From contig CAMJRR010000014.1 in assembly GCA_946408345.1 (NCBI GenBank), positions 1 to 64,000 of the forward strand: a stretch of 64,000 nt of DNA, read 5' to 3'. Position numbers and translations under genes: made by a program. The notes beneath the pieces were generated by a model. The model made no database searches. It worked only from the letters and a program-made list of their open reading frames with translations, and was not told where the DNA came from. Each line of letters starts with the position of its first letter. Position 1 is the first letter of the stretch. This document shows, piece after piece, positions 1-64,000 of the stretch. The stretch is from an uncultured Bacteroidales bacterium (GTDB lineage: Bacteria; Bacteroidota; Bacteroidia; Bacteroidales; F082).

Positions 1-2
1 TC

Positions 3-1403
3 GTCGAGACCACCTTCGACGGACGACTGGAGCTCGTCAACCAAGAGGGTTTGCTGGATTATTTCAGCCTGATGCGCCTTGCTCTGCAACGCTCGGCTAC
101 GGCCCGCGAAGCTATCAAATGCATAGCCGAATTAGTTGAGGAATACGGCTACAACAGCAGCGGCGAGACCCTCACCGTGTGCGACCCCAACGAGGCTTGG
201 ATCATGGAAATCATCGGCAAGGGCCCAGGCCACAAAGGAGCCGTTTGGGTGGCCCTGCGCATCCCCGACGACTGCATCTGCGCCCATGCCAACCTGAGCC
301 GCATCCGTCAGTTCCCGTTGGAGAAGCGTTCCAAAAATAGCATCAGCAGCAAGAACCTCAAGAAAATCAACAACCCAGAGATTGAATGCGTCTATGCCGC
401 CGATGTCATCAGCTTCGCCAAGGAATGGGGCTATTTCAACGGCAAGGACGAGGACTTCTCCTTCCGCGATGCCTACTGCCCCATCGACTTTGAAAATGTG
501 CGCTATGCCGACGCCCGCGTGTGGAGTTTCTTCCGCCGCCACTACAGCCACGAGGAGATGGACAAATACCTCCCCTACATCAACGGTGAATTCGATGTTT
601 GCGACCATCTGCCCTTATGGATCAAACCAGACAAACCGTTGTCATTGCGCGACTTGCAGAACGATATGCGCGACCATTTTGAAGGCACCCCTCTTGATAT
701 GACCTCCGACATGACCGCTGGCCCTTGGGGTATGCCCATCCGTCCCCTGCCTATGCACTTCACGGATAGCGACAGCATCCCATATTATCGTGAACGTCCC
801 ATCGCCACACAACAAAGCGGTTTCACCATGACTTGCCAGATGCGTTCATGGTTGCCCAACGACGTGGGTGGCGTCACCTGGTTCAACTGCGACGATGCCA
901 ACATGGTGGCTTACGTGCCACTCTATTGCTGCATCACCCAAGTGCCCGATTGCTTCCGTCCTGAGAACAACCCACGCAACGAGTTCAGTGATCAATCGGC
1001 TTTCTGGATGAACAACTGGGTGGCCAATATGGTCTATCCCCGCTATTCTATGATGATTGGCGACCTCCGCAAGGCACAAAACGAGCTGGAAGACTATTAC
1101 TTCGCCGACCAAGACAGCGTGCTCGTCGCCATCGAGAAGATGATGCCCGCCGACCGCCGTAGCTATCTCAACAACAAAAGCATCGCTTACGCCAACAAGA
1201 TGATGCAGCGTTGGGACAAGTTGGCGAAATACCTGATTGTGAAGTACAACGACCAAGTGGTGAAACGTGTCGACAAGGACGGGAATTTCCAACGCTGGGG
1301 TTACGAAACACCAGGTTACGACCAGCAGTTCATCGATGCCATCGGCAAGTCCACCGGCGAACGATACAAATTGAAGAAGGTCATTAAACGGAGGGAGAGA
1401 TAA
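3..1403 (+). CDS. Peptidase family C69 dipeptidase, 3' part
   Basis: C-terminal part of a C69 (PepD-type) dipeptidase. The frame is open to the window edge (first codons read VETTFDGRLEL), so the start and the N-terminal catalytic cysteine lie outside. The stretch YGYNSSGETLTV followed by NEAWIMEIIG, and the later GPWGMP and GGVTWFNCDDANM segments, are typical of the family, which hydrolyses short peptides and in Bacteroidales is often secreted or periplasmic. About 467 residues are present, close to the usual length, so little is missing. A hairpin follows the stop codon at once. Confidence 0.85.
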   Translation, partial: VETTFDGRLELVNQEGLLDYFSLMRLALQRSATAREAIKCIAELVEEYGYNSSGETLTVCDPNEAWIMEIIGKGPGHKGAVWVALRIPDDCICAHANLSRIRQFPLEKRSKNSISSKNLKKINNPEIECVYAADVISFAKEWGYFNGKDEDFSFRDAYCPIDFENVRYADARVWSFFRRHYSHEEMDKYLPYINGEFDVCDHLPLWIKPDKPLSLRDLQNDMRDHFEGTPLDMTSDMTAGPWGMPIRPLPMHFTDSDSIPYYRERPIATQQSGFTMTCQMRSWLPNDVGGVTWFNCDDANMVAYVPLYCCITQVPDCFRPENNPRNEFSDQSAFWMNNWVANMVYPRYSMMIGDLRKAQNELEDYYFADQDSVLVAIEKMMPADRRSYLNNKSIAYANKMMQRWDKLAKYLIVKYNDQVVKRVDKDGNFQRWGYETPGYDQQFIDAIGKSTGERYKLKKVIKRRER

Positions 1404-1404
1404 A

Positions 1405-1436
1405 AAAACTGCCGCACCTGATGGAGCGGCAGTTTT
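1405..1436. terminator. Bidirectional rho-independent terminator
   Basis: Perfect 11-bp inverted repeat AAAACTGCCGC / GCGGCAGTTTT with a 10-nt loop, A-rich on the left and T-rich on the right. It sits between the convergent dipeptidase and M6 protease genes and would serve both. Confidence 0.8.
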
Positions 1437-1473
1437 CATTTACTCAAACTTTTTGCAAGTTAAAAGTCTTTGA

Positions 1474-3036
1474 TTATTGCTTTATCACCTTCGTTAAGCT
1501 GACCGAACCATTGTTAGTTACAAATCGAAGCAGATAGATACCAGAAGGCATACCAGCAAGCGAGATTTCAGCGTTGGCAGTATTATCAGCCATTTGAGTC
1601 AGCAAACATTGCCCCATAACATTGAAAAGCTCCACCTGCTGCAGGTCTTGGCCTTCCACAAAGAGCCTATCGGTAGTCGGATTGGGACGCACCACAATCT
1701 GTCCTTCTGATGGATTGCCCTCCGATGGATGGTCTGCTATGCCATCCTCAAAGAAGTGGACGTGGAAGGTCAACTCGCTGCCATTCTCGTGAATGTCGGT
1801 AATCTCAAAGCTTTCTTCAGGTGTTCCATCAGTCAGATACGGATGAGGATTAGTGTTAGGACCGAATCTGGTGCGTCCTGTTGCATGACTGAAATGAGCG
1901 TTGTTAAGGTTACCATTCTGTATGTCGCTGCTACTATTGGGACGGAAAATCCAATACTGGTTGGCAACAGTGACGTTGTCGAAGAAGGCATTGGCAAACA
2001 TTCCGTTATAGTCGAGCGTGACCGTGTCGTTCCAACGCGCCACGATGAGTCCGGTGCCAGGAATACTTTCGTCAAAGAGGTCTTGTTTGTTACGGTATTC
2101 TAGCACATACCACTGAGTGCTATCGATGGCCGACTTGATGTAATAGCAGTTCTGCGACTGGCTAGACCCAACGCTTTTCAACGTATAGTCGCCGTCATGC
2201 GTGATTTGGATGGGGTCGTCCGCCACGTGAAGGATCTTGTTCTTATAGATGGCAGCCGTATGATTGGGGCCATAGTTGTAGCACATCATATCCCATGAAC
2301 CCGCAGGAGAGACATCGGTATAATGGATGTAATGGTACAGGTCGGGTAAATCCAGCGAGTGGCCCATCTCATGCCTGAACACATTGGCGGTAAAATACGT
2401 CGGTGCGCCTTCAAACTCAAGATTGAAAGTGTTGGGTTTTATCCCATTGATTTCCACCGGATAATCGATGGAATCGTGAGGGAAATACTCCATATGAGGC
2501 CAAAGTATGGAAGCCCATGCTCCAGTGCCACCTTTGACGACAAAACTCACATTGTCGATGTAACCGTCACCGTCGCCATCAAGCACGATATCGTCATCAA
2601 CCAAATGGAGCGAGTCCACATAATGGAAAGCACGGGCCAGCAGCTCAGCCTCTCTTCTACTGATACCCATAAAAGGCAATTCTCCCTGATAGCCGATAGG
2701 ATTGCTAGGACTATAAGGTTCGAAATAACCACGAGGTTGGGGATCCTGATACGAAACGATTTGTCCGTCCTGAATGTTATTGGTATAGACCGTGTTGTAA
2801 TTGATATGGCCGTAAGTCATTGTGTTGTAGAAATTGGCAACACTGAGATAGCCAGGAGTCTTCCCATTAAACATAGTATCAATTTGGTTGAACGGATGCG
2901 TTATCTCATCATCGTCGGCGAAACGCATAAAGATGACAAGATTAGTAAGGTCTCTGTCAATGATTTGAGCCCTCATTACAGCTGGCGAAATACCAATGAT
3001 TAAAGCCAGCAACACTTTAATGGAATTGTGTTTCAT
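1474..3036 (-). CDS. Secreted M6-type metalloprotease with T9SS type A sorting domain
   Basis: Zinc protease of the immune-inhibitor-A (M6) type. The ATG reading MKHNSIKVLL is preferred to an upstream TTG and begins a signal peptide ending near MRAQ. The zinc site HEMGHSLDLPD is near residue 220, matching the HExxHxxGxxD pattern, and an Asp/Gly-rich LDGDGDGYID loop near residue 155 may bind calcium. The last ~75 residues (VVRPNPTTDRL, then PSGIYLLRF, then KVIKQ) form a T9SS type A sorting domain, predicting export through the outer membrane and surface attachment or release. The target protein is unknown. Monocistronic, convergent with the dipeptidase. Confidence 0.88.
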   Translation of the reverse strand: MKHNSIKVLLALIIGISPAVMRAQIIDRDLTNLVIFMRFADDDEITHPFNQIDTMFNGKTPGYLSVANFYNTMTYGHINYNTVYTNNIQDGQIVSYQDPQPRGYFEPYSPSNPIGYQGELPFMGISRREAELLARAFHYVDSLHLVDDDIVLDGDGDGYIDNVSFVVKGGTGAWASILWPHMEYFPHDSIDYPVEINGIKPNTFNLEFEGAPTYFTANVFRHEMGHSLDLPDLYHYIHYTDVSPAGSWDMMCYNYGPNHTAAIYKNKILHVADDPIQITHDGDYTLKSVGSSQSQNCYYIKSAIDSTQWYVLEYRNKQDLFDESIPGTGLIVARWNDTVTLDYNGMFANAFFDNVTVANQYWIFRPNSSSDIQNGNLNNAHFSHATGRTRFGPNTNPHPYLTDGTPEESFEITDIHENGSELTFHVHFFEDGIADHPSEGNPSEGQIVVRPNPTTDRLFVEGQDLQQVELFNVMGQCLLTQMADNTANAEISLAGMPSGIYLLRFVTNNGSVSLTKVIKQ

Positions 3037-3046
3037 ATACAATTAT

Positions 3047-3889
3047 TTAGTTTGTTTTTACATTTATCTTTCCTCCTTGCCGCATAATGGCATCCCACCA
3101 GCGGGCGGGCATTAGGGTATGGATGACTCGTCCAATAATAGAAAAGCGGCCATAGCAATACCGTACGCGTGGACGACGGCTGTTGACGGCACGGCTGATG
3201 GCCTTGGCGATGATTGAAGGCTTCGATAGAAGGTTGGTCTTGTAAAACCAGTCCATATTGTCAGCCCACTGCGAGCCCGGCACTTCGTACGCCGTTCCTG
3301 CGGTTGACTCCTTCAAATGCTTTGCCGCAATGATGCCCCAATCCGTTTTGATGGCACCCGGTTCAATCATCACCACGTCGATGCCAAAGGGCTTCATCTC
3401 CATGCGCAGGGCATCGCTGAAGGCCTCAACGGAATATTTGGTCACGTTGTACCAACCTCCCATATAAAACACCATCTTGCCGGCAATCGACGACGTGTTG
3501 ATGATGCGACCACTCCCCTGCTTGCGCATATAGGGAAGTACCAATTGGGTAAGCCGCGCCAAACCGAACACATTCACTTCCAACTGCCGACGCGCCTCTT
3601 CCAATGGCACCGTTTCGATAGCACCGAAAAAGCCATAGCCCGCATTGTTAATCAATACGTCTATCCGACCTTCAGCCTGGATGACTGCCTCCACGCCTTG
3701 TTGCATAGAGGCCTCGTCAGTGACATCCATCCTAATGACGTGAACGCCAAGGGTTTTCAAGGGTTCCATCAGCTCCACCCTACGGGCAGCGGCATAGACT
3801 TTGTGCCCTTGTTGCGCCAGCATCTTGGTCGCATCAAAGCCAATGCCACTGCTGGCACCGGTAATGAGAACAATCTTGTTTTGCTTCAT
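3047..3889 (-). CDS. Short-chain dehydrogenase/reductase (classical SDR)
   Basis: NAD(P)-dependent oxidoreductase of about 280 residues. The start reads MKQNKIVLITGASSGIG, placing the TGxxxGIG cofactor loop at residues 10-17; upstream codons in the frame overlap the divergent promoter and are not credible. The NNAG motif (LINNAGYGFFG), the catalytic Ser (NTSSIAGK) and YNVTK (YxxxK) are all present. Sequence style resembles YdfG/oxidoreductase-type SDRs acting on small hydroxy compounds; the substrate cannot be read from sequence. Divergently transcribed from the thioesterase gene with about 90 bp between. Confidence 0.88.
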   Translation of the reverse strand: MKQNKIVLITGASSGIGFDATKMLAQQGHKVYAAARRVELMEPLKTLGVHVIRMDVTDEASMQQGVEAVIQAEGRIDVLINNAGYGFFGAIETVPLEEARRQLEVNVFGLARLTQLVLPYMRKQGSGRIINTSSIAGKMVFYMGGWYNVTKYSVEAFSDALRMEMKPFGIDVVMIEPGAIKTDWGIIAAKHLKESTAGTAYEVPGSQWADNMDWFYKTNLLSKPSIIAKAISRAVNSRRPRVRYCYGRFSIIGRVIHTLMPARWWDAIMRQGGKINVKTN

Positions 3890-3896
3890 AATGGTC

Positions 3897-3955
3897 GCAA
3901 AAATACAAAATCCAACAATCCACGACATGGATTTCATGTTTTTCCTTATTTTTGC
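3897..3955. promoter_or_regulatory. Divergent promoters of the SDR and thioesterase genes
   Basis: Two Bacteroidetes -7 boxes lie back to back. TATTTTTGC on the minus strand at 3905-3897 is only 8 nt from the SDR start, implying a very short leader. TATTTTTGC on the plus strand at 3947-3955 serves the thioesterase. Clear -33 TTTG boxes are not seen. Confidence 0.55.
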
Positions 3956-3982
3956 CACTTCATTAAATATGGCAGACGCACA

Positions 3983-4393
3983 ATGAACACATACAAACAC
4001 GAAGTAAAATATTACGAATGCGACCGTATGGGTGTGACACATCATTCCAATTACATCCGCTTTATGGAAGAAGCCCGCGTTGACTGGCTCGACCAGTTGG
4101 GCTTTGGCTTCGAGAAGATAGAGGCAGAAAACGTCTTCTCCCCCGTCATTTCGATTTCATGCCAGTACAAACGTCCTACCACGTTCAAGGATATCATCGA
4201 AATCGAAGTGAACATCGACAAGATGAGCGAGATGAAGTTTGAGTTTGACTACACGATGCGTGTTGAGGGCAAAGTGGTATGTGTCGCACACAGCGTCCAT
4301 TGTTTCATCGAAAACAACCGTCCCGTGGCCATTTCCAAACGTCTCCCCGACTTCTTCAAGGCACTGACCGAAAGGATATCAGACCCTGCTTGA
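3983..4393 (+). CDS. Acyl-CoA thioesterase (hotdog fold, YbgC/4HBT-like)
   Basis: A 136-residue single-domain hotdog thioesterase. The N-terminal YYECDRMGVTHHSNYIRFMEEAR is the 4HBT signature, with the Asp expected to act as the catalytic residue in Y-x-D-x2-G/D-V-x2-H. Members cleave acyl-CoA thioesters. The ATG begins MNTYKHEVKYY. Transcribed divergently from the SDR and on its own promoter. Confidence 0.86.
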   Translation: MNTYKHEVKYYECDRMGVTHHSNYIRFMEEARVDWLDQLGFGFEKIEAENVFSPVISISCQYKRPTTFKDIIEIEVNIDKMSEMKFEFDYTMRVEGKVVCVAHSVHCFIENNRPVAISKRLPDFFKALTERISDPA

Positions 4394-4444
4394 CAATTAT
4401 GTTGATTTCTTTTCCTATCTCATCGAAGCGAAGGAAAAAAACCG

Positions 4445-4452
4445 TACTTTTG
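4445..4452 (+). promoter_or_regulatory. -7 box upstream of the MMPL exporter gene
   Basis: TACTTTTG followed by C fits TAnnTTTG. It lies 80 nt before the start codon; no good -33 box is visible. Confidence 0.45.
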
Positions 4453-4531
4453 CACCCTCATTTTTAGGCCGATTCCTCGTCGGAATAAATGCCTATGAAT
4501 GATTCATAATCAATTATAAATCATATTTTTA

Positions 4532-7006
4532 ATGCATAAGATTTTTGTACCGATTTACCGATACTTCAATAGACACAAGGCCTTGATGTACCTTATTATG
4601 GCGTTGTCTGCAGTGGTTTTCCTCTTCTTTGGACTCCAACTCAAATACGAAGAAGACATTTCCAGACTCCTTCCCTCTTCAAGCGTCGAGAGCCAACTGG
4701 CCTTCAGTTCCATCGAGTTGAAAGACAAAGTTTACATCCAAGTGACCTCGGCTGACGAGAAGCTTTCGCCTGAAGTACTGTGCGAAAGGACTGACGAGTT
4801 TGTCGACTTACTCTTCGAGAAAGACTCTACAAGTCACTTCATTTCCAATGTGTTATACAAGATGGAACCCGAATTGGCCCTCAATGCCTTGGATTTCGTG
4901 TTGGAGCACATTCCTTCGTTCATCGACACCTCTGCATACAACGACTTCGACAAGGCGCTGGAACCTGAAACCGTGGAAAAGCAAATGTGGGTCAACTATG
5001 AGCAGATGATGGAAGACGAAACGGGCGACATCACGCAAGCCATCGCATACGACCCACTTAACTTGCGCGGTGCCGTATTGGGTGATGCCATTGAAGGTGC
5101 AGTGGGCAATTTCAACCTCATTGACGAACATCTTTTCTGTCGCGACAGCACCGTGGCATTGGCCTACCTCGCCCCTGCTTTCCGTTCGCTTGACTCCAAG
5201 TCATCCACCGACTTCAGCCGTATGTTGAAAAGAGCCCAAAAGGAGTTTGAAGCTTCACACCCCGACGTGAAAGTCCACGCCCATGGTGACGTCATCGGCA
5301 GCGTGTCGAATGCTGGCCGAATCCGTACCGACCTTGTAGTGACGGTAGGCATTTCCATCGTCTTAATCCTGATATTGATTGGATTGTGTTTCAGAAGTTT
5401 TCCTTTCATCTGGAAACTCCTGTTGCCCATCTTTTACGGCACTGCTTTCTCCTTAGCATGTATCTATTGGATTAAAGGAGGCATGTCGCTTATGGCCTTG
5501 GGATTGGGTGCCATTGTGTTAGGTGTCGCCATCAGCTACACCCTACATGTGCTCATCCATCATTTCTTTGTCGGCGACCCCGAGAAACTGCTTTTAGATG
5601 AGTCGACGCCTGTGTTTTTGGGATGCATCACAACAGTGGGTGCCTTCTGTAGCTTGCTCTTTACCGACAGCGACCTGCTCCGCGACTTTGGCCTGTTTGC
5701 CTCGTTCGCTTTGTTGGGCAGCACCTTGTTTGCCCTCATCTTTTTGCCGCATTTCCTGCCCAAGCACCATGCCAATGCCGACAGCAAGACCTTCCGCCGC
5801 ATCTCACGCCTCAACAACCTGCCCTTCGACAAAAAGCCTTGGTTCCTAGTTATGATTGTGATTTTCGTCATCGTGGGCATCATTTTCTCTCCTAAAGTGA
5901 AGTTCGACAGCGACTTGCGCAACCTCGACTACAACTCACCCGATGAAGTGGCTGCCGAAAATCTCTTCAACGAAAAAAACAACGACGGTTTCTACCATCT
6001 GTACTTTGCCACTGTTTCCACCGACATCGACGAGGCATTGGAGGCCGATAAATCCTTGATGCCCATTTTGGACTCCCTGAAGCAAAAAGAATTTGTGCAT
6101 AATTATACCGACATCATCCCAAAGCTCTTCATCACCCAAAAAGACCAAGAGCTACGCATCGCCAAATGGAATGCCTACTGGACCGAAGAACGCAAGAGTG
6201 AAGCCATCCGTATGGTCGACAAAGGCGCGCATGACTTCGGCCTCGACCCGATGATGTTCTATGATTTCAAGGAATTGTTGAATGCGGAATACGAACCTGC
6301 CTCATTGATAGAAAGCGGTGTGGTACCTGCCAACTTGCTTGGCAACTTCATTGAATGCAATGCCGACAACCAATATATGGTGTTCACCGATGTTGCCATG
6401 CGATTCGACGAAAAAGACATCGTGACCGACGCTTTGGTCACCAATCCCAAGACCTTCGTACTTGAACCGTTCTATTACTGCAAGAGCATGGTTGAAGTCA
6501 TCAACGACGACTTCAACATCGCCGTGTGGATTTCCTCGCTGTTCGTGCTGTTGATTCTGTTGGTGTCGTTCCGAAACATCATTACTGCCTTGCTGTCGTT
6601 CATCCCTATGGTGCTCAGCTGGTTTATGGTGCAGGGCTATATGGCCATCATCGGCTTGGAGTTCAACCTCATCAACATCATCATCTCCACCTTCATCTTC
6701 GGTGTGGGTGTCGACTACAGCATTTTCATCACAGAAGGTCTGCTCAAGCAAGCGCGAACAGGCGACAGCGACGTGCTCACCTGGCACAAAGTGGCCATCT
6801 TCTTCTCAGCAATCATCTTGGTCATTGTGGTGTCCTCTCTCCTATTCGCCGTCCATCCCGCCATCCGCTCGATTGGTCTAAGCACCTTGATCGGAATGGC
6901 CTCCACAATTATGATTTCTTACGCCCTTCAGCCGTTTGCGTTCTGGCAGTTGATGAAGTGGCCTTGGTATAAGAGGAGTGTGATGAAGAAAGTTCAGAAA
7001 AAATGA
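4532..7006 (+). CDS. MMPL/RND-superfamily exporter
   Basis: An 824-residue inner-membrane protein with the RND layout: an N-terminal membrane segment (ALMYLIMALSAVVFLFFG), a periplasmic loop, a block of helices with the GxxxD-type core (LGLGAIVLGVAISYTLH), a segment at residues ~430-450, a second loop, and a second block containing FIFGVGVDYSIFITEGLL. This HAE2/MMPL predicted-exporter family moves lipids or hydrophobic compounds; the cargo is unknown. In many Bacteroidetes such genes adjoin acyl and lipid genes, and here a thioesterase lies just upstream, which is suggestive but not proof of lipid export. Confidence 0.85.
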   Translation: MHKIFVPIYRYFNRHKALMYLIMALSAVVFLFFGLQLKYEEDISRLLPSSSVESQLAFSSIELKDKVYIQVTSADEKLSPEVLCERTDEFVDLLFEKDSTSHFISNVLYKMEPELALNALDFVLEHIPSFIDTSAYNDFDKALEPETVEKQMWVNYEQMMEDETGDITQAIAYDPLNLRGAVLGDAIEGAVGNFNLIDEHLFCRDSTVALAYLAPAFRSLDSKSSTDFSRMLKRAQKEFEASHPDVKVHAHGDVIGSVSNAGRIRTDLVVTVGISIVLILILIGLCFRSFPFIWKLLLPIFYGTAFSLACIYWIKGGMSLMALGLGAIVLGVAISYTLHVLIHHFFVGDPEKLLLDESTPVFLGCITTVGAFCSLLFTDSDLLRDFGLFASFALLGSTLFALIFLPHFLPKHHANADSKTFRRISRLNNLPFDKKPWFLVMIVIFVIVGIIFSPKVKFDSDLRNLDYNSPDEVAAENLFNEKNNDGFYHLYFATVSTDIDEALEADKSLMPILDSLKQKEFVHNYTDIIPKLFITQKDQELRIAKWNAYWTEERKSEAIRMVDKGAHDFGLDPMMFYDFKELLNAEYEPASLIESGVVPANLLGNFIECNADNQYMVFTDVAMRFDEKDIVTDALVTNPKTFVLEPFYYCKSMVEVINDDFNIAVWISSLFVLLILLVSFRNIITALLSFIPMVLSWFMVQGYMAIIGLEFNLINIIISTFIFGVGVDYSIFITEGLLKQARTGDSDVLTWHKVAIFFSAIILVIVVSSLLFAVHPAIRSIGLSTLIGMASTIMISYALQPFAFWQLMKWPWYKRSVMKKVQKK

Positions 7007-7547
7007 GCTATTCCTCGCCTATTCGCGCTTTCATGTTTTCGTGAAAAGCTTTCGTGCTGATTTTTGGGGATCGACTTTTTACGGTATGAAACGCCAAGAA
7101 GATGCTTCGATTGCCATGCCAGAAATATCCAAACCCTTCTTGAAATCTGCCTTTTTTTCGGAATTTCGCTGGTTTCTGACAGGGAAACAAATCTCACAAA
7201 TCCTAAAAAATCTGCGGCTGCCACGATGTGACAGCCCTACGGCCTAGGCATTGTAGGGCTGTCGTAACATGGCAGCCGCATCATTCATTCGCGTATTGCA
7301 AATGCTGATATTCAAGCTTTCTGAATTGAAAACTCGGAAGAATGGGTAATGCATTTCTATTGAGCAGCACCAGCCCGTGTCGAAGACACGACCTCCTATT
7401 TACCCCACACGGCATAGTGTGGGGCTCGCAAACATTCCATGTCTCCAAACTTCAGACACACTTGTTGAAACACTACCTGGTTTCGAAGCAGTAATATTTA
7501 AAAATCATTCAAATAACGGCAAAAGCTGAGTAATTCTCGCTTAAATC
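7007..7547. other. Gene-free stretch with several hairpins
   Basis: No credible gene in 541 bp. It holds a large inverted repeat (7213-7280, separate entry), a small perfect hairpin CGTGTC-GAA-GACACG at 7376-7390, and a hairpin CCCCACAC-N6-GTGTGGGG at 7403-7424. The sequence near 7480-7547 must contain the Fic promoter, but no clean -7 box is seen. It looks like a landing place for small palindromic repeats. Confidence 0.6.
7213..7280. repeat. Large inverted repeat built of REP-like palindromes
   Basis: Left arm 7213-7240 and right arm 7252-7280 pair almost throughout (TGCGGCTGCCA...CAGCCCTAC against GTAGGGCTG...TGGCAGCCGCA) around a 11-nt loop. Each arm is itself an imperfect palindrome of the form CGGCTGCCAC-GA-TGTGACAGCCC. 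The left arm recurs at 49408-49431. It could fold as a terminator but has no T-tract. Confidence 0.65.
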
Positions 7548-8456
7548 TTGTCGTTATCGGCAAAAATTGCTACCGTTTGCAACGGATTTGAGAGAAAACT
7601 TGCCGAAAAATATGGCATCAGTGAGCGTACTGCTCGTAACTATTGCGCTACGGAAAAGATAGAAGGCGCTTTTCTGACAGGAAAAACATGGAACATTCCT
7701 GCCGATGCCGACTTGCCCCGACGAAGCAAAAGGAAAGTATCGCCCTTGCTTGCAGCTTTGCGTGAACAAAAGGAAATTCGGATGAAAGGAGGCATCTATC
7801 ATCGCGTACAAATCGACCTGACCTACAACTCAAACCATATCGAAGGTAGCCGTTTGACCAAGGAGCAAACACGCTACATCTTCGAAACCAACACCTTGGG
7901 CATTACCTCGGAAAATACGCGCATCGACGATATTATGGAGACCGTCAACCACTTCCGTTGCATTGATTATGTCATCGACCACGCCACCGACAAGATCACC
8001 GAAACGCATATCAAACAACTGCATTTGATACTGAAAGCCAACACTTCCGACAGCCAAAAGCCATGGTTTGCCGTAGGTGACTACAAACGTTTGGCCAACG
8101 CAGTAGGCGAAGAAGAGACCGCCCTGCCCGAAGAAGTGCACAAAAAGATGAAGGTCTTGCTGGCCTCTTACCATGCCATTAAGAAAATCCAGTTTGACGA
8201 TATTTTGGATTTCCATGTGCGGTTTGAGCGCATCCATCCTTTCCAAGACGGCAACGGACGTGTCGGTCGCCTACTGATGTTTTGGCAATGTCTCCAGTTG
8301 GGCATCGCACCCTTCATCATCACCGATGACTTGCGTCTGTTCTATTACCGTGGCATTCAAAATTGGGGGAACATCAACGGCTATTTGCGTGACACTTGCC
8401 TCACGGCGCAGGACAACTTCAAAGGTATACTAGATTATTACAGGATCAGTTATTAA
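7548..8456 (+). CDS. Fic family protein (AMP-transferase type) with N-terminal HTH
   Basis: Fic domain protein of about 300 residues. The catalytic motif HPFQDGNGRVGR (HPFx[D/E]GNGRxxR) is complete near residue 227, so it should transfer AMP or another nucleotide to a target protein. An inhibitory-helix-like TYNSNHIEGSRLT (S/TxxxE/N-G type) lies near residue 85. The first ~60 residues (YGISERTARNYCA then GAFLTGKTWNIP) form an HTH-like module usual in Bacteroidetes Fic proteins. There is no in-frame ATG before this module: the frame opens with TTG just after a stop, so the true start is unclear. It may be a cell-regulating or toxin-type Fic; no antitoxin gene adjoins. Confidence 0.83.
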   Translation: MSLSAKIATVCNGFERKLAEKYGISERTARNYCATEKIEGAFLTGKTWNIPADADLPRRSKRKVSPLLAALREQKEIRMKGGIYHRVQIDLTYNSNHIEGSRLTKEQTRYIFETNTLGITSENTRIDDIMETVNHFRCIDYVIDHATDKITETHIKQLHLILKANTSDSQKPWFAVGDYKRLANAVGEEETALPEEVHKKMKVLLASYHAIKKIQFDDILDFHVRFERIHPFQDGNGRVGRLLMFWQCLQLGIAPFIITDDLRLFYYRGIQNWGNINGYLRDTCLTAQDNFKGILDYYRISY

Positions 8457-8472
8457 AAGAGTAATAACAAGG

Positions 8473-10278
8473 TTATCTTTTCTTAAAGACATAACCCTTT
8501 TGCTCCCACTCCGGCATTTCCCGAGCTACAATGATGCTATAAAAGCGGTTGAATGCGGTTTCAAAAGGTTCATTCGGCTCAGCACTCCATCCTCTTTCTG
8601 CCACGCCAAGTGCTTTGGGAAGCATCTGGTAAGTGGCATCGTCGAAACTCCTCAACTGCGATGACCACAATTGCGCCTGTACGCCGATGATTTCGCCTTT
8701 GTAATCATTTGGATTCAGAGCGAAAGTCTTGCGCTCGTCAACATAACCCGCCCACGACAGGCCAATTTCTTCGGGAGCATCGCTATAGGCCAAATCCAAA
8801 TAGGTGTAGGCCGCTGGAGAAAGCACCACGGGGAAGCCTCCGATGCCTTCGGTGTTCCATACATTGATGAAATATAGCGAATTTTTGAGCCTCTCTTGTG
8901 TTTCTGGTTCCAACCCTTTGGCGATGTCTTCCCAACCTGCCAGACGGACACCGCGTGCTTCGGCAAGGTCGAGCATACCGTTGATGAAGGTTTCTTTCAT
9001 CTCGTGTCGGTCACGACCCGACCAAGCACCATTAGGTACTTCGTCGCCGCCAATATGGATGGCGGGAAGCGGGACACCTGCTTCTTCGTGAAGACGTATA
9101 ACTTCGTCGAAGACTATGCCATAGAACTTGTAAACACTTGGGAGATATACGCTCAGCACATTGTCGGTAAAGTCCTGTGCCGACCAGTAACGTGAAGTGT
9201 CGGCAGAGTCCTGCAGGCGGAAACTGCTATCGCCCGTGCGCCGCTCATAGGCCTGCATCGCCTTGATGGAAGCCCGGGAATGGCCAGGCGTGTCAAACTC
9301 GGGAATCACCCTAATGCGGCGGTCCCAAGCATAGCGGAGAATACGTTGGTACTCCTCAGCCGTATAAAAAGAGGTGTTGCCGATTTTTCCATTGGCGGAT
9401 GGCTTTAAGGCGTAAGTTTCCTGCAAATTCCAATCAGGCAGCGCATGGTGGGCGCCAAAATCGGTCAGTTCCGGAAAATCCTTGATTTCCAGACACCAAG
9501 ATTCGTCATCGGCAATATGGAAATGCAAGGTATTGAGTTTCATGGATGCCATTAAATCGATGATTTCGAGCACCTCGTCCACGGTACGGAAGTCGCGCAC
9601 CACATCAAGCATAAAGCCACGGTAAGCGAAATCAGGCCAGTCCTCGATAGTCATAGGCTGCAGAGGTCGTGGCAACTTGGCAAAAGTGGTCTGGGCATAA
9701 TAAGTGCCTTCCTCGTCATTGGATTCCACAGTAGGTTCGCCGTCGGTCCCTATAGTGATGCGATACCATCCAGCGGGATGCGTTTCTAACGGTTCCAAGG
9801 CTTCTGTTCCATAGCTGACCCGCTTGACTTGCGGAACGATGTCGGCAGGCTGGAGTTCATAGTTGCTGACAAAACTTCCTTCGCCGTTTTCAGTTTTAGG
9901 ATGCTCCAGAAAATGATACCGCACTTCCATCGGGGAGTCGGCTCTCCCCTGCCGCTGCAAGACGAAGGCCTCGGGTGCCCAAGAATGCCTTGGCAATGGG
10001 CGACCATAATACTCTAAGGTCACCGTTCCGCTTTCAGGAATGTCGATGTACCACGAGGTTCCTTGATAATGGTTCATCGTGGGTCCCTCCACAGAGGTCT
10101 TGCCGTCGAAAAGCTCTTGGAACCATACGCGCGAGCCTTGGGGCACATCGTGCAGCACGAGTGTATGCAAGGCACGACCGTCGGGCTCTGCTGGGCCTTC
10201 TGTCCAGTCTGCTGACGGCACTCGACCGCAAGCTACTGCCAAAAGCAAAATCAATATGAACGATGCCGTTTTTCGCAT
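8473..10278 (-). CDS. GH20 beta-N-acetylhexosaminidase lipoprotein
   Basis: Removes terminal beta-linked GlcNAc/GalNAc from glycans. The start reads MRKTASFILILLLAVAC, a lipoprotein signal with lipobox LAVAC, so it is lipid-anchored and probably faces the periplasm or surface. An N-terminal GH20b domain precedes the catalytic barrel; LHFHIADDESW and HIGGDEVPNGAW carry the catalytic Asp-Glu pair of GH20. The length, 601 residues, is normal without extra binding modules. Last gene of the psuK-psuG operon, starting 9 nt after the psuG stop codon. Confidence 0.92.
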   Translation of the reverse strand: MRKTASFILILLLAVACGRVPSADWTEGPAEPDGRALHTLVLHDVPQGSRVWFQELFDGKTSVEGPTMNHYQGTSWYIDIPESGTVTLEYYGRPLPRHSWAPEAFVLQRQGRADSPMEVRYHFLEHPKTENGEGSFVSNYELQPADIVPQVKRVSYGTEALEPLETHPAGWYRITIGTDGEPTVESNDEEGTYYAQTTFAKLPRPLQPMTIEDWPDFAYRGFMLDVVRDFRTVDEVLEIIDLMASMKLNTLHFHIADDESWCLEIKDFPELTDFGAHHALPDWNLQETYALKPSANGKIGNTSFYTAEEYQRILRYAWDRRIRVIPEFDTPGHSRASIKAMQAYERRTGDSSFRLQDSADTSRYWSAQDFTDNVLSVYLPSVYKFYGIVFDEVIRLHEEAGVPLPAIHIGGDEVPNGAWSGRDRHEMKETFINGMLDLAEARGVRLAGWEDIAKGLEPETQERLKNSLYFINVWNTEGIGGFPVVLSPAAYTYLDLAYSDAPEEIGLSWAGYVDERKTFALNPNDYKGEIIGVQAQLWSSQLRSFDDATYQMLPKALGVAERGWSAEPNEPFETAFNRFYSIIVAREMPEWEQKGYVFKKR

Positions 10279-10286
10279 AATATGCG

Positions 10287-11198
10287 TCAAAAAACCATTT
10301 CCTTAGCCACACGCGCTGCCAAGCGAGCGTTGTTCAGCACCAGCTGGATGTTAGAAGCAAGGCTGTCGCCACCCGTAAGGTCTTTGATGCGCGCCAACAG
10401 ATAAGGCGTCGTCTCCTTGCCGTGAATGCCCAACCTCTTGGCATCTGCCACGGCCTCGTCGATGGCGGCGTTGATGCGGTCGGCATCCATAGAATACTCC
10501 TCTGGAATGGGGTTGGTGACCAACATGCCACCGCCGAGTCCCATCTCCTGCTTGGCGATGAAGGCCTTGGCCACCTCCTCGGGAGTGTCGAGGCGATAAT
10601 CCACCTTGAAACCACTCTTGCGGGTATAGAAAGCGGGCAGTTCTTCCGTGCCATAGCCGATCACTGGCACGCCCTTGGTCTCGAGATACTCAAGGGTGAG
10701 CCCAAGGTCGAGAATCGACTTGGCTCCGGCACAGATGACCATGACGGGAGTGCGAGCCAGCTCCTCCAGGTCAGCAGAGATGTCCATGGTGGTCTCTGCA
10801 CCACGGTGCACGCCACCCACGCCACCTGTGGCAAATACGCGGATGCCTGCCAATGCCGCGATGATCATCGTCGTGGCCACCGTCGTGGCTCCATCTTGTC
10901 CGCGTGCCACAAGCACGGGCAGGTCACGGCGCGAGGCCTTGGTGACAGCGGTGCCTTTTTTGCCCAGATATTCAATCTCCGATGGGGTCAAGCCCGCCTT
11001 CAGGCGGCCTCCGATGACGGCAATGGTGGCAGGCGCTGCCCCTTCGTCGCGGATGGTCTGCTCCACCCGCAACGCCGTCTCCACATTCTGTGGGTAAGGC
11101 ATTCCGTGGGATATGATGGTCGATTCGAGAGCCACGACGGGCTTCCCGTTTTGCAATGCTTCAGCCACTTCGGGCGAGAGGTCAAGATATTTGTTCAT
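10287..11198 (-). CDS. psuG: Pseudouridine-5'-phosphate glycosidase
   Basis: Splits pseudouridine 5'-phosphate reversibly into uracil and ribose 5-phosphate, the C-C bond-breaking step of pseudouridine salvage. The 303-residue protein has family segments VALESTIISHGMPYPQN, GATTVATTM, FATGGVGGVHRG and VICAGAKSILDLG, the last with the active-site Lys. The start codon overlaps the stop of the upstream kinase gene, so translation is probably coupled. Confidence 0.95.
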   Translation of the reverse strand: MNKYLDLSPEVAEALQNGKPVVALESTIISHGMPYPQNVETALRVEQTIRDEGAAPATIAVIGGRLKAGLTPSEIEYLGKKGTAVTKASRRDLPVLVARGQDGATTVATTMIIAALAGIRVFATGGVGGVHRGAETTMDISADLEELARTPVMVICAGAKSILDLGLTLEYLETKGVPVIGYGTEELPAFYTRKSGFKVDYRLDTPEEVAKAFIAKQEMGLGGGMLVTNPIPEEYSMDADRINAAIDEAVADAKRLGIHGKETTPYLLARIKDLTGGDSLASNIQLVLNNARLAARVAKEMVF

Positions 11199-12034
11199 GG
11201 TTGTTGTTGGTTTACGGTATCAGGACTTTCAATATTATTCTTTGCACATAAAAGGCCGATGTGCGCGGCTTCAGCAATGGTAGCATCGGGACCAGCATGG
11301 ATGATGCCAGCCATAAGTGCGTCGCCGGCGCCAGTGGCATTCACCACTTGGCAAGGAAGAGCGGCGAAATGTTGTCTAGCTTCGCCTTCAACGACATCCA
11401 ACCCATCTGCTCCGAGGCTGACAAATCTTCTATCGACACCTTGCAAGTCGGCAAGGATAGCGTATTCGATCTGATTGCATTTCAGGGTGAAGAAATGCTT
11501 TTTGACCGACATCACCATGGCCTCTTTGATTTTGGCGGCCTTGGCACCCGAAACGGCATCTATATAAAGGGGCTTGTCGGTATGGTCGATGAGATAGGCC
11601 AAAGTCTCCACAGGGATGTTGGCATCGGCCACGAAGGCATCGACATTGCCCAATTTTTCCATTTTTGGGGCCAGCCATTCAGGAGTGATGCCATCGGCAG
11701 CAGCCATATCCGCCACGCCACCGACCATCTCGCCGTCGCAGTTGTTGATGCTCAAGAAACAAGAGCGTGCACCTGGGGCGGCATAGTCGCAGAGGCTGAT
11801 GTCGATGTGGGCTTTACGGCAACTCTCGGCAGTGAAACGACCGAAGTCATCACCTCCGAACAAGGTCAGAAAGACGACCTCGTCGCCCAGCAGCGCAAGG
11901 TTATGGGCGATGTTGCGCCCTACCCCACCTGCAGTCAGGCGCACCGTGCCAGGGTTGGAGTCGCCAGGCACAAAGACGCTGAAACTCGTGGCGATGATGT
12001 CGGCATTCGCTCCGCCGATCACACAGATTCTCAT
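11195..12034 (-). CDS. psuK: PfkB-family kinase, probably pseudouridine kinase
   Basis: Ribokinase-fold kinase of about 279 residues. The start reads MRICVIGGANADI. The glycine pair LTAGGVGRNIAHNL is the substrate-side PfkB signature, and NATGAGDALMAG near the C terminus is the anion-hole/catalytic-base signature. It overlaps psuG by 4 nt, which makes phosphorylation of pseudouridine to the PsuG substrate the natural role; by sequence alone another nucleoside or sugar kinase is possible. Confidence 0.88.
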   Translation of the reverse strand: MRICVIGGANADIIATSFSVFVPGDSNPGTVRLTAGGVGRNIAHNLALLGDEVVFLTLFGGDDFGRFTAESCRKAHIDISLCDYAAPGARSCFLSINNCDGEMVGGVADMAAADGITPEWLAPKMEKLGNVDAFVADANIPVETLAYLIDHTDKPLYIDAVSGAKAAKIKEAMVMSVKKHFFTLKCNQIEYAILADLQGVDRRFVSLGADGLDVVEGEARQHFAALPCQVVNATGAGDALMAGIIHAGPDATIAEAAHIGLLCAKNNIESPDTVNQQQP

Positions 12035-12062
12035 GATGTTTTTTATAGCGGTTCTCACTGGC

Positions 12063-12071
12063 GCAAAAATA
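12063..12071 (-). promoter_or_regulatory. -7 box of the psuK-psuG-GH20 operon
   Basis: TATTTTTGC on the minus strand, 29 nt upstream of the kinase start. It matches TAnnTTTG exactly. Confidence 0.6.
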
Positions 12072-12132
12072 CGAAAAAGTATATTCCACAAGTACTGGAA
12101 TGACCTACAAGTCTAAAAAAACAAGCGTATTC

Positions 12133-12202
12133 ATAGTGGTAGGGGCAAATTTTGCACACACCACTATTTGTCAATGAAAATAACGTGAGTATTTTGCACG
12201 TT
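12133..12202 (+). promoter_or_regulatory. Nested inverted repeats before the 104-residue gene
   Basis: ATAGTGGT (12133-12140) pairs with ACCACTAT (12160-12167) and encloses GCAAATTTTGC. It is followed by AACGTG-N9-CACGTT (12182-12202) about 20 nt before the start codon. The second repeat shares the N9 spacing of the island module but not its arms, and carries a weak -7-like TATTTTGC in its spacer. Probably operator sites. Confidence 0.45.
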
Positions 12203-12222
12203 AATAGATAAAACCGAACCTC

Positions 12223-12537
12223 ATGTCTCGAAACAACGAATTCTTTCATGCCTGCAAGGTCGATAATTGGTACATTTTTGAGCATACCGAATACGAATGG
12301 GACGACATCGTGAACGCCTTCATTGCGGGAGGCTTGTATGCCGACAGAAACCCCAAAATCCAATGGGTTAAACTTACCGAAGAAACGGTCAAGGAATTGT
12401 TTGACTATGCGAGATACTTGGTCTACCGTGCGGATTACGACGAGTACTATGTCCTTGACGGAACGACCATTAAGGAAACCATCAACGAAGGAAAATACAC
12501 CCATGCCAAATTGATTGAAGGGCCAGGGATGGTTTGA
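12223..12537 (+). CDS. Hypothetical protein, 104 residues
   Basis: Small soluble acidic protein with no signal peptide or membrane segment. Rich in aromatic residues (WYIFEHTEYEWDD, RADYDEYYVLDG). I do not recognise a family. It opens the accessory island and has its own upstream inverted repeats rather than the shared 44-bp module, which begins 30 nt after its stop codon. Confidence 0.6.
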   Translation: MSRNNEFFHACKVDNWYIFEHTEYEWDDIVNAFIAGGLYADRNPKIQWVKLTEETVKELFDYARYLVYRADYDEYYVLDGTTIKETINEGKYTHAKLIEGPGMV

Positions 12538-12566
12538 GGTTTGATTTAATTTTGAAGTATTTTATT

Positions 12567-12610
12567 GCTTGTGCTGCGATTCGGCACAGATAGATGCTAT
12601 TTTTGCAGCG
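12567..12610 (+). promoter_or_regulatory. Island module copy 1 (palindrome plus promoter)
   Basis: CTTGTGC-N9-GCACAGA with loop ending ATTCG, then a perfect -7 box TATTTTTG at 12598-12605 and GCAGCG. Spacing from palindrome to TTTGCAGCG is identical to copies 2-5. This copy has the weakest palindrome ends and the best -7 box, and no T-tract, so here it cannot be simply a terminator. It heads the 74-residue and UDG-like genes. Confidence 0.75.
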
Positions 12611-12667
12611 AAAAACAAAACAAATCAAGGAAATCAACAATGATTGTTTAACTAAAACCGTAAAAAA

Positions 12668-12892
12668 ATGGCACTTTGGAAAATTTCAGCAAAAGGCAAT
12701 TGGAACTGGGGCACAAACAAAAATCTTGTGAAAGGCATGTTCATCGAAATGTCGACATCTTCAACGGCCCCTCCGTTGGGTTTGACCAAATATCAAGAAT
12801 CCATTGCACAGGCTTTCAATACAAAGTATTCAACTAAGTTTGACAAGTCTAAAATGAGTGGTTCTTACTTGGTGTGTGAGAAGATTGGATAA
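12668..12892 (+). CDS. Hypothetical small protein, 74 residues
   Basis: Starts MALWKISAKGNWNWG and ends YLVCEKIG. Looks like a small beta-rich domain (an opening basic strand, a KGMFIEMSTS strand, one helix, a final strand). I have no firm family name. It lies behind island module copy 1 and 35 nt before the UDG-like gene, so the two are probably co-transcribed. It could be a small partner or inhibitor, but that is only inference. Confidence 0.65.
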   Translation: MALWKISAKGNWNWGTNKNLVKGMFIEMSTSSTAPPLGLTKYQESIAQAFNTKYSTKFDKSKMSGSYLVCEKIG

Positions 12893-12927
12893 CAGATTAA
12901 GTCCATAGAACATTAAATGAAAGACTT

Positions 12928-14148
12928 ATGATAAAAGAAGAATTAGAAAAATGGGCAGAGCAAGCATCTGACCTTTATAATAAGATAGGAAGCGAGAAGA
13001 ACCTATCTTTTTATACACAGTCTCCTTTGGATAAACTTGTTGATAATCAGGTTGAAGTGATGATTATCGGCATCAATCCTGGTTCTGAAGGTGATTATAA
13101 AACTATGCTCACCAACAAAGCTTGGACTCATTGCAACAGCAAAATCGAAAAGATGCCGACATGGCATCTTCTCAAAGGCAACCACAATTGGATAGAATCA
13201 ATGAATTGTTCTTCATGGGATTTGCATATTAACTGGCCATATTTCAAAGGTCTTATGCGATACTTTTCTCTAATTGGAGAAAGGAATATCCTCATGGATG
13301 AAACGAAGTTTGTGTTGACAAACATGACTTTCCTTAACACGAAGAACAAGAAAGATTTAAGCGATGACATTCTCCCGCAAACTATCTCACACACGGTTAA
13401 ACTCATAGAGATTATCAAGCCAAAAATGATAGTGTTTTTAGCTGGTGGCGATGCGTTTGGATACTTAAACAATCTGAAGGAAGAATCCAAGTTTCAAGAC
13501 CTTACAAGCAAATATCCCATCAAGAAAGTCAAAGATTCTTCCATTCATGTGGGGTCATTATGTGGAATTCCGTGTTATGGAGTCCGTCACCCTGCTTATG
13601 AAGCTGAAGAAGTGTTTTTGCAGATTTCTACATTCTTGAAATGTGTTATTGGTCTTGAGATAAAAGACCTGCCTCCTTGCGACTATATAAATGAACAATG
13701 CAACGAAGCTGTAAAATATGTTGAAAAGGCTAAAGTGTTGAAAGATAGAATCAAGCCCGTAGTTTCGGCAACAGGGGCTTGTTCTTGGATTTACCAACAT
13801 GAAGTATTGGTAATTGAACAATCTACAAGTTGGGACTCAAATGATGGAGGTTTGAAACAAACCGCAAAAATTGGGAACAATAACATTGCGATGGATCTTA
13901 CACCTGTATCACACGAGAACAAGTATTATTTAAGCGTATTTTGCAGAAACAAGGACAACTCCGCCGCTGCTATTATTTTGAAAAGACTATTGGAAAGAGT
14001 AAATGTTGAATTTCAGCCATATTTCAACAATCCTAATAGGCATCTTGTGGCAAGTTTTGATTTTGATGACGACGAATCCATCATAAAGACAATAACAGAA
14101 ACGATACAAACACTCAAAAACGCTATATGTCAATCATTTAATCATTGA
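12928..14148 (+). CDS. Uracil-DNA-glycosylase-superfamily-like protein with extra C-terminal domain
   Basis: Residues ~40-235 look like the UDG fold: MIIGINPGSEGDY resembles the GINPG motif of the MUG/TDG branch, and PCYGVRHPAY resembles the second active-site loop (H-P-S/A). This suggests base excision or, as in several divergent members, only nucleic-acid binding. The catalytic residue cannot be assigned. Residues ~240-406 form a second domain without a recognised motif (WIYQHEVLVIEQST, MDLTPVS). Moderately AT-rich relative to the core genes nearby, consistent with acquisition. Probably an operon with the 74-residue gene. Confidence 0.6.
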   Translation: MIKEELEKWAEQASDLYNKIGSEKNLSFYTQSPLDKLVDNQVEVMIIGINPGSEGDYKTMLTNKAWTHCNSKIEKMPTWHLLKGNHNWIESMNCSSWDLHINWPYFKGLMRYFSLIGERNILMDETKFVLTNMTFLNTKNKKDLSDDILPQTISHTVKLIEIIKPKMIVFLAGGDAFGYLNNLKEESKFQDLTSKYPIKKVKDSSIHVGSLCGIPCYGVRHPAYEAEEVFLQISTFLKCVIGLEIKDLPPCDYINEQCNEAVKYVEKAKVLKDRIKPVVSATGACSWIYQHEVLVIEQSTSWDSNDGGLKQTAKIGNNNIAMDLTPVSHENKYYLSVFCRNKDNSAAAIILKRLLERVNVEFQPYFNNPNRHLVASFDFDDDESIIKTITETIQTLKNAICQSFNH

Positions 14149-14197
14149 GATTGAATCCAACGAGCGTAATTACACAAAAAAAAGATATTTGTTTTCA

Positions 14198-14241
14198 GCC
14201 TGTGCAACAATTCAGCACAGGCTTCTTTTTTCTTTGCAGCG
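14198..14241 (+). promoter_or_regulatory. Island module copy 2
   Basis: GCCTGTGC-N9-GCACAGGC, perfect 8-bp arms, loop AACAATTCA, then T-rich TTCTTTTTTC and TTTGCAGCG. Lies 49 nt after the UDG-like stop codon and 28 nt before the AAA ATPase start codon. Confidence 0.78.
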
Positions 14242-14269
14242 TGAAAACAGACTCAAAAAAAGGAATGTC

Positions 14270-15928
14270 ATGGAAACCAAGAAAAGAACGACCCCAAAAA
14301 TGAATTTGCTATCCGCTGTGGAGCAAGTTGTAGAACTCTCTAAAGGATCTCGTCTCAATGATGAGTTTTACAAAAAGGCAGCTCGCCCATTGAAACACCT
14401 TGCCGACAATCTTGAACTTTCCAAAGAGCAATGCGTGATGATGGCTCTTTTTATTGACAACAGCACCAATTCAAATATTAGAGTCAGCGAATTCTCTCGT
14501 CACCTCGATTGTAGCACTACCCGAATCATCCGTTTCTTGGCAGATGTCGATGAATTGGTATGCCGTGGGCTGGTCTGTCGCAATCATTCCAAACGTGAGA
14601 TAACCTACCGAGTGCCATTGGAAGTGATTGAGGCCTTCAAACGTAATGAGAAATACGTACCCAAAGACTATTCGGGTCTTAGTTGTGATGAACTTTTCGG
14701 GCTGATTGCTGAAATTATGGAAATGCGCGACAACGACGAGTTGAGCACAAATTTGGCTGTGAATCGCATACAGGATTTGTTGGAGAAAAATCGTCATTTG
14801 GTATTTGTCCAAAAACTGAAAAGCTATTGCTTCTGTCAATGCGATGAGGTCCTTTTGGTCTTGTTCGCTCACTTGTATGTCAACAACAATGATGACGATA
14901 TTAGATACAGTGACCTAGAATTCTTTTTCGACAGCAAAGCGCAGTGGAATGTTATAAAAAGACTCCTCAACAATAATGACAGCGACTTGCAACTTGCAAA
15001 ATTGATAGAATACAATAATGACAATGGCCTTGCTGACCGAGAGTCGTTTCGTCTGACATGGAATGCAAAGTTGTCGTTGTTTCCAGAACTCAATGTCAGT
15101 ATGTTGAGTGTTGATAACAACCGCAATAATCTAATTCACCACGAAACTATTACATCCAAGCAACTTTTCTACGACCAATGTGTAGCGGAACAAATCCAAG
15201 ATTTGGGCCAACTCTTGGAAGAAAGCCACTACAGAGACGTATGTAGCCGACTGAAAGACAAAGGTTTTCGCAGCGGCTTCACCTGCCTTTTCTATGGCGC
15301 ACCAGGAACGGGCAAGACCGAAACCGTTTTGCAGTTGGCTCGTCAAACGGGACGAGACATTATGCAGGTTGATGTTTCGGAAATCAAGAGCATGTGGGTT
15401 GGGGAGAGTGAGAAGAACATCAAGGCGGTGTTCGACCAGTATCGCGAGAAGGTTGCTCAGCAGTCCATCACTCCTATCCTGCTCTTCAACGAGGCCGACG
15501 CCATCATCGGCAAGCGTCAGGAGGGAGCGGAGCGTGCCGTGGAGAAGATGGAGAACTCCATCCAGAACATCATCCTTCAGGAAATGGAGACTCTCGAAGG
15601 CATCCTCATCGCCACCACCAACCTCGCCCAAAACATGGACAAGGCCTTCGAACGTCGTTTCCTCTACAAAATCAAGTTCAACAAGCCTACGCTGGAGGCC
15701 AGGATGCAAATCTGGCATTCGATGCTGCCCGAGTTGCAGGAGTCAGACATTCGTGCCTTGGCCGAGAAGTACGACTTCAGCGGAGGCCAGATTGAGAACA
15801 TCGCGCGACACTATGCCATCGACACCATCCTGCACAGCGATGCAGCGTCATCCTTGGAGAAACTGATGGCGCATTGCGACGGTGAGCGTTTGGAGCAGAA
15901 AGAAAGCCATAAGATTGGCTTTAAATAA
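14270..15928 (+). CDS. AAA+ ATPase with N-terminal winged-helix-like region
   Basis: A 552-residue ATPase. The start METKKRTTP lies just after module copy 2. The first ~130 residues look like a helical/winged-helix region (NIRVSEFSRHLDCSTTRIIRFLADVDELVCRGLV). The AAA+ core has Walker A YGAPGTGKTE near residue 345, Walker B ILLFNEADAI near 405 with Asn in place of the usual first Asp, sensor-1 ATTN and the Arg-finger region AFERRF. The LFNEAD variant occurs in a Bacteroidetes group of stand-alone AAA proteins related to the FtsH/spastin/CDC48 type. The likely role is remodelling of a protein or nucleoprotein target; the target is unknown. Confidence 0.8.
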   Translation: METKKRTTPKMNLLSAVEQVVELSKGSRLNDEFYKKAARPLKHLADNLELSKEQCVMMALFIDNSTNSNIRVSEFSRHLDCSTTRIIRFLADVDELVCRGLVCRNHSKREITYRVPLEVIEAFKRNEKYVPKDYSGLSCDELFGLIAEIMEMRDNDELSTNLAVNRIQDLLEKNRHLVFVQKLKSYCFCQCDEVLLVLFAHLYVNNNDDDIRYSDLEFFFDSKAQWNVIKRLLNNNDSDLQLAKLIEYNNDNGLADRESFRLTWNAKLSLFPELNVSMLSVDNNRNNLIHHETITSKQLFYDQCVAEQIQDLGQLLEESHYRDVCSRLKDKGFRSGFTCLFYGAPGTGKTETVLQLARQTGRDIMQVDVSEIKSMWVGESEKNIKAVFDQYREKVAQQSITPILLFNEADAIIGKRQEGAERAVEKMENSIQNIILQEMETLEGILIATTNLAQNMDKAFERRFLYKIKFNKPTLEARMQIWHSMLPELQESDIRALAEKYDFSGGQIENIARHYAIDTILHSDAASSLEKLMAHCDGERLEQKESHKIGFK

Positions 15929-15956
15929 TTTTGGAGAACAATGTAAAGATTATTGA

Positions 15957-16000
15957 GACTGTGCCGTGATTTGGCACAGTCTTTTGTTTTCTTTGCAGCG
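15957..16000 (+). promoter_or_regulatory. Island module copy 3
   Basis: GACTGTGC-N9-GCACAGTC: the outer bases differ from the consensus but change together (A with T), so pairing is kept. Followed by TTTTGTTTTC and TTTGCAGCG. Starts 28 nt after the AAA ATPase stop codon. Confidence 0.78.
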
Positions 16001-16041
16001 GAAAACAGCAACCGAGACCTACACATTCAAGGAACTTATGC

Positions 16042-16049
16042 TATTTTTG
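16042..16049 (+). promoter_or_regulatory. Additional -7 box before the PLD gene
   Basis: TATTTTTG followed by C, a canonical box 22 nt before the start codon. The PLD gene thus has this promoter as well as module copy 3 about 50 bp upstream. Confidence 0.6.
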
Positions 16050-16071
16050 CATTACTAAACAAACAACAACC

Positions 16072-16584
16072 ATGTTGAAACTCATCACCGATTCCGCCCA
16101 TTACACTGAAGTACTCGCTCGGGTCCCCAAGGTCAAGCGCAGCCTTTGGATTGGCACCGCCGACATCAAAGACCTGTATGTCAAGGTCGGCACGCAAACG
16201 AAGCCCTTTCTTGCGGTTTTGGCACAGCTCATCAAAAAAGGTGTGGAAGTGCGGCTCATCCATGCCAAGGAGCCGGGTCCCGCGTTTCGTGAGGACTTCG
16301 ACAAATACCCAGCCTTGTTTGATGGCTTGGAGAGGGCGCTTTGTCCGAGGGTGCATTTCAAGATCTTGGTCTTCGATGGCCAAGTGGCTTATATCGGCAG
16401 CGCCAACCTCACCGGCGCAGGCATCGGCATGAAAGGCGATGGTACGCGCAACTTCGAGGCCGGCATCCTCACTGACAATCCTGAGTTGGTTGAGCAAGCC
16501 ATGAACCAATTCGATGCGGTTTGGATAGGAAAGCACTGCAAGGCATGTAAACGGAAAGATTTTTGTGGCGATCCAATAGCCTGA
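16072..16584 (+). CDS. Phospholipase D-like nuclease domain protein
   Basis: A 170-residue protein with a single HKD motif: H-F-K-I-L-V-F-D near residue 95 followed by GSANLTG near 108, the HxKx4Dx6GSxN pattern. Single-motif members act as dimers, mostly as DNA endonucleases (Nuc/NucT type). No signal peptide, so cytoplasmic, which fits DNA rather than lipid as substrate. The C terminus has a compact Cys cluster (CKACKRKDFCGDP) that may bind zinc. It sits among other nucleic-acid genes under the shared module. Confidence 0.8.
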   Translation: MLKLITDSAHYTEVLARVPKVKRSLWIGTADIKDLYVKVGTQTKPFLAVLAQLIKKGVEVRLIHAKEPGPAFREDFDKYPALFDGLERALCPRVHFKILVFDGQVAYIGSANLTGAGIGMKGDGTRNFEAGILTDNPELVEQAMNQFDAVWIGKHCKACKRKDFCGDPIA

Positions 16585-16612
16585 TTGTTTCAGAGACAAG
16601 AAAATGGTTTTA

Positions 16613-16656
16613 GCCTGTGCTGTGATTCGGCACAGGCTTTTGTTTTCTTTGCAGCG
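16613..16656 (+). promoter_or_regulatory. Island module copy 4
   Basis: GCCTGTGC-N9-GCACAGGC with loop TGTGATTCG, then TTTTGTTTTC and TTTGCAGCG. This is the cleanest copy: 8-bp perfect arms. It begins 28 nt after the PLD stop codon and ends 21 nt before the next start codon. Confidence 0.78.
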
Positions 16657-16677
16657 TGAAAACAATAAGAAATTCCC

Positions 16678-17115
16678 ATGAAATACAGACACAAAATGAA
16701 GCTGCAAGAAACAGCCAAGGTAAAAGGCCAAAAACGCCGCGTGACCGACTGCTCTGAAAGGCCACAATACACAGATGAAGAAGTGGCCAAACTGGTCGAT
16801 TACGACTATGGCTATTTGTTGGATATGATTTACTACAAACTTGAAAGCATGAGAGATTTCTTCCTAAGCAAGCATACACATTGTGCTGATGCCAGAAAAT
16901 ATGCAAAGCAAATGGAGGTGGCCATGCGACTCATTAGCATTACCCAAGGCAAGGATGCTTTCTTTGACGACGACGAGGACGCGCCATACGTCAACACGAG
17001 GAACTTCAAACGCTATGAAAAGCAGTTTTATTCCTGCCATTCGCTGCGTAAAGAAAAAGCTTGGCATGTGCTGTTTATGTATCTGGAACATCGAATGCGG
17101 GGGTGGTGGGATTGA
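16678..17115 (+). CDS. Hypothetical protein, 145 residues
   Basis: Soluble basic/acidic protein with no known motif that I can name. The N terminus is Lys-rich (MKYRHKMKLQETAKVKGQKRR), the middle helical, and the end reads AWHVLFMYLEHRMRGWWD. C-terminal Trp-Trp-Asp endings of this kind recur in small Bacteroidetes accessory proteins, but I cannot assign a function. Directly behind module copy 4. Confidence 0.65.
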   Translation: MKYRHKMKLQETAKVKGQKRRVTDCSERPQYTDEEVAKLVDYDYGYLLDMIYYKLESMRDFFLSKHTHCADARKYAKQMEVAMRLISITQGKDAFFDDDEDAPYVNTRNFKRYEKQFYSCHSLRKEKAWHVLFMYLEHRMRGWWD

Positions 17116-17120
17116 TTGTT

Positions 17121-17152
17121 TTTGGTGAAATGAAAGGATATTTGTAGTTTTG
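17121..17152 (+). promoter_or_regulatory. Canonical Bacteroidetes promoter
   Basis: TTTG at 17121-17124, 20-nt spacer, TAGTTTTG at 17145-17152. Both boxes fit the -33/-7 consensus. It drives the 295-residue gene and the Mrr-like remnant and has no island palindrome. Confidence 0.7.
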
Positions 17153-17167
17153 CAAAGTATATTATCA

Positions 17168-18052
17168 ATGAAAACAAATATGGAATACACTAACTCAACA
17201 GAAATAGATAAACCTGATGATCAGTCAATTAAGCTCCATAATTTTATAAACTCATGGGATAACAATAACTTGATAAAGTTGGATTATTATCCTAAATCGT
17301 ACAAAAAATACCCCTGTGTTGAATTATTGCTAGAAAGCTATATTGTCGAATTAGTATTTAAATACTATGATGATGAAAACAGGAATGAAATACAGACACG
17401 CTTTTATCTTAATACTGAAGAAGTAAGCAGGCAATTTGTATTAAAAAAGAATCTTCCTGCCAATCATTTTACAACTTTTCTGAAATTCAGAGGTGATCAC
17501 TATTCTTATAGTGTAACATATTCCAATTGGGCTAATATGATAATAGATTTTGTTATGGCTGTTGAAAAAGAGACGGATTCGTTCCTTCGATTGGTCGAAT
17601 CGTCATGCCCTTTCAATAAAGATGGAACACATAAATTCAAAGAATGGAAGAATCATGCTAAAGTAAAGATTTCGTATGTTGAGGATACCGATCATATACA
17701 AGGCGTAAAAAATGGTGAAATCGTGTCTGGTTCACATGTCGTCGGTTCAAATGGTTCGTTTTGTAAATGGTATCCAAGGACTTATGTGATAAAGTATACA
17801 GTTGATGAAATGGGTTACGAAAAACCCATAAAACATACATACGATTATGATGCTGATTCTTTTTTGCGGGAGTTTAAGGAAAAAATGGGATATTCGAATA
17901 TGCCATATAAGTTGTTGAATTCCAAGTTCCCAAACAGAATCGAAGTTGTGACTAGAGAAATGGATAAAGATCCTGAATGCAGGACATTTTATCCTGTAGA
18001 ATACAACAATGATTGGATAGAGTTTCTAAAACAAACGATTGGTTGCTTATAA
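17168..18052 (+). CDS. Hypothetical protein, about 294 residues
   Basis: No recognised family. AT-rich compared with chromosomal neighbours, many Asn/Lys/Tyr residues, no signal peptide or membrane helix. ATG at 17168 is chosen because the earlier in-frame start overlaps the -7 box; ATG at 17180 (MEYTNS) is equally possible. A central VSGSHVVGSNGSFCKWYPRTYVIKY stretch looks like beta strands. It precedes the Mrr-like restriction gene by 15 nt, so it may be part of that restriction unit. Confidence 0.6.
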   Translation: MKTNMEYTNSTEIDKPDDQSIKLHNFINSWDNNNLIKLDYYPKSYKKYPCVELLLESYIVELVFKYYDDENRNEIQTRFYLNTEEVSRQFVLKKNLPANHFTTFLKFRGDHYSYSVTYSNWANMIIDFVMAVEKETDSFLRLVESSCPFNKDGTHKFKEWKNHAKVKISYVEDTDHIQGVKNGEIVSGSHVVGSNGSFCKWYPRTYVIKYTVDEMGYEKPIKHTYDYDADSFLREFKEKMGYSNMPYKLLNSKFPNRIEVVTREMDKDPECRTFYPVEYNNDWIEFLKQTIGCL

Positions 18053-18067
18053 AAAACATAAAACAAC

Positions 18068-18781
18068 ATGACTAAATACTGGCTACATCGAATCACTGGT
18101 GGTGATAATGCAATTGAATTTGCACACCCTCTATTATTCTCCCACAATTATTTGTCCATTGGATGGAGTGATTTTTCTGACGAAGCTTTTCTTGAAAATA
18201 TACGAGAACACGGCATAGATGGTTTGGATGAAGAAATGCAAAACAGAGATTATGGTTTGCCAAAAAACAGATGGAATTTATGGCGTTTTATAATAGAAAT
18301 GAAGAAAGGTGATATTGTTGTCGTTCCGACCTGGGGCGAATTTAGTTTGTTTGAGTTAGTTGATGACATTGTTTTCACCAATGAATCTATGGATGGCTGT
18401 ATTTATCAAGATTGGAACGATAATAAAGCAACACTACATGATGGATACTACTATAATTGTGAAAATAAAATAATCGATCTTGGTTTTTATAGAAAGGTTA
18501 AGCCATTGCTTATCAACATACCTAGAGATGGTTACGCTGACCAAGAATTGTTTTCAAGGATGAAAATAAGACAGACTAATGCAGACATTTCAGATTTGGC
18601 AGAATCAATTGAATATGCACGAAAAGCATTTGAAGAAAACAATCCAATTAACCTAAAAGAACAAATTGTTGAAGAAACAGCACCTAAACTATTGGCACTA
18701 ATTGAAAAATGGACTACAGACATCAACTTTGAAGATTTGGTTGAATGGTATCTAAGGTCGTTGGGAGCTAGAATAGTATAA
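18068..18781 (+). pseudogene. Mrr-like restriction endonuclease, 3' end lost at IS insertion
   Basis: The 237-residue product starts like a Bacteroidetes restriction endonuclease family (YWLHRITGG, LSIGWSDFSD, NLWRFIIEMKKGDIVVVPTWG, RMKIRQTNADISDL). It ends INFEDLVEWYLRSLGARIV, which in relatives is the first helix of the Mrr catalytic domain (FExLVxWYFxxxGA). The nuclease active-site half is absent because the frame stops at the left end of the IS3-family element. What remains is the N-terminal recognition-like half, so nuclease activity should be lost. Confidence 0.75.
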
Positions 18782-18845
18782 TGCTCCCTAAAATTTAGAC
18801 CAAAGGTTAAAGTGGTTATCTTTGCAGAAACGAAAGGGAAAAAAG

Positions 18846-19142
18846 ATGACCAACACGAAGACAAGGAGCCGCCGGAAGTTCACGGCGGAGTTCAAGGCGA
18901 AAGTCGCCATGGAAGCATTACAGGAGAAGCTGACATTGAGTGAGTTGAGCAAGAAGTACGAAGTCCATCCGAATCTGATCACGAAATGGAAGAACCAGCT
19001 GAAGGAGCAAAGCACAAGCGTTTTCAAGGAACGCGGCGAGGCTACAGGCGAAGCCAAGGACAAGCTCATAGAGCAGCTGTACAAGACCATCGGCTCGCTG
19101 ACGATGGACGTGGAGTTCCTAAAAAAAAAGCTGTCGCTATGA
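18846..19142 (+). CDS. IS3-family transposase OrfA (HTH)
   Basis: A 98-residue DNA-binding protein with an HTH_Tnp_1 domain: RRKFTAEFKAKVAMEAL and LSELSKKYEVHPNLITKWK, then a leucine-zipper-like tail. It ends in a run of nine A (19121-19129), the usual site of programmed -1 frameshifting that makes the OrfAB transposase. It overlaps the orfB start by 4 nt. Confidence 0.92.
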   Translation: MTNTKTRSRRKFTAEFKAKVAMEALQEKLTLSELSKKYEVHPNLITKWKNQLKEQSTSVFKERGEATGEAKDKLIEQLYKTIGSLTMDVEFLKKKLSL

Positions 19143-19981
19143 GCAAGGGAGAGCGCAAGAGGATGGTTTCCAAGGAGGAGGAGCTGAGCATCCGCCAACA
19201 ATGCGTGCTGCTCGGCCTGTGCCGTACCTCATTGTACTACACCGCATCGGAGGAGACGGCGGAGAACCTGGAAATCATGCGCCTTCTGGACCGACAATAC
19301 GCCATCACGCCGTTCTACGGCCAGCGCCGCCTTCAGGCGTGGCTCGCGGAGAATGGATACCCGGTGAACATCAAGCGTCTGCGGAGGCTGATGGGGCTGG
19401 CTCGGTGGAGGACACTGTTCCCGGAACACCGCACGACAGTCGCCGACAAGAAGGCATACAAGTACCCATACCTGCTGAAAGGCCTCGACATAGACCGCCG
19501 CAACCAAGTCTGGGAGCTTGATATCAGCTACATTCCGATGCGTCGCGGCTACATGTACCTGTTCGCCGTCATAGACGTGTACACGCGCTACGTGGTGGGC
19601 TGGAGCCTGAGCAACACGATGACGGCACAATGGTGCGTCGCGGTGCTCAGGGAGGCCTTCGAACACCACGGATGCCCTGAAATCGTCAACAGCGACCAAG
19701 GCGGCCAGTTCACATCGGCAGACTATGTGGAGCTGTTGGAGGGCAACGGCGTCGCCATCAGCATGGACAGCCGTGGCCGTGCCTTGGACGACATCTTCAT
19801 CGAGCGGCTGTGGCGCAGCGTGAAGCAGGAGTACGTGTACCTGAACCCTTGCGAAACGGGCGACGAGCTATGGCGCGGCCTGGACGGATACTTCCGCTTC
19901 TACAACGACGAGAGGCTTCACCAGAGCCTTGGATACAAGACACCTGCAAGCCGCTATCTCCTCCAAAAAGAGGCGGCTTGA
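19139..19981 (+). CDS. IS3-family transposase OrfB (DDE catalytic domain)
   Basis: Integrase-core transposase of 280 residues. HTH_21-like N terminus (TPFYGQRRLQAWL), then rve domain with the DDE triad in WELDISYIPM, NSDQGGQF and FIERLWRSVKQE; the spacing (D-D-35-E) and SMDSRGRALDD segment fit IS3. It is in the -1 frame relative to orfA, so the active enzyme is probably the frameshift fusion; the ATG given would allow reinitiation. The gene is intact. Confidence 0.92.
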   Translation: MSKGERKRMVSKEEELSIRQQCVLLGLCRTSLYYTASEETAENLEIMRLLDRQYAITPFYGQRRLQAWLAENGYPVNIKRLRRLMGLARWRTLFPEHRTTVADKKAYKYPYLLKGLDIDRRNQVWELDISYIPMRRGYMYLFAVIDVYTRYVVGWSLSNTMTAQWCVAVLREAFEHHGCPEIVNSDQGGQFTSADYVELLEGNGVAISMDSRGRALDDIFIERLWRSVKQEYVYLNPCETGDELWRGLDGYFRFYNDERLHQSLGYKTPASRYLLQKEAA

Positions 19982-20008
19982 CGCATAAAGAGACAAAAAC
20001 ACTATCGA

Positions 20009-22339
20009 ATGAGAAACAATTTGTATATTTGCAACGCTAAACCGCAAACGAAAACCACCTTAACCTCGCATATCAGTGGTTCAAACTTCGGGACGCATTA
20101 TATTCCCATTGGGTCTTTCTTGCTTTCGGACATTACCGATGATCAAGACAAAGGAAAATATTACTTGATGGACGGACAGCAACGGTTTAATGCCATCAGT
20201 CTTGGCTTTAACACTGTTGAAAACGCCAGGGCGATGCTTTGGCTTGACCTAAATCCTCCACAAGTGAAAAACTCGACACGAAGTTTTTGGATTAAAACTA
20301 CAACGATTCCACATCCTTGGGGGTTCAAAAATGATGATGAATGTACAAGACTGAATACATCTGAAAAGCGGGAAGCGTTGGACAGATTCGGTCTTATGGG
20401 GAACATTTACAATAATGAGTTTTCACTGAAAAGAACATGGCCTATTGAGGCCGGTGCACCTATTCCTCTTTATTGTCTATTGAAAGCTGGAACAGAGAAT
20501 TGCGAAACATTTCTTGAAGAATCCCTGGATAATTTCAGAAAGTCTGATTTCGCTTGCAAAGACCTTAAGATTTCTGATCAAGAGAAGGACTATATTAGAG
20601 CGATTTATCCTGCATTTCAAAGAATCAAAGAATATCAAGTTAATTGCAACCATCTGTCGAAGGCCGTGATAGAAAAGGAAACAATGACCGAAACAAATGA
20701 ACAGACAACCCTCGAAGTGTTGTTTACAAGGCTTAACACGGGCGGGACAGCAATCTCAAAAGATGATTTAAACTATTCGGCAATCAAGGCGTATTGGCCC
20801 TCCATAAAAGAAACAAACGACTGTCTAGCACAGCACTATATGAATCCATCAAAATTGGCTATGTTGGCTTTTCGCTTGGCATTAACCAAAGATGAGGACA
20901 AGGGACTTAAATCGGAATTGAGCATCAAAGAAATCAGAAATGTCGCTAAAGATGAATGGGGAAGCAAGTCAATAGAAGAATTGTATAATAATAAAAACCT
21001 CGAACAAGTACTACCAAAAGTGGATGAATGGTTGGGCGTTAATGATAAGTCAGATATGAAAACGCCAAGTTTGTTGCGCACTTTGATCGCTCGTAATTCG
21101 CCTGACATTTACTTGTTGCTTATGTACTTTGCATACAAGGATTTACAAACTGGAATTGATTTGAAGTCTGACGAAATCAAAGCACTTGCTTTTTGTCTGC
21201 ACTGGTTTTCAAACGACAAAAAAGGCTGTGTTCAAGAAGTGTTCTCGAGATGCAAGAACGGAATAAATGTCGCGAACATTCAAACTGCATTGAGTCGCTT
21301 GATGCATGACTGCAAGTTATTACATATCTATACCCTTGAAGATGTCAAGCAATTCATAAAAATCGAGGCATCGGAAAAATGGCAGTTGGGGCAAAGTTTG
21401 CCTACTCCAGCGCATGAGTTTTTCAACAGGGTTTTCTAGTATTGGACCACGGAGGCTAAAGAAATGCTGCTGTATGCGCAACGCCAGTATCTAAACACCC
21501 ATTTCTCAAATTATGACCCTGCCCGGCAGGATATGTGGGCAGAATACAATCGTCCTTGGGATTACGATCATATAGTTGCACAAGACCGGATTGCTGGTAA
21601 ACGAGAGAAATATCGAGAATTTGACAAGATTTGGTTGAATAGCATAGGAAACATTGCTGCCATTTCATTCGAGGCCAACCGAAGCAAGAACAACGGATTG
21701 CAATTTGATGAATATCAAAGCAATGAAGAGGCTTTGTTATATGATAGGCGGATTGAAGCTTCGCCATTTGAAATCACGCGCTATCAGTCTGAAAGTGGTG
21801 ATTTTGCAAATATCACCTACGAGCGATTCTGCAATATCTATGGCGTCACATTCAACATGATGAAAGTCCTTTTGGAAAACACAATTCTTTCCAACACATT
21901 GCAACAACGAAAAGACTTGTTTATGAAAATAAAGGAGCAACTTCCAGACTCGGTGTTCTGCTTTGCAGCATCTGACACAAAAGACCATCTGCTTACAAGA
22001 GAACAAGATTGGGCACGAGAATGGATAGGAGTGGGATTTGAAATAAGCGATTACTTTGTATGTTGCGAATGGGATGCCAGAAAAAACGAAGGGAAACCGA
22101 TTGATGTTGAAATCGGTATTAGAAAGATTCCAGAAACCATGATTACTAAAGAAAAGTTGGATAAAGTAGCCGATTTAAGCATTGATGGATATGAGAAGAT
22201 TACAAATAACGACTGGTGGTATTATTGGAAAGATGCCAGTGATATGATGGAAGTTGACCAAATCGTTGAAGAGATGAAAAATCTGAAATTAAAGTTGGAA
22301 AAACATAGGCTTGTTCCAAATCCTCAATTTTTTTCATAA
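20009..22339 (+). pseudogene. DUF262/HNH (GmrSD-type) protein gene, 5'-truncated and split by in-frame TAG
   Basis: One long frame interrupted by a single TAG at 21437-21439. The first half carries the DUF262 ParB-like motif YYLMDGQQRFNAISL near residue 55 (GmrS-type NTPase site) and VLFTRLNTGGTAISKDDL. The second half carries a GmrD-type DUF1524 HNH region (YDHIVAQD, then LNSIGNIAAISFEANRSKNNG). Both halves are in the same frame, and the sequence between TAG and the next ATG (YWTTEAKE) still reads as protein. The N terminus before DGQQR is shorter than usual and abuts the IS. GmrSD-type enzymes cut modified phage DNA; this copy is probably dead unless TAG is read through. Confidence 0.8.
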
Positions 22340-22356
22340 AATGTGAATCTCTCAAA

Positions 22357-22400
22357 GCCTGTGCTTCAATTCGGCACAGGCTTTTGTTTTCTTTGCAGCA
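22357..22400 (+). promoter_or_regulatory. Island module copy 5
   Basis: GCCTGTGC-N9-GCACAGGC with loop TTCAATTCG, then TTTTGTTTTC and TTTGCAGCA. Begins 18 nt after the GmrSD-like stop codon and ends 20 nt before the next start codon. Confidence 0.78.
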
Positions 22401-22419
22401 AATTTCAATACAAAGCACT

Positions 22420-23085
22420 ATGAACATCAAAGACCTATTACAAGACGATGCCTTAAGGACACTTGAAGACCAAATCATCATGTCGTTTGAAGGGCTTTGG
22501 AGCAAAGACCACGACTACACCGACGAGCGTAGTCTTATCGAAGTCAGGAAAACCATCATCAACCATCGTGTGTTGCAATATCAGGATTTGCTGCTGCCCG
22601 ACATCATAGCCTTCAACGACACAATGAGCGAGGCCTTGCGCGAAATGTTCGACAAAGCCCACGCCGTGTATGAAGCCAACAAAGGCTTCGGTGAAGATGT
22701 GGAGGTCGAGGCCTGCTGCTACCTCAGTAATGACTATCCAGCATTGCACCCCGTGCAAGGCGAAAACCGTCAAGATCTTTGGAATGCTTTGCAGGATTCA
22801 GGATGGAACCTGCTGTATGAAGGCGGCGTGGCTTTTCCTCTCCAATTGAGAGGGAACGACGATCCTGATTCCAACGACTTTGACGAATTTATCGGGATGA
22901 ATTGTCCACCGCCCAACTGGAACGAAGGCCTCGACCAGGAACTGACCAAAGACCTGCACCTGATACAAGCCTTCCACAACTTGTTCGACCACACTGATTT
23001 TACCATCACTGACTTCATCTATTGCCGTGAGTTTTACTATGAAATCAAAGTTGAGCTCCGTAATGAAGCACAGCAAAACCATTGA
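22420..23085 (+). CDS. Hypothetical protein, 221 residues
   Basis: Acidic soluble protein starting MNIKDLLQDDALRTLED. No recognised motif; aromatic and acidic residues throughout (GMNCPPPNWNEGLDQEL). GC content is like the core genome, unlike the AT-rich genes at 17-18 kb. Its 3' end overlaps the next gene by 23 nt, so the pair is translated from one message behind module copy 5. Confidence 0.65.
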   Translation: MNIKDLLQDDALRTLEDQIIMSFEGLWSKDHDYTDERSLIEVRKTIINHRVLQYQDLLLPDIIAFNDTMSEALREMFDKAHAVYEANKGFGEDVEVEACCYLSNDYPALHPVQGENRQDLWNALQDSGWNLLYEGGVAFPLQLRGNDDPDSNDFDEFIGMNCPPPNWNEGLDQELTKDLHLIQAFHNLFDHTDFTITDFIYCREFYYEIKVELRNEAQQNH

Positions 23086-23491
23086 CACTGCCACCATCGC
23101 CCACCTGCTCAGTCACGAGGACGAGCACGGAATGGGGCGTGTCTTCATGTATGCTTTCCTCAACGAAGTGATACGACAGAAACGACCATTCCCATTCGAT
23201 TGTGAATCCGCTCAAATAACCCCCAACTTGATGATTGTTGACTATCAAGGAAGAAGCATCGCCGTTGAGCAAAGGCGCAATCGGCTTAGTTTAACCCTCA
23301 ACGACCAACGAAGTGAAACCTCCGCACTCATTGAATACAAAGGTAAAGCCTATCGCCAAGTCTTTCTTGATTGGCTTGCCGCCTGCATCCGATACACTTC
23401 GCTGCAACCTGAACTTCGCAAAGAACTGACAGGATATGCCCAATCCATTCAAAGAAAAATTTGGTTTATAAAAGTTTTGCCTGTGCATTAA
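23063..23491 (+). CDS. Hypothetical protein, 142 residues
   Basis: Begins MKHSKTIDTATIAHLLSHEDEHGMG. No recognised family. The second gene of the module-5 operon, overlapping its partner by 23 nt. Its last codons (LPVH then TAA) are formed by the left arm of module copy 6, so the coding end and the repeat are fused, as expected if repeat and gene travelled together or the repeat was pasted at the gene end. Confidence 0.65.
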   Translation: MKHSKTIDTATIAHLLSHEDEHGMGRVFMYAFLNEVIRQKRPFPFDCESAQITPNLMIVDYQGRSIAVEQRRNRLSLTLNDQRSETSALIEYKGKAYRQVFLDWLAACIRYTSLQPELRKELTGYAQSIQRKIWFIKVLPVH

Positions 23492-23522
23492 TTCGGCACA
23501 ATCTTTTTATTATCTTTGCCGC
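23479..23522 (+). promoter_or_regulatory. Island module copy 6, upstream of the WYL regulator
   Basis: GCCTGTGC-N9-GCACAATC with loop ATTAATTCG: the outer two right-arm bases are lost. It carries a perfect -7 box TATCTTTG at 23511-23518, one base further from the palindrome than in copies 1-5. Together with copy 1 this shows the module keeps a promoter even where the terminator-like T-tract or outer stem is poor. Confidence 0.72.
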
Positions 23523-23536
23523 ATAAAACCAACCCC

Positions 23537-23647
23537 TTGGATGAAGAGTTAGAGCGCGAGGCAACCTGTGCAAAAATAGCACAAGTTCAAACAGAAGGGA
23601 AAAGGATGGTGAAGGTGGTGGTGAACCTTATCAATCAGAAAAACTAA
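23537..23647 (+). CDS. Possible 36-residue ORF before the WYL gene
   Basis: TTG-started frame reading LDEELEREATCAKIAQVQTE and ending VVVNLINQKN, 5 nt before the WYL start codon. The residue pattern looks like real coding sequence (an amphipathic helix), but no ATG is available. It contains CTGTGC-N7-GCACAAG (23566-23585), a shorter relative of the module palindrome. Alternatives are a leader peptide or the remnant of a longer gene. Confidence 0.35.
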   Translation: MDEELEREATCAKIAQVQTEGKRMVKVVVNLINQKN

Positions 23648-23652
23648 AAACT

Positions 23653-24561
23653 ATGTCCAAAAACCAAATCAACAAATACGTATGGCTTGTAGAGACGCTC
23701 TACCATGCCAAGAAAATCACGCTGAAGGAAATCAACCGCAGGTGGCTCGATACTGATTTGAGCGAGGGCCAGGAGATACCGCGCCGCACGTTCCACACAT
23801 GGAAGAACGCGGTGGAAGATATGTTCGGCCTCGTCATTCTATGCGACAAGAGCGACGGCGACCGCTATTATATCGAGAACCGCGAGGTGCTTGAGGACGA
23901 CGGCCTGCAACGCTGGCTGCTCAGCACCATGTCGGTCAACAACACGCTGTTGGAAAATAAGTCGCTCAGCGACCGCATCCTTTTGGAAAGCATCCCATCG
24001 GGCCAAGACTTCCTCGCCACCGTCATGGAAGCGATGAAGAAAAACCGATTGCTGGAAATCACCTATAAAGGTTTTTGGAGCGAAAGCGAGCACACCTTCC
24101 CTGTGGCACCCTATTGCGTGAAGCTGTTCCGGCAGCGGTGGTATATGGTGGGCAACAGCGTCTATGAAGACAAAATCCGAATCTATTCCTTAGATCGCGT
24201 ACTGAAGGCCCGGCTGTCGGAGGAGACCTTCAAATACCCCAAGAAATTCAGTCCAGAGAACTACTTCAAAGGCTGTTTCGGCATCATTCGCGATGAGGAA
24301 TGCCCCATCGAGACCGTGAAACTGAAAGTGAGCGCCAACCAAGCCAACTACCTGCGTTCCCTACCCTTGCATCCTTCACAAAAGGAGCTGGTGCATACCG
24401 GCGAATACAGCATCTTCTCCGTTGAGGTGCGCCCCACCTTCGACTTCCAACAGGAACTCCTCTGGAACGGTGATGCACTTGAAGTGTTGGAGCCGCTTTG
24501 GCTGCGAAAGGAAATGGCCAGTATGGTGAAACGGATGTGGAACAATTACAGCAAAGAATGA
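23653..24561 (+). CDS. WYL-domain transcriptional regulator
   Basis: A 302-residue regulator. The N terminus (MSKNQINKYVWLVETLYHAKKITLKEINRRW) is a winged-helix domain, and residues ~135-210 form the WYL domain (ITYKGFWSESEHTFPVAPYCVKLFRQRWYMVGN, with RIYSLDRV), which senses ligands, probably nucleic-acid-derived. A WCX-like C terminus follows. This architecture matches WYL repressors such as BrxR and CapW that bind palindromes ahead of defence operons. It lies behind module copy 6, so autoregulation through the palindrome is the simplest idea. Confidence 0.88.
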   Translation: MSKNQINKYVWLVETLYHAKKITLKEINRRWLDTDLSEGQEIPRRTFHTWKNAVEDMFGLVILCDKSDGDRYYIENREVLEDDGLQRWLLSTMSVNNTLLENKSLSDRILLESIPSGQDFLATVMEAMKKNRLLEITYKGFWSESEHTFPVAPYCVKLFRQRWYMVGNSVYEDKIRIYSLDRVLKARLSEETFKYPKKFSPENYFKGCFGIIRDEECPIETVKLKVSANQANYLRSLPLHPSQKELVHTGEYSIFSVEVRPTFDFQQELLWNGDALEVLEPLWLRKEMASMVKRMWNNYSKE

Positions 24562-24644
24562 ACTCCTATAAAGTCCAAAAACGGAGAAATATAGCCCATT
24601 TATAATCAGATACTTAACTTATTTTACACCGAATCATTCCCTTT

Positions 24645-25139
24645 ATGAACTCCTTCGCCACCATAGACTTCGAGACCGCCAACAACGAGCGCACAAGCGT
24701 GTGCAGCGTCGGCGTGGTGATTGTGAAAGAAGGCGAGTTTGTGGACTCCTTTTATTCGCTAATCCAACCCGAGCCAAACTATTACCTCTATTGGAACACG
24801 CTCGTCCATGGCATTACCAAGGCCGATACCGAGGATGCACCCGTGTTTCCATATGTGTGGCAAAAGATCGAGCCACTTATTGAGGGTCTGCCTCTCGTGG
24901 CGCACAATAGCCCATTCGATGAAGGCTGCCTAAAAGCCGTGATGCGTTGCTACCAGATGGATTACCCTGACTATCAGTTCTACTGCACCTGCCGTGCCTC
25001 GCGCAAACACTTCGGAAAGCTACTTCCTAACCACCAGCTGCACACCGTGGCGGCAGCCTGCGGCTTCGATTTGGTCAACCATCATAACGCCTTAGCCGAT
25101 GCCGAAGCTTGTGCTTGGATTGCACGGGAGATTTTGTAA
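24645..25139 (+). CDS. DnaQ-like 3'-5' exonuclease
   Basis: A 164-residue DEDDh-type exonuclease domain. Exo I ATIDFETAN (Asp8, Glu10), Exo II LVAHNSPFDEGCLK, Exo III HHNALADAEACAW supply the four acidic residues and the His. It resembles DNA polymerase III epsilon-type stand-alone exonucleases. It lies 83 nt after the WYL gene on the same strand with no clear promoter between, so it may be co-expressed. Confidence 0.88.
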   Translation: MNSFATIDFETANNERTSVCSVGVVIVKEGEFVDSFYSLIQPEPNYYLYWNTLVHGITKADTEDAPVFPYVWQKIEPLIEGLPLVAHNSPFDEGCLKAVMRCYQMDYPDYQFYCTCRASRKHFGKLLPNHQLHTVAAACGFDLVNHHNALADAEACAWIAREIL

Positions 25140-25144
25140 TTCAA

Positions 25145-25283
25145 TTCGGAATTTACCGTAATTTTACAGAAAATTCCGAATAGAAATTGTCGCAAAATCG
25201 GAATTTATTGTAATTTTACAGAAAAATCGGGATAAAATTGATTTCAATTCGGAATTTATTGTAATTTTGCAGAAAATTCCGAA
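25145..25283 (+). promoter_or_regulatory. Three tandem palindromic promoter/operator units
   Basis: Units at 25145-25180, 25197-25231 and 25248-25283, 51-52 bp apart. Each has TTCGGAATTT (or ATCGGAATTT) and its complement AAATTCCGAA flanking ATTGTAATTTTGCAG-like sequence. Only the third unit, next to the start codon, has an intact -7 box TAATTTTG (25262-25269); the first two read TAATTTTAC, so they look like inactive copies kept as extra operator sites. Confidence 0.7.
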
Positions 25284-25288
25284 TAAAG

Positions 25289-26554
25289 ATGGAACAAACT
25301 TATATCAAGCGCGAGACTTACCTCCAAAAGCTCATCGACCGAAGGGACAATGGCGAGGTGAAAATTGTCACCGGTCCAAGGCGATGCGGAAAATCGTGGC
25401 TCCTCAAGCGCATTTTCAAGGATTATCTGGTCTCCAACGGTGTAGCCGAAGAAAACATCATCATCGTTTCCTTCGACATGGATGATGAAGAGGAGATGTA
25501 TGGCGACCTCACCGAACGCGGAGCCCTGAAAGAGTTCCTTTACAGCCGCATCACTTCGCCAAAAACAAATTATTATGTCATCCTAGATGAAGTGCAAGAA
25601 GTGGATGGGTTTGAAAGAATTGTCAACGGGCTGAATGCCAAGGACAATGTGGACGTATACATCACTGGGAGCAATTCACATTTCCTTTCTTCCGACATCC
25701 GAACTATCTTCCGCGGTCGCGGTGATGAAGTGCGAGTTTATCCACTTTCATTCAAGGAGTTTTGCTCAAACAGGACCGAGCCTATTAACGAACTTTGGAA
25801 AGAATATTACACCTACGGGGGCATGCCTGGATTGCTCAACCACCATACTCCCGAGCAGAAAGTGGCTTACTTGCAACGGCTTTGGAGCAAGACCTACCTT
25901 GACGATGTGGTGGAACGCAACCATGTGAAAAACCGCGAGGCCCTTTCTGCACTTGCCGATGCGCTATGTTCCTCCATCGGTTCCTTGACCAATCCCAACC
26001 GCATCAGCAATGTGCTGCAAAGTGTTCAAAAGACCAAAATCGACCCAGAAACTGTTGGAAACTACATTGATTACCTTGAGGAGGCCTTCCTCTTCGAAGG
26101 TGCAAAACGCTTCAACATCAAGGGAAACAAATATTTTGAAAGCATTAAGAAATACTATGCCGTCGATGTGGGATTACGCAATGCCAAACTCAATTTCCGT
26201 CAACAAGAAATCACTCATATTATGGAAAATGTCATATATAATGAATTGAGGATGAGAGGTTTCAGCGTAGATGTGGGATTGGTGGAAAGTCGCGAAATGC
26301 GTGAAGGCAAGATGGCCTACATACAATACGAAATCGACTTCATCGCACAAAACGGGATGGACAAGTACTATATCCAATCCGCCTTCAAGATGGACGATGC
26401 CGAAAAGCAAGAAAATGAAATCCGCTCTCTGCAAAAAGTGGACGACAGTTTCAAAAAAATCGTCATCACTGGAGACGACATCGCCACCTATACCGATGCA
26501 AAAGGTATAGTTTATATGGGATTATTTCAATTTTTAAAGGGAGAATTATTATGA
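25289..26554 (+). CDS. ATP-binding protein, AAA_14/DUF4143 family
   Basis: A 421-residue ATPase. Walker A GPRRCGKSWLL near residue 30, Walker B VILDEVQEV near 100, TGSNSHFLSSD sensor region, then a DUF4143 domain with a PD-(D/E)XK-like core (residues ~300-400: VIYNELRMRGF, YEIDFIAQ). Such genes are abundant and variable in Bacteroidales; the role is unknown, perhaps a conflict or mobile-associated ATPase. The triplicated palindromic promoter upstream suggests tight autorepression. The end overlaps the carbonic anhydrase start by 4 nt. Confidence 0.88.
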   Translation: MEQTYIKRETYLQKLIDRRDNGEVKIVTGPRRCGKSWLLKRIFKDYLVSNGVAEENIIIVSFDMDDEEEMYGDLTERGALKEFLYSRITSPKTNYYVILDEVQEVDGFERIVNGLNAKDNVDVYITGSNSHFLSSDIRTIFRGRGDEVRVYPLSFKEFCSNRTEPINELWKEYYTYGGMPGLLNHHTPEQKVAYLQRLWSKTYLDDVVERNHVKNREALSALADALCSSIGSLTNPNRISNVLQSVQKTKIDPETVGNYIDYLEEAFLFEGAKRFNIKGNKYFESIKKYYAVDVGLRNAKLNFRQQEITHIMENVIYNELRMRGFSVDVGLVESREMREGKMAYIQYEIDFIAQNGMDKYYIQSAFKMDDAEKQENEIRSLQKVDDSFKKIVITGDDIATYTDAKGIVYMGLFQFLKGELL

Positions 26555-27093
26555 ACACAAAACAAGCCTTAGACCTACTCAAAGCCGGCAATACACGCTT
26601 CGTTTCGGGAGCCTTGACACCAAAAGACGACTATGCAACACTGCGGGAGCAACTCAGCGCCGGTCAGCATCCCTTCGCCGTGGTGCTATGCTGCTCCGAC
26701 AGCCGCGTGGCACCCGAGATTATCTTCGACCAAAAGCTTGGTGACCTCTTTGTCATCCGTAACGCGGGCAACATAGTGGATGAGGAAGTGCTCGGTTCCA
26801 TTGAATATGCCGTTGAGCATCTGGAGACGCCGTTGGTGGTCGTCTTGGGACACTCCGCCTGTGGTGCCGTCACGGCAACCTGCCAAGGCGGTGACTTGCC
26901 TGGTCACATCCTTGATTTGGCCAAACGCATCAAACCTTCAATCAACACAAACTGCTGCATTGATGACAACGCACGCCATCATGCCAAAAGGATGGCACAA
27001 CTAATCGAAGACGACGAAATCGTCCATCATGTTGGCGCCAAAGTCGTTGCAGCTTTCTACGATCTCCAAAGCGGAAAAGTGGAATGGCTGTAA
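26551..27093 (+). CDS. Beta-class carbonic anhydrase
   Basis: Interconverts CO2 and bicarbonate with a zinc ion. The 180-residue sequence has zinc ligands in CCSDSRV and HSACGA, plus NAGN, typical of beta enzymes. Its start codon overlaps the ATPase stop (ATGA), so it may be read from the ATPase message, although the functions appear unrelated. A Shine-Dalgarno-like AAAGGGAG lies just upstream. Confidence 0.92.
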   Translation: MNTKQALDLLKAGNTRFVSGALTPKDDYATLREQLSAGQHPFAVVLCCSDSRVAPEIIFDQKLGDLFVIRNAGNIVDEEVLGSIEYAVEHLETPLVVVLGHSACGAVTATCQGGDLPGHILDLAKRIKPSINTNCCIDDNARHHAKRMAQLIEDDEIVHHVGAKVVAAFYDLQSGKVEWL

Positions 27094-27105
27094 CTCAGTT
27101 TTCCT

Positions 27106-27113
27106 TATTTTTG
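27106..27113 (+). promoter_or_regulatory. -7 box of the amidohydrolase gene
   Basis: TATTTTTG, 25 nt before the start codon. Confidence 0.5.
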
Positions 27114-27138
27114 TCGTCTCATTCATAGAAAACAGACC

Positions 27139-28767
27139 ATGAAAACAAACACAAAACACATAACCTTAGCTTTCATCGCTTCAATTCTGACCTTTATGAC
27201 TGCCTGCAATCAAAAAGCACCCGTTGACCTTATCGTCCACAATGCCAATATTTACACCGTAGACAACGACTTCTCGAAAGCCCAAGCATTTGCCGTAAAA
27301 AACGGTAAGTTCATCGCCGTCGGCAATGAAGAGAACATCATGCGCCAATACGCCGCCAAAGAGACCATCGATGCCCAAGGCGATGCCGTTTATCCCGGCT
27401 TCATGGATGGACACAGCCACTTCACGGGCTATGGTGAGAATCTCGTCCGTTGGGCCGACCTGAAAGGCTGCCGCTCCTACGATGAGGTCATCGAACGCCT
27501 CAAGGTACACGACAGCCTCTACCCTGCCGAATGGCTCTTGGGTCGCGGCTGGGACCAGAACCTTTGGGAGGTGGCCGAGTTCCCCGATAACGAAAAGCTT
27601 GCAGATGCCTTCCCCAACAAGAAAGTCCTGCTGACCCGTGTGGATGGTCATGCGGTATTGGTATCCAAAGAAGTTCTTGAATTGGCCAACATTGACGCGA
27701 ACACTAAGATGGACGGCGGCATGGCCATCGTCAAAGAAGGTCGTTGCACAGGTGTGCTGTTGGACAACCTCGCTGATGCTGCCAAGGCCTTGGTGCCTAA
27801 GATGGAGACTGCACAAAGCACTCAAGCTCTGCTCAAGGCACAAGAGAATTGTATGGCCGTCGGCCTGACCAGCGTCACGGATGCCGGACAGGACATCGCC
27901 ACCATCGAACTCATTGACAGCTTACAACAGTCGGGACAACTCAAGATGCACGTCAACGCGATGGTCAACCCCGACGACGAGACGATGGACCACTTTATGC
28001 GCCAAGGTGTCATCGACAAAGAAAGACTCACCGTCCGCAGCGTAAAAATCTACGCCGACGGTGCCTTAGGCTCAAGTGGCGCGAAACTGCTTGAACCATA
28101 TACCGACGACCCGACCAACAACGGCTTGATTCTGGAAAGCGACGAGTTCTACCGTTATGTCTGCCAAAAGGCCTACGATGCTGGCTATCAAGTCTGTTGC
28201 CATGCCATCGGCGACGGCGGCGTGCACCATATTTTGGACATCTTTTCGGAATACCTGAAAGGCAAAAATGATTTACGCTGGCGCATCGAGCACTCTCAAA
28301 CGGTTGCTGACGCGGACTTCCAACGCTTTGGAGAACTCTCAGTCATTCCCTCTATCCAGACCACGCACTGCACCTCCGACATGGACTGGGCCGACGAGCG
28401 TCTTGGCGACCGCATCAAGAACGCATACGCCTACCAACAGTTGCTGCAGCAAAACGGTTGGGTCATCAATGGCACCGACTTCCCCATCGAGGACATCAGC
28501 CCCATCTACACTTTCTATGCCGCCGTGGCCCGCAAACACTTGGACGGCACGCCTGCCGAGGGTTTCCAAATGGAGAACGCCTTATCCCGCGAACAAGCCC
28601 TGCGTTCCATCACGATTTGGGTGGCCAAAGGCTGCTTCCTCGAAAACCGCAAAGGCAGCATCGAAGTCGGGAAAGACGCTGATTTCGTGATTCTTGACAG
28701 AGACCTTATGAAGGTGGCAGAAGGTGAAATCCCAACAGCTAAGGTGAAGGTGTGCCACATTCATTGA
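27139..28767 (+). CDS. Amidohydrolase lipoprotein (YtcJ/Amidohydrolase_3 type)
   Basis: A 542-residue metal-dependent hydrolase. Lipoprotein signal ending FMTAC, so periplasmic-side. Motifs: metal-binding GFMDGHSHF, IYADGALGSSG, CCHAIGDGG, RIEHSQT and GTDFPIE. The YtcJ-like group hydrolyses amides or imides of unknown natural substrate. Own promoter; convergent with the NlpC/P60 gene, 9 nt apart. Confidence 0.88.
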   Translation: MKTNTKHITLAFIASILTFMTACNQKAPVDLIVHNANIYTVDNDFSKAQAFAVKNGKFIAVGNEENIMRQYAAKETIDAQGDAVYPGFMDGHSHFTGYGENLVRWADLKGCRSYDEVIERLKVHDSLYPAEWLLGRGWDQNLWEVAEFPDNEKLADAFPNKKVLLTRVDGHAVLVSKEVLELANIDANTKMDGGMAIVKEGRCTGVLLDNLADAAKALVPKMETAQSTQALLKAQENCMAVGLTSVTDAGQDIATIELIDSLQQSGQLKMHVNAMVNPDDETMDHFMRQGVIDKERLTVRSVKIYADGALGSSGAKLLEPYTDDPTNNGLILESDEFYRYVCQKAYDAGYQVCCHAIGDGGVHHILDIFSEYLKGKNDLRWRIEHSQTVADADFQRFGELSVIPSIQTTHCTSDMDWADERLGDRIKNAYAYQQLLQQNGWVINGTDFPIEDISPIYTFYAAVARKHLDGTPAEGFQMENALSREQALRSITIWVAKGCFLENRKGSIEVGKDADFVILDRDLMKVAEGEIPTAKVKVCHIH

Positions 28768-28776
28768 CCTCTCACT

Positions 28777-29442
28777 TCATTCAGGCAAAACTCTGCAAGC
28801 TGTGATGTACCTTGAATAATAATAAGACTCCGTGGATACCGAAATGGTGACACCTAACCTCACCGAAGCATGGATAAAGGTAAATCGATGGCTCAAGGGG
28901 TCGTTGCTTACCACGATACCTACATGACCGATCTCACGCGTTTTACTTCCACCGCCATAAAATACCAAATCGCCACATCGAAGTTCGTCAGGTTTCGTAA
29001 TCACCTTCCAACCGTCATCCAGCTGGCCCTTAGACGTTGCCCTCAACTCATAGCCAAAATGCCGAAACACAAACGCAGTGAAGCCCGAACAGTCGAACTT
29101 GCTAGGACCTTTGCCCGCATAAGCATAAGGTGCGCCCAAGAATTGTTTTGCATACTCAATGATACTATCAGCCAAAGTGCTCGGATAAGAATAATTGTAA
29201 GGCTGTCCAAAATCCGACACCTGTATGGAATCTCGTTTTTCCTTCCTCGCCTGTTCAAAGATATCTTGACTTTTCCGCCCCTTGATTTTAGGGATAGTTT
29301 CGTTTGCTGACTCCACCCCATTATTTGGCATAGGATCAACACGCAACAAACCAAAGATGGAGGTACAACCCGTCATCAACAAGGTCAGAAACGCGAGGAC
29401 AAAGGGAAAGGCTAATATACAAGTCTGCTTATCGGCTCTCAT
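28777..29442 (-). CDS. NlpC/P60 peptidoglycan hydrolase lipoprotein
   Basis: Probable cell-wall endopeptidase of 221 residues. Lipobox LLMTGC near residue 25. NlpC/P60 domain from about residue 90: catalytic Cys in KFDCSGFTAFVF, His in IGHVGIV and polar residue/His in FIHAS. It cleaves D-gamma-Glu to diamino-acid links in stem peptides. A linker of about 65 residues separates the lipid anchor from the domain. Confidence 0.9.
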   Translation of the reverse strand: MRADKQTCILAFPFVLAFLTLLMTGCTSIFGLLRVDPMPNNGVESANETIPKIKGRKSQDIFEQARKEKRDSIQVSDFGQPYNYSYPSTLADSIIEYAKQFLGAPYAYAGKGPSKFDCSGFTAFVFRHFGYELRATSKGQLDDGWKVITKPDELRCGDLVFYGGGSKTREIGHVGIVVSNDPLSHRFTFIHASVRLGVTISVSTESYYYSRYITACRVLPE

Positions 29443-29465
29443 AAGGCTACAAAGATATTATTTTT

Positions 29466-29473
29466 TACTTTTG
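29466..29473 (+). promoter_or_regulatory. -7 box of the UvrA-like gene
   Basis: TACTTTTG followed by CAGCGG, 21 nt before the start codon. Confidence 0.5.
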
Positions 29474-29493
29474 CAGCGGAAAAAAACACGACA

Positions 29494-31827
29494 ATGTCCC
29501 AAGAATTCGACTATATCCTCATCAAAGACGCCACTGAGAACAACCTGAAGCACGTTACCGTCAAGATCCCGAAACGACAAATCACGGTGGTTACGGGTGT
29601 TTCAGGTTCGGGAAAGTCATCGTTGGTATTGGACACCATCGCCGCCAAGTCACGGCGGGAACTAAACGATACTTTTCCTTCGTTCACACAACAGTATTTG
29701 CCCAAATACGGTCGTCCTCATGTAGGCGACATTGAGAACCTGCCCATCGCCATCGTCATTGAGCAGCGTAAGCCTACTTCCAATTCACGTTCTACGGTAG
29801 GCACTTACACGGACATTTATGCATTGTTGAGATTGTTATTCTCACGCATCGGGCAGCCATTCGTGGGTTATTCCGACACCTTCTCGTTCAACCACCCTTC
29901 GGGCAGTTGTCCTCGCTGCGCAGGATTGGGTGAAATTCGCGAGCTGGACATCCATAAATTGGTCGACTTCGACAAGTCGCTCAACGATGAGGACACCATA
30001 CACTACATTGCCTTCGGGAAAGGCGGCTGGCGCTGGATCCGTTATGCCCACAGCGGCCTCTTCGACCTCGACAAGAAAATCAAGGACTATTCGCCCGAGG
30101 AACTCGACCTGTTCCTCAACTCGCCGCAAATCAAGCTGAAGAATCCGCCGTCGAATTGGCCGAAGAGTGCCAAATACGAAGGCCTCATCCCACGCATGTA
30201 CCGCAGCATCATCAACTCGGAGGAAGGCCTGCTCCATGCCGCCGTGCTCAACCCTATGCTCACTATGGGCATCTGTCCCGACTGCGGTGGCACCCGCCTC
30301 AACGAAAAGATTCGCTCCTGCAAAATCAAGGGCGTCAACATCGCAGAGGTGACCGCTATGAGCATCACCGACTGCCGTCAGTGGATGGAGACCATCGACA
30401 ACCCTCTTGCTGAGGACATCAAGCACGCCACCATCGAAAGGCTTGCCGCCTTAGAGGAAATTGGCCTTGGTTACCTCACCCTCGACCGCGCCATCGGCAC
30501 GCTCTCGGGCGGCGAGGCGCAACGCTGCAAGATCGCCAAATACATCAACTCTCCCCTCTCCGACGTGATGTACATCCTTGACGAACCCAGCGTGGGCCTG
30601 CACAACCACGACATCCTGCTCATGCAGAAGTCGGTGCAGAAGCTGAAAAACCACGGCAACACCGTCATCCTCGTCGAACATCATAAGGATATGATCAAAA
30701 TCGCCGACCACATCATCGACATGGGACCAGGTGCCGGCATGAAAGGTGGCGAAATCGTATTCGAGGGAAGCTACGACGAGCTATTGCGAAGCCAGACGCT
30801 AACAGGCATTTCGCTCAGCGCAACAAGTTCCATAAAGGAACAAGTTCGCCTTCCCAAGTCGTTTTTCCATTTGGAGAACGCCACACTACACAATATCAAA
30901 GACTTGAGCGTTGACTTGCCATTGGGTGTGATGTGTGGCATCGCAGGCGTAGCTGGTTCTGGCAAGAATTCGCTGATGGAGTGTTTCCGCAAAGCCTATC
31001 CGCAACCCGAGGACATCGTTTACATCAGCCAGAAAAACATTGGCATCAGCCTACGCTCCACCCCTGCCACCTATCTCGAAGTGGCCGACGACATCCGCAA
31101 ACTCTTCGCCAAAGTGAACAAGACAAAGGCTGACTTGTTCTCCTTCAACGGCAAGGGCGGCTGTCCCGTCTGCCAAGGGAAAGGTGTGATTGTCAGTGAT
31201 ATGGCTTTTATGGATGCCATTGAGACCACCTGCGAGGCCTGTGGCGGACTGCGCTACAGCAACGAAGTCTTATCATATAAGGTCAACGGTATGAACATTG
31301 CCGAAGTGATGGATATGACCGCCAACAAAGCCTCTGAAATGTTTGCAGACACCGTCATTGCCGAGAAGCTGGAGCCTTTGCGCAAAGTCGGTTTGGGTTA
31401 TTTGCATCTGAACCAATCGCTTTCGACCTTATCTGGCGGTGAGCTACAGCGCATTAAGTTGGCCTCTTACCTTGTTGAATTGTTGAGTGTTGAGTCGTTG
31501 AATTGTTCTTGCAACAAATCAACAATTAAACAGTTAAACACCTCAACACTTCAACATCCCAAAATCTTCATCATGGACGAGCCTTCCGACGGCCTCCACC
31601 TCAACGACATCAAGCGCATCCTCGACCTCTTCGACACCATGGTCGAAGCGGGCAACACCATCTTCCTCATCGAGCACAACCTGGAGATGCTGAAGCAGTG
31701 CGACTACCTCATCGAACTCGGTCCCGGCGGCGGTGCCATAGGCGGCAAAGTCATTTTCACAGGCACGCCCAAACAAATGTTGGATTGTAAAGAATCAATA
31801 ACAGCACCTTATTTCTCTTCCAATTAG
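29494..31827 (+). CDS. UvrA-like ABC ATPase (UvrA paralogue)
   Basis: A 777-residue, double-ABC UvrA-type protein without the full-length UvrA insertion set (UvrA is about 940). Walker A sites TGVSGSGKSSL and AGVAGSGKNSL (second with Asn for the usual Ser), zinc-type CxxC pairs (CPRCAGLG, CPDCGG, CPVCQGKG, CEACGG), signatures TLSGGEAQRCKIAKY and TLSGGELQRIKLASY, Walker B YILDEPSVGLH and FIMDEPSDGLH. Such paralogues are linked to drug or damage resistance. A 28-codon hairpin insert lies between the second signature and Walker B (see repeat at 31473-31556). Confidence 0.88.
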   Translation: MSQEFDYILIKDATENNLKHVTVKIPKRQITVVTGVSGSGKSSLVLDTIAAKSRRELNDTFPSFTQQYLPKYGRPHVGDIENLPIAIVIEQRKPTSNSRSTVGTYTDIYALLRLLFSRIGQPFVGYSDTFSFNHPSGSCPRCAGLGEIRELDIHKLVDFDKSLNDEDTIHYIAFGKGGWRWIRYAHSGLFDLDKKIKDYSPEELDLFLNSPQIKLKNPPSNWPKSAKYEGLIPRMYRSIINSEEGLLHAAVLNPMLTMGICPDCGGTRLNEKIRSCKIKGVNIAEVTAMSITDCRQWMETIDNPLAEDIKHATIERLAALEEIGLGYLTLDRAIGTLSGGEAQRCKIAKYINSPLSDVMYILDEPSVGLHNHDILLMQKSVQKLKNHGNTVILVEHHKDMIKIADHIIDMGPGAGMKGGEIVFEGSYDELLRSQTLTGISLSATSSIKEQVRLPKSFFHLENATLHNIKDLSVDLPLGVMCGIAGVAGSGKNSLMECFRKAYPQPEDIVYISQKNIGISLRSTPATYLEVADDIRKLFAKVNKTKADLFSFNGKGGCPVCQGKGVIVSDMAFMDAIETTCEACGGLRYSNEVLSYKVNGMNIAEVMDMTANKASEMFADTVIAEKLEPLRKVGLGYLHLNQSLSTLSGGELQRIKLASYLVELLSVESLNCSCNKSTIKQLNTSTLQHPKIFIMDEPSDGLHLNDIKRILDLFDTMVEAGNTIFLIEHNLEMLKQCDYLIELGPGGGAIGGKVIFTGTPKQMLDCKESITAPYFSSN
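31473..31556. repeat. In-frame 84-bp inverted-repeat insertion inside the UvrA-like gene
   Basis: Outer arms TGTTGAATTGTTGAG (31473-31487) and CTCAACACTTCAACA (31542-31556) match at 14 of 15; inner arms around GTTGAATTGTT / AACAATTAAAC. Its length is a multiple of three with no stop codon, so it adds about 28 residues. Part of the right half (31520-31547) recurs, inverted, at 45419-45446 with 26 of 28 identical bases. Confidence 0.75.
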
Positions 31828-31885
31828 CCTCCAAAAAAACACATTTTTTTAGTCAATACGAAGACCATAGTATTCCAAAAAAGTG

Positions 31886-31893
31886 TATTTTTG
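31886..31893 (+). promoter_or_regulatory. -7 box of the T9SS/Cthe_2159 gene pair
   Basis: TATTTTTG followed by C, 37 nt before the start codon. Confidence 0.55.
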
Positions 31894-31929
31894 CATCTTT
31901 CAACATTTTGCAAACCTATTTCTACACCA

Positions 31930-32412
31930 ATGAAAAGCATTTTCAAACGCGGATTGCTGCTTTTGGCCTTCATTTTAGGGCTGGCATTCCACCTCGCAGC
32001 GCAATCCACCCAAATGACCATCCATTTCAACGATGGCACCGAACGCTCTTATTATATGTCGGAAAACGACCGCGTCTACTTTGAAGACAATGAGACTCTT
32101 GTCGTGGAACTCGCACCTACCAAATCCGACAGATTCAACTTGGCCGACATCCGTAAAATCACTTGCACCGAGACGGAAAGTGTTTCGGAAGCTTCAAACG
32201 CATTGGTTCAACTCTTCCCCAATCCATCACATAATGCCTTTTTGATTCGCAACCTAAAAGAACGACAAATGGTTAGCATCTACGCGCTTGATGGTCGGAT
32301 CATGAAGTCGTTTGAAACCACTGGAGACCAATGGATTGACATCTCCGACCTCCCCATCGGGCTTTATCTTGTCAAAACTGAGCACCAAACCCTTAAAATG
32401 ATCAAGCTATGA
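31930..32412 (+). CDS. Small secreted protein with T9SS type A sorting domain
   Basis: A 160-residue exported protein. Signal peptide MKSIFKRGLLLLAFILG ending near HLAAQ. The short middle (TIHFNDGTERSYYMSENDRVYF, then FNLADIRKITC) is a domain often found at the start of Bacteroidetes secreted proteins. From residue ~95 a T9SS type A domain (LFPNPSHNAF, GLYLVKTEHQ, KMIKL). So it is almost only signal, small domain and export tag. It overlaps the next gene by ATGA and shares its N-terminal theme. Confidence 0.78.
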   Translation: MKSIFKRGLLLLAFILGLAFHLAAQSTQMTIHFNDGTERSYYMSENDRVYFEDNETLVVELAPTKSDRFNLADIRKITCTETESVSEASNALVQLFPNPSHNAFLIRNLKERQMVSIYALDGRIMKSFETTGDQWIDISDLPIGLYLVKTEHQTLKMIKL

Positions 32413-34667
32413 GAAAGACCTTATTTATTATGGCCTTCCTGCTTGGTTGTATAGGCCTCAGTGCACAGGAGTATCACATGAAAGTCTTTAATACAGCCTT
32501 CATACTTTATGATAAGGATGTGAGCACTATTGAAGAATTTCGTTTTAATGGCGAATATATGTTCATTAACGATGATAATGGAGGTAATACACTGAATATC
32601 AGAGATATTGACAGCATTATTTTCAGGCAAGAGTCACCACACACGGGCGACACAGTTTACATCACCTACAACGGCAATTCCGTAACGGTGGACAATCCTT
32701 TCGCAGATGACGGGGTTCAAATCCATACAGACGGTGCTTTCGTTGATGTGGAATCTTGGAGAATGGATGTTCCATACGTAGTTTCCGGTAGCTCGGATAA
32801 TGGCAGGTTAATCTATTACAGCATGACATCTTTCCATTTGACCCTCGACAACTTATCCTTATCCAACCCTTCTACTGTCGCTATCGCAATGGGCGTTTAT
32901 GTTCCCGTAACACTGAGTCTCAAAGGCACTTCAACACTTGCCGACGGCACTAACGGTCCACAAGTAGGGACAATGGATATGCCTTGTGAACTTACCGTAA
33001 ACGGCCCGGGAACGCTACAAATAACAGGCAATGCCAAACATGCCATGAACATCGAAGGTCCTATCACCATCAACTCGGGCACTATCCGAATCCTTGGCTC
33101 CGACAGCGACGGCATTCACGGTAGTAACAACCTGACATGGAACGGCGGTACGCTTGAAATTGTTTCAGCCGGTTCAGATGGCCTCGATATTTCAGGTAAC
33201 GTCACCATCCAAGGCGGGGATCTCACCATCAACACAACGGCGGAAAGCCAAAGAGGCGTCAAAGTATCGGGCATTTTCACTATGGACAACGGCTCCCTTA
33301 CCCTCAACACGAGCGGCACGGACAGCAAGGGCATCAAGGCCGACAGCCTTGTTTATATTAACGGTGGAACGCTCACCATCGCCAACTCCGGCGACATGTC
33401 GAAAGGCATCAAGGCTGACAGCGACATCAACATTTCGGGCGGCGCCATTGACATCACTTCGTCGGGCAGCACCGTCCTACAGTTGGTCAACAACCAAAAC
33501 GAGCCTGCCTATTGCACCGCCATCAAATGTGACACTGATATCAACATCACTGGCGGTGACTTCACTATCACGCTGCCCACCACCAATCACGGCGGGAAGA
33601 GCATCAGTGCCGATGGCAATCTGAGCATCAATGGCGGTGACTTCACCATCACTACGCAAGGTGACGGTGCCACCTACACCATCAGCGGAAACAACAAGGA
33701 TGCCTACACCTCATCATGCCTGAAAAGCGAAGGCAATATGGAACTGCTCGGCGGTAACTTTAACCTTACCAGCACAGGTCGCGGTGGAAAGGGCATCAAC
33801 GTGGGCGGCACGCTCGTCATCGGCCAGGAAGATGCAAACAATGACAACCTCACCCTCAATGTCACCACCAGCGGCGAGCGTATCACCATCACTTCGGGCG
33901 GCGGCGGCCCCTGGGGCGGCGGCGACTATGCCAACCCGAAGGGCATTAAAGCCCAAGGCAACCTGACCATCAACAGCGGCAACATCACCGTGCATTGCAC
34001 CCAGACGCAAAACGAAGGTGGCGAATGCATCGAAAGCAAGGCCACGCTGACCATCAATGGTGGCAACATCGAAGCTTATTCCGTGAAGGACGACGCTGTG
34101 AACGCGGCCCAAAACCTCACTATCAACGGAGGCTTATACTATGCCCATAGCGACAACAACGACGGCACCGACTCGAACGGCAACATGTTCCTCAACGGCG
34201 GTCTCAACATTTCCAACGGTGCCCGTTCGCCTGAAGAAGGCTTCGACTGCGACAACAACCAATTCAAGATTACAGGTAGCACCAGCATTGGCACTGGTGG
34301 CGGCACCAGCAACCCAAGCACGAATGTCTGCACTCAGCCATCGCTGAAGATCAACACACAACATGGCTATGCCATTCAGATTCTAAAATCTGACGGCACG
34401 GTCATCTGTACCTACCAATGCCCCACCTTCACTAGCGGAGGTGGAGGCGGTTGGCCTGGTGGCGGCAACAGTATGGTTATGCTTTTCACCGACCCACAGC
34501 TCCAAACAGGTCAAAGCTACACTGTGAAATACAACGGTACCATCAGTGGCGGCACCAATTGGAACGGTTATTACACGGGCAATGTCACCTACACTGGCGG
34601 TCAAAGCGTCAATGTGAATGTCAATTCGATGGTGACCACGGTGAGTGCAGGAGGTGGAGGATGGTAA
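32409..34667 (+). CDS. Secreted carbohydrate-binding beta-helix protein (Cthe_2159-like)
   Basis: A 752-residue secreted protein: signal peptide (MRKTLFIMAFLLGCIGLSAQ), the same FNxxDI/RDIDSI-type N-terminal domain as its upstream neighbour, then a long right-handed beta-helix made of repeats such as GPITINSG, GNVTIQGGDLTI, DSDINISGGAIDI and GNLTINSGNI. This fits the Cthe_2159 polygalacturonate-binding, calcium-dependent family. The C terminus is Gly-rich (GGGGGWPGGGN). No T9SS tag was seen in it; it may work with the tagged protein encoded just upstream. Confidence 0.83.
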   Translation: MRKTLFIMAFLLGCIGLSAQEYHMKVFNTAFILYDKDVSTIEEFRFNGEYMFINDDNGGNTLNIRDIDSIIFRQESPHTGDTVYITYNGNSVTVDNPFADDGVQIHTDGAFVDVESWRMDVPYVVSGSSDNGRLIYYSMTSFHLTLDNLSLSNPSTVAIAMGVYVPVTLSLKGTSTLADGTNGPQVGTMDMPCELTVNGPGTLQITGNAKHAMNIEGPITINSGTIRILGSDSDGIHGSNNLTWNGGTLEIVSAGSDGLDISGNVTIQGGDLTINTTAESQRGVKVSGIFTMDNGSLTLNTSGTDSKGIKADSLVYINGGTLTIANSGDMSKGIKADSDINISGGAIDITSSGSTVLQLVNNQNEPAYCTAIKCDTDINITGGDFTITLPTTNHGGKSISADGNLSINGGDFTITTQGDGATYTISGNNKDAYTSSCLKSEGNMELLGGNFNLTSTGRGGKGINVGGTLVIGQEDANNDNLTLNVTTSGERITITSGGGGPWGGGDYANPKGIKAQGNLTINSGNITVHCTQTQNEGGECIESKATLTINGGNIEAYSVKDDAVNAAQNLTINGGLYYAHSDNNDGTDSNGNMFLNGGLNISNGARSPEEGFDCDNNQFKITGSTSIGTGGGTSNPSTNVCTQPSLKINTQHGYAIQILKSDGTVICTYQCPTFTSGGGGGWPGGGNSMVMLFTDPQLQTGQSYTVKYNGTISGGTNWNGYYTGNVTYTGGQSVNVNVNSMVTTVSAGGGGW

Positions 34668-35290
34668 ATCCCTGTATCATAACATACATCGAGCAAGAAA
34701 TCCTCCCTCGCTACGGCCATTTCGATGCCGCCCATCAGCGCAATCATGCCGATGAAGTCATTGAAAGGAGTTTGGCCTTGGCCAAACATTATGATGTTGA
34801 CGAGAACATGGTCTACGCCATTGCCGCGTACCACGACACGGGCCTCTGCGAGGGACGTGACACCCATCATATTGTTTCGGGGCGCATTATACGCGAGGAC
34901 AAAAAGTTACGAGAATGGTTTGATGAAGGTCAAATCGTGACCATGGCGCAGGCCGCCGAGGACCATCGCGCCTCAAGTGGTCATGAGCCACGCAGCATTT
35001 ATGGCAAGATTGTAGCTGAAGCCGACCGCCTCATCTCACCCGAAAAGGTCATACGTCGCACCATACAATTCACGCAAGACCACTTCCCCGACTATGACAA
35101 GGAACAACAATACCAACGCTTCCGCGAGCACCTGCTGGAAAAATATTCCGATACAGGTTATCTCCGACTTTGGCTACCCGAATCGGAAAACGCCCCACGT
35201 TTAGAAGAGCTAAGGAAGATAATCCGTGACGAAAACAAAATGCGGAAAGCATTTGAACAAAACTTCTACAATAACAAGCATTATGAATGA
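34661..35290 (+). CDS. HD-domain hydrolase
   Basis: A 209-residue metal-dependent phosphohydrolase-like protein. Starts MVNPCIITYIEQEIL. The HD pattern is present: H in RNHADEVIERS, HD in IAAYHDTGL, a further His in AEDHRASSGHEPRS and Asp in AEADRLI. Substrates of this type are often nucleotides. It overlaps the preceding gene by 7 nt and the Fur gene by 8 nt, so three genes are tightly linked. Confidence 0.82.
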   Translation: MVNPCIITYIEQEILPRYGHFDAAHQRNHADEVIERSLALAKHYDVDENMVYAIAAYHDTGLCEGRDTHHIVSGRIIREDKKLREWFDEGQIVTMAQAAEDHRASSGHEPRSIYGKIVAEADRLISPEKVIRRTIQFTQDHFPDYDKEQQYQRFREHLLEKYSDTGYLRLWLPESENAPRLEELRKIIRDENKMRKAFEQNFYNNKHYE

Positions 35291-35705
35291 TTCTGACATA
35301 ACTACTTTGATGAAAGAGCATGGCATCCGCCCTACCGCCAACCGCATCATCGTGGCCAAAGCCTTGCTCGAAGGACGACGTCCCCTCACAATGAGCGAAC
35401 TAGAAGAGCGCATCGGAAGTATTGACAAGTCAGGGATTTTTCGCGCATTAACACTTTTCAAGGAACACCTACTCGTTCACACGCTAGAAGACATTGAGGG
35501 TGTTCGTTATGAATTATGCCATAGCCACGACCATACCATCGACAACGATATGCATATGCACTTTCATTGCGAACAATGCGGTGAGACTATCTGCCTCGAA
35601 GATTTTTCCATTCCAGAAGTCCAATTGCCCGAAGGCTATCTGATGCAAAGTGCCACTTTCGTTCTCAAAGGCATTTGCCCAAAATGCCGGAAGCACCTTG
35701 GTTGA
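35283..35705 (+). CDS. Fur-family metal-dependent regulator
   Basis: A 140-residue regulator. N-terminal winged helix (GIRPTANRIIVAKALLEG, IDKSGIFRALTLF), then the Fur metal domain with HSHDHTIDNDMHMHFHCEQCGETIC and final CPKCRKHLG, giving two CxxC pairs for structural zinc. Could be Fur, Zur or PerR; the sensed metal is not readable. It overlaps the HD gene. Confidence 0.9.
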   Translation: MNDSDITTLMKEHGIRPTANRIIVAKALLEGRRPLTMSELEERIGSIDKSGIFRALTLFKEHLLVHTLEDIEGVRYELCHSHDHTIDNDMHMHFHCEQCGETICLEDFSIPEVQLPEGYLMQSATFVLKGICPKCRKHLG

Positions 35706-35759
35706 GACCTAAAAATATACTATTTCTACACGAATTCTTTTCTGAAATTAGATATTTTG

Positions 35760-35767
35760 TATCTTTG
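35760..35767 (+). promoter_or_regulatory. -7 box of the secreted-protein gene
   Basis: TATCTTTG followed by CAAC, 24 nt before the start codon. Confidence 0.6.
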
Positions 35768-35790
35768 CAACAAATTTAATCCTCATCAAT

Positions 35791-36681
35791 ATGAAAAAAG
35801 CTCTTTACACCTTACTTTTCCTCTTCATCGCCGGCTTTGCAACGGCTCAGGAAACAAATGAAACTGAATTCAAGATTTCGTTAGGCGACACCATCGTTTG
35901 GAAGCCTTTTGACAACTGCAACATGATAGGCTATAATATCAAAGGGCCTAAAGTCATCAATTTCAAGCCCATCAAATATGGTGACCAAATCCAAATCATC
36001 GCAAAGACTGCTGGTAAGAGTAGCATCATTGCAACTTGCAACGACAATGATACCAATGCCGTAGCCAACATCACTGTCACCGACCCAAACGACACACCTA
36101 GTATGACAGAAATACCCGTGAAGCCTGAAACACAAGCTTTTACGAGCACATACAGTTTCACTCCTCCCACCGACCATTTCTTCGTCACTATCAATGACCA
36201 AAGTACCAAATTCAATGAAACCTATGTGAAACTTGGTGACAATGAAGCCTTTAACGATGGACAAGGTATCGACCGTTTTTGGAATGTCAAGACGGGTAAG
36301 AACTGGTACTATCGCCCCGATGCACAAGGGTGGACTGATGATGTGGACTGGGAATTCGAACCCTTCGGCGAGAGCTTCCCCATCCTCAACTCCTTCGCCA
36401 ACGAGGTGAACAAGGATGCCCTCTCCAACTACTATGTCGGTACTGAAAAACTCACGGTCGGCAGCTCCGACAAGCCTATGGACATCGACTGCTGGCATTT
36501 CTTTGTCGACAGCGAAGACGGCACTGTCATCCAATATTGGGTGGATCCCGCAAACGGCTGCACATTGAAGCGACAAATCAATAATGACCCTGCGAAAGTG
36601 GTCACTGTCTACGATCTCAAATACACACGTTTATATTTTGGTCCCAGCTTCAAAAAAGGGTTGCATGATACAACGAGATAA
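35791..36681 (+). CDS. Secreted protein of unknown function, 296 residues
   Basis: Signal peptide MKKALYTLLFLFIAGFATAQ, then a Big-like early section (KIIAKTAGKSSIIATCNDNDTN) and a region with Trp/Tyr-rich sequence (NWYYRPDAQGWTDDVDWEFEP). No T9SS tag at the C terminus (KKGLHDTTR). Periplasmic or secreted; family not recognised. Confidence 0.7.
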   Translation: MKKALYTLLFLFIAGFATAQETNETEFKISLGDTIVWKPFDNCNMIGYNIKGPKVINFKPIKYGDQIQIIAKTAGKSSIIATCNDNDTNAVANITVTDPNDTPSMTEIPVKPETQAFTSTYSFTPPTDHFFVTINDQSTKFNETYVKLGDNEAFNDGQGIDRFWNVKTGKNWYYRPDAQGWTDDVDWEFEPFGESFPILNSFANEVNKDALSNYYVGTEKLTVGSSDKPMDIDCWHFFVDSEDGTVIQYWVDPANGCTLKRQINNDPAKVVTVYDLKYTRLYFGPSFKKGLHDTTR

Positions 36682-36752
36682 AAATGACGGATGCAAAATC
36701 ATAAAATTTTTGAATCTTAAATCTTTAAATATTAAATCTTAAATCCCATAAA

Positions 36753-37864
<1,112 letters not shown>

Positions 37865-37868
<4 letters not shown>

Positions 37869-38790
37869 ACCGTCTCCGTCATCTCTTGACCGCAGCGGCT
37901 TTGTTGCTGTGCCTCGCTCCGTCAGAAGCGCAAGAAGTGACGTTTTCAACCCCTGGCGGGTTTTACAACCCCTTTGAACTGACCTTGTCCTGTACCCATC
38001 AGGACAAGGTCATTCATTTTACCACCAATGGTAACACTCCGACCGCCGATGACCCCATTTATCATGAACCTCTGCTATTGAACGAGCGTCTTTTCTCCTC
38101 TTCCGACATTTACACCATACGCAATTGTCCAGAAGAACATTGGTTTCAACCCAAGTCAGTACAAAAATGCATCGTCATCCGTGCTGCCGCTTTTGACCAG
38201 GTGGGAAACTGTCTTGGCAAAATAGCGACTCAATCCTATTTCATCAAATCTCTCGAATGCGATAGGTATGGTTTGCCTGCCGTGTCACTTTGTGTCGACT
38301 CTCTGGATTTGTTTGATTACGAGACGGGTATCTTCCTGGCATCCATTTTGACCCTATGAACCCTGAATGGACGGGCAATTATTATGAAGAGGGCAAGGAA
38401 TGGGAGAGGCCGATGAACATTGAGTTTTACGAATTGGATAATACGGGCATCAACCAAAAAGCTGGCGTAAGAACACATGGCGGCAACGGCCGCCGGCACC
38501 AACAGAAATGCGTGAAGATATATGCCCGTGAAGAATATGGCAAGAAACGGTTCAAGCACAGGTTTTTTGAGAGCATACCGTATAACAGTTTCAAACATCT
38601 GGTATTGAAACCTTTTCAAGCCTCTTGGAATCAGTCGGGAGTGAATGACCATATTTGTAACCAAATTGCATCTCAATTAAACTTGGATGCTTTGGCATCG
38701 CGCCCCATTGTCATATATCTCAAAAGCGAGTATTGGGGGCATATAATAGTCTGCCAAAATTTCCGACCTTTGCAGCGGAACAATTCTTGA
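37865..38790 (+). pseudogene. CotH-kinase family secreted protein, frameshifted and truncated
   Basis: Signal peptide and chitobiase/FN3-like start (MNRLRHLLTAAALLLCLAP, FTTNGNTPTADDP) in one frame break at about 38330-38340. In the next frame GIHFDPMNPEWTGNYYE and GVRTHGGNGRRHQQK continue a CotH kinase domain without gap; one base appears deleted. The second frame ends soon after a LKSEYWG motif (equivalent to the NGEYWGIY of relatives), where most of the domain is missing. Start overlaps the gcvT stop codon. Not functional as read. Confidence 0.75.
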
Positions 38791-38803
38791 TATTCCTACC
38801 AAT

Positions 38804-39535
38804 ATGGACAACAAACAGGAAAGAAAGAAATTTCTCGGTAGCCTCATCATCCCCCTCATCGTTGTTACTTTGATGTGGGTGGTGAAAATTACGGAGATGT
38901 CATTTGACACCGATTGGGGTAAGTTTGGCATCGTCCCTCATACAATGCAAGGATTGTTGGGCATCTTTACCTTACCTTTCCTACACGGCAGTTGGGAACA
39001 TTTGCTATCGAACTCTGTGCCCATCCTTGTCTTGGTGACAGCATTATACTACTGCTACCCCACCCTTGCTAATCGCGTCCTTCTCATCATCTGGTTGGCC
39101 AGCGGATTGCTCATCTGGTGCATCGGCAATCCCGATTCTACACACATCGGAGCGAGTGCTATGGTCTATGGAGTGAACTTCTTCCTCATCTTCAGTGGTT
39201 TCATCCGAGGCAACCGAATGCTCATCGTCATTGCACTCATTATGGTGTTCCTCTATGGCAGTTTCATTTGGGGAATGATTCCCTCCTTGGCCATACCGCA
39301 AAACATCTCTTGGGAAGGCCATCTCAGTGGTGCCATCATTGGAATATTACTAGCCTTTTTTTTGAGAAAAGAAGGACCTCAGAAAGAAGTGTACCATTGG
39401 GAAGAAGACGATGACAGTGAAGATGATAATCAAGACGGCAACGACATTCCTTCAGGCTCAACAGAAAAGCCCTATTGGGATGTGCCCACACCGAGCAACG
39501 ACGAACTGACGGTACGCTATCGGTTCAAAAATTAA
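38804..39535 (+). CDS. Rhomboid-family intramembrane serine protease
   Basis: A 243-residue protein with about six membrane helices. Catalytic Ser in HIGASAMVYG (GxSx) and His in WEGHLSGAIIG. The C terminus after residue ~185 is a soluble acidic tail (WEEDDDSEDDNQDGND). Substrates unknown. Its 3' end overlaps the convergent GDSL gene by 11 nt. Confidence 0.88.
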   Translation: MDNKQERKKFLGSLIIPLIVVTLMWVVKITEMSFDTDWGKFGIVPHTMQGLLGIFTLPFLHGSWEHLLSNSVPILVLVTALYYCYPTLANRVLLIIWLASGLLIWCIGNPDSTHIGASAMVYGVNFFLIFSGFIRGNRMLIVIALIMVFLYGSFIWGMIPSLAIPQNISWEGHLSGAIIGILLAFFLRKEGPQKEVYHWEEDDDSEDDNQDGNDIPSGSTEKPYWDVPTPSNDELTVRYRFKN

Positions 39536-40265
39536 AATCGTCCCTTAACGCTTCAATCACCTGACTGGCAATATCATCCTGACCCTCATCATTGGGATGC
39601 GCCCAATCTTTGTGGATATTATGCAAATCAATACAATCTATACCATAATGACGGGCGATAGTATGCACTGACTCCACGAACACCTGCCCTGTATAATCGA
39701 AGTCGGCAAGCGAGTTATCAATCAGAAAAAAAGGTTTAGCCTGAGGATAGAGATGTTTCAGGTTATCGAACAAATAAGCCAATGCCGGCCTATACTGTTC
39801 GAGCTGACTTTCGGTCCAATCGGAATAGACAAACTCGCCAAAATAGGCACCGCTCCAAACATCGTTAGTACCTCCAAAGACGAAAATCACGTCCGGGTCG
39901 CCCAGATTGTCCATACGACGAATGAAGGAATGCTGACAGTAGTAAGGCCCAGCATTGTAACCATAGAAATTGCATATCAAAGAGCCGGAAAACGAGTTGT
40001 TTTTGTCAAGTATCCAACCCATCGCCGAAGCCATCTTGTGCCACCACATCTGCTCGACTTGAGTCACGTTGATGTTATTGTAGGGTGGCAAACAATACCA
40101 AACGTCGTTTGAATCGGGATACACATAACCCTCAAAAGTGGAAAAACTATCTCCTAAGATGGAGAAATGGATCTCGGTAGAATTCATAGTAGGATTTTCA
40201 GGCTTTGTGCAGGCTGACAGCAAAAGGGCCATATTTAACGCTAAGAGATAAACAGATTTCTTCAT
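39525..40265 (-). CDS. SGNH/GDSL hydrolase lipoprotein
   Basis: A 246-residue lipase/esterase-type protein. Lipobox LLLSAC near residue 19. SGNH blocks: GDSFS (Ser), Gly and Asn in NNSFSGSLICNF and FGGTNDVW, and catalytic Asp-x-x-His in KDWAHPND near the C terminus. Likely deacylates a polysaccharide or other ester in the periplasm. Confidence 0.85.
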   Translation of the reverse strand: MKKSVYLLALNMALLLSACTKPENPTMNSTEIHFSILGDSFSTFEGYVYPDSNDVWYCLPPYNNINVTQVEQMWWHKMASAMGWILDKNNSFSGSLICNFYGYNAGPYYCQHSFIRRMDNLGDPDVIFVFGGTNDVWSGAYFGEFVYSDWTESQLEQYRPALAYLFDNLKHLYPQAKPFFLIDNSLADFDYTGQVFVESVHTIARHYGIDCIDLHNIHKDWAHPNDEGQDDIASQVIEALRDDFNF

Positions 40266-40303
40266 TTAAATAATCGTTCAAAATTAATGTACGGCATACT
40301 TGA

Positions 40304-40405
40304 CTTTCAGTTATCAGCTTGGTAGCAACGATGCCGAAATCGAAGATTGGCTACGCCGAATCGGAGATTTCAACGATGTTAAAGTTGATTGCTGAGAACT
40401 GAAAG
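40304..40405. repeat. 102-bp inverted-repeat element (MITE-like)
   Basis: Ends CTTTCAGTTATCAGC (40304-40318) and GCTGAGAACTGAAAG (40391-40405) are inverted repeats matching at 14 of 15 positions. The interior is itself partly palindromic (CCGAAATCG / CGGAGATTT) and has no coding capacity. It fills the 197-bp gap between the GDSL and PorE-like genes. Confidence 0.6.
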
Positions 40406-40462
40406 CCAAAAAGCGATTCAATATCATACCCAATAGGCAAACTATATTTGCTCAACTACTTA

Positions 40463-42118
40463 TCAATTAATAATAATCATTTCTGTTCGCCTGTTTATGG
40501 CTCGATGTTCCTCAGTATCATTAGGGACAACTGGTCGAGATGTCCCGTAGCCTTTAACGGTCAGTCGAGTTTTATCAACACCTTTGGCAATCAATGCCTT
40601 GCGAACTGCATTAGCACGGTTGGTGGATAGCTTCAAATTGTAGCTCTCACGCCCCACATTGTCGGTATGTCCTGCCAGTTCAACCTTCAAATCAGGATTG
40701 CGTCGCAGAAAATCAGCAATCATCTGGATTCCCTCTTCCGATTCTGATTTCAAAGCAGAGCTATTGTATTCAAAATAAATGTTCTGTAAGATTATGGCAT
40801 CGCCTGCCGAAAGTTCTGTCACATCCACAGACGACAAATAATTGGCCGAGTCGGAACGTATTTCCTCGGGCAATTCAAAAGTGTAGATATCATAGCCCCC
40901 AAAGCCGCCTTCACGTTGTGAAGAGATGAAAGCCGTTTTCCCATCTGCCGCAACGAAAAAATTGATTTCGTCGCCATCCGTATTAATGGGAAAGCCCAAA
41001 TTAACAGGTTCTTGCCACCGGCCATCCTCTCCCCTACGGCTCATAAACAGGTCATAACCGCCCATACCGATGTGCTTGTCTGACGAGAAATAGAGCGTGT
41101 GTCCATCGGGATGGAGGAAAGGAGCCATTTCAGTGCCTTTTGTGTTAATAGGCTCACCCAAATTTTGAGGTTCGCCCCACATACCGTCAGCATTCCGAAC
41201 ACAGCGATAAATATCAGCATCGCCCGAACGGCGCGAAACGAAATATAATTCTCTACCATCACCACTTACGCAGGGTTGCGATTCCCAGCTGTTAGTATTG
41301 AGGCTTCCCTCCAATCGTTTTGGCATTCCCCATCGGCCTTCCTTTAGTTCAGAAACATAAATATCGCAGCTGCTGTCGCGCAACCAGCCACAACCTGTCA
41401 AATAGAGTTTCTTGCCATCTGCCGAGATAAAGGCAGCACCTGGGTCAACATTATCCGGAAAATCAGAAAAGTCAAGCAACTGAGGTTCAGACCATTCCTC
41501 TCCATCCTTTAGAGCAACAAAAAGATATTCCTTAAAGTAGCCATCTCCCATTGGAATCTTACACGTAAACAAAAGCTGCAAACCGTCGAACGAAAGCATA
41601 TTCACATATTCATCATCCTTCGTATTGACCGTGGTGCCCAAACTTTCAGGCACAAACGCAACAGGATTCTGTAATGCCCAATCACGGAAAGTGGCCAAAT
41701 CAAGCATCTCTGCCACAGTGGCATCATTGGCAGCCTGACCCAATTTCTTTGATTGGTACCAACGCAGCAAAATGATTTCACGTCTATAAGAGCCCCGAAG
41801 GTCATACAATCTCGCCAAAGTGATAGCTGCTGAAGGGAATGCCATAGAGTCGGAGGCCAAAGCCTTCTCATAACCCATTATTGCAAGATCATAATCTTGG
41901 GTTTCCATTCCGATTTCGCCTTCCAAAAGCCACGCTTCGGCATAGTAATGATCTTCTATTATTGCCTTAACAGCCTGTTTATGAGCCTTTTTATAATTCC
42001 GTTTCATAAAAGCCTCTTCCGCAGCTTTATAGGCTTTTACGGCCTTTTTCGAATGTTGGGGAAACGCTGTTGAAACCAACATCACACAAAAAAGCACTAT
42101 TGATGCCAATCGTTTCAT
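40463..42118 (-). CDS. TPR-propeller-OmpA protein (PorE-like)
   Basis: A 551-residue envelope protein. Signal peptide, TPR-like helices at residues ~25-110 (KAYKAAEEAFMKRNYKKAHKQ), a WD40-like PD40 propeller with repeats such as ADGKKLYLTG, GDGRELYFVS, PDGHTLYFSSD and ADGKTAFISS, and a C-terminal OmpA domain (IYFEYNSSALKSES, LAGHTDNVGRESYN, LTVKGYGTSRPV) that binds peptidoglycan. This order matches PorE of the T9SS apparatus except that no CRD module is evident between propeller and OmpA. It is downstream of and 5 nt from the 303-residue propeller-like gene. Confidence 0.87.
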   Translation of the reverse strand: MKRLASIVLFCVMLVSTAFPQHSKKAVKAYKAAEEAFMKRNYKKAHKQAVKAIIEDHYYAEAWLLEGEIGMETQDYDLAIMGYEKALASDSMAFPSAAITLARLYDLRGSYRREIILLRWYQSKKLGQAANDATVAEMLDLATFRDWALQNPVAFVPESLGTTVNTKDDEYVNMLSFDGLQLLFTCKIPMGDGYFKEYLFVALKDGEEWSEPQLLDFSDFPDNVDPGAAFISADGKKLYLTGCGWLRDSSCDIYVSELKEGRWGMPKRLEGSLNTNSWESQPCVSGDGRELYFVSRRSGDADIYRCVRNADGMWGEPQNLGEPINTKGTEMAPFLHPDGHTLYFSSDKHIGMGGYDLFMSRRGEDGRWQEPVNLGFPINTDGDEINFFVAADGKTAFISSQREGGFGGYDIYTFELPEEIRSDSANYLSSVDVTELSAGDAIILQNIYFEYNSSALKSESEEGIQMIADFLRRNPDLKVELAGHTDNVGRESYNLKLSTNRANAVRKALIAKGVDKTRLTVKGYGTSRPVVPNDTEEHRAINRRTEMIIIN

Positions 42119-42123
42119 TTCTT

Positions 42124-43032
42124 CTAATTTTTCCGTTTTTTATCAATCCATTTACGAAAATCCACCACAAACACTCTTGATGTCATCGTGGGTGAAGTTT
42201 CCGCTGTGACATAGCATCGCCCATCATCAAAGAAACAAATGCCTTCGGTTTGTGCACCAGCCAATTGAGGCATCTCAAAGCGACGATTTTCCAATTTCAC
42301 ACCATTCTCATCGAAGTCGAAAATGATATACATAAAAGGCTTCCAAATGGATTTTACATAGCCTACAATAACCAAGACTCGGTTTTGCCTGTCATAGTCG
42401 GCACCCGTAATCAATCCTTGGGAGTCAAAGCCGTTCACCACTTCTGCCACATACTTCCCAGAGGTTTTGGGGAGTCGATACAAACGGGTCGTTCCCGTTC
42501 CCCAACCCTTGCTCAACAAATACAAATACTCATCGGTGGCAAAAAAAGCCTCACAGTCAAAATCATGTACCTTGCGTTTCGTGAAATCGGTCTGATCTCC
42601 AAATATGAAACTAATGGAATCCACGGTAATAATCGCATCGCCCTCATTGGGGATGGCCGAAAGCGGAAATGTAAAAATTCGTAAATTCTTTCGATTGCCC
42701 TTATTGTTGCCAAAGTCACCCACGAAAACACATTCACCATCGGTACAAACGTCTTCCCAATCCTTGTTTTTCACATTAGCAAGTGTAATTCTTTGAACAA
42801 TCTCAAAAGACACAGTGTCAATTGCATAAAGAATTGGCTTACCTCCACTATCGTTATGGGTCCACAGAAGGCCATTGTGAAAAAAAAGGCCTGATGTCTC
42901 ACTCACTTCTTTAGGCAATTCCGACTTGAATTGTGGATTGAAAAAGGGAGAGAAGGAAGCTTTGCCTGTACTTTGCGCACTAGCGAAAAGCGACAATGAG
43001 AGCAACACTATGACAAGCCATACTTTTTTCAT
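42124..43032 (-). CDS. Secreted beta-propeller-like protein
   Basis: About 302 residues, starting MKKVWLVIVLLSLSLFASAQ. Repeating strand-loop units (SGLFFHNGLLWTHNDSGGKP, DWEDVCTDGECVFVGDFGNN, FDCEAFFATDEYLYLLSKGW) resemble a propeller of the SdiA-regulated/esterase-like phytase type. First gene of the two-gene unit with the PorE-like protein. Confidence 0.7.
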   Translation of the reverse strand: MKKVWLVIVLLSLSLFASAQSTGKASFSPFFNPQFKSELPKEVSETSGLFFHNGLLWTHNDSGGKPILYAIDTVSFEIVQRITLANVKNKDWEDVCTDGECVFVGDFGNNKGNRKNLRIFTFPLSAIPNEGDAIITVDSISFIFGDQTDFTKRKVHDFDCEAFFATDEYLYLLSKGWGTGTTRLYRLPKTSGKYVAEVVNGFDSQGLITGADYDRQNRVLVIVGYVKSIWKPFMYIIFDFDENGVKLENRRFEMPQLAGAQTEGICFFDDGRCYVTAETSPTMTSRVFVVDFRKWIDKKRKN

Positions 43033-43049
43033 TTCAGGAATATTGACGT

Positions 43050-43058
43050 GCAAAACTA
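43050..43058 (-). promoter_or_regulatory. -7 box upstream of the propeller gene
   Basis: TAGTTTTGC on the minus strand, 18 nt before the start codon; a second box-like ATATTTTTGC lies just upstream. Confidence 0.55.
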
Positions 43059-43141
43059 AGCAAAAATATTGAAGTATAAGCAATAAAAAGACGGAATCAC
43101 CATGATTAGGCAATTCCGTCCTCATCAAAAACCATAAATAC

Positions 43142-44026
43142 TTATTTTCGATAGACCTCGCCTTTGGCAGCCTTCAACGTGTTTTGAAGCAGCGAGACGA
43201 TAGTCATAGGGCCTACACCACCTGGAACTGGGGTGATTTTGGAGGCCACTTTGTAAACTTCTTCATAATCCACATCTCCATAGATTTTGTAACCCTTCGG
43301 GCTTGTCGGGTCTTCAATGCGGTGAATACCCACATCGATGACCACAGCACCGGGTTTAACCATATCGGCAGTCACGAAGCCTTGTTTGCCGATGGCTGCC
43401 ACGAGGATGTCGGCATTGCGGCAGATGTCAGGCAGGTTCTTAGTGCGGCTATGGCACAAAGTGACGGTAGAGTCGATGCCTTTACGAGACATAAGAATAG
43501 CCATAGGCGTACCTACAATATTGGAACGGCCCAAAACCACCACATTTTTTCCAACGGTCTCAATACCAGTACGTTTGATAAGTTCCATAATACCATTCGG
43601 GGTGGCAGGAACGAAGCAGGGATGTCCCAATTGCATATTGCCAGCATTGATGCTTGTGAAGCCATCCACATCCTTTGAAGGCTTGATGGCATTGATAATC
43701 TTGTCCTCATCAATTTGCTTAGGCAGAGGAAGTTGGATAATGTAGCCATCAATTTCAGGATCGTTGTTGAGGAAATCCACCATCTCGAGCATTTCTTTCT
43801 CTGTGGTGGTCACGGGAAGACGATACACCGAAGAAGTCATACCCACTGATTGGCAGGCCTTTTCTTTCGAGGCCACATAGGTCTTACTTGCACCGTCATC
43901 GCCCACTATGACTGCAGCCAAATGTGGAGCTTTGATGCCATGGTCAATCATATCCGCCACTTCAGCGGCAATTTCTTTCTTAATTTGTTCGGAAACGGCT
44001 TTGCCGTCTATTATCTTGTTATCCAT
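43142..44026 (-). CDS. folD: Methylenetetrahydrofolate dehydrogenase/cyclohydrolase
   Basis: Bifunctional one-carbon enzyme converting 5,10-methylene-THF to 10-formyl-THF with NADP. The 294 residues contain ASKTYVASKEKAC (catalytic Lys), IQLPLPKQID, VVLGRSNIVGTP and PGGVGPMT. It follows ffh on the minus strand by 13 nt, so both are probably one operon. Confidence 0.95.
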   Translation of the reverse strand: MDNKIIDGKAVSEQIKKEIAAEVADMIDHGIKAPHLAAVIVGDDGASKTYVASKEKACQSVGMTSSVYRLPVTTTEKEMLEMVDFLNNDPEIDGYIIQLPLPKQIDEDKIINAIKPSKDVDGFTSINAGNMQLGHPCFVPATPNGIMELIKRTGIETVGKNVVVLGRSNIVGTPMAILMSRKGIDSTVTLCHSRTKNLPDICRNADILVAAIGKQGFVTADMVKPGAVVIDVGIHRIEDPTSPKGYKIYGDVDYEEVYKVASKITPVPGGVGPMTIVSLLQNTLKAAKGEVYRK

Positions 44027-44039
44027 AGTTATGTTGGAT

Positions 44040-45374
44040 TTATTTGCGTTTCATAGTATTTGCCATACGCAACAGCTTCTTACCACCACCAGTGGTCATC
44101 ATCCGCATCATCTTTGAGGTCTCTTCAAATTGCTTGACGAGTCGGTTTACCTCCACGATTGAAGTGCCACTACCGTCAGCAATGCGTTTACGGCGTGTAC
44201 CATTGAGCAATTTCGGGTTCTCACGCTCAGCAGGTGTCATCGAATAAATGATGGCTTCGATGCTCTTGAAGGCATCGTCGTCGATTTCTTCACCTTTCAT
44301 AGCCTTGTCCATACCAGGAATCATACTGGCGAGGTCTTTCAGGTTACCCATCTTCTTGATTTGCTGAATCTGTTTCAAGAAGTCATTGTAATTAAACTCG
44401 TTCTTGGCCAGTTTTTTCTGCAACTTGCGGGCTTCCTCCTCATCAAATTGTTCTTGGGCACGCTCCACAAGAGAAACGATATCACCCATACCGAGGATAC
44501 GGTCGGCCATACGCTTGGGATGGAACACATCAAGAGCGTCCATTTTCTCTCCAATACCTACAAACTTTATGGGTTTATCCACTACGGTGCGGATGGTGAG
44601 AGCCGCACCGCCACGGGTGTCGCCGTCCAACTTGGTCAGCACCACACCGTCAAAGTCAAGGCGGTCGTTGAAGGCCTTGGCCGTATTCACGGCATCCTGA
44701 CCCGTCATAGCATCAACAACGAACAGTGTCTCGTGGGGATGCACCGTTTCCTTGATGTTGGCAATTTCGTTCATCATCTCCTCATCAACTGCCAGACGGC
44801 CAGCGGTATCGATAATGACCACGTTCTTTCCTTGATTGCGGGCCTGGTTGATGGCATTCTGTGCAATCCGAACGGGATTCTTATTTCCATCCTCACTATA
44901 CACTTCAACCTCAACCTGTTGACCCAACACCTTCAACTGCTCAATAGCAGCTGGACGATACACGTCACCAGCAACCAAAAGAACCTGTTTGCTACGCTTG
45001 CGTTTCAGATAGGAGGCCAACTTGGCAGAGAAAGTAGTCTTACCTGAACCTTGCAAACCTGCAATCAAAATGATGCTCGGCTGCCCCTTCAGGTTGATGT
45101 CAACTGCATCACCACCCATCAGTTCGGCCAATTCATCGTGGACAATCTTAACCATCATTTCTCCTGGCTTCACCGAAGTAAGGATTTCCTGCCCAAGAGC
45201 CTTCTCCTTGATGTTGTTGGTAACATCTTTGGCAATCTTATAGCTAACATCGGCATCCAACAGGGCGCGACGGATTTCCTTCATCGTGTCGGCTATGTTC
45301 ACCTCAGTGATATATGCCTGTCCCTTAAGGACTTTGAACGAACGTTCTAGTTTTTCGCTTAAACCTTCAAACAT
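44040..45374 (-). CDS. ffh: Signal recognition particle protein
   Basis: Ffh/SRP54: binds signal sequences at the ribosome and docks with FtsY. The 444-residue protein has the N and GTPase G domains (GLQGSGKTTFSAKLA, DTAGRL, VVDAMTGQDAV, TKLDGDTRGG) and an M domain with Met-rich ETSKMMRMMTTGGG. Length is normal. Confidence 0.96.
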   Translation of the reverse strand: MFEGLSEKLERSFKVLKGQAYITEVNIADTMKEIRRALLDADVSYKIAKDVTNNIKEKALGQEILTSVKPGEMMVKIVHDELAELMGGDAVDINLKGQPSIILIAGLQGSGKTTFSAKLASYLKRKRSKQVLLVAGDVYRPAAIEQLKVLGQQVEVEVYSEDGNKNPVRIAQNAINQARNQGKNVVIIDTAGRLAVDEEMMNEIANIKETVHPHETLFVVDAMTGQDAVNTAKAFNDRLDFDGVVLTKLDGDTRGGAALTIRTVVDKPIKFVGIGEKMDALDVFHPKRMADRILGMGDIVSLVERAQEQFDEEEARKLQKKLAKNEFNYNDFLKQIQQIKKMGNLKDLASMIPGMDKAMKGEEIDDDAFKSIEAIIYSMTPAERENPKLLNGTRRKRIADGSGTSIVEVNRLVKQFEETSKMMRMMTTGGGKKLLRMANTMKRK

Positions 45375-45393
45375 AGTTTTCTGAAATTTTGGC

Positions 45394-45402
45394 GCAAAAA
45401 TA
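45394..45402 (-). promoter_or_regulatory. -7 box of the ffh-folD operon
   Basis: TATTTTTGC on the minus strand, 20 nt before the ffh start. Confidence 0.6.
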
Positions 45403-45418
45403 GGAAAAAACGTTGATT

Positions 45419-45446
45419 GTTGAGATGTTTAATTGTTTAATTGTTG
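45419..45446. repeat. Partial copy of the UvrA-insert repeat
   Basis: A 28-bp segment beginning GTTGAGATGTTTAATTGT equals, on the opposite strand, 31520-31547 with two mismatches. It lies upstream of ffh in non-coding DNA. A related AT-rich sequence (AACAATTAAACGATTAAAC) is at about 54149-54167. Confidence 0.6.
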
Positions 45447-45517
45447 CTCAAAGCCAAAAAAGTATGCACCCAAACCCGAAAACAGATTGAGGCATTTTGT
45501 TATTCGGACTCCTATTC

Positions 45518-45981
45518 TTATTTATGATAGCCACACTGAATGAGCGCGTTCTGGTAGTCCTGCTCGTCAATAGAATAAAGCACTTCGTGTGTTGAATTTC
45601 CCATAGTTTTGTGTTGCTTTATGACTGCCCAACACGACTTCAACAAAGCGCTTTTATCAAAGGTATCTTCAATATGGTAAGTGACAGACACGCTATCATT
45701 AAACCGAATCGTACCATAAGCACAGGCGGCATAATAAGGTATTCCACATCGTTATCGAAAGGTGAAGGCTGTCTGTCCATACGATGGCTATTGAGGAGCA
45801 CCTTTTCATTGGGTTGGACCATCGAATCGGTCTTCATCCCATTAAAGACATATTTTACCGGATTTGAAGTGTTATTCACAACGTAATAATCTTCAATAAA
45901 ATACGGCTCATACACACACGAACTCAGACAAAGTACTGATATACTAATTGCCTATAAGAATCTTAATTTGTTCTTCAACAT
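45518..45981 (-). pseudogene. Small lipoprotein gene with in-frame TAG and a frameshift
   Basis: Read from ATG at 45981: MLKNKLRFL, then TAG (45954-45952), then AISISVLCLSSC, a lipobox, and VYEPYFIEDYYVVNNTS. Further on, at about 45738-45745, the reading frame shifts and continues as CAYGTIRFNDSVSVTYH to QNALIQCGYHK and TAA. The two segments join into a sensible lipoprotein of about 154 residues; the total length (464 nt) differs by one base from a multiple of three. So two lesions. Family unknown. Confidence 0.65.
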
Positions 45982-46046
45982 AAATACGTATTTAAACTTA
46001 CCTGCAAAAGTAAAACAAAAGCATACAAGGACAATAAGAAAATCTG

Positions 46047-46054
46047 TATTTTTG
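46047..46054 (+). promoter_or_regulatory. -7 box of the YggS gene
   Basis: TATTTTTG followed by CACG, 22 nt before the start codon. Confidence 0.6.
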
Positions 46055-46076
46055 CACGTCTTTAATTCATAAGAAA

Positions 46077-46748
46077 ATGATAAAAGAAAACCTTGAAAAT
46101 ATCAGGGCGACGTTGCCCAAATCTGTGACTTTGGTGGCCGTCAGCAAGACCAAACCTGTCAGCGACTTGCAAGAAGCCTACGATGCAGGTCAGCGTATTT
46201 TCGGCGAGAACCACGCCCTTGAAATGCGCGACAAGTATGAGGTGCTACCCAAAGACATCCGATGGCACTTCATCGGCCACCTTCAAACCAATAAGATCAA
46301 ATACATCATCCCCTTCGTCACACTTATCCATAGCATCGACTCTGCCAACTTGTTGGAGGCCGTCAACAAAGAAGCTGCAAAACATAATCGCGTGGTAGAT
46401 TGTCTATTGCAATTCCATATCGCTCAGGAGGAAACCAAGTTTGGCCTCGATATAGAAGAAGCAAAACAACTGCTTGATTCAGAAGCGTTCAAATCGATGA
46501 AAAACGTGTGCATTTGCGGTGTGATGGGCATGGCCACCTTCACTGACGACAAGGCAGAAATTCGGAAGGAATTCAAACATCTGAAAGCGATATTTGACAC
46601 GCTCAAGACCGAATATTTCGCCAATCAGACGCGGTTCAATGAGATTTCTATGGGCATGTCAGACGACTATCTGATTGCTGTCGAGGAAGGTACAACCTTG
46701 GTGCGAGTGGGAAGTAAGATTTTTGGTGCAAGGAATTATAATGTTTAA
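46077..46748 (+). CDS. YggS-family PLP homeostasis protein
   Basis: Single-domain alanine-racemase-like fold that binds pyridoxal phosphate and helps control vitamin B6 and amino-acid pools. The 223 residues include VAVSKTKP (PLP-binding Lys), GENHALEM, WHFIGHLQTNK, GLDIEEAK, CGVMGMATF and SMGMSDDY. Length is normal. Confidence 0.93.
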   Translation: MIKENLENIRATLPKSVTLVAVSKTKPVSDLQEAYDAGQRIFGENHALEMRDKYEVLPKDIRWHFIGHLQTNKIKYIIPFVTLIHSIDSANLLEAVNKEAAKHNRVVDCLLQFHIAQEETKFGLDIEEAKQLLDSEAFKSMKNVCICGVMGMATFTDDKAEIRKEFKHLKAIFDTLKTEYFANQTRFNEISMGMSDDYLIAVEEGTTLVRVGSKIFGARNYNV

Positions 46749-46751
46749 CCC

Positions 46752-46816
46752 TGTAGAGACACGATTCATCTCGTCTAAAAAAACTACAACCAATGAGAGG
46801 CGACAAATCGCGTCTC
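46752..46816. repeat. REP-like pair between YggS and exchanger genes
   Basis: TGTAGAGACACGATTCATCT (46752 onward) and, inverted, GAGAGGCGACAAATCGCGTC (46795 onward) share the GAGACxCGATTxxTC core, and each is an imperfect palindrome. The same TGTAGAGA...TCTCTACA theme occurs inside the gene at 50365-50394. Confidence 0.5.
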
Positions 46817-46826
46817 AACAAACAAA

Positions 46827-47783
46827 ATGGAATCCTTAATACCTTTATTATTATTGGTTATTGGCTTTGTCGCCTTGATTTTGGGCGCCAATTGGCTTGT
46901 CAATGGGGCCACCAGTTTGGGCATCCGTGCCAAGCTGTCACCGCTCATCATCGGTTTGACCATCGTGGCCTTCGGCACCTCTTTGCCTGAAATGATTGTC
47001 AATGTGTTTTCGTGCGCAAAAGGCAGTCCTGGCTTAGCTATCGGCAACATCATAGGAAGCAACACAATGAACATCCTGCTCATTTTAGGTGTAAGCGCAC
47101 TCATTTGGCCCATCGATGTGAGCCGTGTCTCCATTCGTCGCGACATACCTGTTGGTTTTGTTGCCACACTCGCCATCACTTTGATGGCCAACTATATGTT
47201 CACGGGACAAGCTCGCACCATCAACTGGATTGAAGGTATCGTCCTCCTATTGATGGGTTTCGCTTACCTGTTGCTGACCATGCTGAAAAACGACCCGAAA
47301 GAAGAAACCGAAGACGTGCAGGAAGTCATGCCTTGGGGCAAGACCATCATAGCCTTGATTGCTGGCATCATTGGACTTTACATCGGTGGAGAACTTGTAT
47401 CAAGAAACGCACAAATCTTGGCCAAAAGCTGGGGTATGAGCGAGAGTACCATTGGTTTGACCGTGGTCGCCACTGCCACTTCGTTGCCCGAACTCATCAC
47501 TTCCATCGTGGCCGCTTTGAAGAAAAACTCTGGTATAGCCATTGGCAACGTATTGGGATCCAACATCCTGAACATTTTTATGGTTTTAGGTGTCAGTTCC
47601 ATTATCACCCCGCTTCCGTTTGAGCCAATTATGAACAAACAACTAATGATCCTTTTTGCCGCCAACATACTGATGCTTATGTTTGTTTTCACTGGCAAAG
47701 GTCGAAAGATTTCACGTTGGGAAGGAGCCTTGCTGACGCTGGGTTATGTAGGGTTTATGTGGTTTTCGTTGGCCATACAATAA
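46827..47783 (+). CDS. Calcium/sodium exchanger (CaCA family)
   Basis: A 318-residue inner-membrane antiporter with ten or so helices and the two alpha repeats: GLTIVAFGTSLPEM followed by IGNIIGSNTMN, and GLTVVATATSLPELITS followed by IGNVLGSNILN. Resembles YrbG; moves Ca2+ out against Na+ or H+. A short cytoplasmic loop (KNDPKEETEDVQE) splits the halves. Confidence 0.93.
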   Translation: MESLIPLLLLVIGFVALILGANWLVNGATSLGIRAKLSPLIIGLTIVAFGTSLPEMIVNVFSCAKGSPGLAIGNIIGSNTMNILLILGVSALIWPIDVSRVSIRRDIPVGFVATLAITLMANYMFTGQARTINWIEGIVLLLMGFAYLLLTMLKNDPKEETEDVQEVMPWGKTIIALIAGIIGLYIGGELVSRNAQILAKSWGMSESTIGLTVVATATSLPELITSIVAALKKNSGIAIGNVLGSNILNIFMVLGVSSIITPLPFEPIMNKQLMILFAANILMLMFVFTGKGRKISRWEGALLTLGYVGFMWFSLAIQ

Positions 47784-47804
47784 TAAGATTATTGCGTACA
47801 AAAA

Positions 47805-47832
47805 AAAGACCCGCATAAACAAGCGAGTCTTT
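47805..47832. terminator. Bidirectional terminator
   Basis: AAAGACCCGC / GCGAGTCTTT stem with one mismatch and an 8-nt loop, A-run before and T-run after, between convergent genes. Confidence 0.75.
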
Positions 47833-47856
47833 CAGATTTATCTTCCCGAGTCAACG

Positions 47857-48408
47857 TCAGTCAGCCAATTGGAAAGCGGTCTTCACCGCTTCATAATTGC
47901 TGTAGTCGACATCGCTACGATTACCGTATAACGTTGCTTCGATGGCCACAATCTTGAAATCTTTGGTGTCAGGACGGACTTTCCACATGTCGCTTTCTGT
48001 CCAAAACATCCTCACACCACCATCACTAAGTGTGGCAACCTCTATTGAAGCTTCATAAAAATCACCTCCGTCATTGTAATAATAAGTCAATGGTACCTGT
48101 GACCAAGTGCCATCGACGTCCATATACACGAGAATTGCTCCGTAATCAAACACATTGCTATTGATGGCAGGATAATCAATGGTCACCGTATGCTGTCCTC
48201 TTGGGTTTCCATCACCATCAACATAAAACTGAATCCATTCCCAATCATAATCATGAATGGTCAAAGTAGAGGATGCCACGTTGGCGTTGGTGCCATCTTG
48301 ACCATCTTGACCGGCTGGACCCTGAGGACCCATCGGACCAACCTTAGTACATGAGGCCAAGAAAGAAACGGCTAGAATTGTCATACAAATAAAACTAAGC
48401 TTTTTCAT
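47857..48408 (-). CDS. Lipoprotein with short collagen-like segment
   Basis: A 183-residue lipoprotein: lipobox FLASC near residue 20, then about six Gly-x-y triplets (GPMGPQGPAGQDGQDG) as a stalk, followed by a ~140-residue globular part rich in Trp/Tyr/Asp. Such short-collagen lipoproteins are common in Bacteroidales; the function is not known. Exposed at the envelope. Confidence 0.78.
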   Translation of the reverse strand: MKKLSFICMTILAVSFLASCTKVGPMGPQGPAGQDGQDGTNANVASSTLTIHDYDWEWIQFYVDGDGNPRGQHTVTIDYPAINSNVFDYGAILVYMDVDGTWSQVPLTYYYNDGGDFYEASIEVATLSDGGVRMFWTESDMWKVRPDTKDFKIVAIEATLYGNRSDVDYSNYEAVKTAFQLAD

Positions 48409-48489
48409 TTTTGTAAGATTTTAATTATTTAGTTCTTATACTTTTCTTTTTCGCTGCAAAACTACAAAAACCTTGCCGAAATAATCCAC

Positions 48490-48523
48490 TTTGAGAAAAC
48501 AATCTCAAAAAAACGTAATTTTG
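48490..48523 (+). promoter_or_regulatory. Promoter giving a near-leaderless message for the first EamA gene
   Basis: TTTG at 48490-48493 and TAATTTTG at 48516-48523 (22-nt spacer). The -7 box ends 5 nt before the ATG, so transcription should start at or beside the start codon. TTTGAG-N8-CTCAAA (48490-48509) overlaps the -33 box and could be an operator. Confidence 0.55.
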
Positions 48524-48527
48524 CAGC

Positions 48528-49424
48528 ATGAAAAACAGAAACTTCATAGTTCACATTGCCGGTGTTATTGCCATGATCTTCTGGGGCATGTCGTTTGTAT
48601 GGTCGACACAGGTCTACCAAAGCCTCAACCCCACGGCGACCATCTTCCTACGTCTTGTAATCGCCACCGTTTTCCTAACAACAATTTTATTTGTCTTCCG
48701 CCTCAACGAAAAGATCAAGAGGAAGCACCTCGGGCTGTTCGCCATAGCAGCATTGTTCGAGCCTTTCCTATACTTCATTTTTGAGGGCTATGGACTGAAG
48801 AACTCCTCTCCCGTCATCGGGGCCGGCATTATTGCCCTGATTCCTTTAGTCACTCCTATCGCGGCACGCATTTTCCTCAAAGAACGGCTCACCCCTATGA
48901 ACATCGTGGGCTTCATCATCTCCTTTGTCGGCGTCATTGTTATGCTACTTAACAAAAACCTCGAGCTCACAGCCTCACCCAAAGGCATCCTCTTCCTCTG
49001 CGGGTCGGTGATTGTGGCCGTAGGCTATTCCATCGCTTTGATTCGACTCACCAAACTCTATAAGCCATTGACCATCACTTGGATGCAGAACATCGTCGGA
49101 ATGATCTACTTCATTCCCATGGTCTTCATCATGGAGCACTACGAGCCTTCAAACTTCGCCAATGTGGGCGCTTACATCGTCCCGTTAGTCTGTCTAGGCA
49201 TCTTATGTAGTGCCGGAGCATACGCCCTGTGGGCTTTCGCTTTCAGCAAGTTGGGTGCCTCAAAGGCTAATGTTTACTCCAACCTTATCCCTGTCTTCAC
49301 GGCCATCTTCAGTTATATTCTAGCCATCGAAGAGATGACTGCGTTTAAGATCATAGGCATCTTGGTGGTTGTGGTCGGATTGGTACTATCGCAAATAAAA
49401 CCCAAATCGGCTGCCACAGTGTGA
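48528..49424 (+). CDS. EamA/DMT-family transporter (first)
   Basis: A 298-residue membrane protein with ten helices in two EamA halves (MIFWGMSFVWS, PVIGAGIIALIPLVTPIAARI; second half AYALWAFAFSKLGASKANVY, PVFTAIFSYIL). Exports amino acids or other metabolites; substrate unknown. Its stop codon lies inside a CGGCTGCCAC...CAGCCCT repeat, so its last residues (SAATV) are encoded by that repeat. Confidence 0.9.
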   Translation: MKNRNFIVHIAGVIAMIFWGMSFVWSTQVYQSLNPTATIFLRLVIATVFLTTILFVFRLNEKIKRKHLGLFAIAALFEPFLYFIFEGYGLKNSSPVIGAGIIALIPLVTPIAARIFLKERLTPMNIVGFIISFVGVIVMLLNKNLELTASPKGILFLCGSVIVAVGYSIALIRLTKLYKPLTITWMQNIVGMIYFIPMVFIMEHYEPSNFANVGAYIVPLVCLGILCSAGAYALWAFAFSKLGASKANVYSNLIPVFTAIFSYILAIEEMTAFKIIGILVVVVGLVLSQIKPKSAATV

Positions 49425-49431
49425 CAGCCCT
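49408..49431. repeat. Dispersed REP-like palindrome, copy 2
   Basis: CGGCTGCCACAGTGTGACAG followed by CCCT; it matches the left arm at 7215-7238 except two adjacent bases. Imperfect palindrome GGCTGCCAC / GTGACAGCC. It straddles the end of the EamA gene. Confidence 0.65.
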
Positions 49432-49448
49432 TCAAAACCCAACTGACA

Positions 49449-50219
49449 ATGATTACCAGCAAAACCAACCCCAAAATAAAGAACCTCGTCAAGTTGCAGA
49501 AGGCCGCCGAGCGACGAGAACAGAATCGCATCCTCATCGAAGGAAAACGCGAAATAGAACGGGCACAAGCCTGCGGGTTTGAAATTGAACAGCTGTATGT
49601 CTGCGAGCCATTGCTACGTGAACCCATCAAGGTTAATGCCATTTTCATCGAAACCGTCACGGAAGAGGTGTTTGACAAGATCGCCTACCGTGAAGGCAGT
49701 GATGGGCTGTTGGCTGTGGCCATTCCCAAATACAAGAGCCTCAGCGAGTTCAAGCCCAGGAAAGATGCCTTGATTATCGTGTTAGAGACCGTTGAAAAGC
49801 CAGGCAACCTTGGTGCCGTAATGCGCACCGCCGACGCAGCAGGCGTGGATGCTGTCATCGTAGCCGACCCTGCCACCGACCTTTTCAATCCCAATGCCAT
49901 CCGGGCCAGCATCGGATGCATCTTCAGCGTGCCTGTCTATGCCTGCCCCACTGACGAGTGCATCCAATGGCTGAAAAAGAATAATATCACCATCTATTGC
50001 ACCTACCTCAAGGCCTCTATCGATTACCTCGATGCCGACTTCCGTAAAGCCTCCGCCTTAGTGATGGGAACCGAGGCCACGGGCATTTCTGATGCTTGGG
50101 TCAAGGCCGCCGACCAGAATATCATCATCCCCATGAACGGTATCGCCGACTCGCTCAACGTCTCGGTCACCACCGCCATTGTCACCTTTGAGGCCATCCG
50201 CCAAAGAAGAAAGCCATGA
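49449..50219 (+). CDS. TrmH-family (SpoU) RNA 2'-O-methyltransferase
   Basis: A 256-residue SPOUT enzyme. N-terminal substrate-binding part (ITSKTNPKIKNLVKLQ, ILIEGKREIERA), then SpoU motifs: EKPGNLGAVMRTADAAG, ALVMGTEATGIS and IPMNGIADSLNVSVTTAI. Methylates ribose in rRNA or tRNA. Lies between two EamA genes and overlaps the second by 4 nt. Confidence 0.92.
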   Translation: MITSKTNPKIKNLVKLQKAAERREQNRILIEGKREIERAQACGFEIEQLYVCEPLLREPIKVNAIFIETVTEEVFDKIAYREGSDGLLAVAIPKYKSLSEFKPRKDALIIVLETVEKPGNLGAVMRTADAAGVDAVIVADPATDLFNPNAIRASIGCIFSVPVYACPTDECIQWLKKNNITIYCTYLKASIDYLDADFRKASALVMGTEATGISDAWVKAADQNIIIPMNGIADSLNVSVTTAIVTFEAIRQRRKP

Positions 50220-51109
50220 AAAAAGACTACTTGCTGCTACATCTTTCCGTCTTCATCGCGGGCTTCACGGGCGTATTGGGGCGGCTCATCACCTTAGATT
50301 CCGCCATTTTGGTTTGGTGGCGCATGGCTGCGGCGGCGGTGTTGATGTTCCTGTATTTGCGTTTTGTAGAGACGAGGCGCACCACTTCTCTACAGCGATA
50401 CAAATTCAGGGACATTTTGCAGATGGGTGGCGTAGGTATGTTATTGTGCATGCATTGGGTATTCTTTTACGCCTCCATCAAGGCCTCCAATGTCAGCATC
50501 GGTGTGGTATGTTTCTCCTTGGTTGGGTTTTTCACGGCCTTGTTCGAGCCCATCATCAACAGACACAAATTTTCAGGACGCGAGTTCCTCTTCAGTCTGC
50601 TCACCATACTCGGCATTTATCTGATTTTCCAGTTCGATTCGCGTTACCGTTTGGGTATCGCACTGGGTGTGGTTTCGTCGGCTCTATACGCTTTGTTTGC
50701 CATTGCTAACCAACGCGTTGGCAAGCATTACGAAGCCAAAAACATGTTGCTTTGGGAGATGATTGGTGGCCTCATTGGTCTTACCTGCCTTATACCTTTA
50801 TATAATGTGTTCATTCCTGTCGGGCGGCTCTACCCCGTCGGTATGGACTATCCTTATCTTGCCTTTATGGTCGTGATTTGTACCATAGGGCTGTGTTTGC
50901 TTCAAATCATTGTACTACAAAAGATTCCTGCTTTTACCGTCAACCTGACCTACAACTTGGAGCCTGTCTATAGCATCATCCTCTCAATGTTCATCTTCAG
51001 CGAATACAAGGAATTGAATTTCTCGTTTTGCATCGGTATTGCGCTGATTATCATTTCAGTGGTGCTGCAGACTTGGAGCGAGATAAAGAAGCGAAAAGTC
51101 AAAGCTTAA
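50216..51109 (+). CDS. EamA/DMT-family transporter (second)
   Basis: A 297-residue ten-helix transporter. Start overlaps the methyltransferase stop (ATGA). Halves: LSVFIAGFTGVLGRLITLDSA and AVVSSALYALFAIANQRVG-like region, ending EPVYSIILSMFIFSEYKELN. The loop after helix two (FVETRRTTSLQRYKF) is encoded by a REP-like palindrome (50365-50394). Not a close copy of the first transporter. It overlaps the convergent EEP gene by 11 nt. Confidence 0.9.
   Translation: MKKDYLLLHLSVFIAGFTGVLGRLITLDSAILVWWRMAAAAVLMFLYLRFVETRRTTSLQRYKFRDILQMGGVGMLLCMHWVFFYASIKASNVSIGVVCFSLVGFFTALFEPIINRHKFSGREFLFSLLTILGIYLIFQFDSRYRLGIALGVVSSALYALFAIANQRVGKHYEAKNMLLWEMIGGLIGLTCLIPLYNVFIPVGRLYPVGMDYPYLAFMVVICTIGLCLLQIIVLQKIPAFTVNLTYNLEPVYSIILSMFIFSEYKELNFSFCIGIALIIISVVLQTWSEIKKRKVKA
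50365..50394. repeat. REP-like palindrome within the second EamA gene
   Basis: TGTAGAGA (50365-50372) and TCTCTACA (50387-50394), perfect 8-bp arms around 14 nt. It is in frame and codes for a charged loop between helices, where extra residues are tolerated. Confidence 0.6.
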
Positions 51110-52055
51110 CCTTCACTAACACCGGATAATGGTCCGAGGGATTGTGTCGGATGTAAGTGTCAAACGAGATCTGTTGGGGTGCATCATTGGCCTTCAAGTT
51201 GTCATCGAGGTCATCATCAGGTGTCCAATAGCTGTTGGTGAACACACCGTAGGCATCCACCTTTGTATTTGGTGAAACAAACACATGGTCAATGCGGCTT
51301 GTAGTAAAGTAATTGGTCTTGAAAGCATTAAACGTTCCGTTTTCCGCAAAGCGGATACGAGCAGCATCATAAGAGTCTTTCAACAAACCTGATTTCGTGA
51401 AAATCGTGTAAATCTCATCGTTCTGGTCCACATTGAAATCGCCGGTGATGAACACTGGCGCACCTTGGGCAATCTCACGGACTTTGGCCACCACCAGTTT
51501 GGCTGCCTCACGGCGTGCCACCACACCCACATGGTCCATATGAAGGTTGAAGAAATAAAACACCTGTTGCGGTTCTTTCTTCCTTCGGTTGAAAAGCCCA
51601 TAACGCTGTTCCTTCTGAGCCTTTACAGCGAACTTGCCCCAAGTGCAAATGCGGATGCAGACTGCGTCCCAACCCAAACCAGGTTTGTCGGGTGTCTCGC
51701 TGAGCCAGAAATCACCATGGTCAAGAAGCTGCAGCTTGTCCGTTTTGTAAAAGATGGCTTCATGTTCACCACCACGTTTACCATCATCACGTCCAATACC
51801 GATAAAATCGTAGCCATCAAGGGCATTCTTCATATCTTGGAGTTGGACATAGAGCACTTCCTGAGTTCCAAAAATCTCAGGAGCCATAAAGTTCACTTGG
51901 TCACAGATGACCTGACAGCGCTTGGTCCATATCTCACCATTGATGCTGTCGTTGGCGTTTTTATAGCGGATGTTGTAGGAACCGACCAGCATTTGCTGAG
52001 CGGAAAGTTGAAATGATGCCACAATAATAAGGGCAAAAAGGAGAAGTTTTTTCAT
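51099..52055 (-). CDS. Secreted endonuclease/exonuclease/phosphatase-family protein
   Basis: A 318-residue EEP-fold hydrolase with signal peptide (MKKLLLFALIIVASFQLSAQ). Active-site residues: GSYNIRYKNAND (Asn), FGTQEV (Glu), NLHMDHVG, FITGDFNVDQND and final NPSDHYPVLVKV. Acts outside the cytoplasm on nucleic acid, phospholipid or sugar phosphate; Bacteroidetes relatives are unassigned. Confidence 0.88.
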   Translation of the reverse strand: MKKLLLFALIIVASFQLSAQQMLVGSYNIRYKNANDSINGEIWTKRCQVICDQVNFMAPEIFGTQEVLYVQLQDMKNALDGYDFIGIGRDDGKRGGEHEAIFYKTDKLQLLDHGDFWLSETPDKPGLGWDAVCIRICTWGKFAVKAQKEQRYGLFNRRKKEPQQVFYFFNLHMDHVGVVARREAAKLVVAKVREIAQGAPVFITGDFNVDQNDEIYTIFTKSGLLKDSYDAARIRFAENGTFNAFKTNYFTTSRIDHVFVSPNTKVDAYGVFTNSYWTPDDDLDDNLKANDAPQQISFDTYIRHNPSDHYPVLVKVKL

Positions 52056-52112
52056 AGGAAATAGATTTTATTGCAGCAAAAGTAGAAAAAACTTTCGCTC
52101 AATACAAAAATG

Positions 52113-52691
52113 CTAAAATTTCTCCAGTTTATTATACCATGCTCCAAACACAAACATCTCCTTGCTGAAAGAGAAGCCCTCGCTTTGATAATACTCTTGC
52201 AACCGCGGCTTGTCCTTGTCAACCAAAAGGGTAACTTTTTGAAAACCATTTTTTAAGGCAAATTCCATGCGGTCACGCATCAACAGTTTACCAATACCAA
52301 CTCCTCTGTAGTCGGATAGAACGGCCATGCTGTCCAGATAGAATTCGCCCGGACCGGTTTCCATTGCATTATGACTCAAGTCCATACCAGATGTTTGCTG
52401 CACGAGACCAAATGTTTTTTCACGCATCCGAGCATAGCGTGCGCCATCGTAAGCCACCAATGCTCCTACGGAATTGCCATCAATCTCGGCAATGCGCGTA
52501 TTGCAATAACTATACAAGGTGTCGTCCATACGGCAAATATCAACCAAATGCTCATAAATAGCACGTTGCTCATCATGAAGAACGGCATCAATGTCAAGCA
52601 AATCAATACCCGCCAAAACCACACGCGCAATGAAAGGCGCATCATCCAATGTGGCATCACGAAGCTGGACTATGGGAAGGACAGGTTGCAT
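52113..52691 (-). CDS. GNAT-family N-acetyltransferase
   Basis: A 192-residue acetyltransferase. The ATG (MQPVLPIVQLRDATLDD) overlaps the MFS stop codon as ATGA. Acetyl-CoA loop VLSDYRGVGIGKLLMRDRM near residue 140, final GFSFSKEMFVFGAWYNKL. Acceptor unknown. Translationally coupled to the transporter. Confidence 0.87.
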   Translation of the reverse strand: MQPVLPIVQLRDATLDDAPFIARVVLAGIDLLDIDAVLHDEQRAIYEHLVDICRMDDTLYSYCNTRIAEIDGNSVGALVAYDGARYARMREKTFGLVQQTSGMDLSHNAMETGPGEFYLDSMAVLSDYRGVGIGKLLMRDRMEFALKNGFQKVTLLVDKDKPRLQEYYQSEGFSFSKEMFVFGAWYNKLEKF

Positions 52692-53884
52692 CAACGTAGT
52701 TTATTTCTCTGATAATGGGGCGTTACGACAATGACAAAGAAAACAAGAGATACCAATACCGATGCCGAAGCCACTAGATAGGCTGCCGAGAACGAGAAAT
52801 GCTCAGCCAGCATACCACCAGAGAAGATGCCGATGCCGAGACCCAAGTCCCATGTGGTGAGATAGGTGGAGGTAGCCGTGCCGCGCTGGGCGTTGGTGCC
52901 CAAATTGATGAACAAAGCATTGAAAGACGGGAAGGCCGCCCCAAAGCCCAAGCCACAGCACAAGGCAATCAACAGGAAAGCTACAGCCGTGTAATCCGTA
53001 CCCAAGGCATTGCAATGATGGCACATCCCCAAACCGAACATGGCCAACACGACGATACCCAAACCTAACGCAATGGTCTGCGTCACCTTGCCCTTATCGA
53101 CCATCTTACCTGCAAAAAGGCGCGAAGCTATCAGTCCGACGGCATACACAGTAAAAAACAATCCACTGCTGATAGTCAGGCCCATCTCCTTGGCATATAG
53201 AGCGATATAATTGGAAATCTGACCATAGGCGAAGGCCAACAAGGTGAACGAGACACCTGCCAATAGACCTTTTATTAATATGAAACGATCCAAGGAAATC
53301 GGCGGTCTCTTGACGGGCGGTCTTACCTTGGTCTGAATCCTTGAGGCAAACAATGCCGCCAACAAACTACAGCCCATACAACCCATAAAAATGGCATTGA
53401 AGCTGAAATGCTCGTAAACAAACAAACCCGTCATCGGACCAACGGCCATAGCGATGTTGTTGGCCACGCCATAATAGCCTATGCCTTCTCCCCTATGCTC
53501 CGATGGCACCACATCAATGACCAAAGTGTTGCCGCCTACCGAAGTCAGGCCGAAAGCTAAGCCATGCACAATACGCACCATAATTAATATAGTGATGGTT
53601 GCGGCAAAGAGATAACCCACAAACACAGCTGTAAATATGGACAATGCCAACAGGTACAAAGGCTTGCGCTTGAAGGTGTCCATCATATAGCCTGAAAATG
53701 GACGCACCACCAAAGTGGCCAGCGTGTAACAAGAAATGACCGTTCCAATAATCGCATTGCCCGCCTGATACTTCTCCATAATGAAGAAGGGCAGCACAGG
53801 CAATAACAGATAGAACGAAAAGAAAAACAAGAAATTAGCCGCACAAAGGCAGAGGTAATTCTTATTAAATAGCTTTTCTTCCAT
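52691..53884 (-). CDS. MFS transporter
   Basis: A 397-residue twelve-helix transporter starting MEEKLFNKNYLCL. The helix 2-3 loop reads RPFSGYMMDTFKRKPLY (the RxGRR-type motif A in a variant form). Resembles the drug/arabinose-efflux type (YfmO-like); substrate unknown. Co-transcribed with the GNAT gene. Confidence 0.88.
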   Translation of the reverse strand: MEEKLFNKNYLCLCAANFLFFFSFYLLLPVLPFFIMEKYQAGNAIIGTVISCYTLATLVVRPFSGYMMDTFKRKPLYLLALSIFTAVFVGYLFAATITILIMVRIVHGLAFGLTSVGGNTLVIDVVPSEHRGEGIGYYGVANNIAMAVGPMTGLFVYEHFSFNAIFMGCMGCSLLAALFASRIQTKVRPPVKRPPISLDRFILIKGLLAGVSFTLLAFAYGQISNYIALYAKEMGLTISSGLFFTVYAVGLIASRLFAGKMVDKGKVTQTIALGLGIVVLAMFGLGMCHHCNALGTDYTAVAFLLIALCCGLGFGAAFPSFNALFINLGTNAQRGTATSTYLTTWDLGLGIGIFSGGMLAEHFSFSAAYLVASASVLVSLVFFVIVVTPHYQRNKLR

Positions 53885-54208
53885 AGTTTCGGGCTCGTTT
53901 TCAGAATGCAAAAATACGGAATAAAGCCATACAAAAAACCACTGATTTCGGAAATTTTGTCATATATTTTTATTCAAAATTATAATAAATCGGAAATTTT
54001 GTCAGCAAAAACAAGGTTTTTGACCCGTTATTGGCTCTGGCAAAGAATTTGACTAGGTGGAGTCGTCCGAACGAAAGGAAAGGGACGAAGAAAAGAAAGA
54101 TGGTTATTCTGGATTGCTTCGTTCCTCGCAATGACGCGAAGCGACAAACAATTAAACGATTAAACAAACAACAAATAAACAACAATTAAAAAATAGGAGA
54201 TCAAAACC
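53885..54208. other. Gene-free stretch with direct repeats and dispersed repeat
   Basis: No gene. On the minus strand a -7 box TATTTTTGC (53916-53908) serves the MFS gene. A 15-bp direct repeat TCGGAAATTTTGTCA occurs at 53948-53962 and 53990-54004. CTGGATTGCTTCGTTCCTCG (about 54109-54128) followed by CAATGACGCGAAGCGAC resembles a dispersed repeat seen in many genomes, and AACAATTAAACGATTAAAC follows. A Shine-Dalgarno-like TAGGAG lies near 54195 before Hsp20. Confidence 0.6.
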
Positions 54209-54634
54209 ATGTTAGTAACTAGAAGAAACCAAGACTTTATGCCTACACTGTTCAACGAACTGATGAACTGGAACGACACGACTTATTCAACGCCCCGCAT
54301 GAACATCATGGAGACGAAAGACAACTACAAACTTGAACTCTGCATCCCTGGTCTCACCAAGGAAGACGTCAAGTTGAGCATCGATGCCGAAGGCAACCTC
54401 GTCGTCGAGATGGTCAAAGAGAACAAGAGCGAGAAGAAAGAGAACAAGGAAGAGATGCGCTACCTGCGTCACGAGTTCTCGGTCGAACACTTCCGCCAGA
54501 CCGTGATGCTGCCTGAGGACATCCACAAGGAGCAGATCAGCGCCAAGGTCGAAAACGGCATCCTCGACATCGTCATCCCGAAGGTGACCGTCGAAGAGAA
54601 GAAGCAAGCCGTGCAGACCATCGAAGTCTGCTAA
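54209..54634 (+). CDS. Hsp20/alpha-crystallin small heat-shock protein
   Basis: ATP-independent holdase of 141 residues. Alpha-crystallin domain from about residue 30: MNIMETKDNYKLELCIPGL, EDVKLSIDAEGNLVVE and the signature NGILDIVIPK. The C-terminal TIEV is a weak I-x-I/V anchor. The codon usage is strongly biased (AAG, GAG, CTG/CTC), as for a highly expressed gene. Strong terminator behind. Confidence 0.94.
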   Translation: MLVTRRNQDFMPTLFNELMNWNDTTYSTPRMNIMETKDNYKLELCIPGLTKEDVKLSIDAEGNLVVEMVKENKSEKKENKEEMRYLRHEFSVEHFRQTVMLPEDIHKEQISAKVENGILDIVIPKVTVEEKKQAVQTIEVC

Positions 54635-54658
54635 AGTCTTCCCAAAAACAACCCCACA

Positions 54659-54690
54659 ACGGGACGGAGTCATCCGCCCCGTTTTTTTTG
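54659..54690 (+). terminator. Rho-independent terminator of the Hsp20 gene
   Basis: ACGGGACGGA / TCCGCCCCGT stem with one mismatch and GTCA loop, followed by eight T. Confidence 0.88.
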
Positions 54691-54725
54691 TTGCCACAAA
54701 CGCTATTCCCGACACTTTTATTCCG

Positions 54726-54733
54726 TACCTTTG
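54726..54733 (+). promoter_or_regulatory. -7 box of the porin gene
   Basis: TACCTTTG followed by CCGC, 19 nt before the start codon. Confidence 0.6.
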
Positions 54734-54752
54734 CCGCAAATTTATATTGTGT

Positions 54753-55793
54753 ATGAGAAAAGCGTTACTCCTCACCTTTTTATCCATCTTTGCCTTCTTG
54801 CAAGCCTTTTCGCAAGAGGGCAAGCCATTTGTCACTCTTGACAACCTGCATCTGAACACCCGCGCCGACTTTACCCTCGACTACCATCCTGGGTATGATA
54901 CAGTTGCGCCCAGCACTGACCATGGCTTTGCGGGAAAATACCTTGTCGTGGCTTTGGACGGCACCCTTGGCAACAAATTCTCTTATCACCTGCGTCAACG
55001 CATCAACGCACCCAACATCGGCTTCGCCAACACCTTCTTCCAAGGTACAGACTGGGCTTACCTCAACTGGAACTTCACCGACAACCTCTTCTTGTCGGCC
55101 GGTAAGCAGGTCGTAGCCATTGGCGGCTGGGAATACGACTCTAACCCCATCGACATCTACTACGGCACCGAGTTTTGGAACACGGTATGCTGCTACGAAG
55201 TGGGCGCATCCTTCAATTACAAAGACAACTCGGGGAAGAACCATTTCCTCGTCCAGATGTGCAACTCGCCCTTCATCAACCAGGCCATGCAGAGCATCTA
55301 CGCCTACAACCTGATGTGGTACGGCAACTTCGGTATCTTCAAGACAGCCTATTCCGTCAACATGATCGAATACCAGCCTGGCAAATTCATCAACTACATT
55401 GCTTTGGGCAACAAGTTGCAATTCAAGGGTGTGGAAATGTACCTCGATGTCATCAACCGCGCCTCCTTCGAGCAGGAAAAGTTCTTCGGTCAAGATATCA
55501 CCGCCATCTATGGCATTGGTGTCGACATCGGCAAGAAATGGATTGTATTTGCCAAGGCAGGCTACGACTTCAACCAAGCCCAGCTGCCCAATACCGAAGC
55601 CTACGACCAATACGTCACCCCCGGAAAAAAAGTTGATTTTGAAAGCATTGGCTTTGAGTATTATCCTTTGGGAGACCGCAACATCCGTCTCCACCTCTGC
55701 GGATCGCACACCAGCGTGGACGGCATCAGCAAGTTCCAAGCCAACTTGGGTCTCACCTGGAAAGTCAACTTGCTTAACCTCAGGAAAAACTAA
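54753..55793 (+). CDS. Outer-membrane porin, OprO/OprP-like (phosphate-selective family type)
   Basis: A 346-residue outer-membrane beta-barrel. Signal peptide MRKALLLTFLSIFAFLQAFSQ. Alternating strands end in aromatic residues (FTLDYHPGYD, KFSYHLRQRIN, DWAYLNWNFTDNLFLSAGKQ, FQANLGLTWKVNLL). Likely a general or anion-selective pore. It lies 6 nt before the membrane gene downstream, so both probably form a transport unit. Confidence 0.78.
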   Translation: MRKALLLTFLSIFAFLQAFSQEGKPFVTLDNLHLNTRADFTLDYHPGYDTVAPSTDHGFAGKYLVVALDGTLGNKFSYHLRQRINAPNIGFANTFFQGTDWAYLNWNFTDNLFLSAGKQVVAIGGWEYDSNPIDIYYGTEFWNTVCCYEVGASFNYKDNSGKNHFLVQMCNSPFINQAMQSIYAYNLMWYGNFGIFKTAYSVNMIEYQPGKFINYIALGNKLQFKGVEMYLDVINRASFEQEKFFGQDITAIYGIGVDIGKKWIVFAKAGYDFNQAQLPNTEAYDQYVTPGKKVDFESIGFEYYPLGDRNIRLHLCGSHTSVDGISKFQANLGLTWKVNLLNLRKN

Positions 55794-55799
55794 TCTGTT

Positions 55800-57041
55800 A
55801 TGGCAAAGACAAAATACAACACCATCAAACGTACCACCACTTTCTATCATGAAAGGGTAGAAAAAATCTTCAAGAAAGTCGAAGAGAAGCTGGAACGTCC
55901 CCTAAGATTCACCACAAAACGTAGTTTCGAGGCCATTTTTTTCCTCATCATCTTCTTTGCCTTCTTTGGGTTGCTTGCCTATAAAATGACATTGCCCAAG
56001 ATGCTGAACACCTTTATGCAGACGGCCTATCACTTGTTGTTGGAGACTGTTTTCTACATTATGGCCATTTGTGTGCTTATGGGTGCCATCAGCAAGTTGC
56101 TTACCGAGTTTGGCGTGGTACGTCTGTTAGAGAACCTACTGCGCCCCTTAATGAAACCACTCTACAACCTACCAGGAGTGGCAGCTTTGGGTGCCATTAT
56201 GACTTTCTTGAGCGACAACCCCGCAATCATTACCTTAGCGCACGACAAGAATTTCAACCGCTACTTCAAGAAGTACCAACTCGTCTCTCTGACCAACTTC
56301 GGTACAGCGTTCGGTATGGGTCTCGTTGTAGTTGCATTCATGACGGGTCTTGGGTTTGGCAAGGGTGCCTTGGTAGGCGTAGCTGGAGCGGTCATTGGCA
56401 GCATAGTCTCCACCCGACTGATGCAACGTTCCACTTTGAAGACGTATCCTGAACTTGACTCCCCCGTCGATGAAGAGTTTGGTGGCGACGAGCAACAAAT
56501 CTCTTTCAAGACCGAAGGTGGTGTGTTTATGCGTTTCCTCAACTCATTGCTTGACGGTGGCAAGGATGGTGTGAGCATCGGTTTCGCCATCATCCCTGGA
56601 GTGCTTTGCATCTCCACTATCGTGATGATGCTCACCTTCGGTGCGGCTGGTGAAAACGGTGAATACCTTGGCGTTGCCTACGAAGGCGTGCCCGTCATCA
56701 GCTGGGCGGCCAACAAAATCAATTTCATCTTCGATTGGCTCTTCGGCTTCAAGGATGGTGCGTTGATTTCATTCCCCATGACTGCCCTCGGCGCGGTGGG
56801 TGCCGCCATTGGATTGGTGCCTCGTTTCATCACCGAAGGCATCATCGACAACAATGCCATCGCTGTGTTCACCGCCATCGGCATGTGTTGGAGCGGTTTC
56901 CTCAGCACCCATGCCGCCATGCTCGACAGCCTCGGTTACCGCAAACTCATCGGCAAGGCCATTGGCGCACACACAATCGGTGGTCTTTGCGCTGGTATCG
57001 CTGCTCACTGGCTCTATATGTTACTAGCATTGATATTCTAA
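55800..57041 (+). CDS. Nucleoside-recognition (GATE) domain membrane protein
   Basis: A 413-residue inner-membrane protein. Ten or so helices with two Gate segments (GAISKLLTEFGVVRLLENLL and AVFTAIGMCWSGFLSTHAAMLDSL). Related to YjiH-type/SpmA proteins; presumably a transporter-like function, substrate not known. Co-transcribed with the porin. Confidence 0.82.
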   Translation: MAKTKYNTIKRTTTFYHERVEKIFKKVEEKLERPLRFTTKRSFEAIFFLIIFFAFFGLLAYKMTLPKMLNTFMQTAYHLLLETVFYIMAICVLMGAISKLLTEFGVVRLLENLLRPLMKPLYNLPGVAALGAIMTFLSDNPAIITLAHDKNFNRYFKKYQLVSLTNFGTAFGMGLVVVAFMTGLGFGKGALVGVAGAVIGSIVSTRLMQRSTLKTYPELDSPVDEEFGGDEQQISFKTEGGVFMRFLNSLLDGGKDGVSIGFAIIPGVLCISTIVMMLTFGAAGENGEYLGVAYEGVPVISWAANKINFIFDWLFGFKDGALISFPMTALGAVGAAIGLVPRFITEGIIDNNAIAVFTAIGMCWSGFLSTHAAMLDSLGYRKLIGKAIGAHTIGGLCAGIAAHWLYMLLALIF

Positions 57042-57060
57042 CCACCTCTCCATTTAATAA

Positions 57061-57090
57061 AAAAATGCGCCACAATCGTGACGCATTTTT
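57061..57090. terminator. Bidirectional terminator
   Basis: AAAAATGCG / CGCATTTTT with a short interior (CCACAATCGTGA), between the membrane-protein gene and convergent ilvE. Confidence 0.8.
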
Positions 57091-57113
57091 TTCATTCATA
57101 TTTAGCCAACTCA

Positions 57114-58139
57114 TCAAAGGCCTTCGATGACGGTCGTCCAACCGAATTCGTCAGGCTCGGTGCCATATTGGATGCCACGCAGCTTGTTATAAAGTTTCAA
57201 GCTCCAAGGGCCAGGGGTACCATCGCCAAACTGGTATGACTTGCCGTTTTCGGGGTCATCGATGCGAGAGATGGGGCTGATAACGGCAGCGGTGCCGCAA
57301 GCGCCAGCTTCTTCAAAGGTAGTCAGTTCCTCTTCTGCGATAGGACGACGCTCAACCTTCAAACCGATGGTCTCAGCCAACTGCATCAAGCTCTTGTTGG
57401 TAATAGAAGGCAAAATCGACGTGCTCTGAGGCGTGATGTAGGTGTCGTTCTTGATACCGAAGAAGTTGGCAGCACCAGCCTCGTCAATGTACTTCTTCTC
57501 CTTGGCGTCGAGATAGAACTCGCAGGCGTATTGACCACCGTGGCAAGCCTCAACGTGCGGACGCAAGGAAGCGGCGTAGTTGCCACCCACTTTGAAGGTA
57601 CCGGTACCCAGCGGGGCAGCGCGGTCGTACTTGCGCGTGATGACATAGGGGTTAGCCATAAAGCCGCCCTTGAAGTAAGGACCAACAGGGGTCACGAAGA
57701 CAATGAACAGATATTCGTCAGCGGGTTTCACACCAACGCGGGCACCCGTGCCAATCAGCAGTGGACGGATATACAGGGAAGCTCCAGTCTCATAAGGTGG
57801 GATGAAATCGGCATTGAGGCGGACAACTTTCTCAATAGCAGCCCAGAACTTGTCATCAGGGAACTCAGCCATCATAATGCCTTGAGCCGAACGCTGCAAA
57901 CGCTTGCAGTTTTCGTCCCATCGGAACACGCGCACCTTGCCATCCTTGCCGCGGAAGGCCTTCATTCCTTCGAAAGCTTCCTGACCATAGTGCAAGCAGG
58001 TGGCAGCCATATGGATGTTGATGGATGTGTCGGAACTGATTTCAAGTTCACCCCACTGACCGTTGCGGAAATAGCAACGGACATTGTAATTCGTTGGATA
58101 ATAACCAAATGTTAAATTTGCCCAATCGATGTTTTGCAT
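57114..58139 (-). CDS. ilvE: Branched-chain amino acid aminotransferase
   Basis: PLP enzyme for the last step of Leu, Ile and Val synthesis. The 341-residue class IV protein has YGQEAFEGMKAFRG, the PLP Lys in VGGNYAASLRPH-like region followed by YLDAKEKKYIDEAGAANFFGI, and EEAGACGTAAVISP. Length and motifs match the BCAT group rather than D-amino-acid transaminase. Confidence 0.95.
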   Translation of the reverse strand: MQNIDWANLTFGYYPTNYNVRCYFRNGQWGELEISSDTSINIHMAATCLHYGQEAFEGMKAFRGKDGKVRVFRWDENCKRLQRSAQGIMMAEFPDDKFWAAIEKVVRLNADFIPPYETGASLYIRPLLIGTGARVGVKPADEYLFIVFVTPVGPYFKGGFMANPYVITRKYDRAAPLGTGTFKVGGNYAASLRPHVEACHGGQYACEFYLDAKEKKYIDEAGAANFFGIKNDTYITPQSTSILPSITNKSLMQLAETIGLKVERRPIAEEELTTFEEAGACGTAAVISPISRIDDPENGKSYQFGDGTPGPWSLKLYNKLRGIQYGTEPDEFGWTTVIEGL

Positions 58140-58209
58140 GATTCTTATAATTTATAGTTGATTGATTACTGTCGTTTTCTAAAAGTCCACGAAAATACGA
58201 ATAATTTCT

Positions 58210-59553
58210 TTATCTGAATATGTTTTTAAAGAATTTATTTACGATGTTATACCTATACAGCACTAAATCAGTCTTCCCCTCTTTGTTGACTTCGATGGCA
58301 TTCCATCTGAAACAGTTGTTCTTTTTATCATAAATGACCTGAAAAGGTATTGATTCCGTCAGTTTTACGCCATCAATCACGACACCCTCCTTGCCATTAA
58401 CATAGGACAACTTATGTTTGCCATCGGCGGAAAACCTATCAACAGTAATATTGCCAATTGTATCGTCAGCATAATAAAACAACTTGGACTCTTCAATCAT
58501 ATTACTGATTTGCCCACTTTCGTATTTATACCATTGTCCATGAGAGTAGAAATGAAATCGCAATTCTTGCTGGGCATCAAGGTCAAAATGGCCGATATTC
58601 ACTTGACGACGGATTATCTTACCATTCATCACCAGCGTTTCCCCCTTTTCTTCCCCTCCCTTCTTGGTGGCCTTATAGAAATAATCGCCCTTGTTGGAGA
58701 TAAGAAAGTCCGTAATGTTATAGTTCCCAACGTATTTCATTTCTCCATCTACCCAGAAACAATCATCTGCAACAGCCATCCAATGATTGCCATCATACGA
58801 ATACTTGAACCTAATGTCCTCATCGTTGTACTTTCCAAACATCTCCACAACCTTACCGTCAACAACAAGCAGGGTTTCAGGCATATATTTGTCCCGATAA
58901 AGATAATAGTAATGATTTTGGCTCTTGGTCGTGTTAAGTGCATAATGAAAGGTATCGCCATCAACAAGACGACGTTTATCACTAATGGGCAACCATAAGT
59001 CTTCAGATTCCTTATAGGCTTTTTTTTCTAACCAAACAATTTGTTTGGTTTGTGCGGGCATTGCCCCATGCTTATAAGTGCTATGGAAATAGTTATCCCT
59101 CAACTTATAAACATATCCATCTTCCGTGAGGCTAATAATGCTGTCACAGATATTCTGAACGTCACCATAAGCATAAATGGTTTCCATCTTATACCCTATT
59201 TCGCTCAAATCCTCTTCATACGACTTAAGGACAAGAATACAATCATTCCACCTACAGCCTAAACGGAATGGACGAACTACAGACTTTATGTGAATAACTT
59301 GTTTTCCGTTGTAGAAAACCAACGACATATCATTTTTATCATTCTTCGCCACATATAAATAATCATAATATGTGGAAACGGACTGGGTGTTTACATTGGG
59401 GAGCAAGCTGTAATCGGCTTGGAACTCACCTCTATTCACGGTCAAGAACCCGTCCAATGTGGCCAGGCAGACACGATCCATGTTTTCAGGCAGTTGGGCT
59501 ATTGACAACTGCACAAAACCAGTTAGAATAAGCAGAACAAACAGTCTTTTCAT
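58210..59553 (-). CDS. Secreted protein with repeating units, 447 residues
   Basis: Signal peptide MKRLFVLLILTGFVQLSIAQ. The rest has repeated short strands with Asp/Gly/Lys turns (FYNGKQVIHIKSV, VDGKVVEMFGKYNDEDIRF, MNGKIIRRQ, VNGKEGVVIDGVKL). It looks like a beta-propeller or WG-like repeat but I cannot name a family. Third gene of the TIR operon, 12 nt after the BACON gene. Ends KFFKNIFR without T9SS tag. Confidence 0.68.
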   Translation of the reverse strand: MKRLFVLLILTGFVQLSIAQLPENMDRVCLATLDGFLTVNRGEFQADYSLLPNVNTQSVSTYYDYLYVAKNDKNDMSLVFYNGKQVIHIKSVVRPFRLGCRWNDCILVLKSYEEDLSEIGYKMETIYAYGDVQNICDSIISLTEDGYVYKLRDNYFHSTYKHGAMPAQTKQIVWLEKKAYKESEDLWLPISDKRRLVDGDTFHYALNTTKSQNHYYYLYRDKYMPETLLVVDGKVVEMFGKYNDEDIRFKYSYDGNHWMAVADDCFWVDGEMKYVGNYNITDFLISNKGDYFYKATKKGGEEKGETLVMNGKIIRRQVNIGHFDLDAQQELRFHFYSHGQWYKYESGQISNMIEESKLFYYADDTIGNITVDRFSADGKHKLSYVNGKEGVVIDGVKLTESIPFQVIYDKKNNCFRWNAIEVNKEGKTDLVLYRYNIVNKFFKNIFR

Positions 59554-59565
59554 AATATCTCAAAC

Positions 59566-61644
59566 CTATTGATAGCTACATTTTGATTTTTCAAACTCTC
59601 CCAAATGAAAACCGATACCGAAATCAACATACAGATGTCGGTCTCCAAACAAATCCGATTCATGCAACATAACAGTGATCGGAAATCGCCACACATTAAG
59701 GATAGCGCCCAATTCGATGCCCATACCTTGAAAACGTTCACTCAGGCCAGAGATGTTAGCATCCGCAGACACACCCAAGGCCACGTCTATCAGCCCGTTT
59801 ACAGGAGTAAGGAGAATACCCGCGCATCCTTCAATATTCTTTATCTTAAGGCTATCGGATGAATGGGATACGGGAAGATACAGGACTTTCAAGTAGGCTC
59901 GCAACTTTTCCTTACCCTGATCGCCAATCATAATACCTTTTCCATTCACGGCAGGACGACAGACATAATTCAACGAAACCCAACGGCGACTGTCACTAGC
60001 GCAATAACCCAAAGATGGATCATAATAACGCTTCAAATATCCACCCAAGCCCAACGCGAAACTGGTATGCTGAACCTTAGCGTTAAGTCGAGAAGTGTGG
60101 AAGCCTATGGTAAACATAAAATTCTTATAGAATCCCATAACGCCAGCCTCATAATCCAATCCGAAATGCGGCAATCCAGAATATGCACCCATACCTATTC
60201 CAGCATATGCGCCAACATAGGGGAATTTATTGGGTCGAAACACTGGACCGATAGTCAAATTGTAACCTGAGAGTCCACAACTAATGCTGTCAAACGCTTT
60301 GACAATTGGGGTGTTGGCATTGAAATGCGCATATGCGCCCCATGACTTGGATCCCACAAAGCCAGTCATCATACCAACGGAAGCTTTGGGTGCCCATGTG
60401 ATAGTTGCAAAACGAAGACCTGGCTTAAACTGTACGTTACGCTGCTGCTCATTGGTGAACAGTTCTCTGCGTTCCAAGCCCATCTTTAGAGAATAATGGC
60501 TATAATCCACGGGCATGTCAAAAGGTGTGTATCGGACGCTTGACTCACCAAGGTCATTAACAATCGTAACCTTTAGATTATCAGGGATGCTTGTAACGGC
60601 AATCATCTCTTGGTTTGCAGACCCTTCATCGTCAATCTCAGGCTTAAGCACAGGCTTTTTCGACATAAATGCATATTGGTAAACTGGCACCTCAAACAAC
60701 CTGTGACCTGCGCCAATACTGATTGTACCTCTGCGGCTGAAAGGCGATTCATTTGGCAAAACATGGACCATCACAATGTCTTGGTTTGCTGAGACATCAA
60801 TCCAGTTATCGGGTGTTGACACCACCCATTGCCCGCAATTGCTCTCCACCTTAAAGAAGTCTTCCGAATCGCTACAGGGCAAGACCAATTCTTCCTTACT
60901 AAAGGAAAACATAGTATCAGATTCGGCCTGGTGGACAATGATCGGGAACTTTTCCTCGAAAACGTTGACGATCAGCGTAGCTTCGCGCACCTCAGCCAAA
61001 GGGTTCGGGCTGCTCTTTATAAACAACATGGTATCATTCTTCCGGCACTCGATCCAGTTAGGAGCAGGCTCGACTAACCATGACGAAGCATTCGTATATA
61101 TGGCGACTCCTTTCGTCTCGCCATATTTTGTAAAACACACCGTGTCGGGGTTGGCCTCAAACTCAAGCCGTCCCCCTAATTGAGATACACTTATCGAAAC
61201 CGTTCTCCCATCAGCCGCCACCACAACATTCGCTTTACGGACATCGGGTTGGATATTCGTTTCACACGAAACCGAGACCACATCGCCCTTCTTCATGACC
61301 TTGCACCAAGCCGAGCCACTACTCACCCTGAAATAGTCGGCATTGGTCCTCACCGTCACGTTCTTGGTCTGGCCTCCAGCGGCATCAAACTGCAATCCAT
61401 TCTCCGAAACGCTAAGGGTTGTACATTCCCTAATCATTCGATCAAGGTCATTGTCTATAGGAATACCACCTTTGCAAATCTCTTTGATTCTCTTGAATTT
61501 ATCTCTAGCTTCATTAAGCTTCCCTTCGTTCTTAAGTCTTACAGCCTCTTCGTGAAAATAATTATATCGGTCATAGTTTTGGGCATTGACCACCAAATAG
61601 CACAGCAAGACTGCAATAATCGTCAAAAGAATTCCTCTTTTCAT
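59566..61644 (-). CDS. BACON-domain protein with outer-membrane-like C terminus
   Basis: A 692-residue secreted protein. Signal peptide (MKRGILLTIIAVLLCYLVVNAQ), a short helical region, then about three BACON modules (LSVSENGLQFDAAGGQTKNV, PAPNWIECRKNDTMLFI, STPDNWIDVSANQDIVMVH), known as Bacteroidetes carbohydrate/mucin-binding folds. From residue ~380 the sequence turns to alternating strands (GVFRPNKFPYVGAYAGIG-like, FGLDYEAGVMGFYKNFMFTIGFH) and ends in EKSKCSYQ, consistent with a barrel. Middle gene of the TIR operon; 18 nt after the TIR gene. Confidence 0.75.
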   Translation of the reverse strand: MKRGILLTIIAVLLCYLVVNAQNYDRYNYFHEEAVRLKNEGKLNEARDKFKRIKEICKGGIPIDNDLDRMIRECTTLSVSENGLQFDAAGGQTKNVTVRTNADYFRVSSGSAWCKVMKKGDVVSVSCETNIQPDVRKANVVVAADGRTVSISVSQLGGRLEFEANPDTVCFTKYGETKGVAIYTNASSWLVEPAPNWIECRKNDTMLFIKSSPNPLAEVREATLIVNVFEEKFPIIVHQAESDTMFSFSKEELVLPCSDSEDFFKVESNCGQWVVSTPDNWIDVSANQDIVMVHVLPNESPFSRRGTISIGAGHRLFEVPVYQYAFMSKKPVLKPEIDDEGSANQEMIAVTSIPDNLKVTIVNDLGESSVRYTPFDMPVDYSHYSLKMGLERRELFTNEQQRNVQFKPGLRFATITWAPKASVGMMTGFVGSKSWGAYAHFNANTPIVKAFDSISCGLSGYNLTIGPVFRPNKFPYVGAYAGIGMGAYSGLPHFGLDYEAGVMGFYKNFMFTIGFHTSRLNAKVQHTSFALGLGGYLKRYYDPSLGYCASDSRRWVSLNYVCRPAVNGKGIMIGDQGKEKLRAYLKVLYLPVSHSSDSLKIKNIEGCAGILLTPVNGLIDVALGVSADANISGLSERFQGMGIELGAILNVWRFPITVMLHESDLFGDRHLYVDFGIGFHLGEFEKSKCSYQ

Positions 61645-61662
61645 GATTTGGTTTTGTTGTTT

Positions 61663-62646
61663 TTATTTAGAATTAATGATTGCGTTCAAAGAATCCAGCA
61701 TAGGCTTGTCTTCAGGCAAAGCCAGAATATAGGCTATTTCCATATCTTGCTGGGCAAACTTCAAGCCTCCCTCAGCAATCATCAATTTCAAATCTGATGT
61801 GATGGTTTCCATATACGCCTTTCTAAGTTCCAACAAAGCATTCCGCTTAGTTTCGACATTATATGCGTCTTCGAAAGTATCACCAAAGCTATTCTTCAGT
61901 ATCATGGCCGAATCATACTCGGCCAAGCCTTCCATCATTTTCAAATAAATATCCTTGTTGGACACCATCTGAAGGAAGTCTTTCTTGAACTCGATTCCAT
62001 CAGGCAAATCAAGAACCAAAGCCTCAGCTTTATTCATATGATAGTCAAACAACTGAGTTTCATTATGATTGTCAGCAATGACCTCCGTGTCTGTCGGTTC
62101 AATTTCATCAGGAACAGCGGTAGAATCTTTCAGCGAGAAAAACAGAACCACACTTAACAATACTAACACAAGGGAAAGCATCGCCAATCTTCCTCGACGG
62201 TTCCTTCTCTTTTTCAGCACCGATGAAACAAGATTCTCTACAATCCTCTCGAAAGAAGCCGTTCTGTATTCATGTGTCCATAAAAAGACCTGAATCGTAG
62301 TCAAAGGTTTCAAAGGTTCAGGCAAAGCCTCCGCCTTTGGCATAATGAAGCCTGGAAGTCCAACACCAATAATGTTCTTTTTCGCATTCTGAGCCTGAAC
62401 AATCTCGCGCCTCACCCAATCTTCTTCATCTATACAACGATCGAGGGTACCAGGTGACAAAACGAGAAGAAAGTCTTTACAATCATCAATCGCATTCTCA
62501 ATCTGCACCGGAAACTGTCCACTGCCAATCTCATCGACATCAAGAAAGACTTTATGCCCCAAATTCTCCAGTTTGGCCTGCAATTCGCCTGCCACACCTG
62601 CACCTGCACCTTTACGCCTATAACTGATGAAAATGTCGTATGACAT
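61663..62646 (-). CDS. TIR-domain protein with transmembrane segment
   Basis: A 327-residue protein: TIR domain at residues 1-135 (MSYDIFISYRRKGAG, VFLDVDEIGSGQF, then DWVRREI with Trp77 and the likely catalytic Glu81), a basic stretch KKRRNRRGR, one membrane helix at 154-172, and a ~155-residue C-terminal, probably periplasmic, helical domain. TIR domains of this type can be NADases in defence or signalling scaffolds. First gene of a three-gene operon with secreted proteins, which is unusual for a defence TIR. Confidence 0.82.
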   Translation of the reverse strand: MSYDIFISYRRKGAGAGVAGELQAKLENLGHKVFLDVDEIGSGQFPVQIENAIDDCKDFLLVLSPGTLDRCIDEEDWVRREIVQAQNAKKNIIGVGLPGFIMPKAEALPEPLKPLTTIQVFLWTHEYRTASFERIVENLVSSVLKKRRNRRGRLAMLSLVLVLLSVVLFFSLKDSTAVPDEIEPTDTEVIADNHNETQLFDYHMNKAEALVLDLPDGIEFKKDFLQMVSNKDIYLKMMEGLAEYDSAMILKNSFGDTFEDAYNVETKRNALLELRKAYMETITSDLKLMIAEGGLKFAQQDMEIAYILALPEDKPMLDSLNAIINSK

Positions 62647-62675
62647 AAATATTTACATACCTTTACATTAGGTTT

Positions 62676-62684
62676 GCAAAAATA
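62676..62684 (-). promoter_or_regulatory. -7 box of the TIR operon
   Basis: TATTTTTGC on the minus strand, 30 nt before the TIR gene start. Confidence 0.6.
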
Positions 62685-62726
62685 ACAAATATATCTATCC
62701 GATTAACACTGTGAATAAATTAATAA

Positions 62727-63896
62727 TCAGCCTATCAACGGTAAGACAGTTTCAAGATAATGGCGCTCAATGCCATACTTTTTTTTCAAATCGTCAATCT
62801 GCCTTGTAATGCCATCTTTGTCAACATACGCCTTGGTTTTCCTCCCCACCAGCAGCACATTCTTAGGCGTGTGTTCCATCTCTATGAACTCCATCACCTG
62901 GGTCTTGTAGCCGAAATACTCCAAAATCAGGGCACGGATGGTGTCGGTGATCATCACGGCCTGACGTTCGAGGAAAATGCCATAACGTGTGATGACGTCG
63001 ACTTTGCCCGAACGTTCCATCTCTTGACGGATTTGCTTGTGGCAGCATGGTGCACAGACAATGAGCTCCGCACCTGCCTTGATGCCCGAGGCAATAGCAT
63101 CGTCGGTGGCGGTGTTGCAAGCATGAAGTGCAATCAGCACATCCAACTTCTCGGGATGGTAGGCCTCGATGCTGCTCTCCACAAACTCCAAGCCTTTCAA
63201 GTTGTCCGCTTTGATAATCTCATTGATTTTCAGCACCAAGTCGGGACGGATCTCCACACCTTTAATGTCCACATCCAAATTCAAACGTTGGGTCAACAAC
63301 TCATGTAAAGCAAAGGTAAGATATCCCTTCCCTGCCCCCATGTCGGCGATGTGAACCGTCCCATCGAACTTCATAGGCTTGATGAGACTTTCCACAATCT
63401 CTGCGTACTTGTAAATCTGTTTGAACTTATGCTGCAAGTCGGCAGTGATCTTACCCTCGCGGGTGGTCAAACCCAACTGATACCACCACGGATTGGCAGG
63501 ATTGATAAGGCGAATTTTCTGCTTATCGTGCTGCAAATTCTGTTCGCGACATTCCTGTACCTTCTTGGTCTGAATGGTCGCCTTGCCTTTGGAAGAGACC
63601 AGCAATGTAATATCCTCGTCAATGGTAAACAACACGGCATTCAAGAAACGACAAGGAATCATTTCTTTCAGAATACTAAGCATTTGGGCCGCATCATAGT
63701 TCTTCACCTCATCGCGATGCTCATAATGATAGGTAAAGGCAAAAAGTCAATTCTCCTTTATTAATACAGGCTTCACATAGATGTTGCGCAAATCGTCACG
63801 TCTCTGTGCAGGCTTGCTCAACGTCATTTTCACTAATGTACTTTGCTCCGCGGCATCAGCTATTCGGTTAAGGAATTTATCAAGATTTTCCGACAT
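62727..63896 (-). pseudogene. SAM-dependent methyltransferase gene broken by in-frame TGA
   Basis: From ATG at 63896 the frame reads MSENLDKFLNRIADAAEQST, then VKMTLSKPAQRRDDL and VKPVLIKEN, TGA at 63749-63747, then LFAFTYHYEHRDEVKNYDAAQ and on to 62727 in the same frame. The joined reading matches a Methyltransf_32-type family with ADMGAGKGYLTFALHEL (SAM site) and CAPCCHKQ. Relatives have the same N-terminal module fused, so this is one gene with one nonsense codon. A shorter protein from GTG at 63707 would have the SAM domain but lack about 60 N-terminal residues. Confidence 0.72.
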
Positions 63897-63929
63897 AGTT
63901 AAAGTTTTCGGCAAATAATGAACCTATAA

Positions 63930-64000
63930 TCATTCCGGCAACGCCACAGCAGGCCAGCCATAGTCTTGCACCATTTTGACCGGAAGGTTGTGCTTCTTAA
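63930..64000 (-). CDS. C-terminal fragment of an upstream gene
   Basis: Frame open to the window edge on the minus strand, ending KKHNLPVKMVQDYGWPAVALPE then TGA. Too short to identify. Confidence 0.4.
   Translation of the reverse strand, partial: KKHNLPVKMVQDYGWPAVALPE

Follow-up and report, generated by a model that had tools for sequence, protein, structure and literature searches.

What does it mean when a row of unrelated genes is headed, again and again, by the same short palindrome and promoter-like tail? The question arises in the window analyzed here, a stretch of 64,000 nucleotides from an uncultured Bacteroidales bacterium, for which an original prediction had proposed a shared operator and a regulon that recruits genes. 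Our comparison with relatives favors this proposal, by way of the co-orientation of the genes, the co-occurrence of the element with a WYL-domain protein, and the change of neighbors at the element. We hold it likely, at odds of roughly two in three, that each module is the WYL operator and promoter of a regulon of exchangeable defense cassettes, doubling as the junction at which they are exchanged. In the literature searched, with subscription papers mostly outside reach, no description of such a module or array was found.

The six modules are indeed intergenic, with all cores on the forward strand, at 12567..12614 (core 12570-12588), 14198..14245 (core 14201-14219), 15957..16004 (core 15960-15978), 16613..16660 (core 16616-16634), 22357..22404 (core 22360-22378), and 23479..23526 (core 23482-23500). 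Each stands after one stop codon, which copy 6 overlaps, and before the next start, as predicted. The typical module holds a 25-bp dyad, GCCTGTGC-N9-GCACAGGC, followed by 13-14 nt and then TTTGC. The outer bases of copy 3 co-vary (GAC/GTC), and copies 1 and 6 carry perfect -7 boxes (TATTTTTG and the canonical TATCTTTG, respectively), both of which had been noticed beforehand; in these last two copies the outer arms pair incompletely, those of copy 6 being weak. Two measurements needed correction. The conserved unit is not 44 bp but about 48 bp long, from about -4 to +45 relative to the core in a profile of 164 matches (158 distinct) that still includes nine later-dropped non-modules, and the distance from GCACA to TTTGC is 13 nt, or 14 in copy 6, rather than 17-18. 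That this spacing is constant in copies 1-5 and one base longer in copy 6 was borne out.

Within the window, TGTGC-N4-ATTCG-GCACA with up to three mismatches is matched seven times (the six modules, plus copy 3 again on the opposite strand) versus 2.05 +/- 1.45 times in shuffled sequences. In the organism's own draft genome (3.07 Mb), TGTGC-N4-ATTYR-GCACA occurs exactly six times, always in this array, and its reversed pattern not at all. Allowing two mismatches gives 27 matches versus 17 for the reversed-pattern control, so the 21 beyond the six look like background. Exact cores are thus not scattered over the genome away from genes, an outcome that had been named as counting against a regulon. 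A strict pattern had no match in viral contigs.

The array itself lies on the forward strand. Its left-border gene (12223..12537, from the list of open reading frames) encodes 104 aa and was assigned by length and place to family 13, whose 104-aa proteins stand before the first module in several arrays. Behind module 1 come a 74-aa gene (12668..12892), placed by gene-family comparison in family 44, and a gene resembling the UDG superfamily (12928..14148; Pfam match below cut-off, E 9.8e-5). In four other arrays, too, family 44 follows this variant of the module. On domain and defense-profile matches, module 2 is followed by an AAA+ ATPase resembling IetA (14270..15928) and module 3 by a phospholipase-D-like, DrmC-like gene (16072..16584). 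Module 4 heads a 145-aa gene of family 31 that recurs behind modules (16678..17115), a second listed frame that likewise has no Pfam match (17150..18052), a gene whose N-terminus resembles PDC-S02 (18068..18781), an IS3-type insertion of two overlapping frames directly after it (18822..19981; reading-frame list and domain scan), and two genes with Pfam matches to GmrSD_N (20009..21439) and GmrSD_C (21464..22339). Behind module 5 lie family 3, without Pfam match (22420..23085), and family 5, with a weak PD-(D/E)XK_4 match below cut-off (23027..23491). Module 6 precedes the WYL-domain regulator (23653..24561), the proposed binder of all modules, and an RNase_T-type exonuclease (24645..25139; domain match), a right-border gene kept in relatives, comes next.

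Across the arrays, the exchangeable cargo includes GmrSD, PD-(D/E)XK, PLD, UDG-like, RhuM-Fic, Nmad, and FtsZ-like genes. GmrSD_N was found in 21 of 101 cargo representatives and PDDEXK_4 in 6 of 101; PADLOC matches also occur among the cargo, and known and candidate defense genes cluster as in a defense island. As judged from domain and profile matches, many of the cargo genes are probably anti-virus or defense genes. Families 3 and 6 and the WYL gene are the commonest genes behind a module (15 each), and the recurrent families without Pfam match among the scanned representatives include 3, 5, 6, 9, and 19. The family 14 frames, antisense to the PLD gene, were set aside as artifacts of mechanical ORF picking. 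The arrays of a second hotspot end in a 329-aa protein.

How far does the module extend beyond this genome? A motif search of relatives, as the original prediction had suggested, found it conserved in those with such genes, so that a second outcome named as counting against a regulon, lack of conservation there, did not occur either. The genus, which comprises ruminant gut bacteria, holds 157 copies in 43 of 99 genomes, with up to eight near-identical copies per genome. Our detailed set contains 155 modules from 42 genomes; nine pattern matches without T-tract and TTTGC (L124, L128, L135, L142, L163, L164, L165, L168, and L199) were dropped as non-modules. Outside the genus, single uninspected pattern matches occur in G016, G157, and G162. 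A co-oriented gene follows the module in 141 of 155 cases, starting within 100 nt in 121 of the 141; please note that gene calls next to modules come from mechanical ORF picking.

Modules and the WYL gene travel together. In the genus, modules are present in 34 of 38 genomes encoding a WYL protein of at least 73% identity and in 9 of the 61 others (Fisher 6e-14), a tally in which single uninspected matches in G082 and G117 (C1) count as modules and which, because the genomes are related, is not one of independent events. Among the four module-less genomes with the gene, three (G134, G108, and G050) have it at a contig end or within about 310 nt of one, and the fourth (G067) has a one-mismatch copy. 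Conversely, four draft genomes (G064, G084, G092, and G130) have modules and no WYL protein of at least 50% identity. At 8 of 10 fetched loci with WYL orthologs of 54-61% identity and no exact copy, variant dyads were found at the same spacing, and the controls (other strand, reversed pattern, and swapped arms) each gave 0 of 10. WYL relatives outside the genus gave a weak result, which counts against the association: 4 of 30, the window's own among them, have the module geometry upstream, versus 6 of 120 control windows.

The promoter boxes fall into two classes. A canonical TA -7 box is found in 27 of 28 modules heading WYL or RhuM-Fic genes and in 14 of 126 heading cargo (112 of 126 are not TA), a count that leaves out L143, a module without TTTG. 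This dichotomy is understated, since the cargo class still contains L134, L169, and L077, which have the canonical box and precede a WYL gene with a mis-picked ORF, and L160, which has RhuM-Fic module sequence. The dyad stands 13 or 14 nt from TTTGC in 153 of 155 modules. With start-relative positions deduced from the boxes, this is a DriD-type arrangement of a dyad over -33, a fixed distance to -7, and poor boxes. A sigma-70 scan was uninformative, with 22 sites versus 22.8 in shuffles.

Comparison of arrays shows that linkage changes inside the element. Among module pairs between arrays, 309 share the right flank only, 195 the left only, 59 both, and 10612 neither, and the switch falls within the module (136 of 155 modules, those with 13-nt spacing). 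Alignments end at a module in both sequences in 173 of 705 cases on the left and 163 of 592 on the right, clustering at the module's two edges; by chance, a position in one sequence would lie near a module in 7% of cases. Cassettes keep one orientation, and the arrays at the main site keep the same right border. The distinct gene-module-gene junctions number 102, of which 18 recur in at least two genomes and 84 are found in a single genome. In our reading, the module is where cassettes enter a common regulon, presumably by homologous recombination. The zone of crossover extends across the element instead of forming a single step, as expected of homologous exchange.

Several rival accounts were weighed. 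The junctions might be chimeras of metagenome assembly, given that the named relatives are nearly all metagenome assemblies and the other relatives drafts, and that the repeat is about 48 bp; the recurring junctions, the pairs sharing both flanks, the single orientation, and the constant right border make this most improbable. Site-specific recombination, with the module as an integron- or rAID-like site served by a dedicated recombinase encoded elsewhere, would account for junctions inside the element and for the strong hairpins formed by cargo-copy dyads, and the available text on Bacteroidales rAID arrays (PMC12247911) describes a recombinase together with co-oriented genes and conserved intergenic motifs. 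Our arrays likewise are variable, co-oriented, and provided with a conserved intergenic motif. However, compared by description and not by motif letters, they differ from rAID in that the main array has a WYL regulator at its end and the cargo, where annotated, is restriction- or nuclease-like rather than T6SS immunity. Tyrosine recombinases (PF00589), the class covered by the search, occur in 20 of 20 genomes, yet on contigs that bear modules none lies closer to a module than about 19 kb, and none was found near the arrays as far as the contigs extend. Integron cassettes are also interchangeable units bounded by a dyad element, but here each unit has its own promoter-like element; the same 20 genomes gave no match to an IntI-type integrase (PF00589) beside the arrays, and the attC core letters, as generally known, are absent from the dyad ends, where TGTGC/GCACA are conserved. 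With the crossover zone spread as it is, we consider a dedicated recombination site unlikely.

A further reading, which we consider very unlikely, makes the module chiefly an intrinsic terminator whose promoter-like tail is accidental and whose gene linkage is owed to its place after stop codons. Terminator activity for the previous gene had been thought possible, and for cargo modules this is plausible: they form stable hairpins, with a median MFE of -15.8 kcal/mol (versus -7.3 for WYL and -5.3 for RhuM-Fic copies) and a T-rich tract behind, and copies 3-5, GC-rich hairpins followed by a T tract, are the three strongest terminator-like sites at 12-25 kb (22 sites versus 13.1 +/- 3.6 in shuffles). 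Copies 1, 2, and 6 are not among these sites (copy 2, though it folds well, has a loop of 9 bases). As the whole explanation it meets further obstacles: the WYL and RhuM-Fic copies keep dyad core and -7 box despite weak hairpins, conservation runs on to +45, 33 of 155 copies follow an opposite-strand ORF (mechanical picking), and the co-occurrence with WYL is left unexplained.

If the module is the operator of a regulon, what kind of protein binds it? The product of the array-end gene has WYL and WCX domains above cut-off and, although its HTH has no Pfam match, a helical N-terminus in the structure model (moderate, with pLDDT 78 and pTM 0.51), whose fold matches WYL regulators over the full length. 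Of the 32 PDB chains that a fold search returned at E<=1e-3, 30 are titled DriD, PafBC, CapW, or BrxR. DriD came first (E 2e-13, TM-scores 0.44-0.46 in the top Foldseek matches, identity about 20%), but whole-length TM-scores to it are only 0.35-0.46 when normalized by the query's length. The family profile matches the DriD C-domain (E 1.6e-16) over residues 119-295, that is, WYL-WCX and outside the DNA-binding part. Its nine matches at 1e-3 include DriD and PafBC and not BrxR or CapW, whose fold matches are also weaker than DriD's. The protein thus appears closest to DriD, an ssDNA-triggered activator. The available text on DriD of Caulobacter (PMC12340889) describes sites that overlap -35 and keep a constant distance from -10, in promoters whose boxes are poor. 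Its regulon resembles ours in the dimeric WYL-WCX factor, the dyad of about 20 bp over -35 at several weak promoters, and the site upstream of the factor's own gene, although there it serves the divergent operon. It differs in that our genes are clustered and exchangeable behind near-identical modules that are themselves exchange junctions, with a Bacteroidota promoter type and other dyad letters.

The same operator and regulon could instead be run by a repressor of the CapW or BrxR type, blocking RNA polymerase at -33 until infection releases all cassettes. As far as their available texts describe, CapW (CBASS) is a repressor that binds palindromes of 19-24 bp over -10 (PMC9122588), and BrxR (BREX) represses through inverted repeats in a defense island (PMC9122601); both are precedents for a WYL factor inside a defense locus with a palindromic operator in the promoter. 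There, one or two operators serve an operon or island, whereas here many operators stand before unrelated cargo. RptR and CapK/CapS, by comparable accounts, are also defense-locus regulators with palindromic operators, but of other protein families, and with a single promoter in the case of RptR and two sites in that of CapS. Our dyad covers the core promoter, its position over -33 suits a repressor equally well, and a weak -7 box would also cut leakage. Against this, the sequence profile is nearer the activators DriD and PafBC, with DriD the top fold match, and the -7 box is changed in cargo but not in WYL promoters, a difference that makes more sense if cargo needs help. Repression is a real possibility, if not a probable one.

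Under the preferred reading of a WYL operator-promoter, a dimer from the array-end gene would bind the 25-bp dyad over -33, with a constant spacing to the -7 box. The WYL gene, with its canonical box, would be produced at a basal level, and most cargo genes, with a crippled box (T for the conserved A), would need the regulator. DriD-like action seems most likely: ssDNA from infection or damage would load the WYL domain, and the loaded factor would then bring RNA polymerase to every module in the genome simultaneously. The hairpin and T-rich tract of many cargo copies would probably also end the preceding transcript. Because a near-identical element stands everywhere, recombination between modules may swap whole cassettes, and every recombinant would arrive correctly wired.

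How defense islands come to be put together, and how systems newly added to them are controlled, are both open questions, and they meet here in a single 48-bp element: the sequence at which cassettes change places is also the one that appears to control them, so a newly gained gene would join the shared regulation immediately. The module also provides a sequence tag by which members of a probable immune regulon can be listed, families without Pfam match among them, and the coordinated induction of cassettes can now be tested with simple reporter assays. The furthest-reaching version, which we offer tentatively and consider somewhat unlikely in full, is a plug-in immune regulon in which one element is operator of an ssDNA-sensing master activator, promoter, terminator of the neighbor, and dedicated exchange site; if true, any arriving gene would be induced by infection at once, together with all the others.

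An intergenic 48-bp module is present six times on the + strand at 12.5-23.5 kb of the window, and consists of a left arm, TGTGC, nine bases ending ATTYR, GCACA, a right arm, 13 nt, and TTTGC. The original prediction had these six copies right apart from the spacing, which it put at 17-18 nt; we measured 13 nt between GCACA and TTTGC, or 14 nt in copy 6. In the 3.07-Mb draft genome the exact core is confined to these six copies (reversed-pattern control, 0), and near-matches with two mismatches are close to background genome-wide (27 in all vs 17 in the control).

The proposed motif search of related genomes, with inspection of the genes behind each match, was run, and the module recurs. Its core is present in 48 of 173 genomes of the family, against one reversed-pattern match in all, and the window's genus (99 genomes) accounts for 45 of the 48. 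Most of the named relatives reached through the WYL regulator gene at the array end (23653..24561, +) are Bacteroidales assemblies from the ruminant gut, among them F082, now Candidatus Alcium. After removal of nine promoter-less pattern matches, 43 genomes of the genus retained 157 copies, two of which were counted from the pattern match alone; the non-redundant set holds 155 from 42 genomes. In this set, 141 of 155 copies head a + strand gene, which starts within 100 nt in 121 cases, and 118 of 155 are preceded by a co-directional gene whose stop lies a median of 28 nt away. The conserved profile reads A-GCC-TGTGC-TKYR-ATTYG-GCACA-GGC-TTTTGTTTTC-TTTGC-AGCG-T-n-AAA, its input still containing the nine matches without promoter half and its fixed core letters being imposed by the search pattern. 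Palindromes lacking the promoter half, at loci L128, L135, L142, L163, L164, L165, L168, L124, and L199, were taken as unrelated to the module; such near-perfect palindromes, e.g., TGTGCCAAAATTTGGCACA, recur there in conserved gene contexts.

At the main site, left chromosomal genes are followed by module-headed cassettes, the WYL gene, usually an RNase_T exonuclease, and more conserved genes, with up to eight modules per genome. The same module and similar cassettes are also found elsewhere. At a second hotspot (L139, L156, L162, L193, L194, L200) the terminal gene encodes, instead of WYL, a 329-331-aa protein, one copy of which had no Pfam, PADLOC, or PDB match. A third (L122, L138, L141, L157, L158, L160, L196) carries RhuM-Fic, a 74-aa gene, or an AAA gene behind its modules, and three of its loci (L122, L141, L160) hold a WYL paralogue of ~36% identity on the opposite strand. 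Among 101 cargo representatives, which include some chromosomal genes because the walk overran arrays not ending in WYL, GmrSD was found in 21 and PD-(D/E)XK_4 in 6. The matches listed, covering the first 25 of 59 Pfam families found, also include AAA IetA-like, PLD, UDG-like, RhuM-Fic, Nmad2/3, HAD_SAK_2, MoxR-vWA with YgjP peptidase, McrBC, UzuA, and a small tubulin/FtsZ-family GTPase (230 aa; L149:2715-3404, − strand; 14 family members in arrays). Several of the commonest cargo families had no Pfam match. In the window, an IS3-type insertion (18822-19981) sits directly after gene 18068-18781 and before the GmrSD pair.

A WYL orthologue of at least 73% identity is encoded in 38 of the 99 genomes, and modules occur in 34 of these 38 vs 9 of the 61 others (Fisher 6e-14; as the genomes are related, the cases are not independent of one another). 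In three of the four exceptions (G134, G108, G050) the WYL gene lies at, or within ~310 nt of, a contig end; the fourth, G067, has a one-mismatch copy. Where orthologues are 54-61% identical and the exact core is lacking, a variant dyad with the same spacing precedes WYL, or a gene upstream of it, at 8 of 10 loci, vs 0 of 10 each for the other strand, the reversed pattern, and swapped arms. Several variant dyads have altered outer arms that remain complementary (ACA/TGT, AGG/CCT). In Prevotella ihumii (WYL 54%), a locus examined without a control, such sites precede both the WYL gene and, ~5 kb after it, an AAA gene of the family of window 14270-15928; the latter dyad, at L082:16071, reads GGG-TGTGC...GCACA-CCC with TATCTTTG. 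The geometry fades in remoter WYL relatives (4/30, window's own included, vs 6/120 control windows).

At E≤1e-3, 32 PDB chains match the AlphaFold model of the WYL protein (pLDDT 78, pTM 0.51), and 30 of them are titled DriD, PafBC, CapW, or BrxR; the other two (6oaw) are a CRISPR-related protein, itself a WYL protein. The top match is DriD (whole-length TM-scores 0.44-0.46). A profile search with the WYL family matched DriD and PafBC at 1e-3 over the WYL-WCX part, and gave no match to BrxR or CapW at that threshold.

In Bacteroides, -7 boxes follow the consensus TAnnTTTG, and a TTTG stands near -33 (PMC7366714). One module without TTTG being excluded, the -7 box has TA in 27 of 28 modules before WYL or RhuM-Fic genes, vs 14 of 126 cargo modules (TT 111, GA 1; p about 1e-18), four of these 14 being probably misassigned. 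With its centre 19 nt before the box, the dyad would, by consensus spacing, cover the -33 region. DriD, which ssDNA switches on, has sites that span -35 at a constant distance from -10, and the promoters concerned have poor boxes (PMC12340889). The module dyad would likewise lie over -33, at a fixed distance from -7, and cargo boxes are mostly non-TA. Because of this likeness we favour WYL as an activator (probability about 55%); a CapW-like repressor is the less likely candidate, the remainder going to other or mixed control. Cargo modules probably also terminate the preceding transcript, since their hairpins (median MFE -15.8 kcal/mol) are stronger than those before WYL (-7.3) and RhuM-Fic (-5.3), and no terminator-like site of the region ranks above copies 3-5.

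Comparison of 300-bp flanks between modules, pairs with too little flank being skipped, gave 309 pairs sharing the right side only and 195 the left only, while 59 share both sides and 10612 share neither. As such pairs are not independent of each other, these figures show patterns rather than numbers of events. The right flanks of copy 2 and L196, for instance, align with a score of 292 (maximum 300), their left flanks with one of 11. Among modules with 13-nt spacing, excess identity switches sides inside the module, with noise at nearly invariant positions, both where the right side is shared (146 pairs, 79 modules) and where the left is (74 pairs, 54 modules). Inter-array alignments end at the module in both sequences in 173/705 cases on the left and 163/592 on the right, clustered at its two edges, vs 37 and 93 for module-less gene starts, despite the greater number of starts (234 vs 155). 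Of the 102 distinct left-module-right junctions, 18 recur in two or more genomes (84 in one), and the recurrent ones argue against assembly chimeras. All 20 genomes searched for tyrosine recombinases have them; on module-bearing contigs the closest lies ~19 kb from a module (G126). Cassette swapping is most simply explained by homologous exchange at the repeat; a dedicated recombinase moving the cassettes is less likely.

In how it works, the array resembles both a WYL-controlled defence locus and a cassette array. As far as tested, it differs from a plain BrxR/CapW locus, and is neither an rAID system of the kind found in Bacteroidales nor an integron. To judge by the literature searched, the novelty lies in the joining of a putative operator, promoter, and exchange junction in one repeated element.
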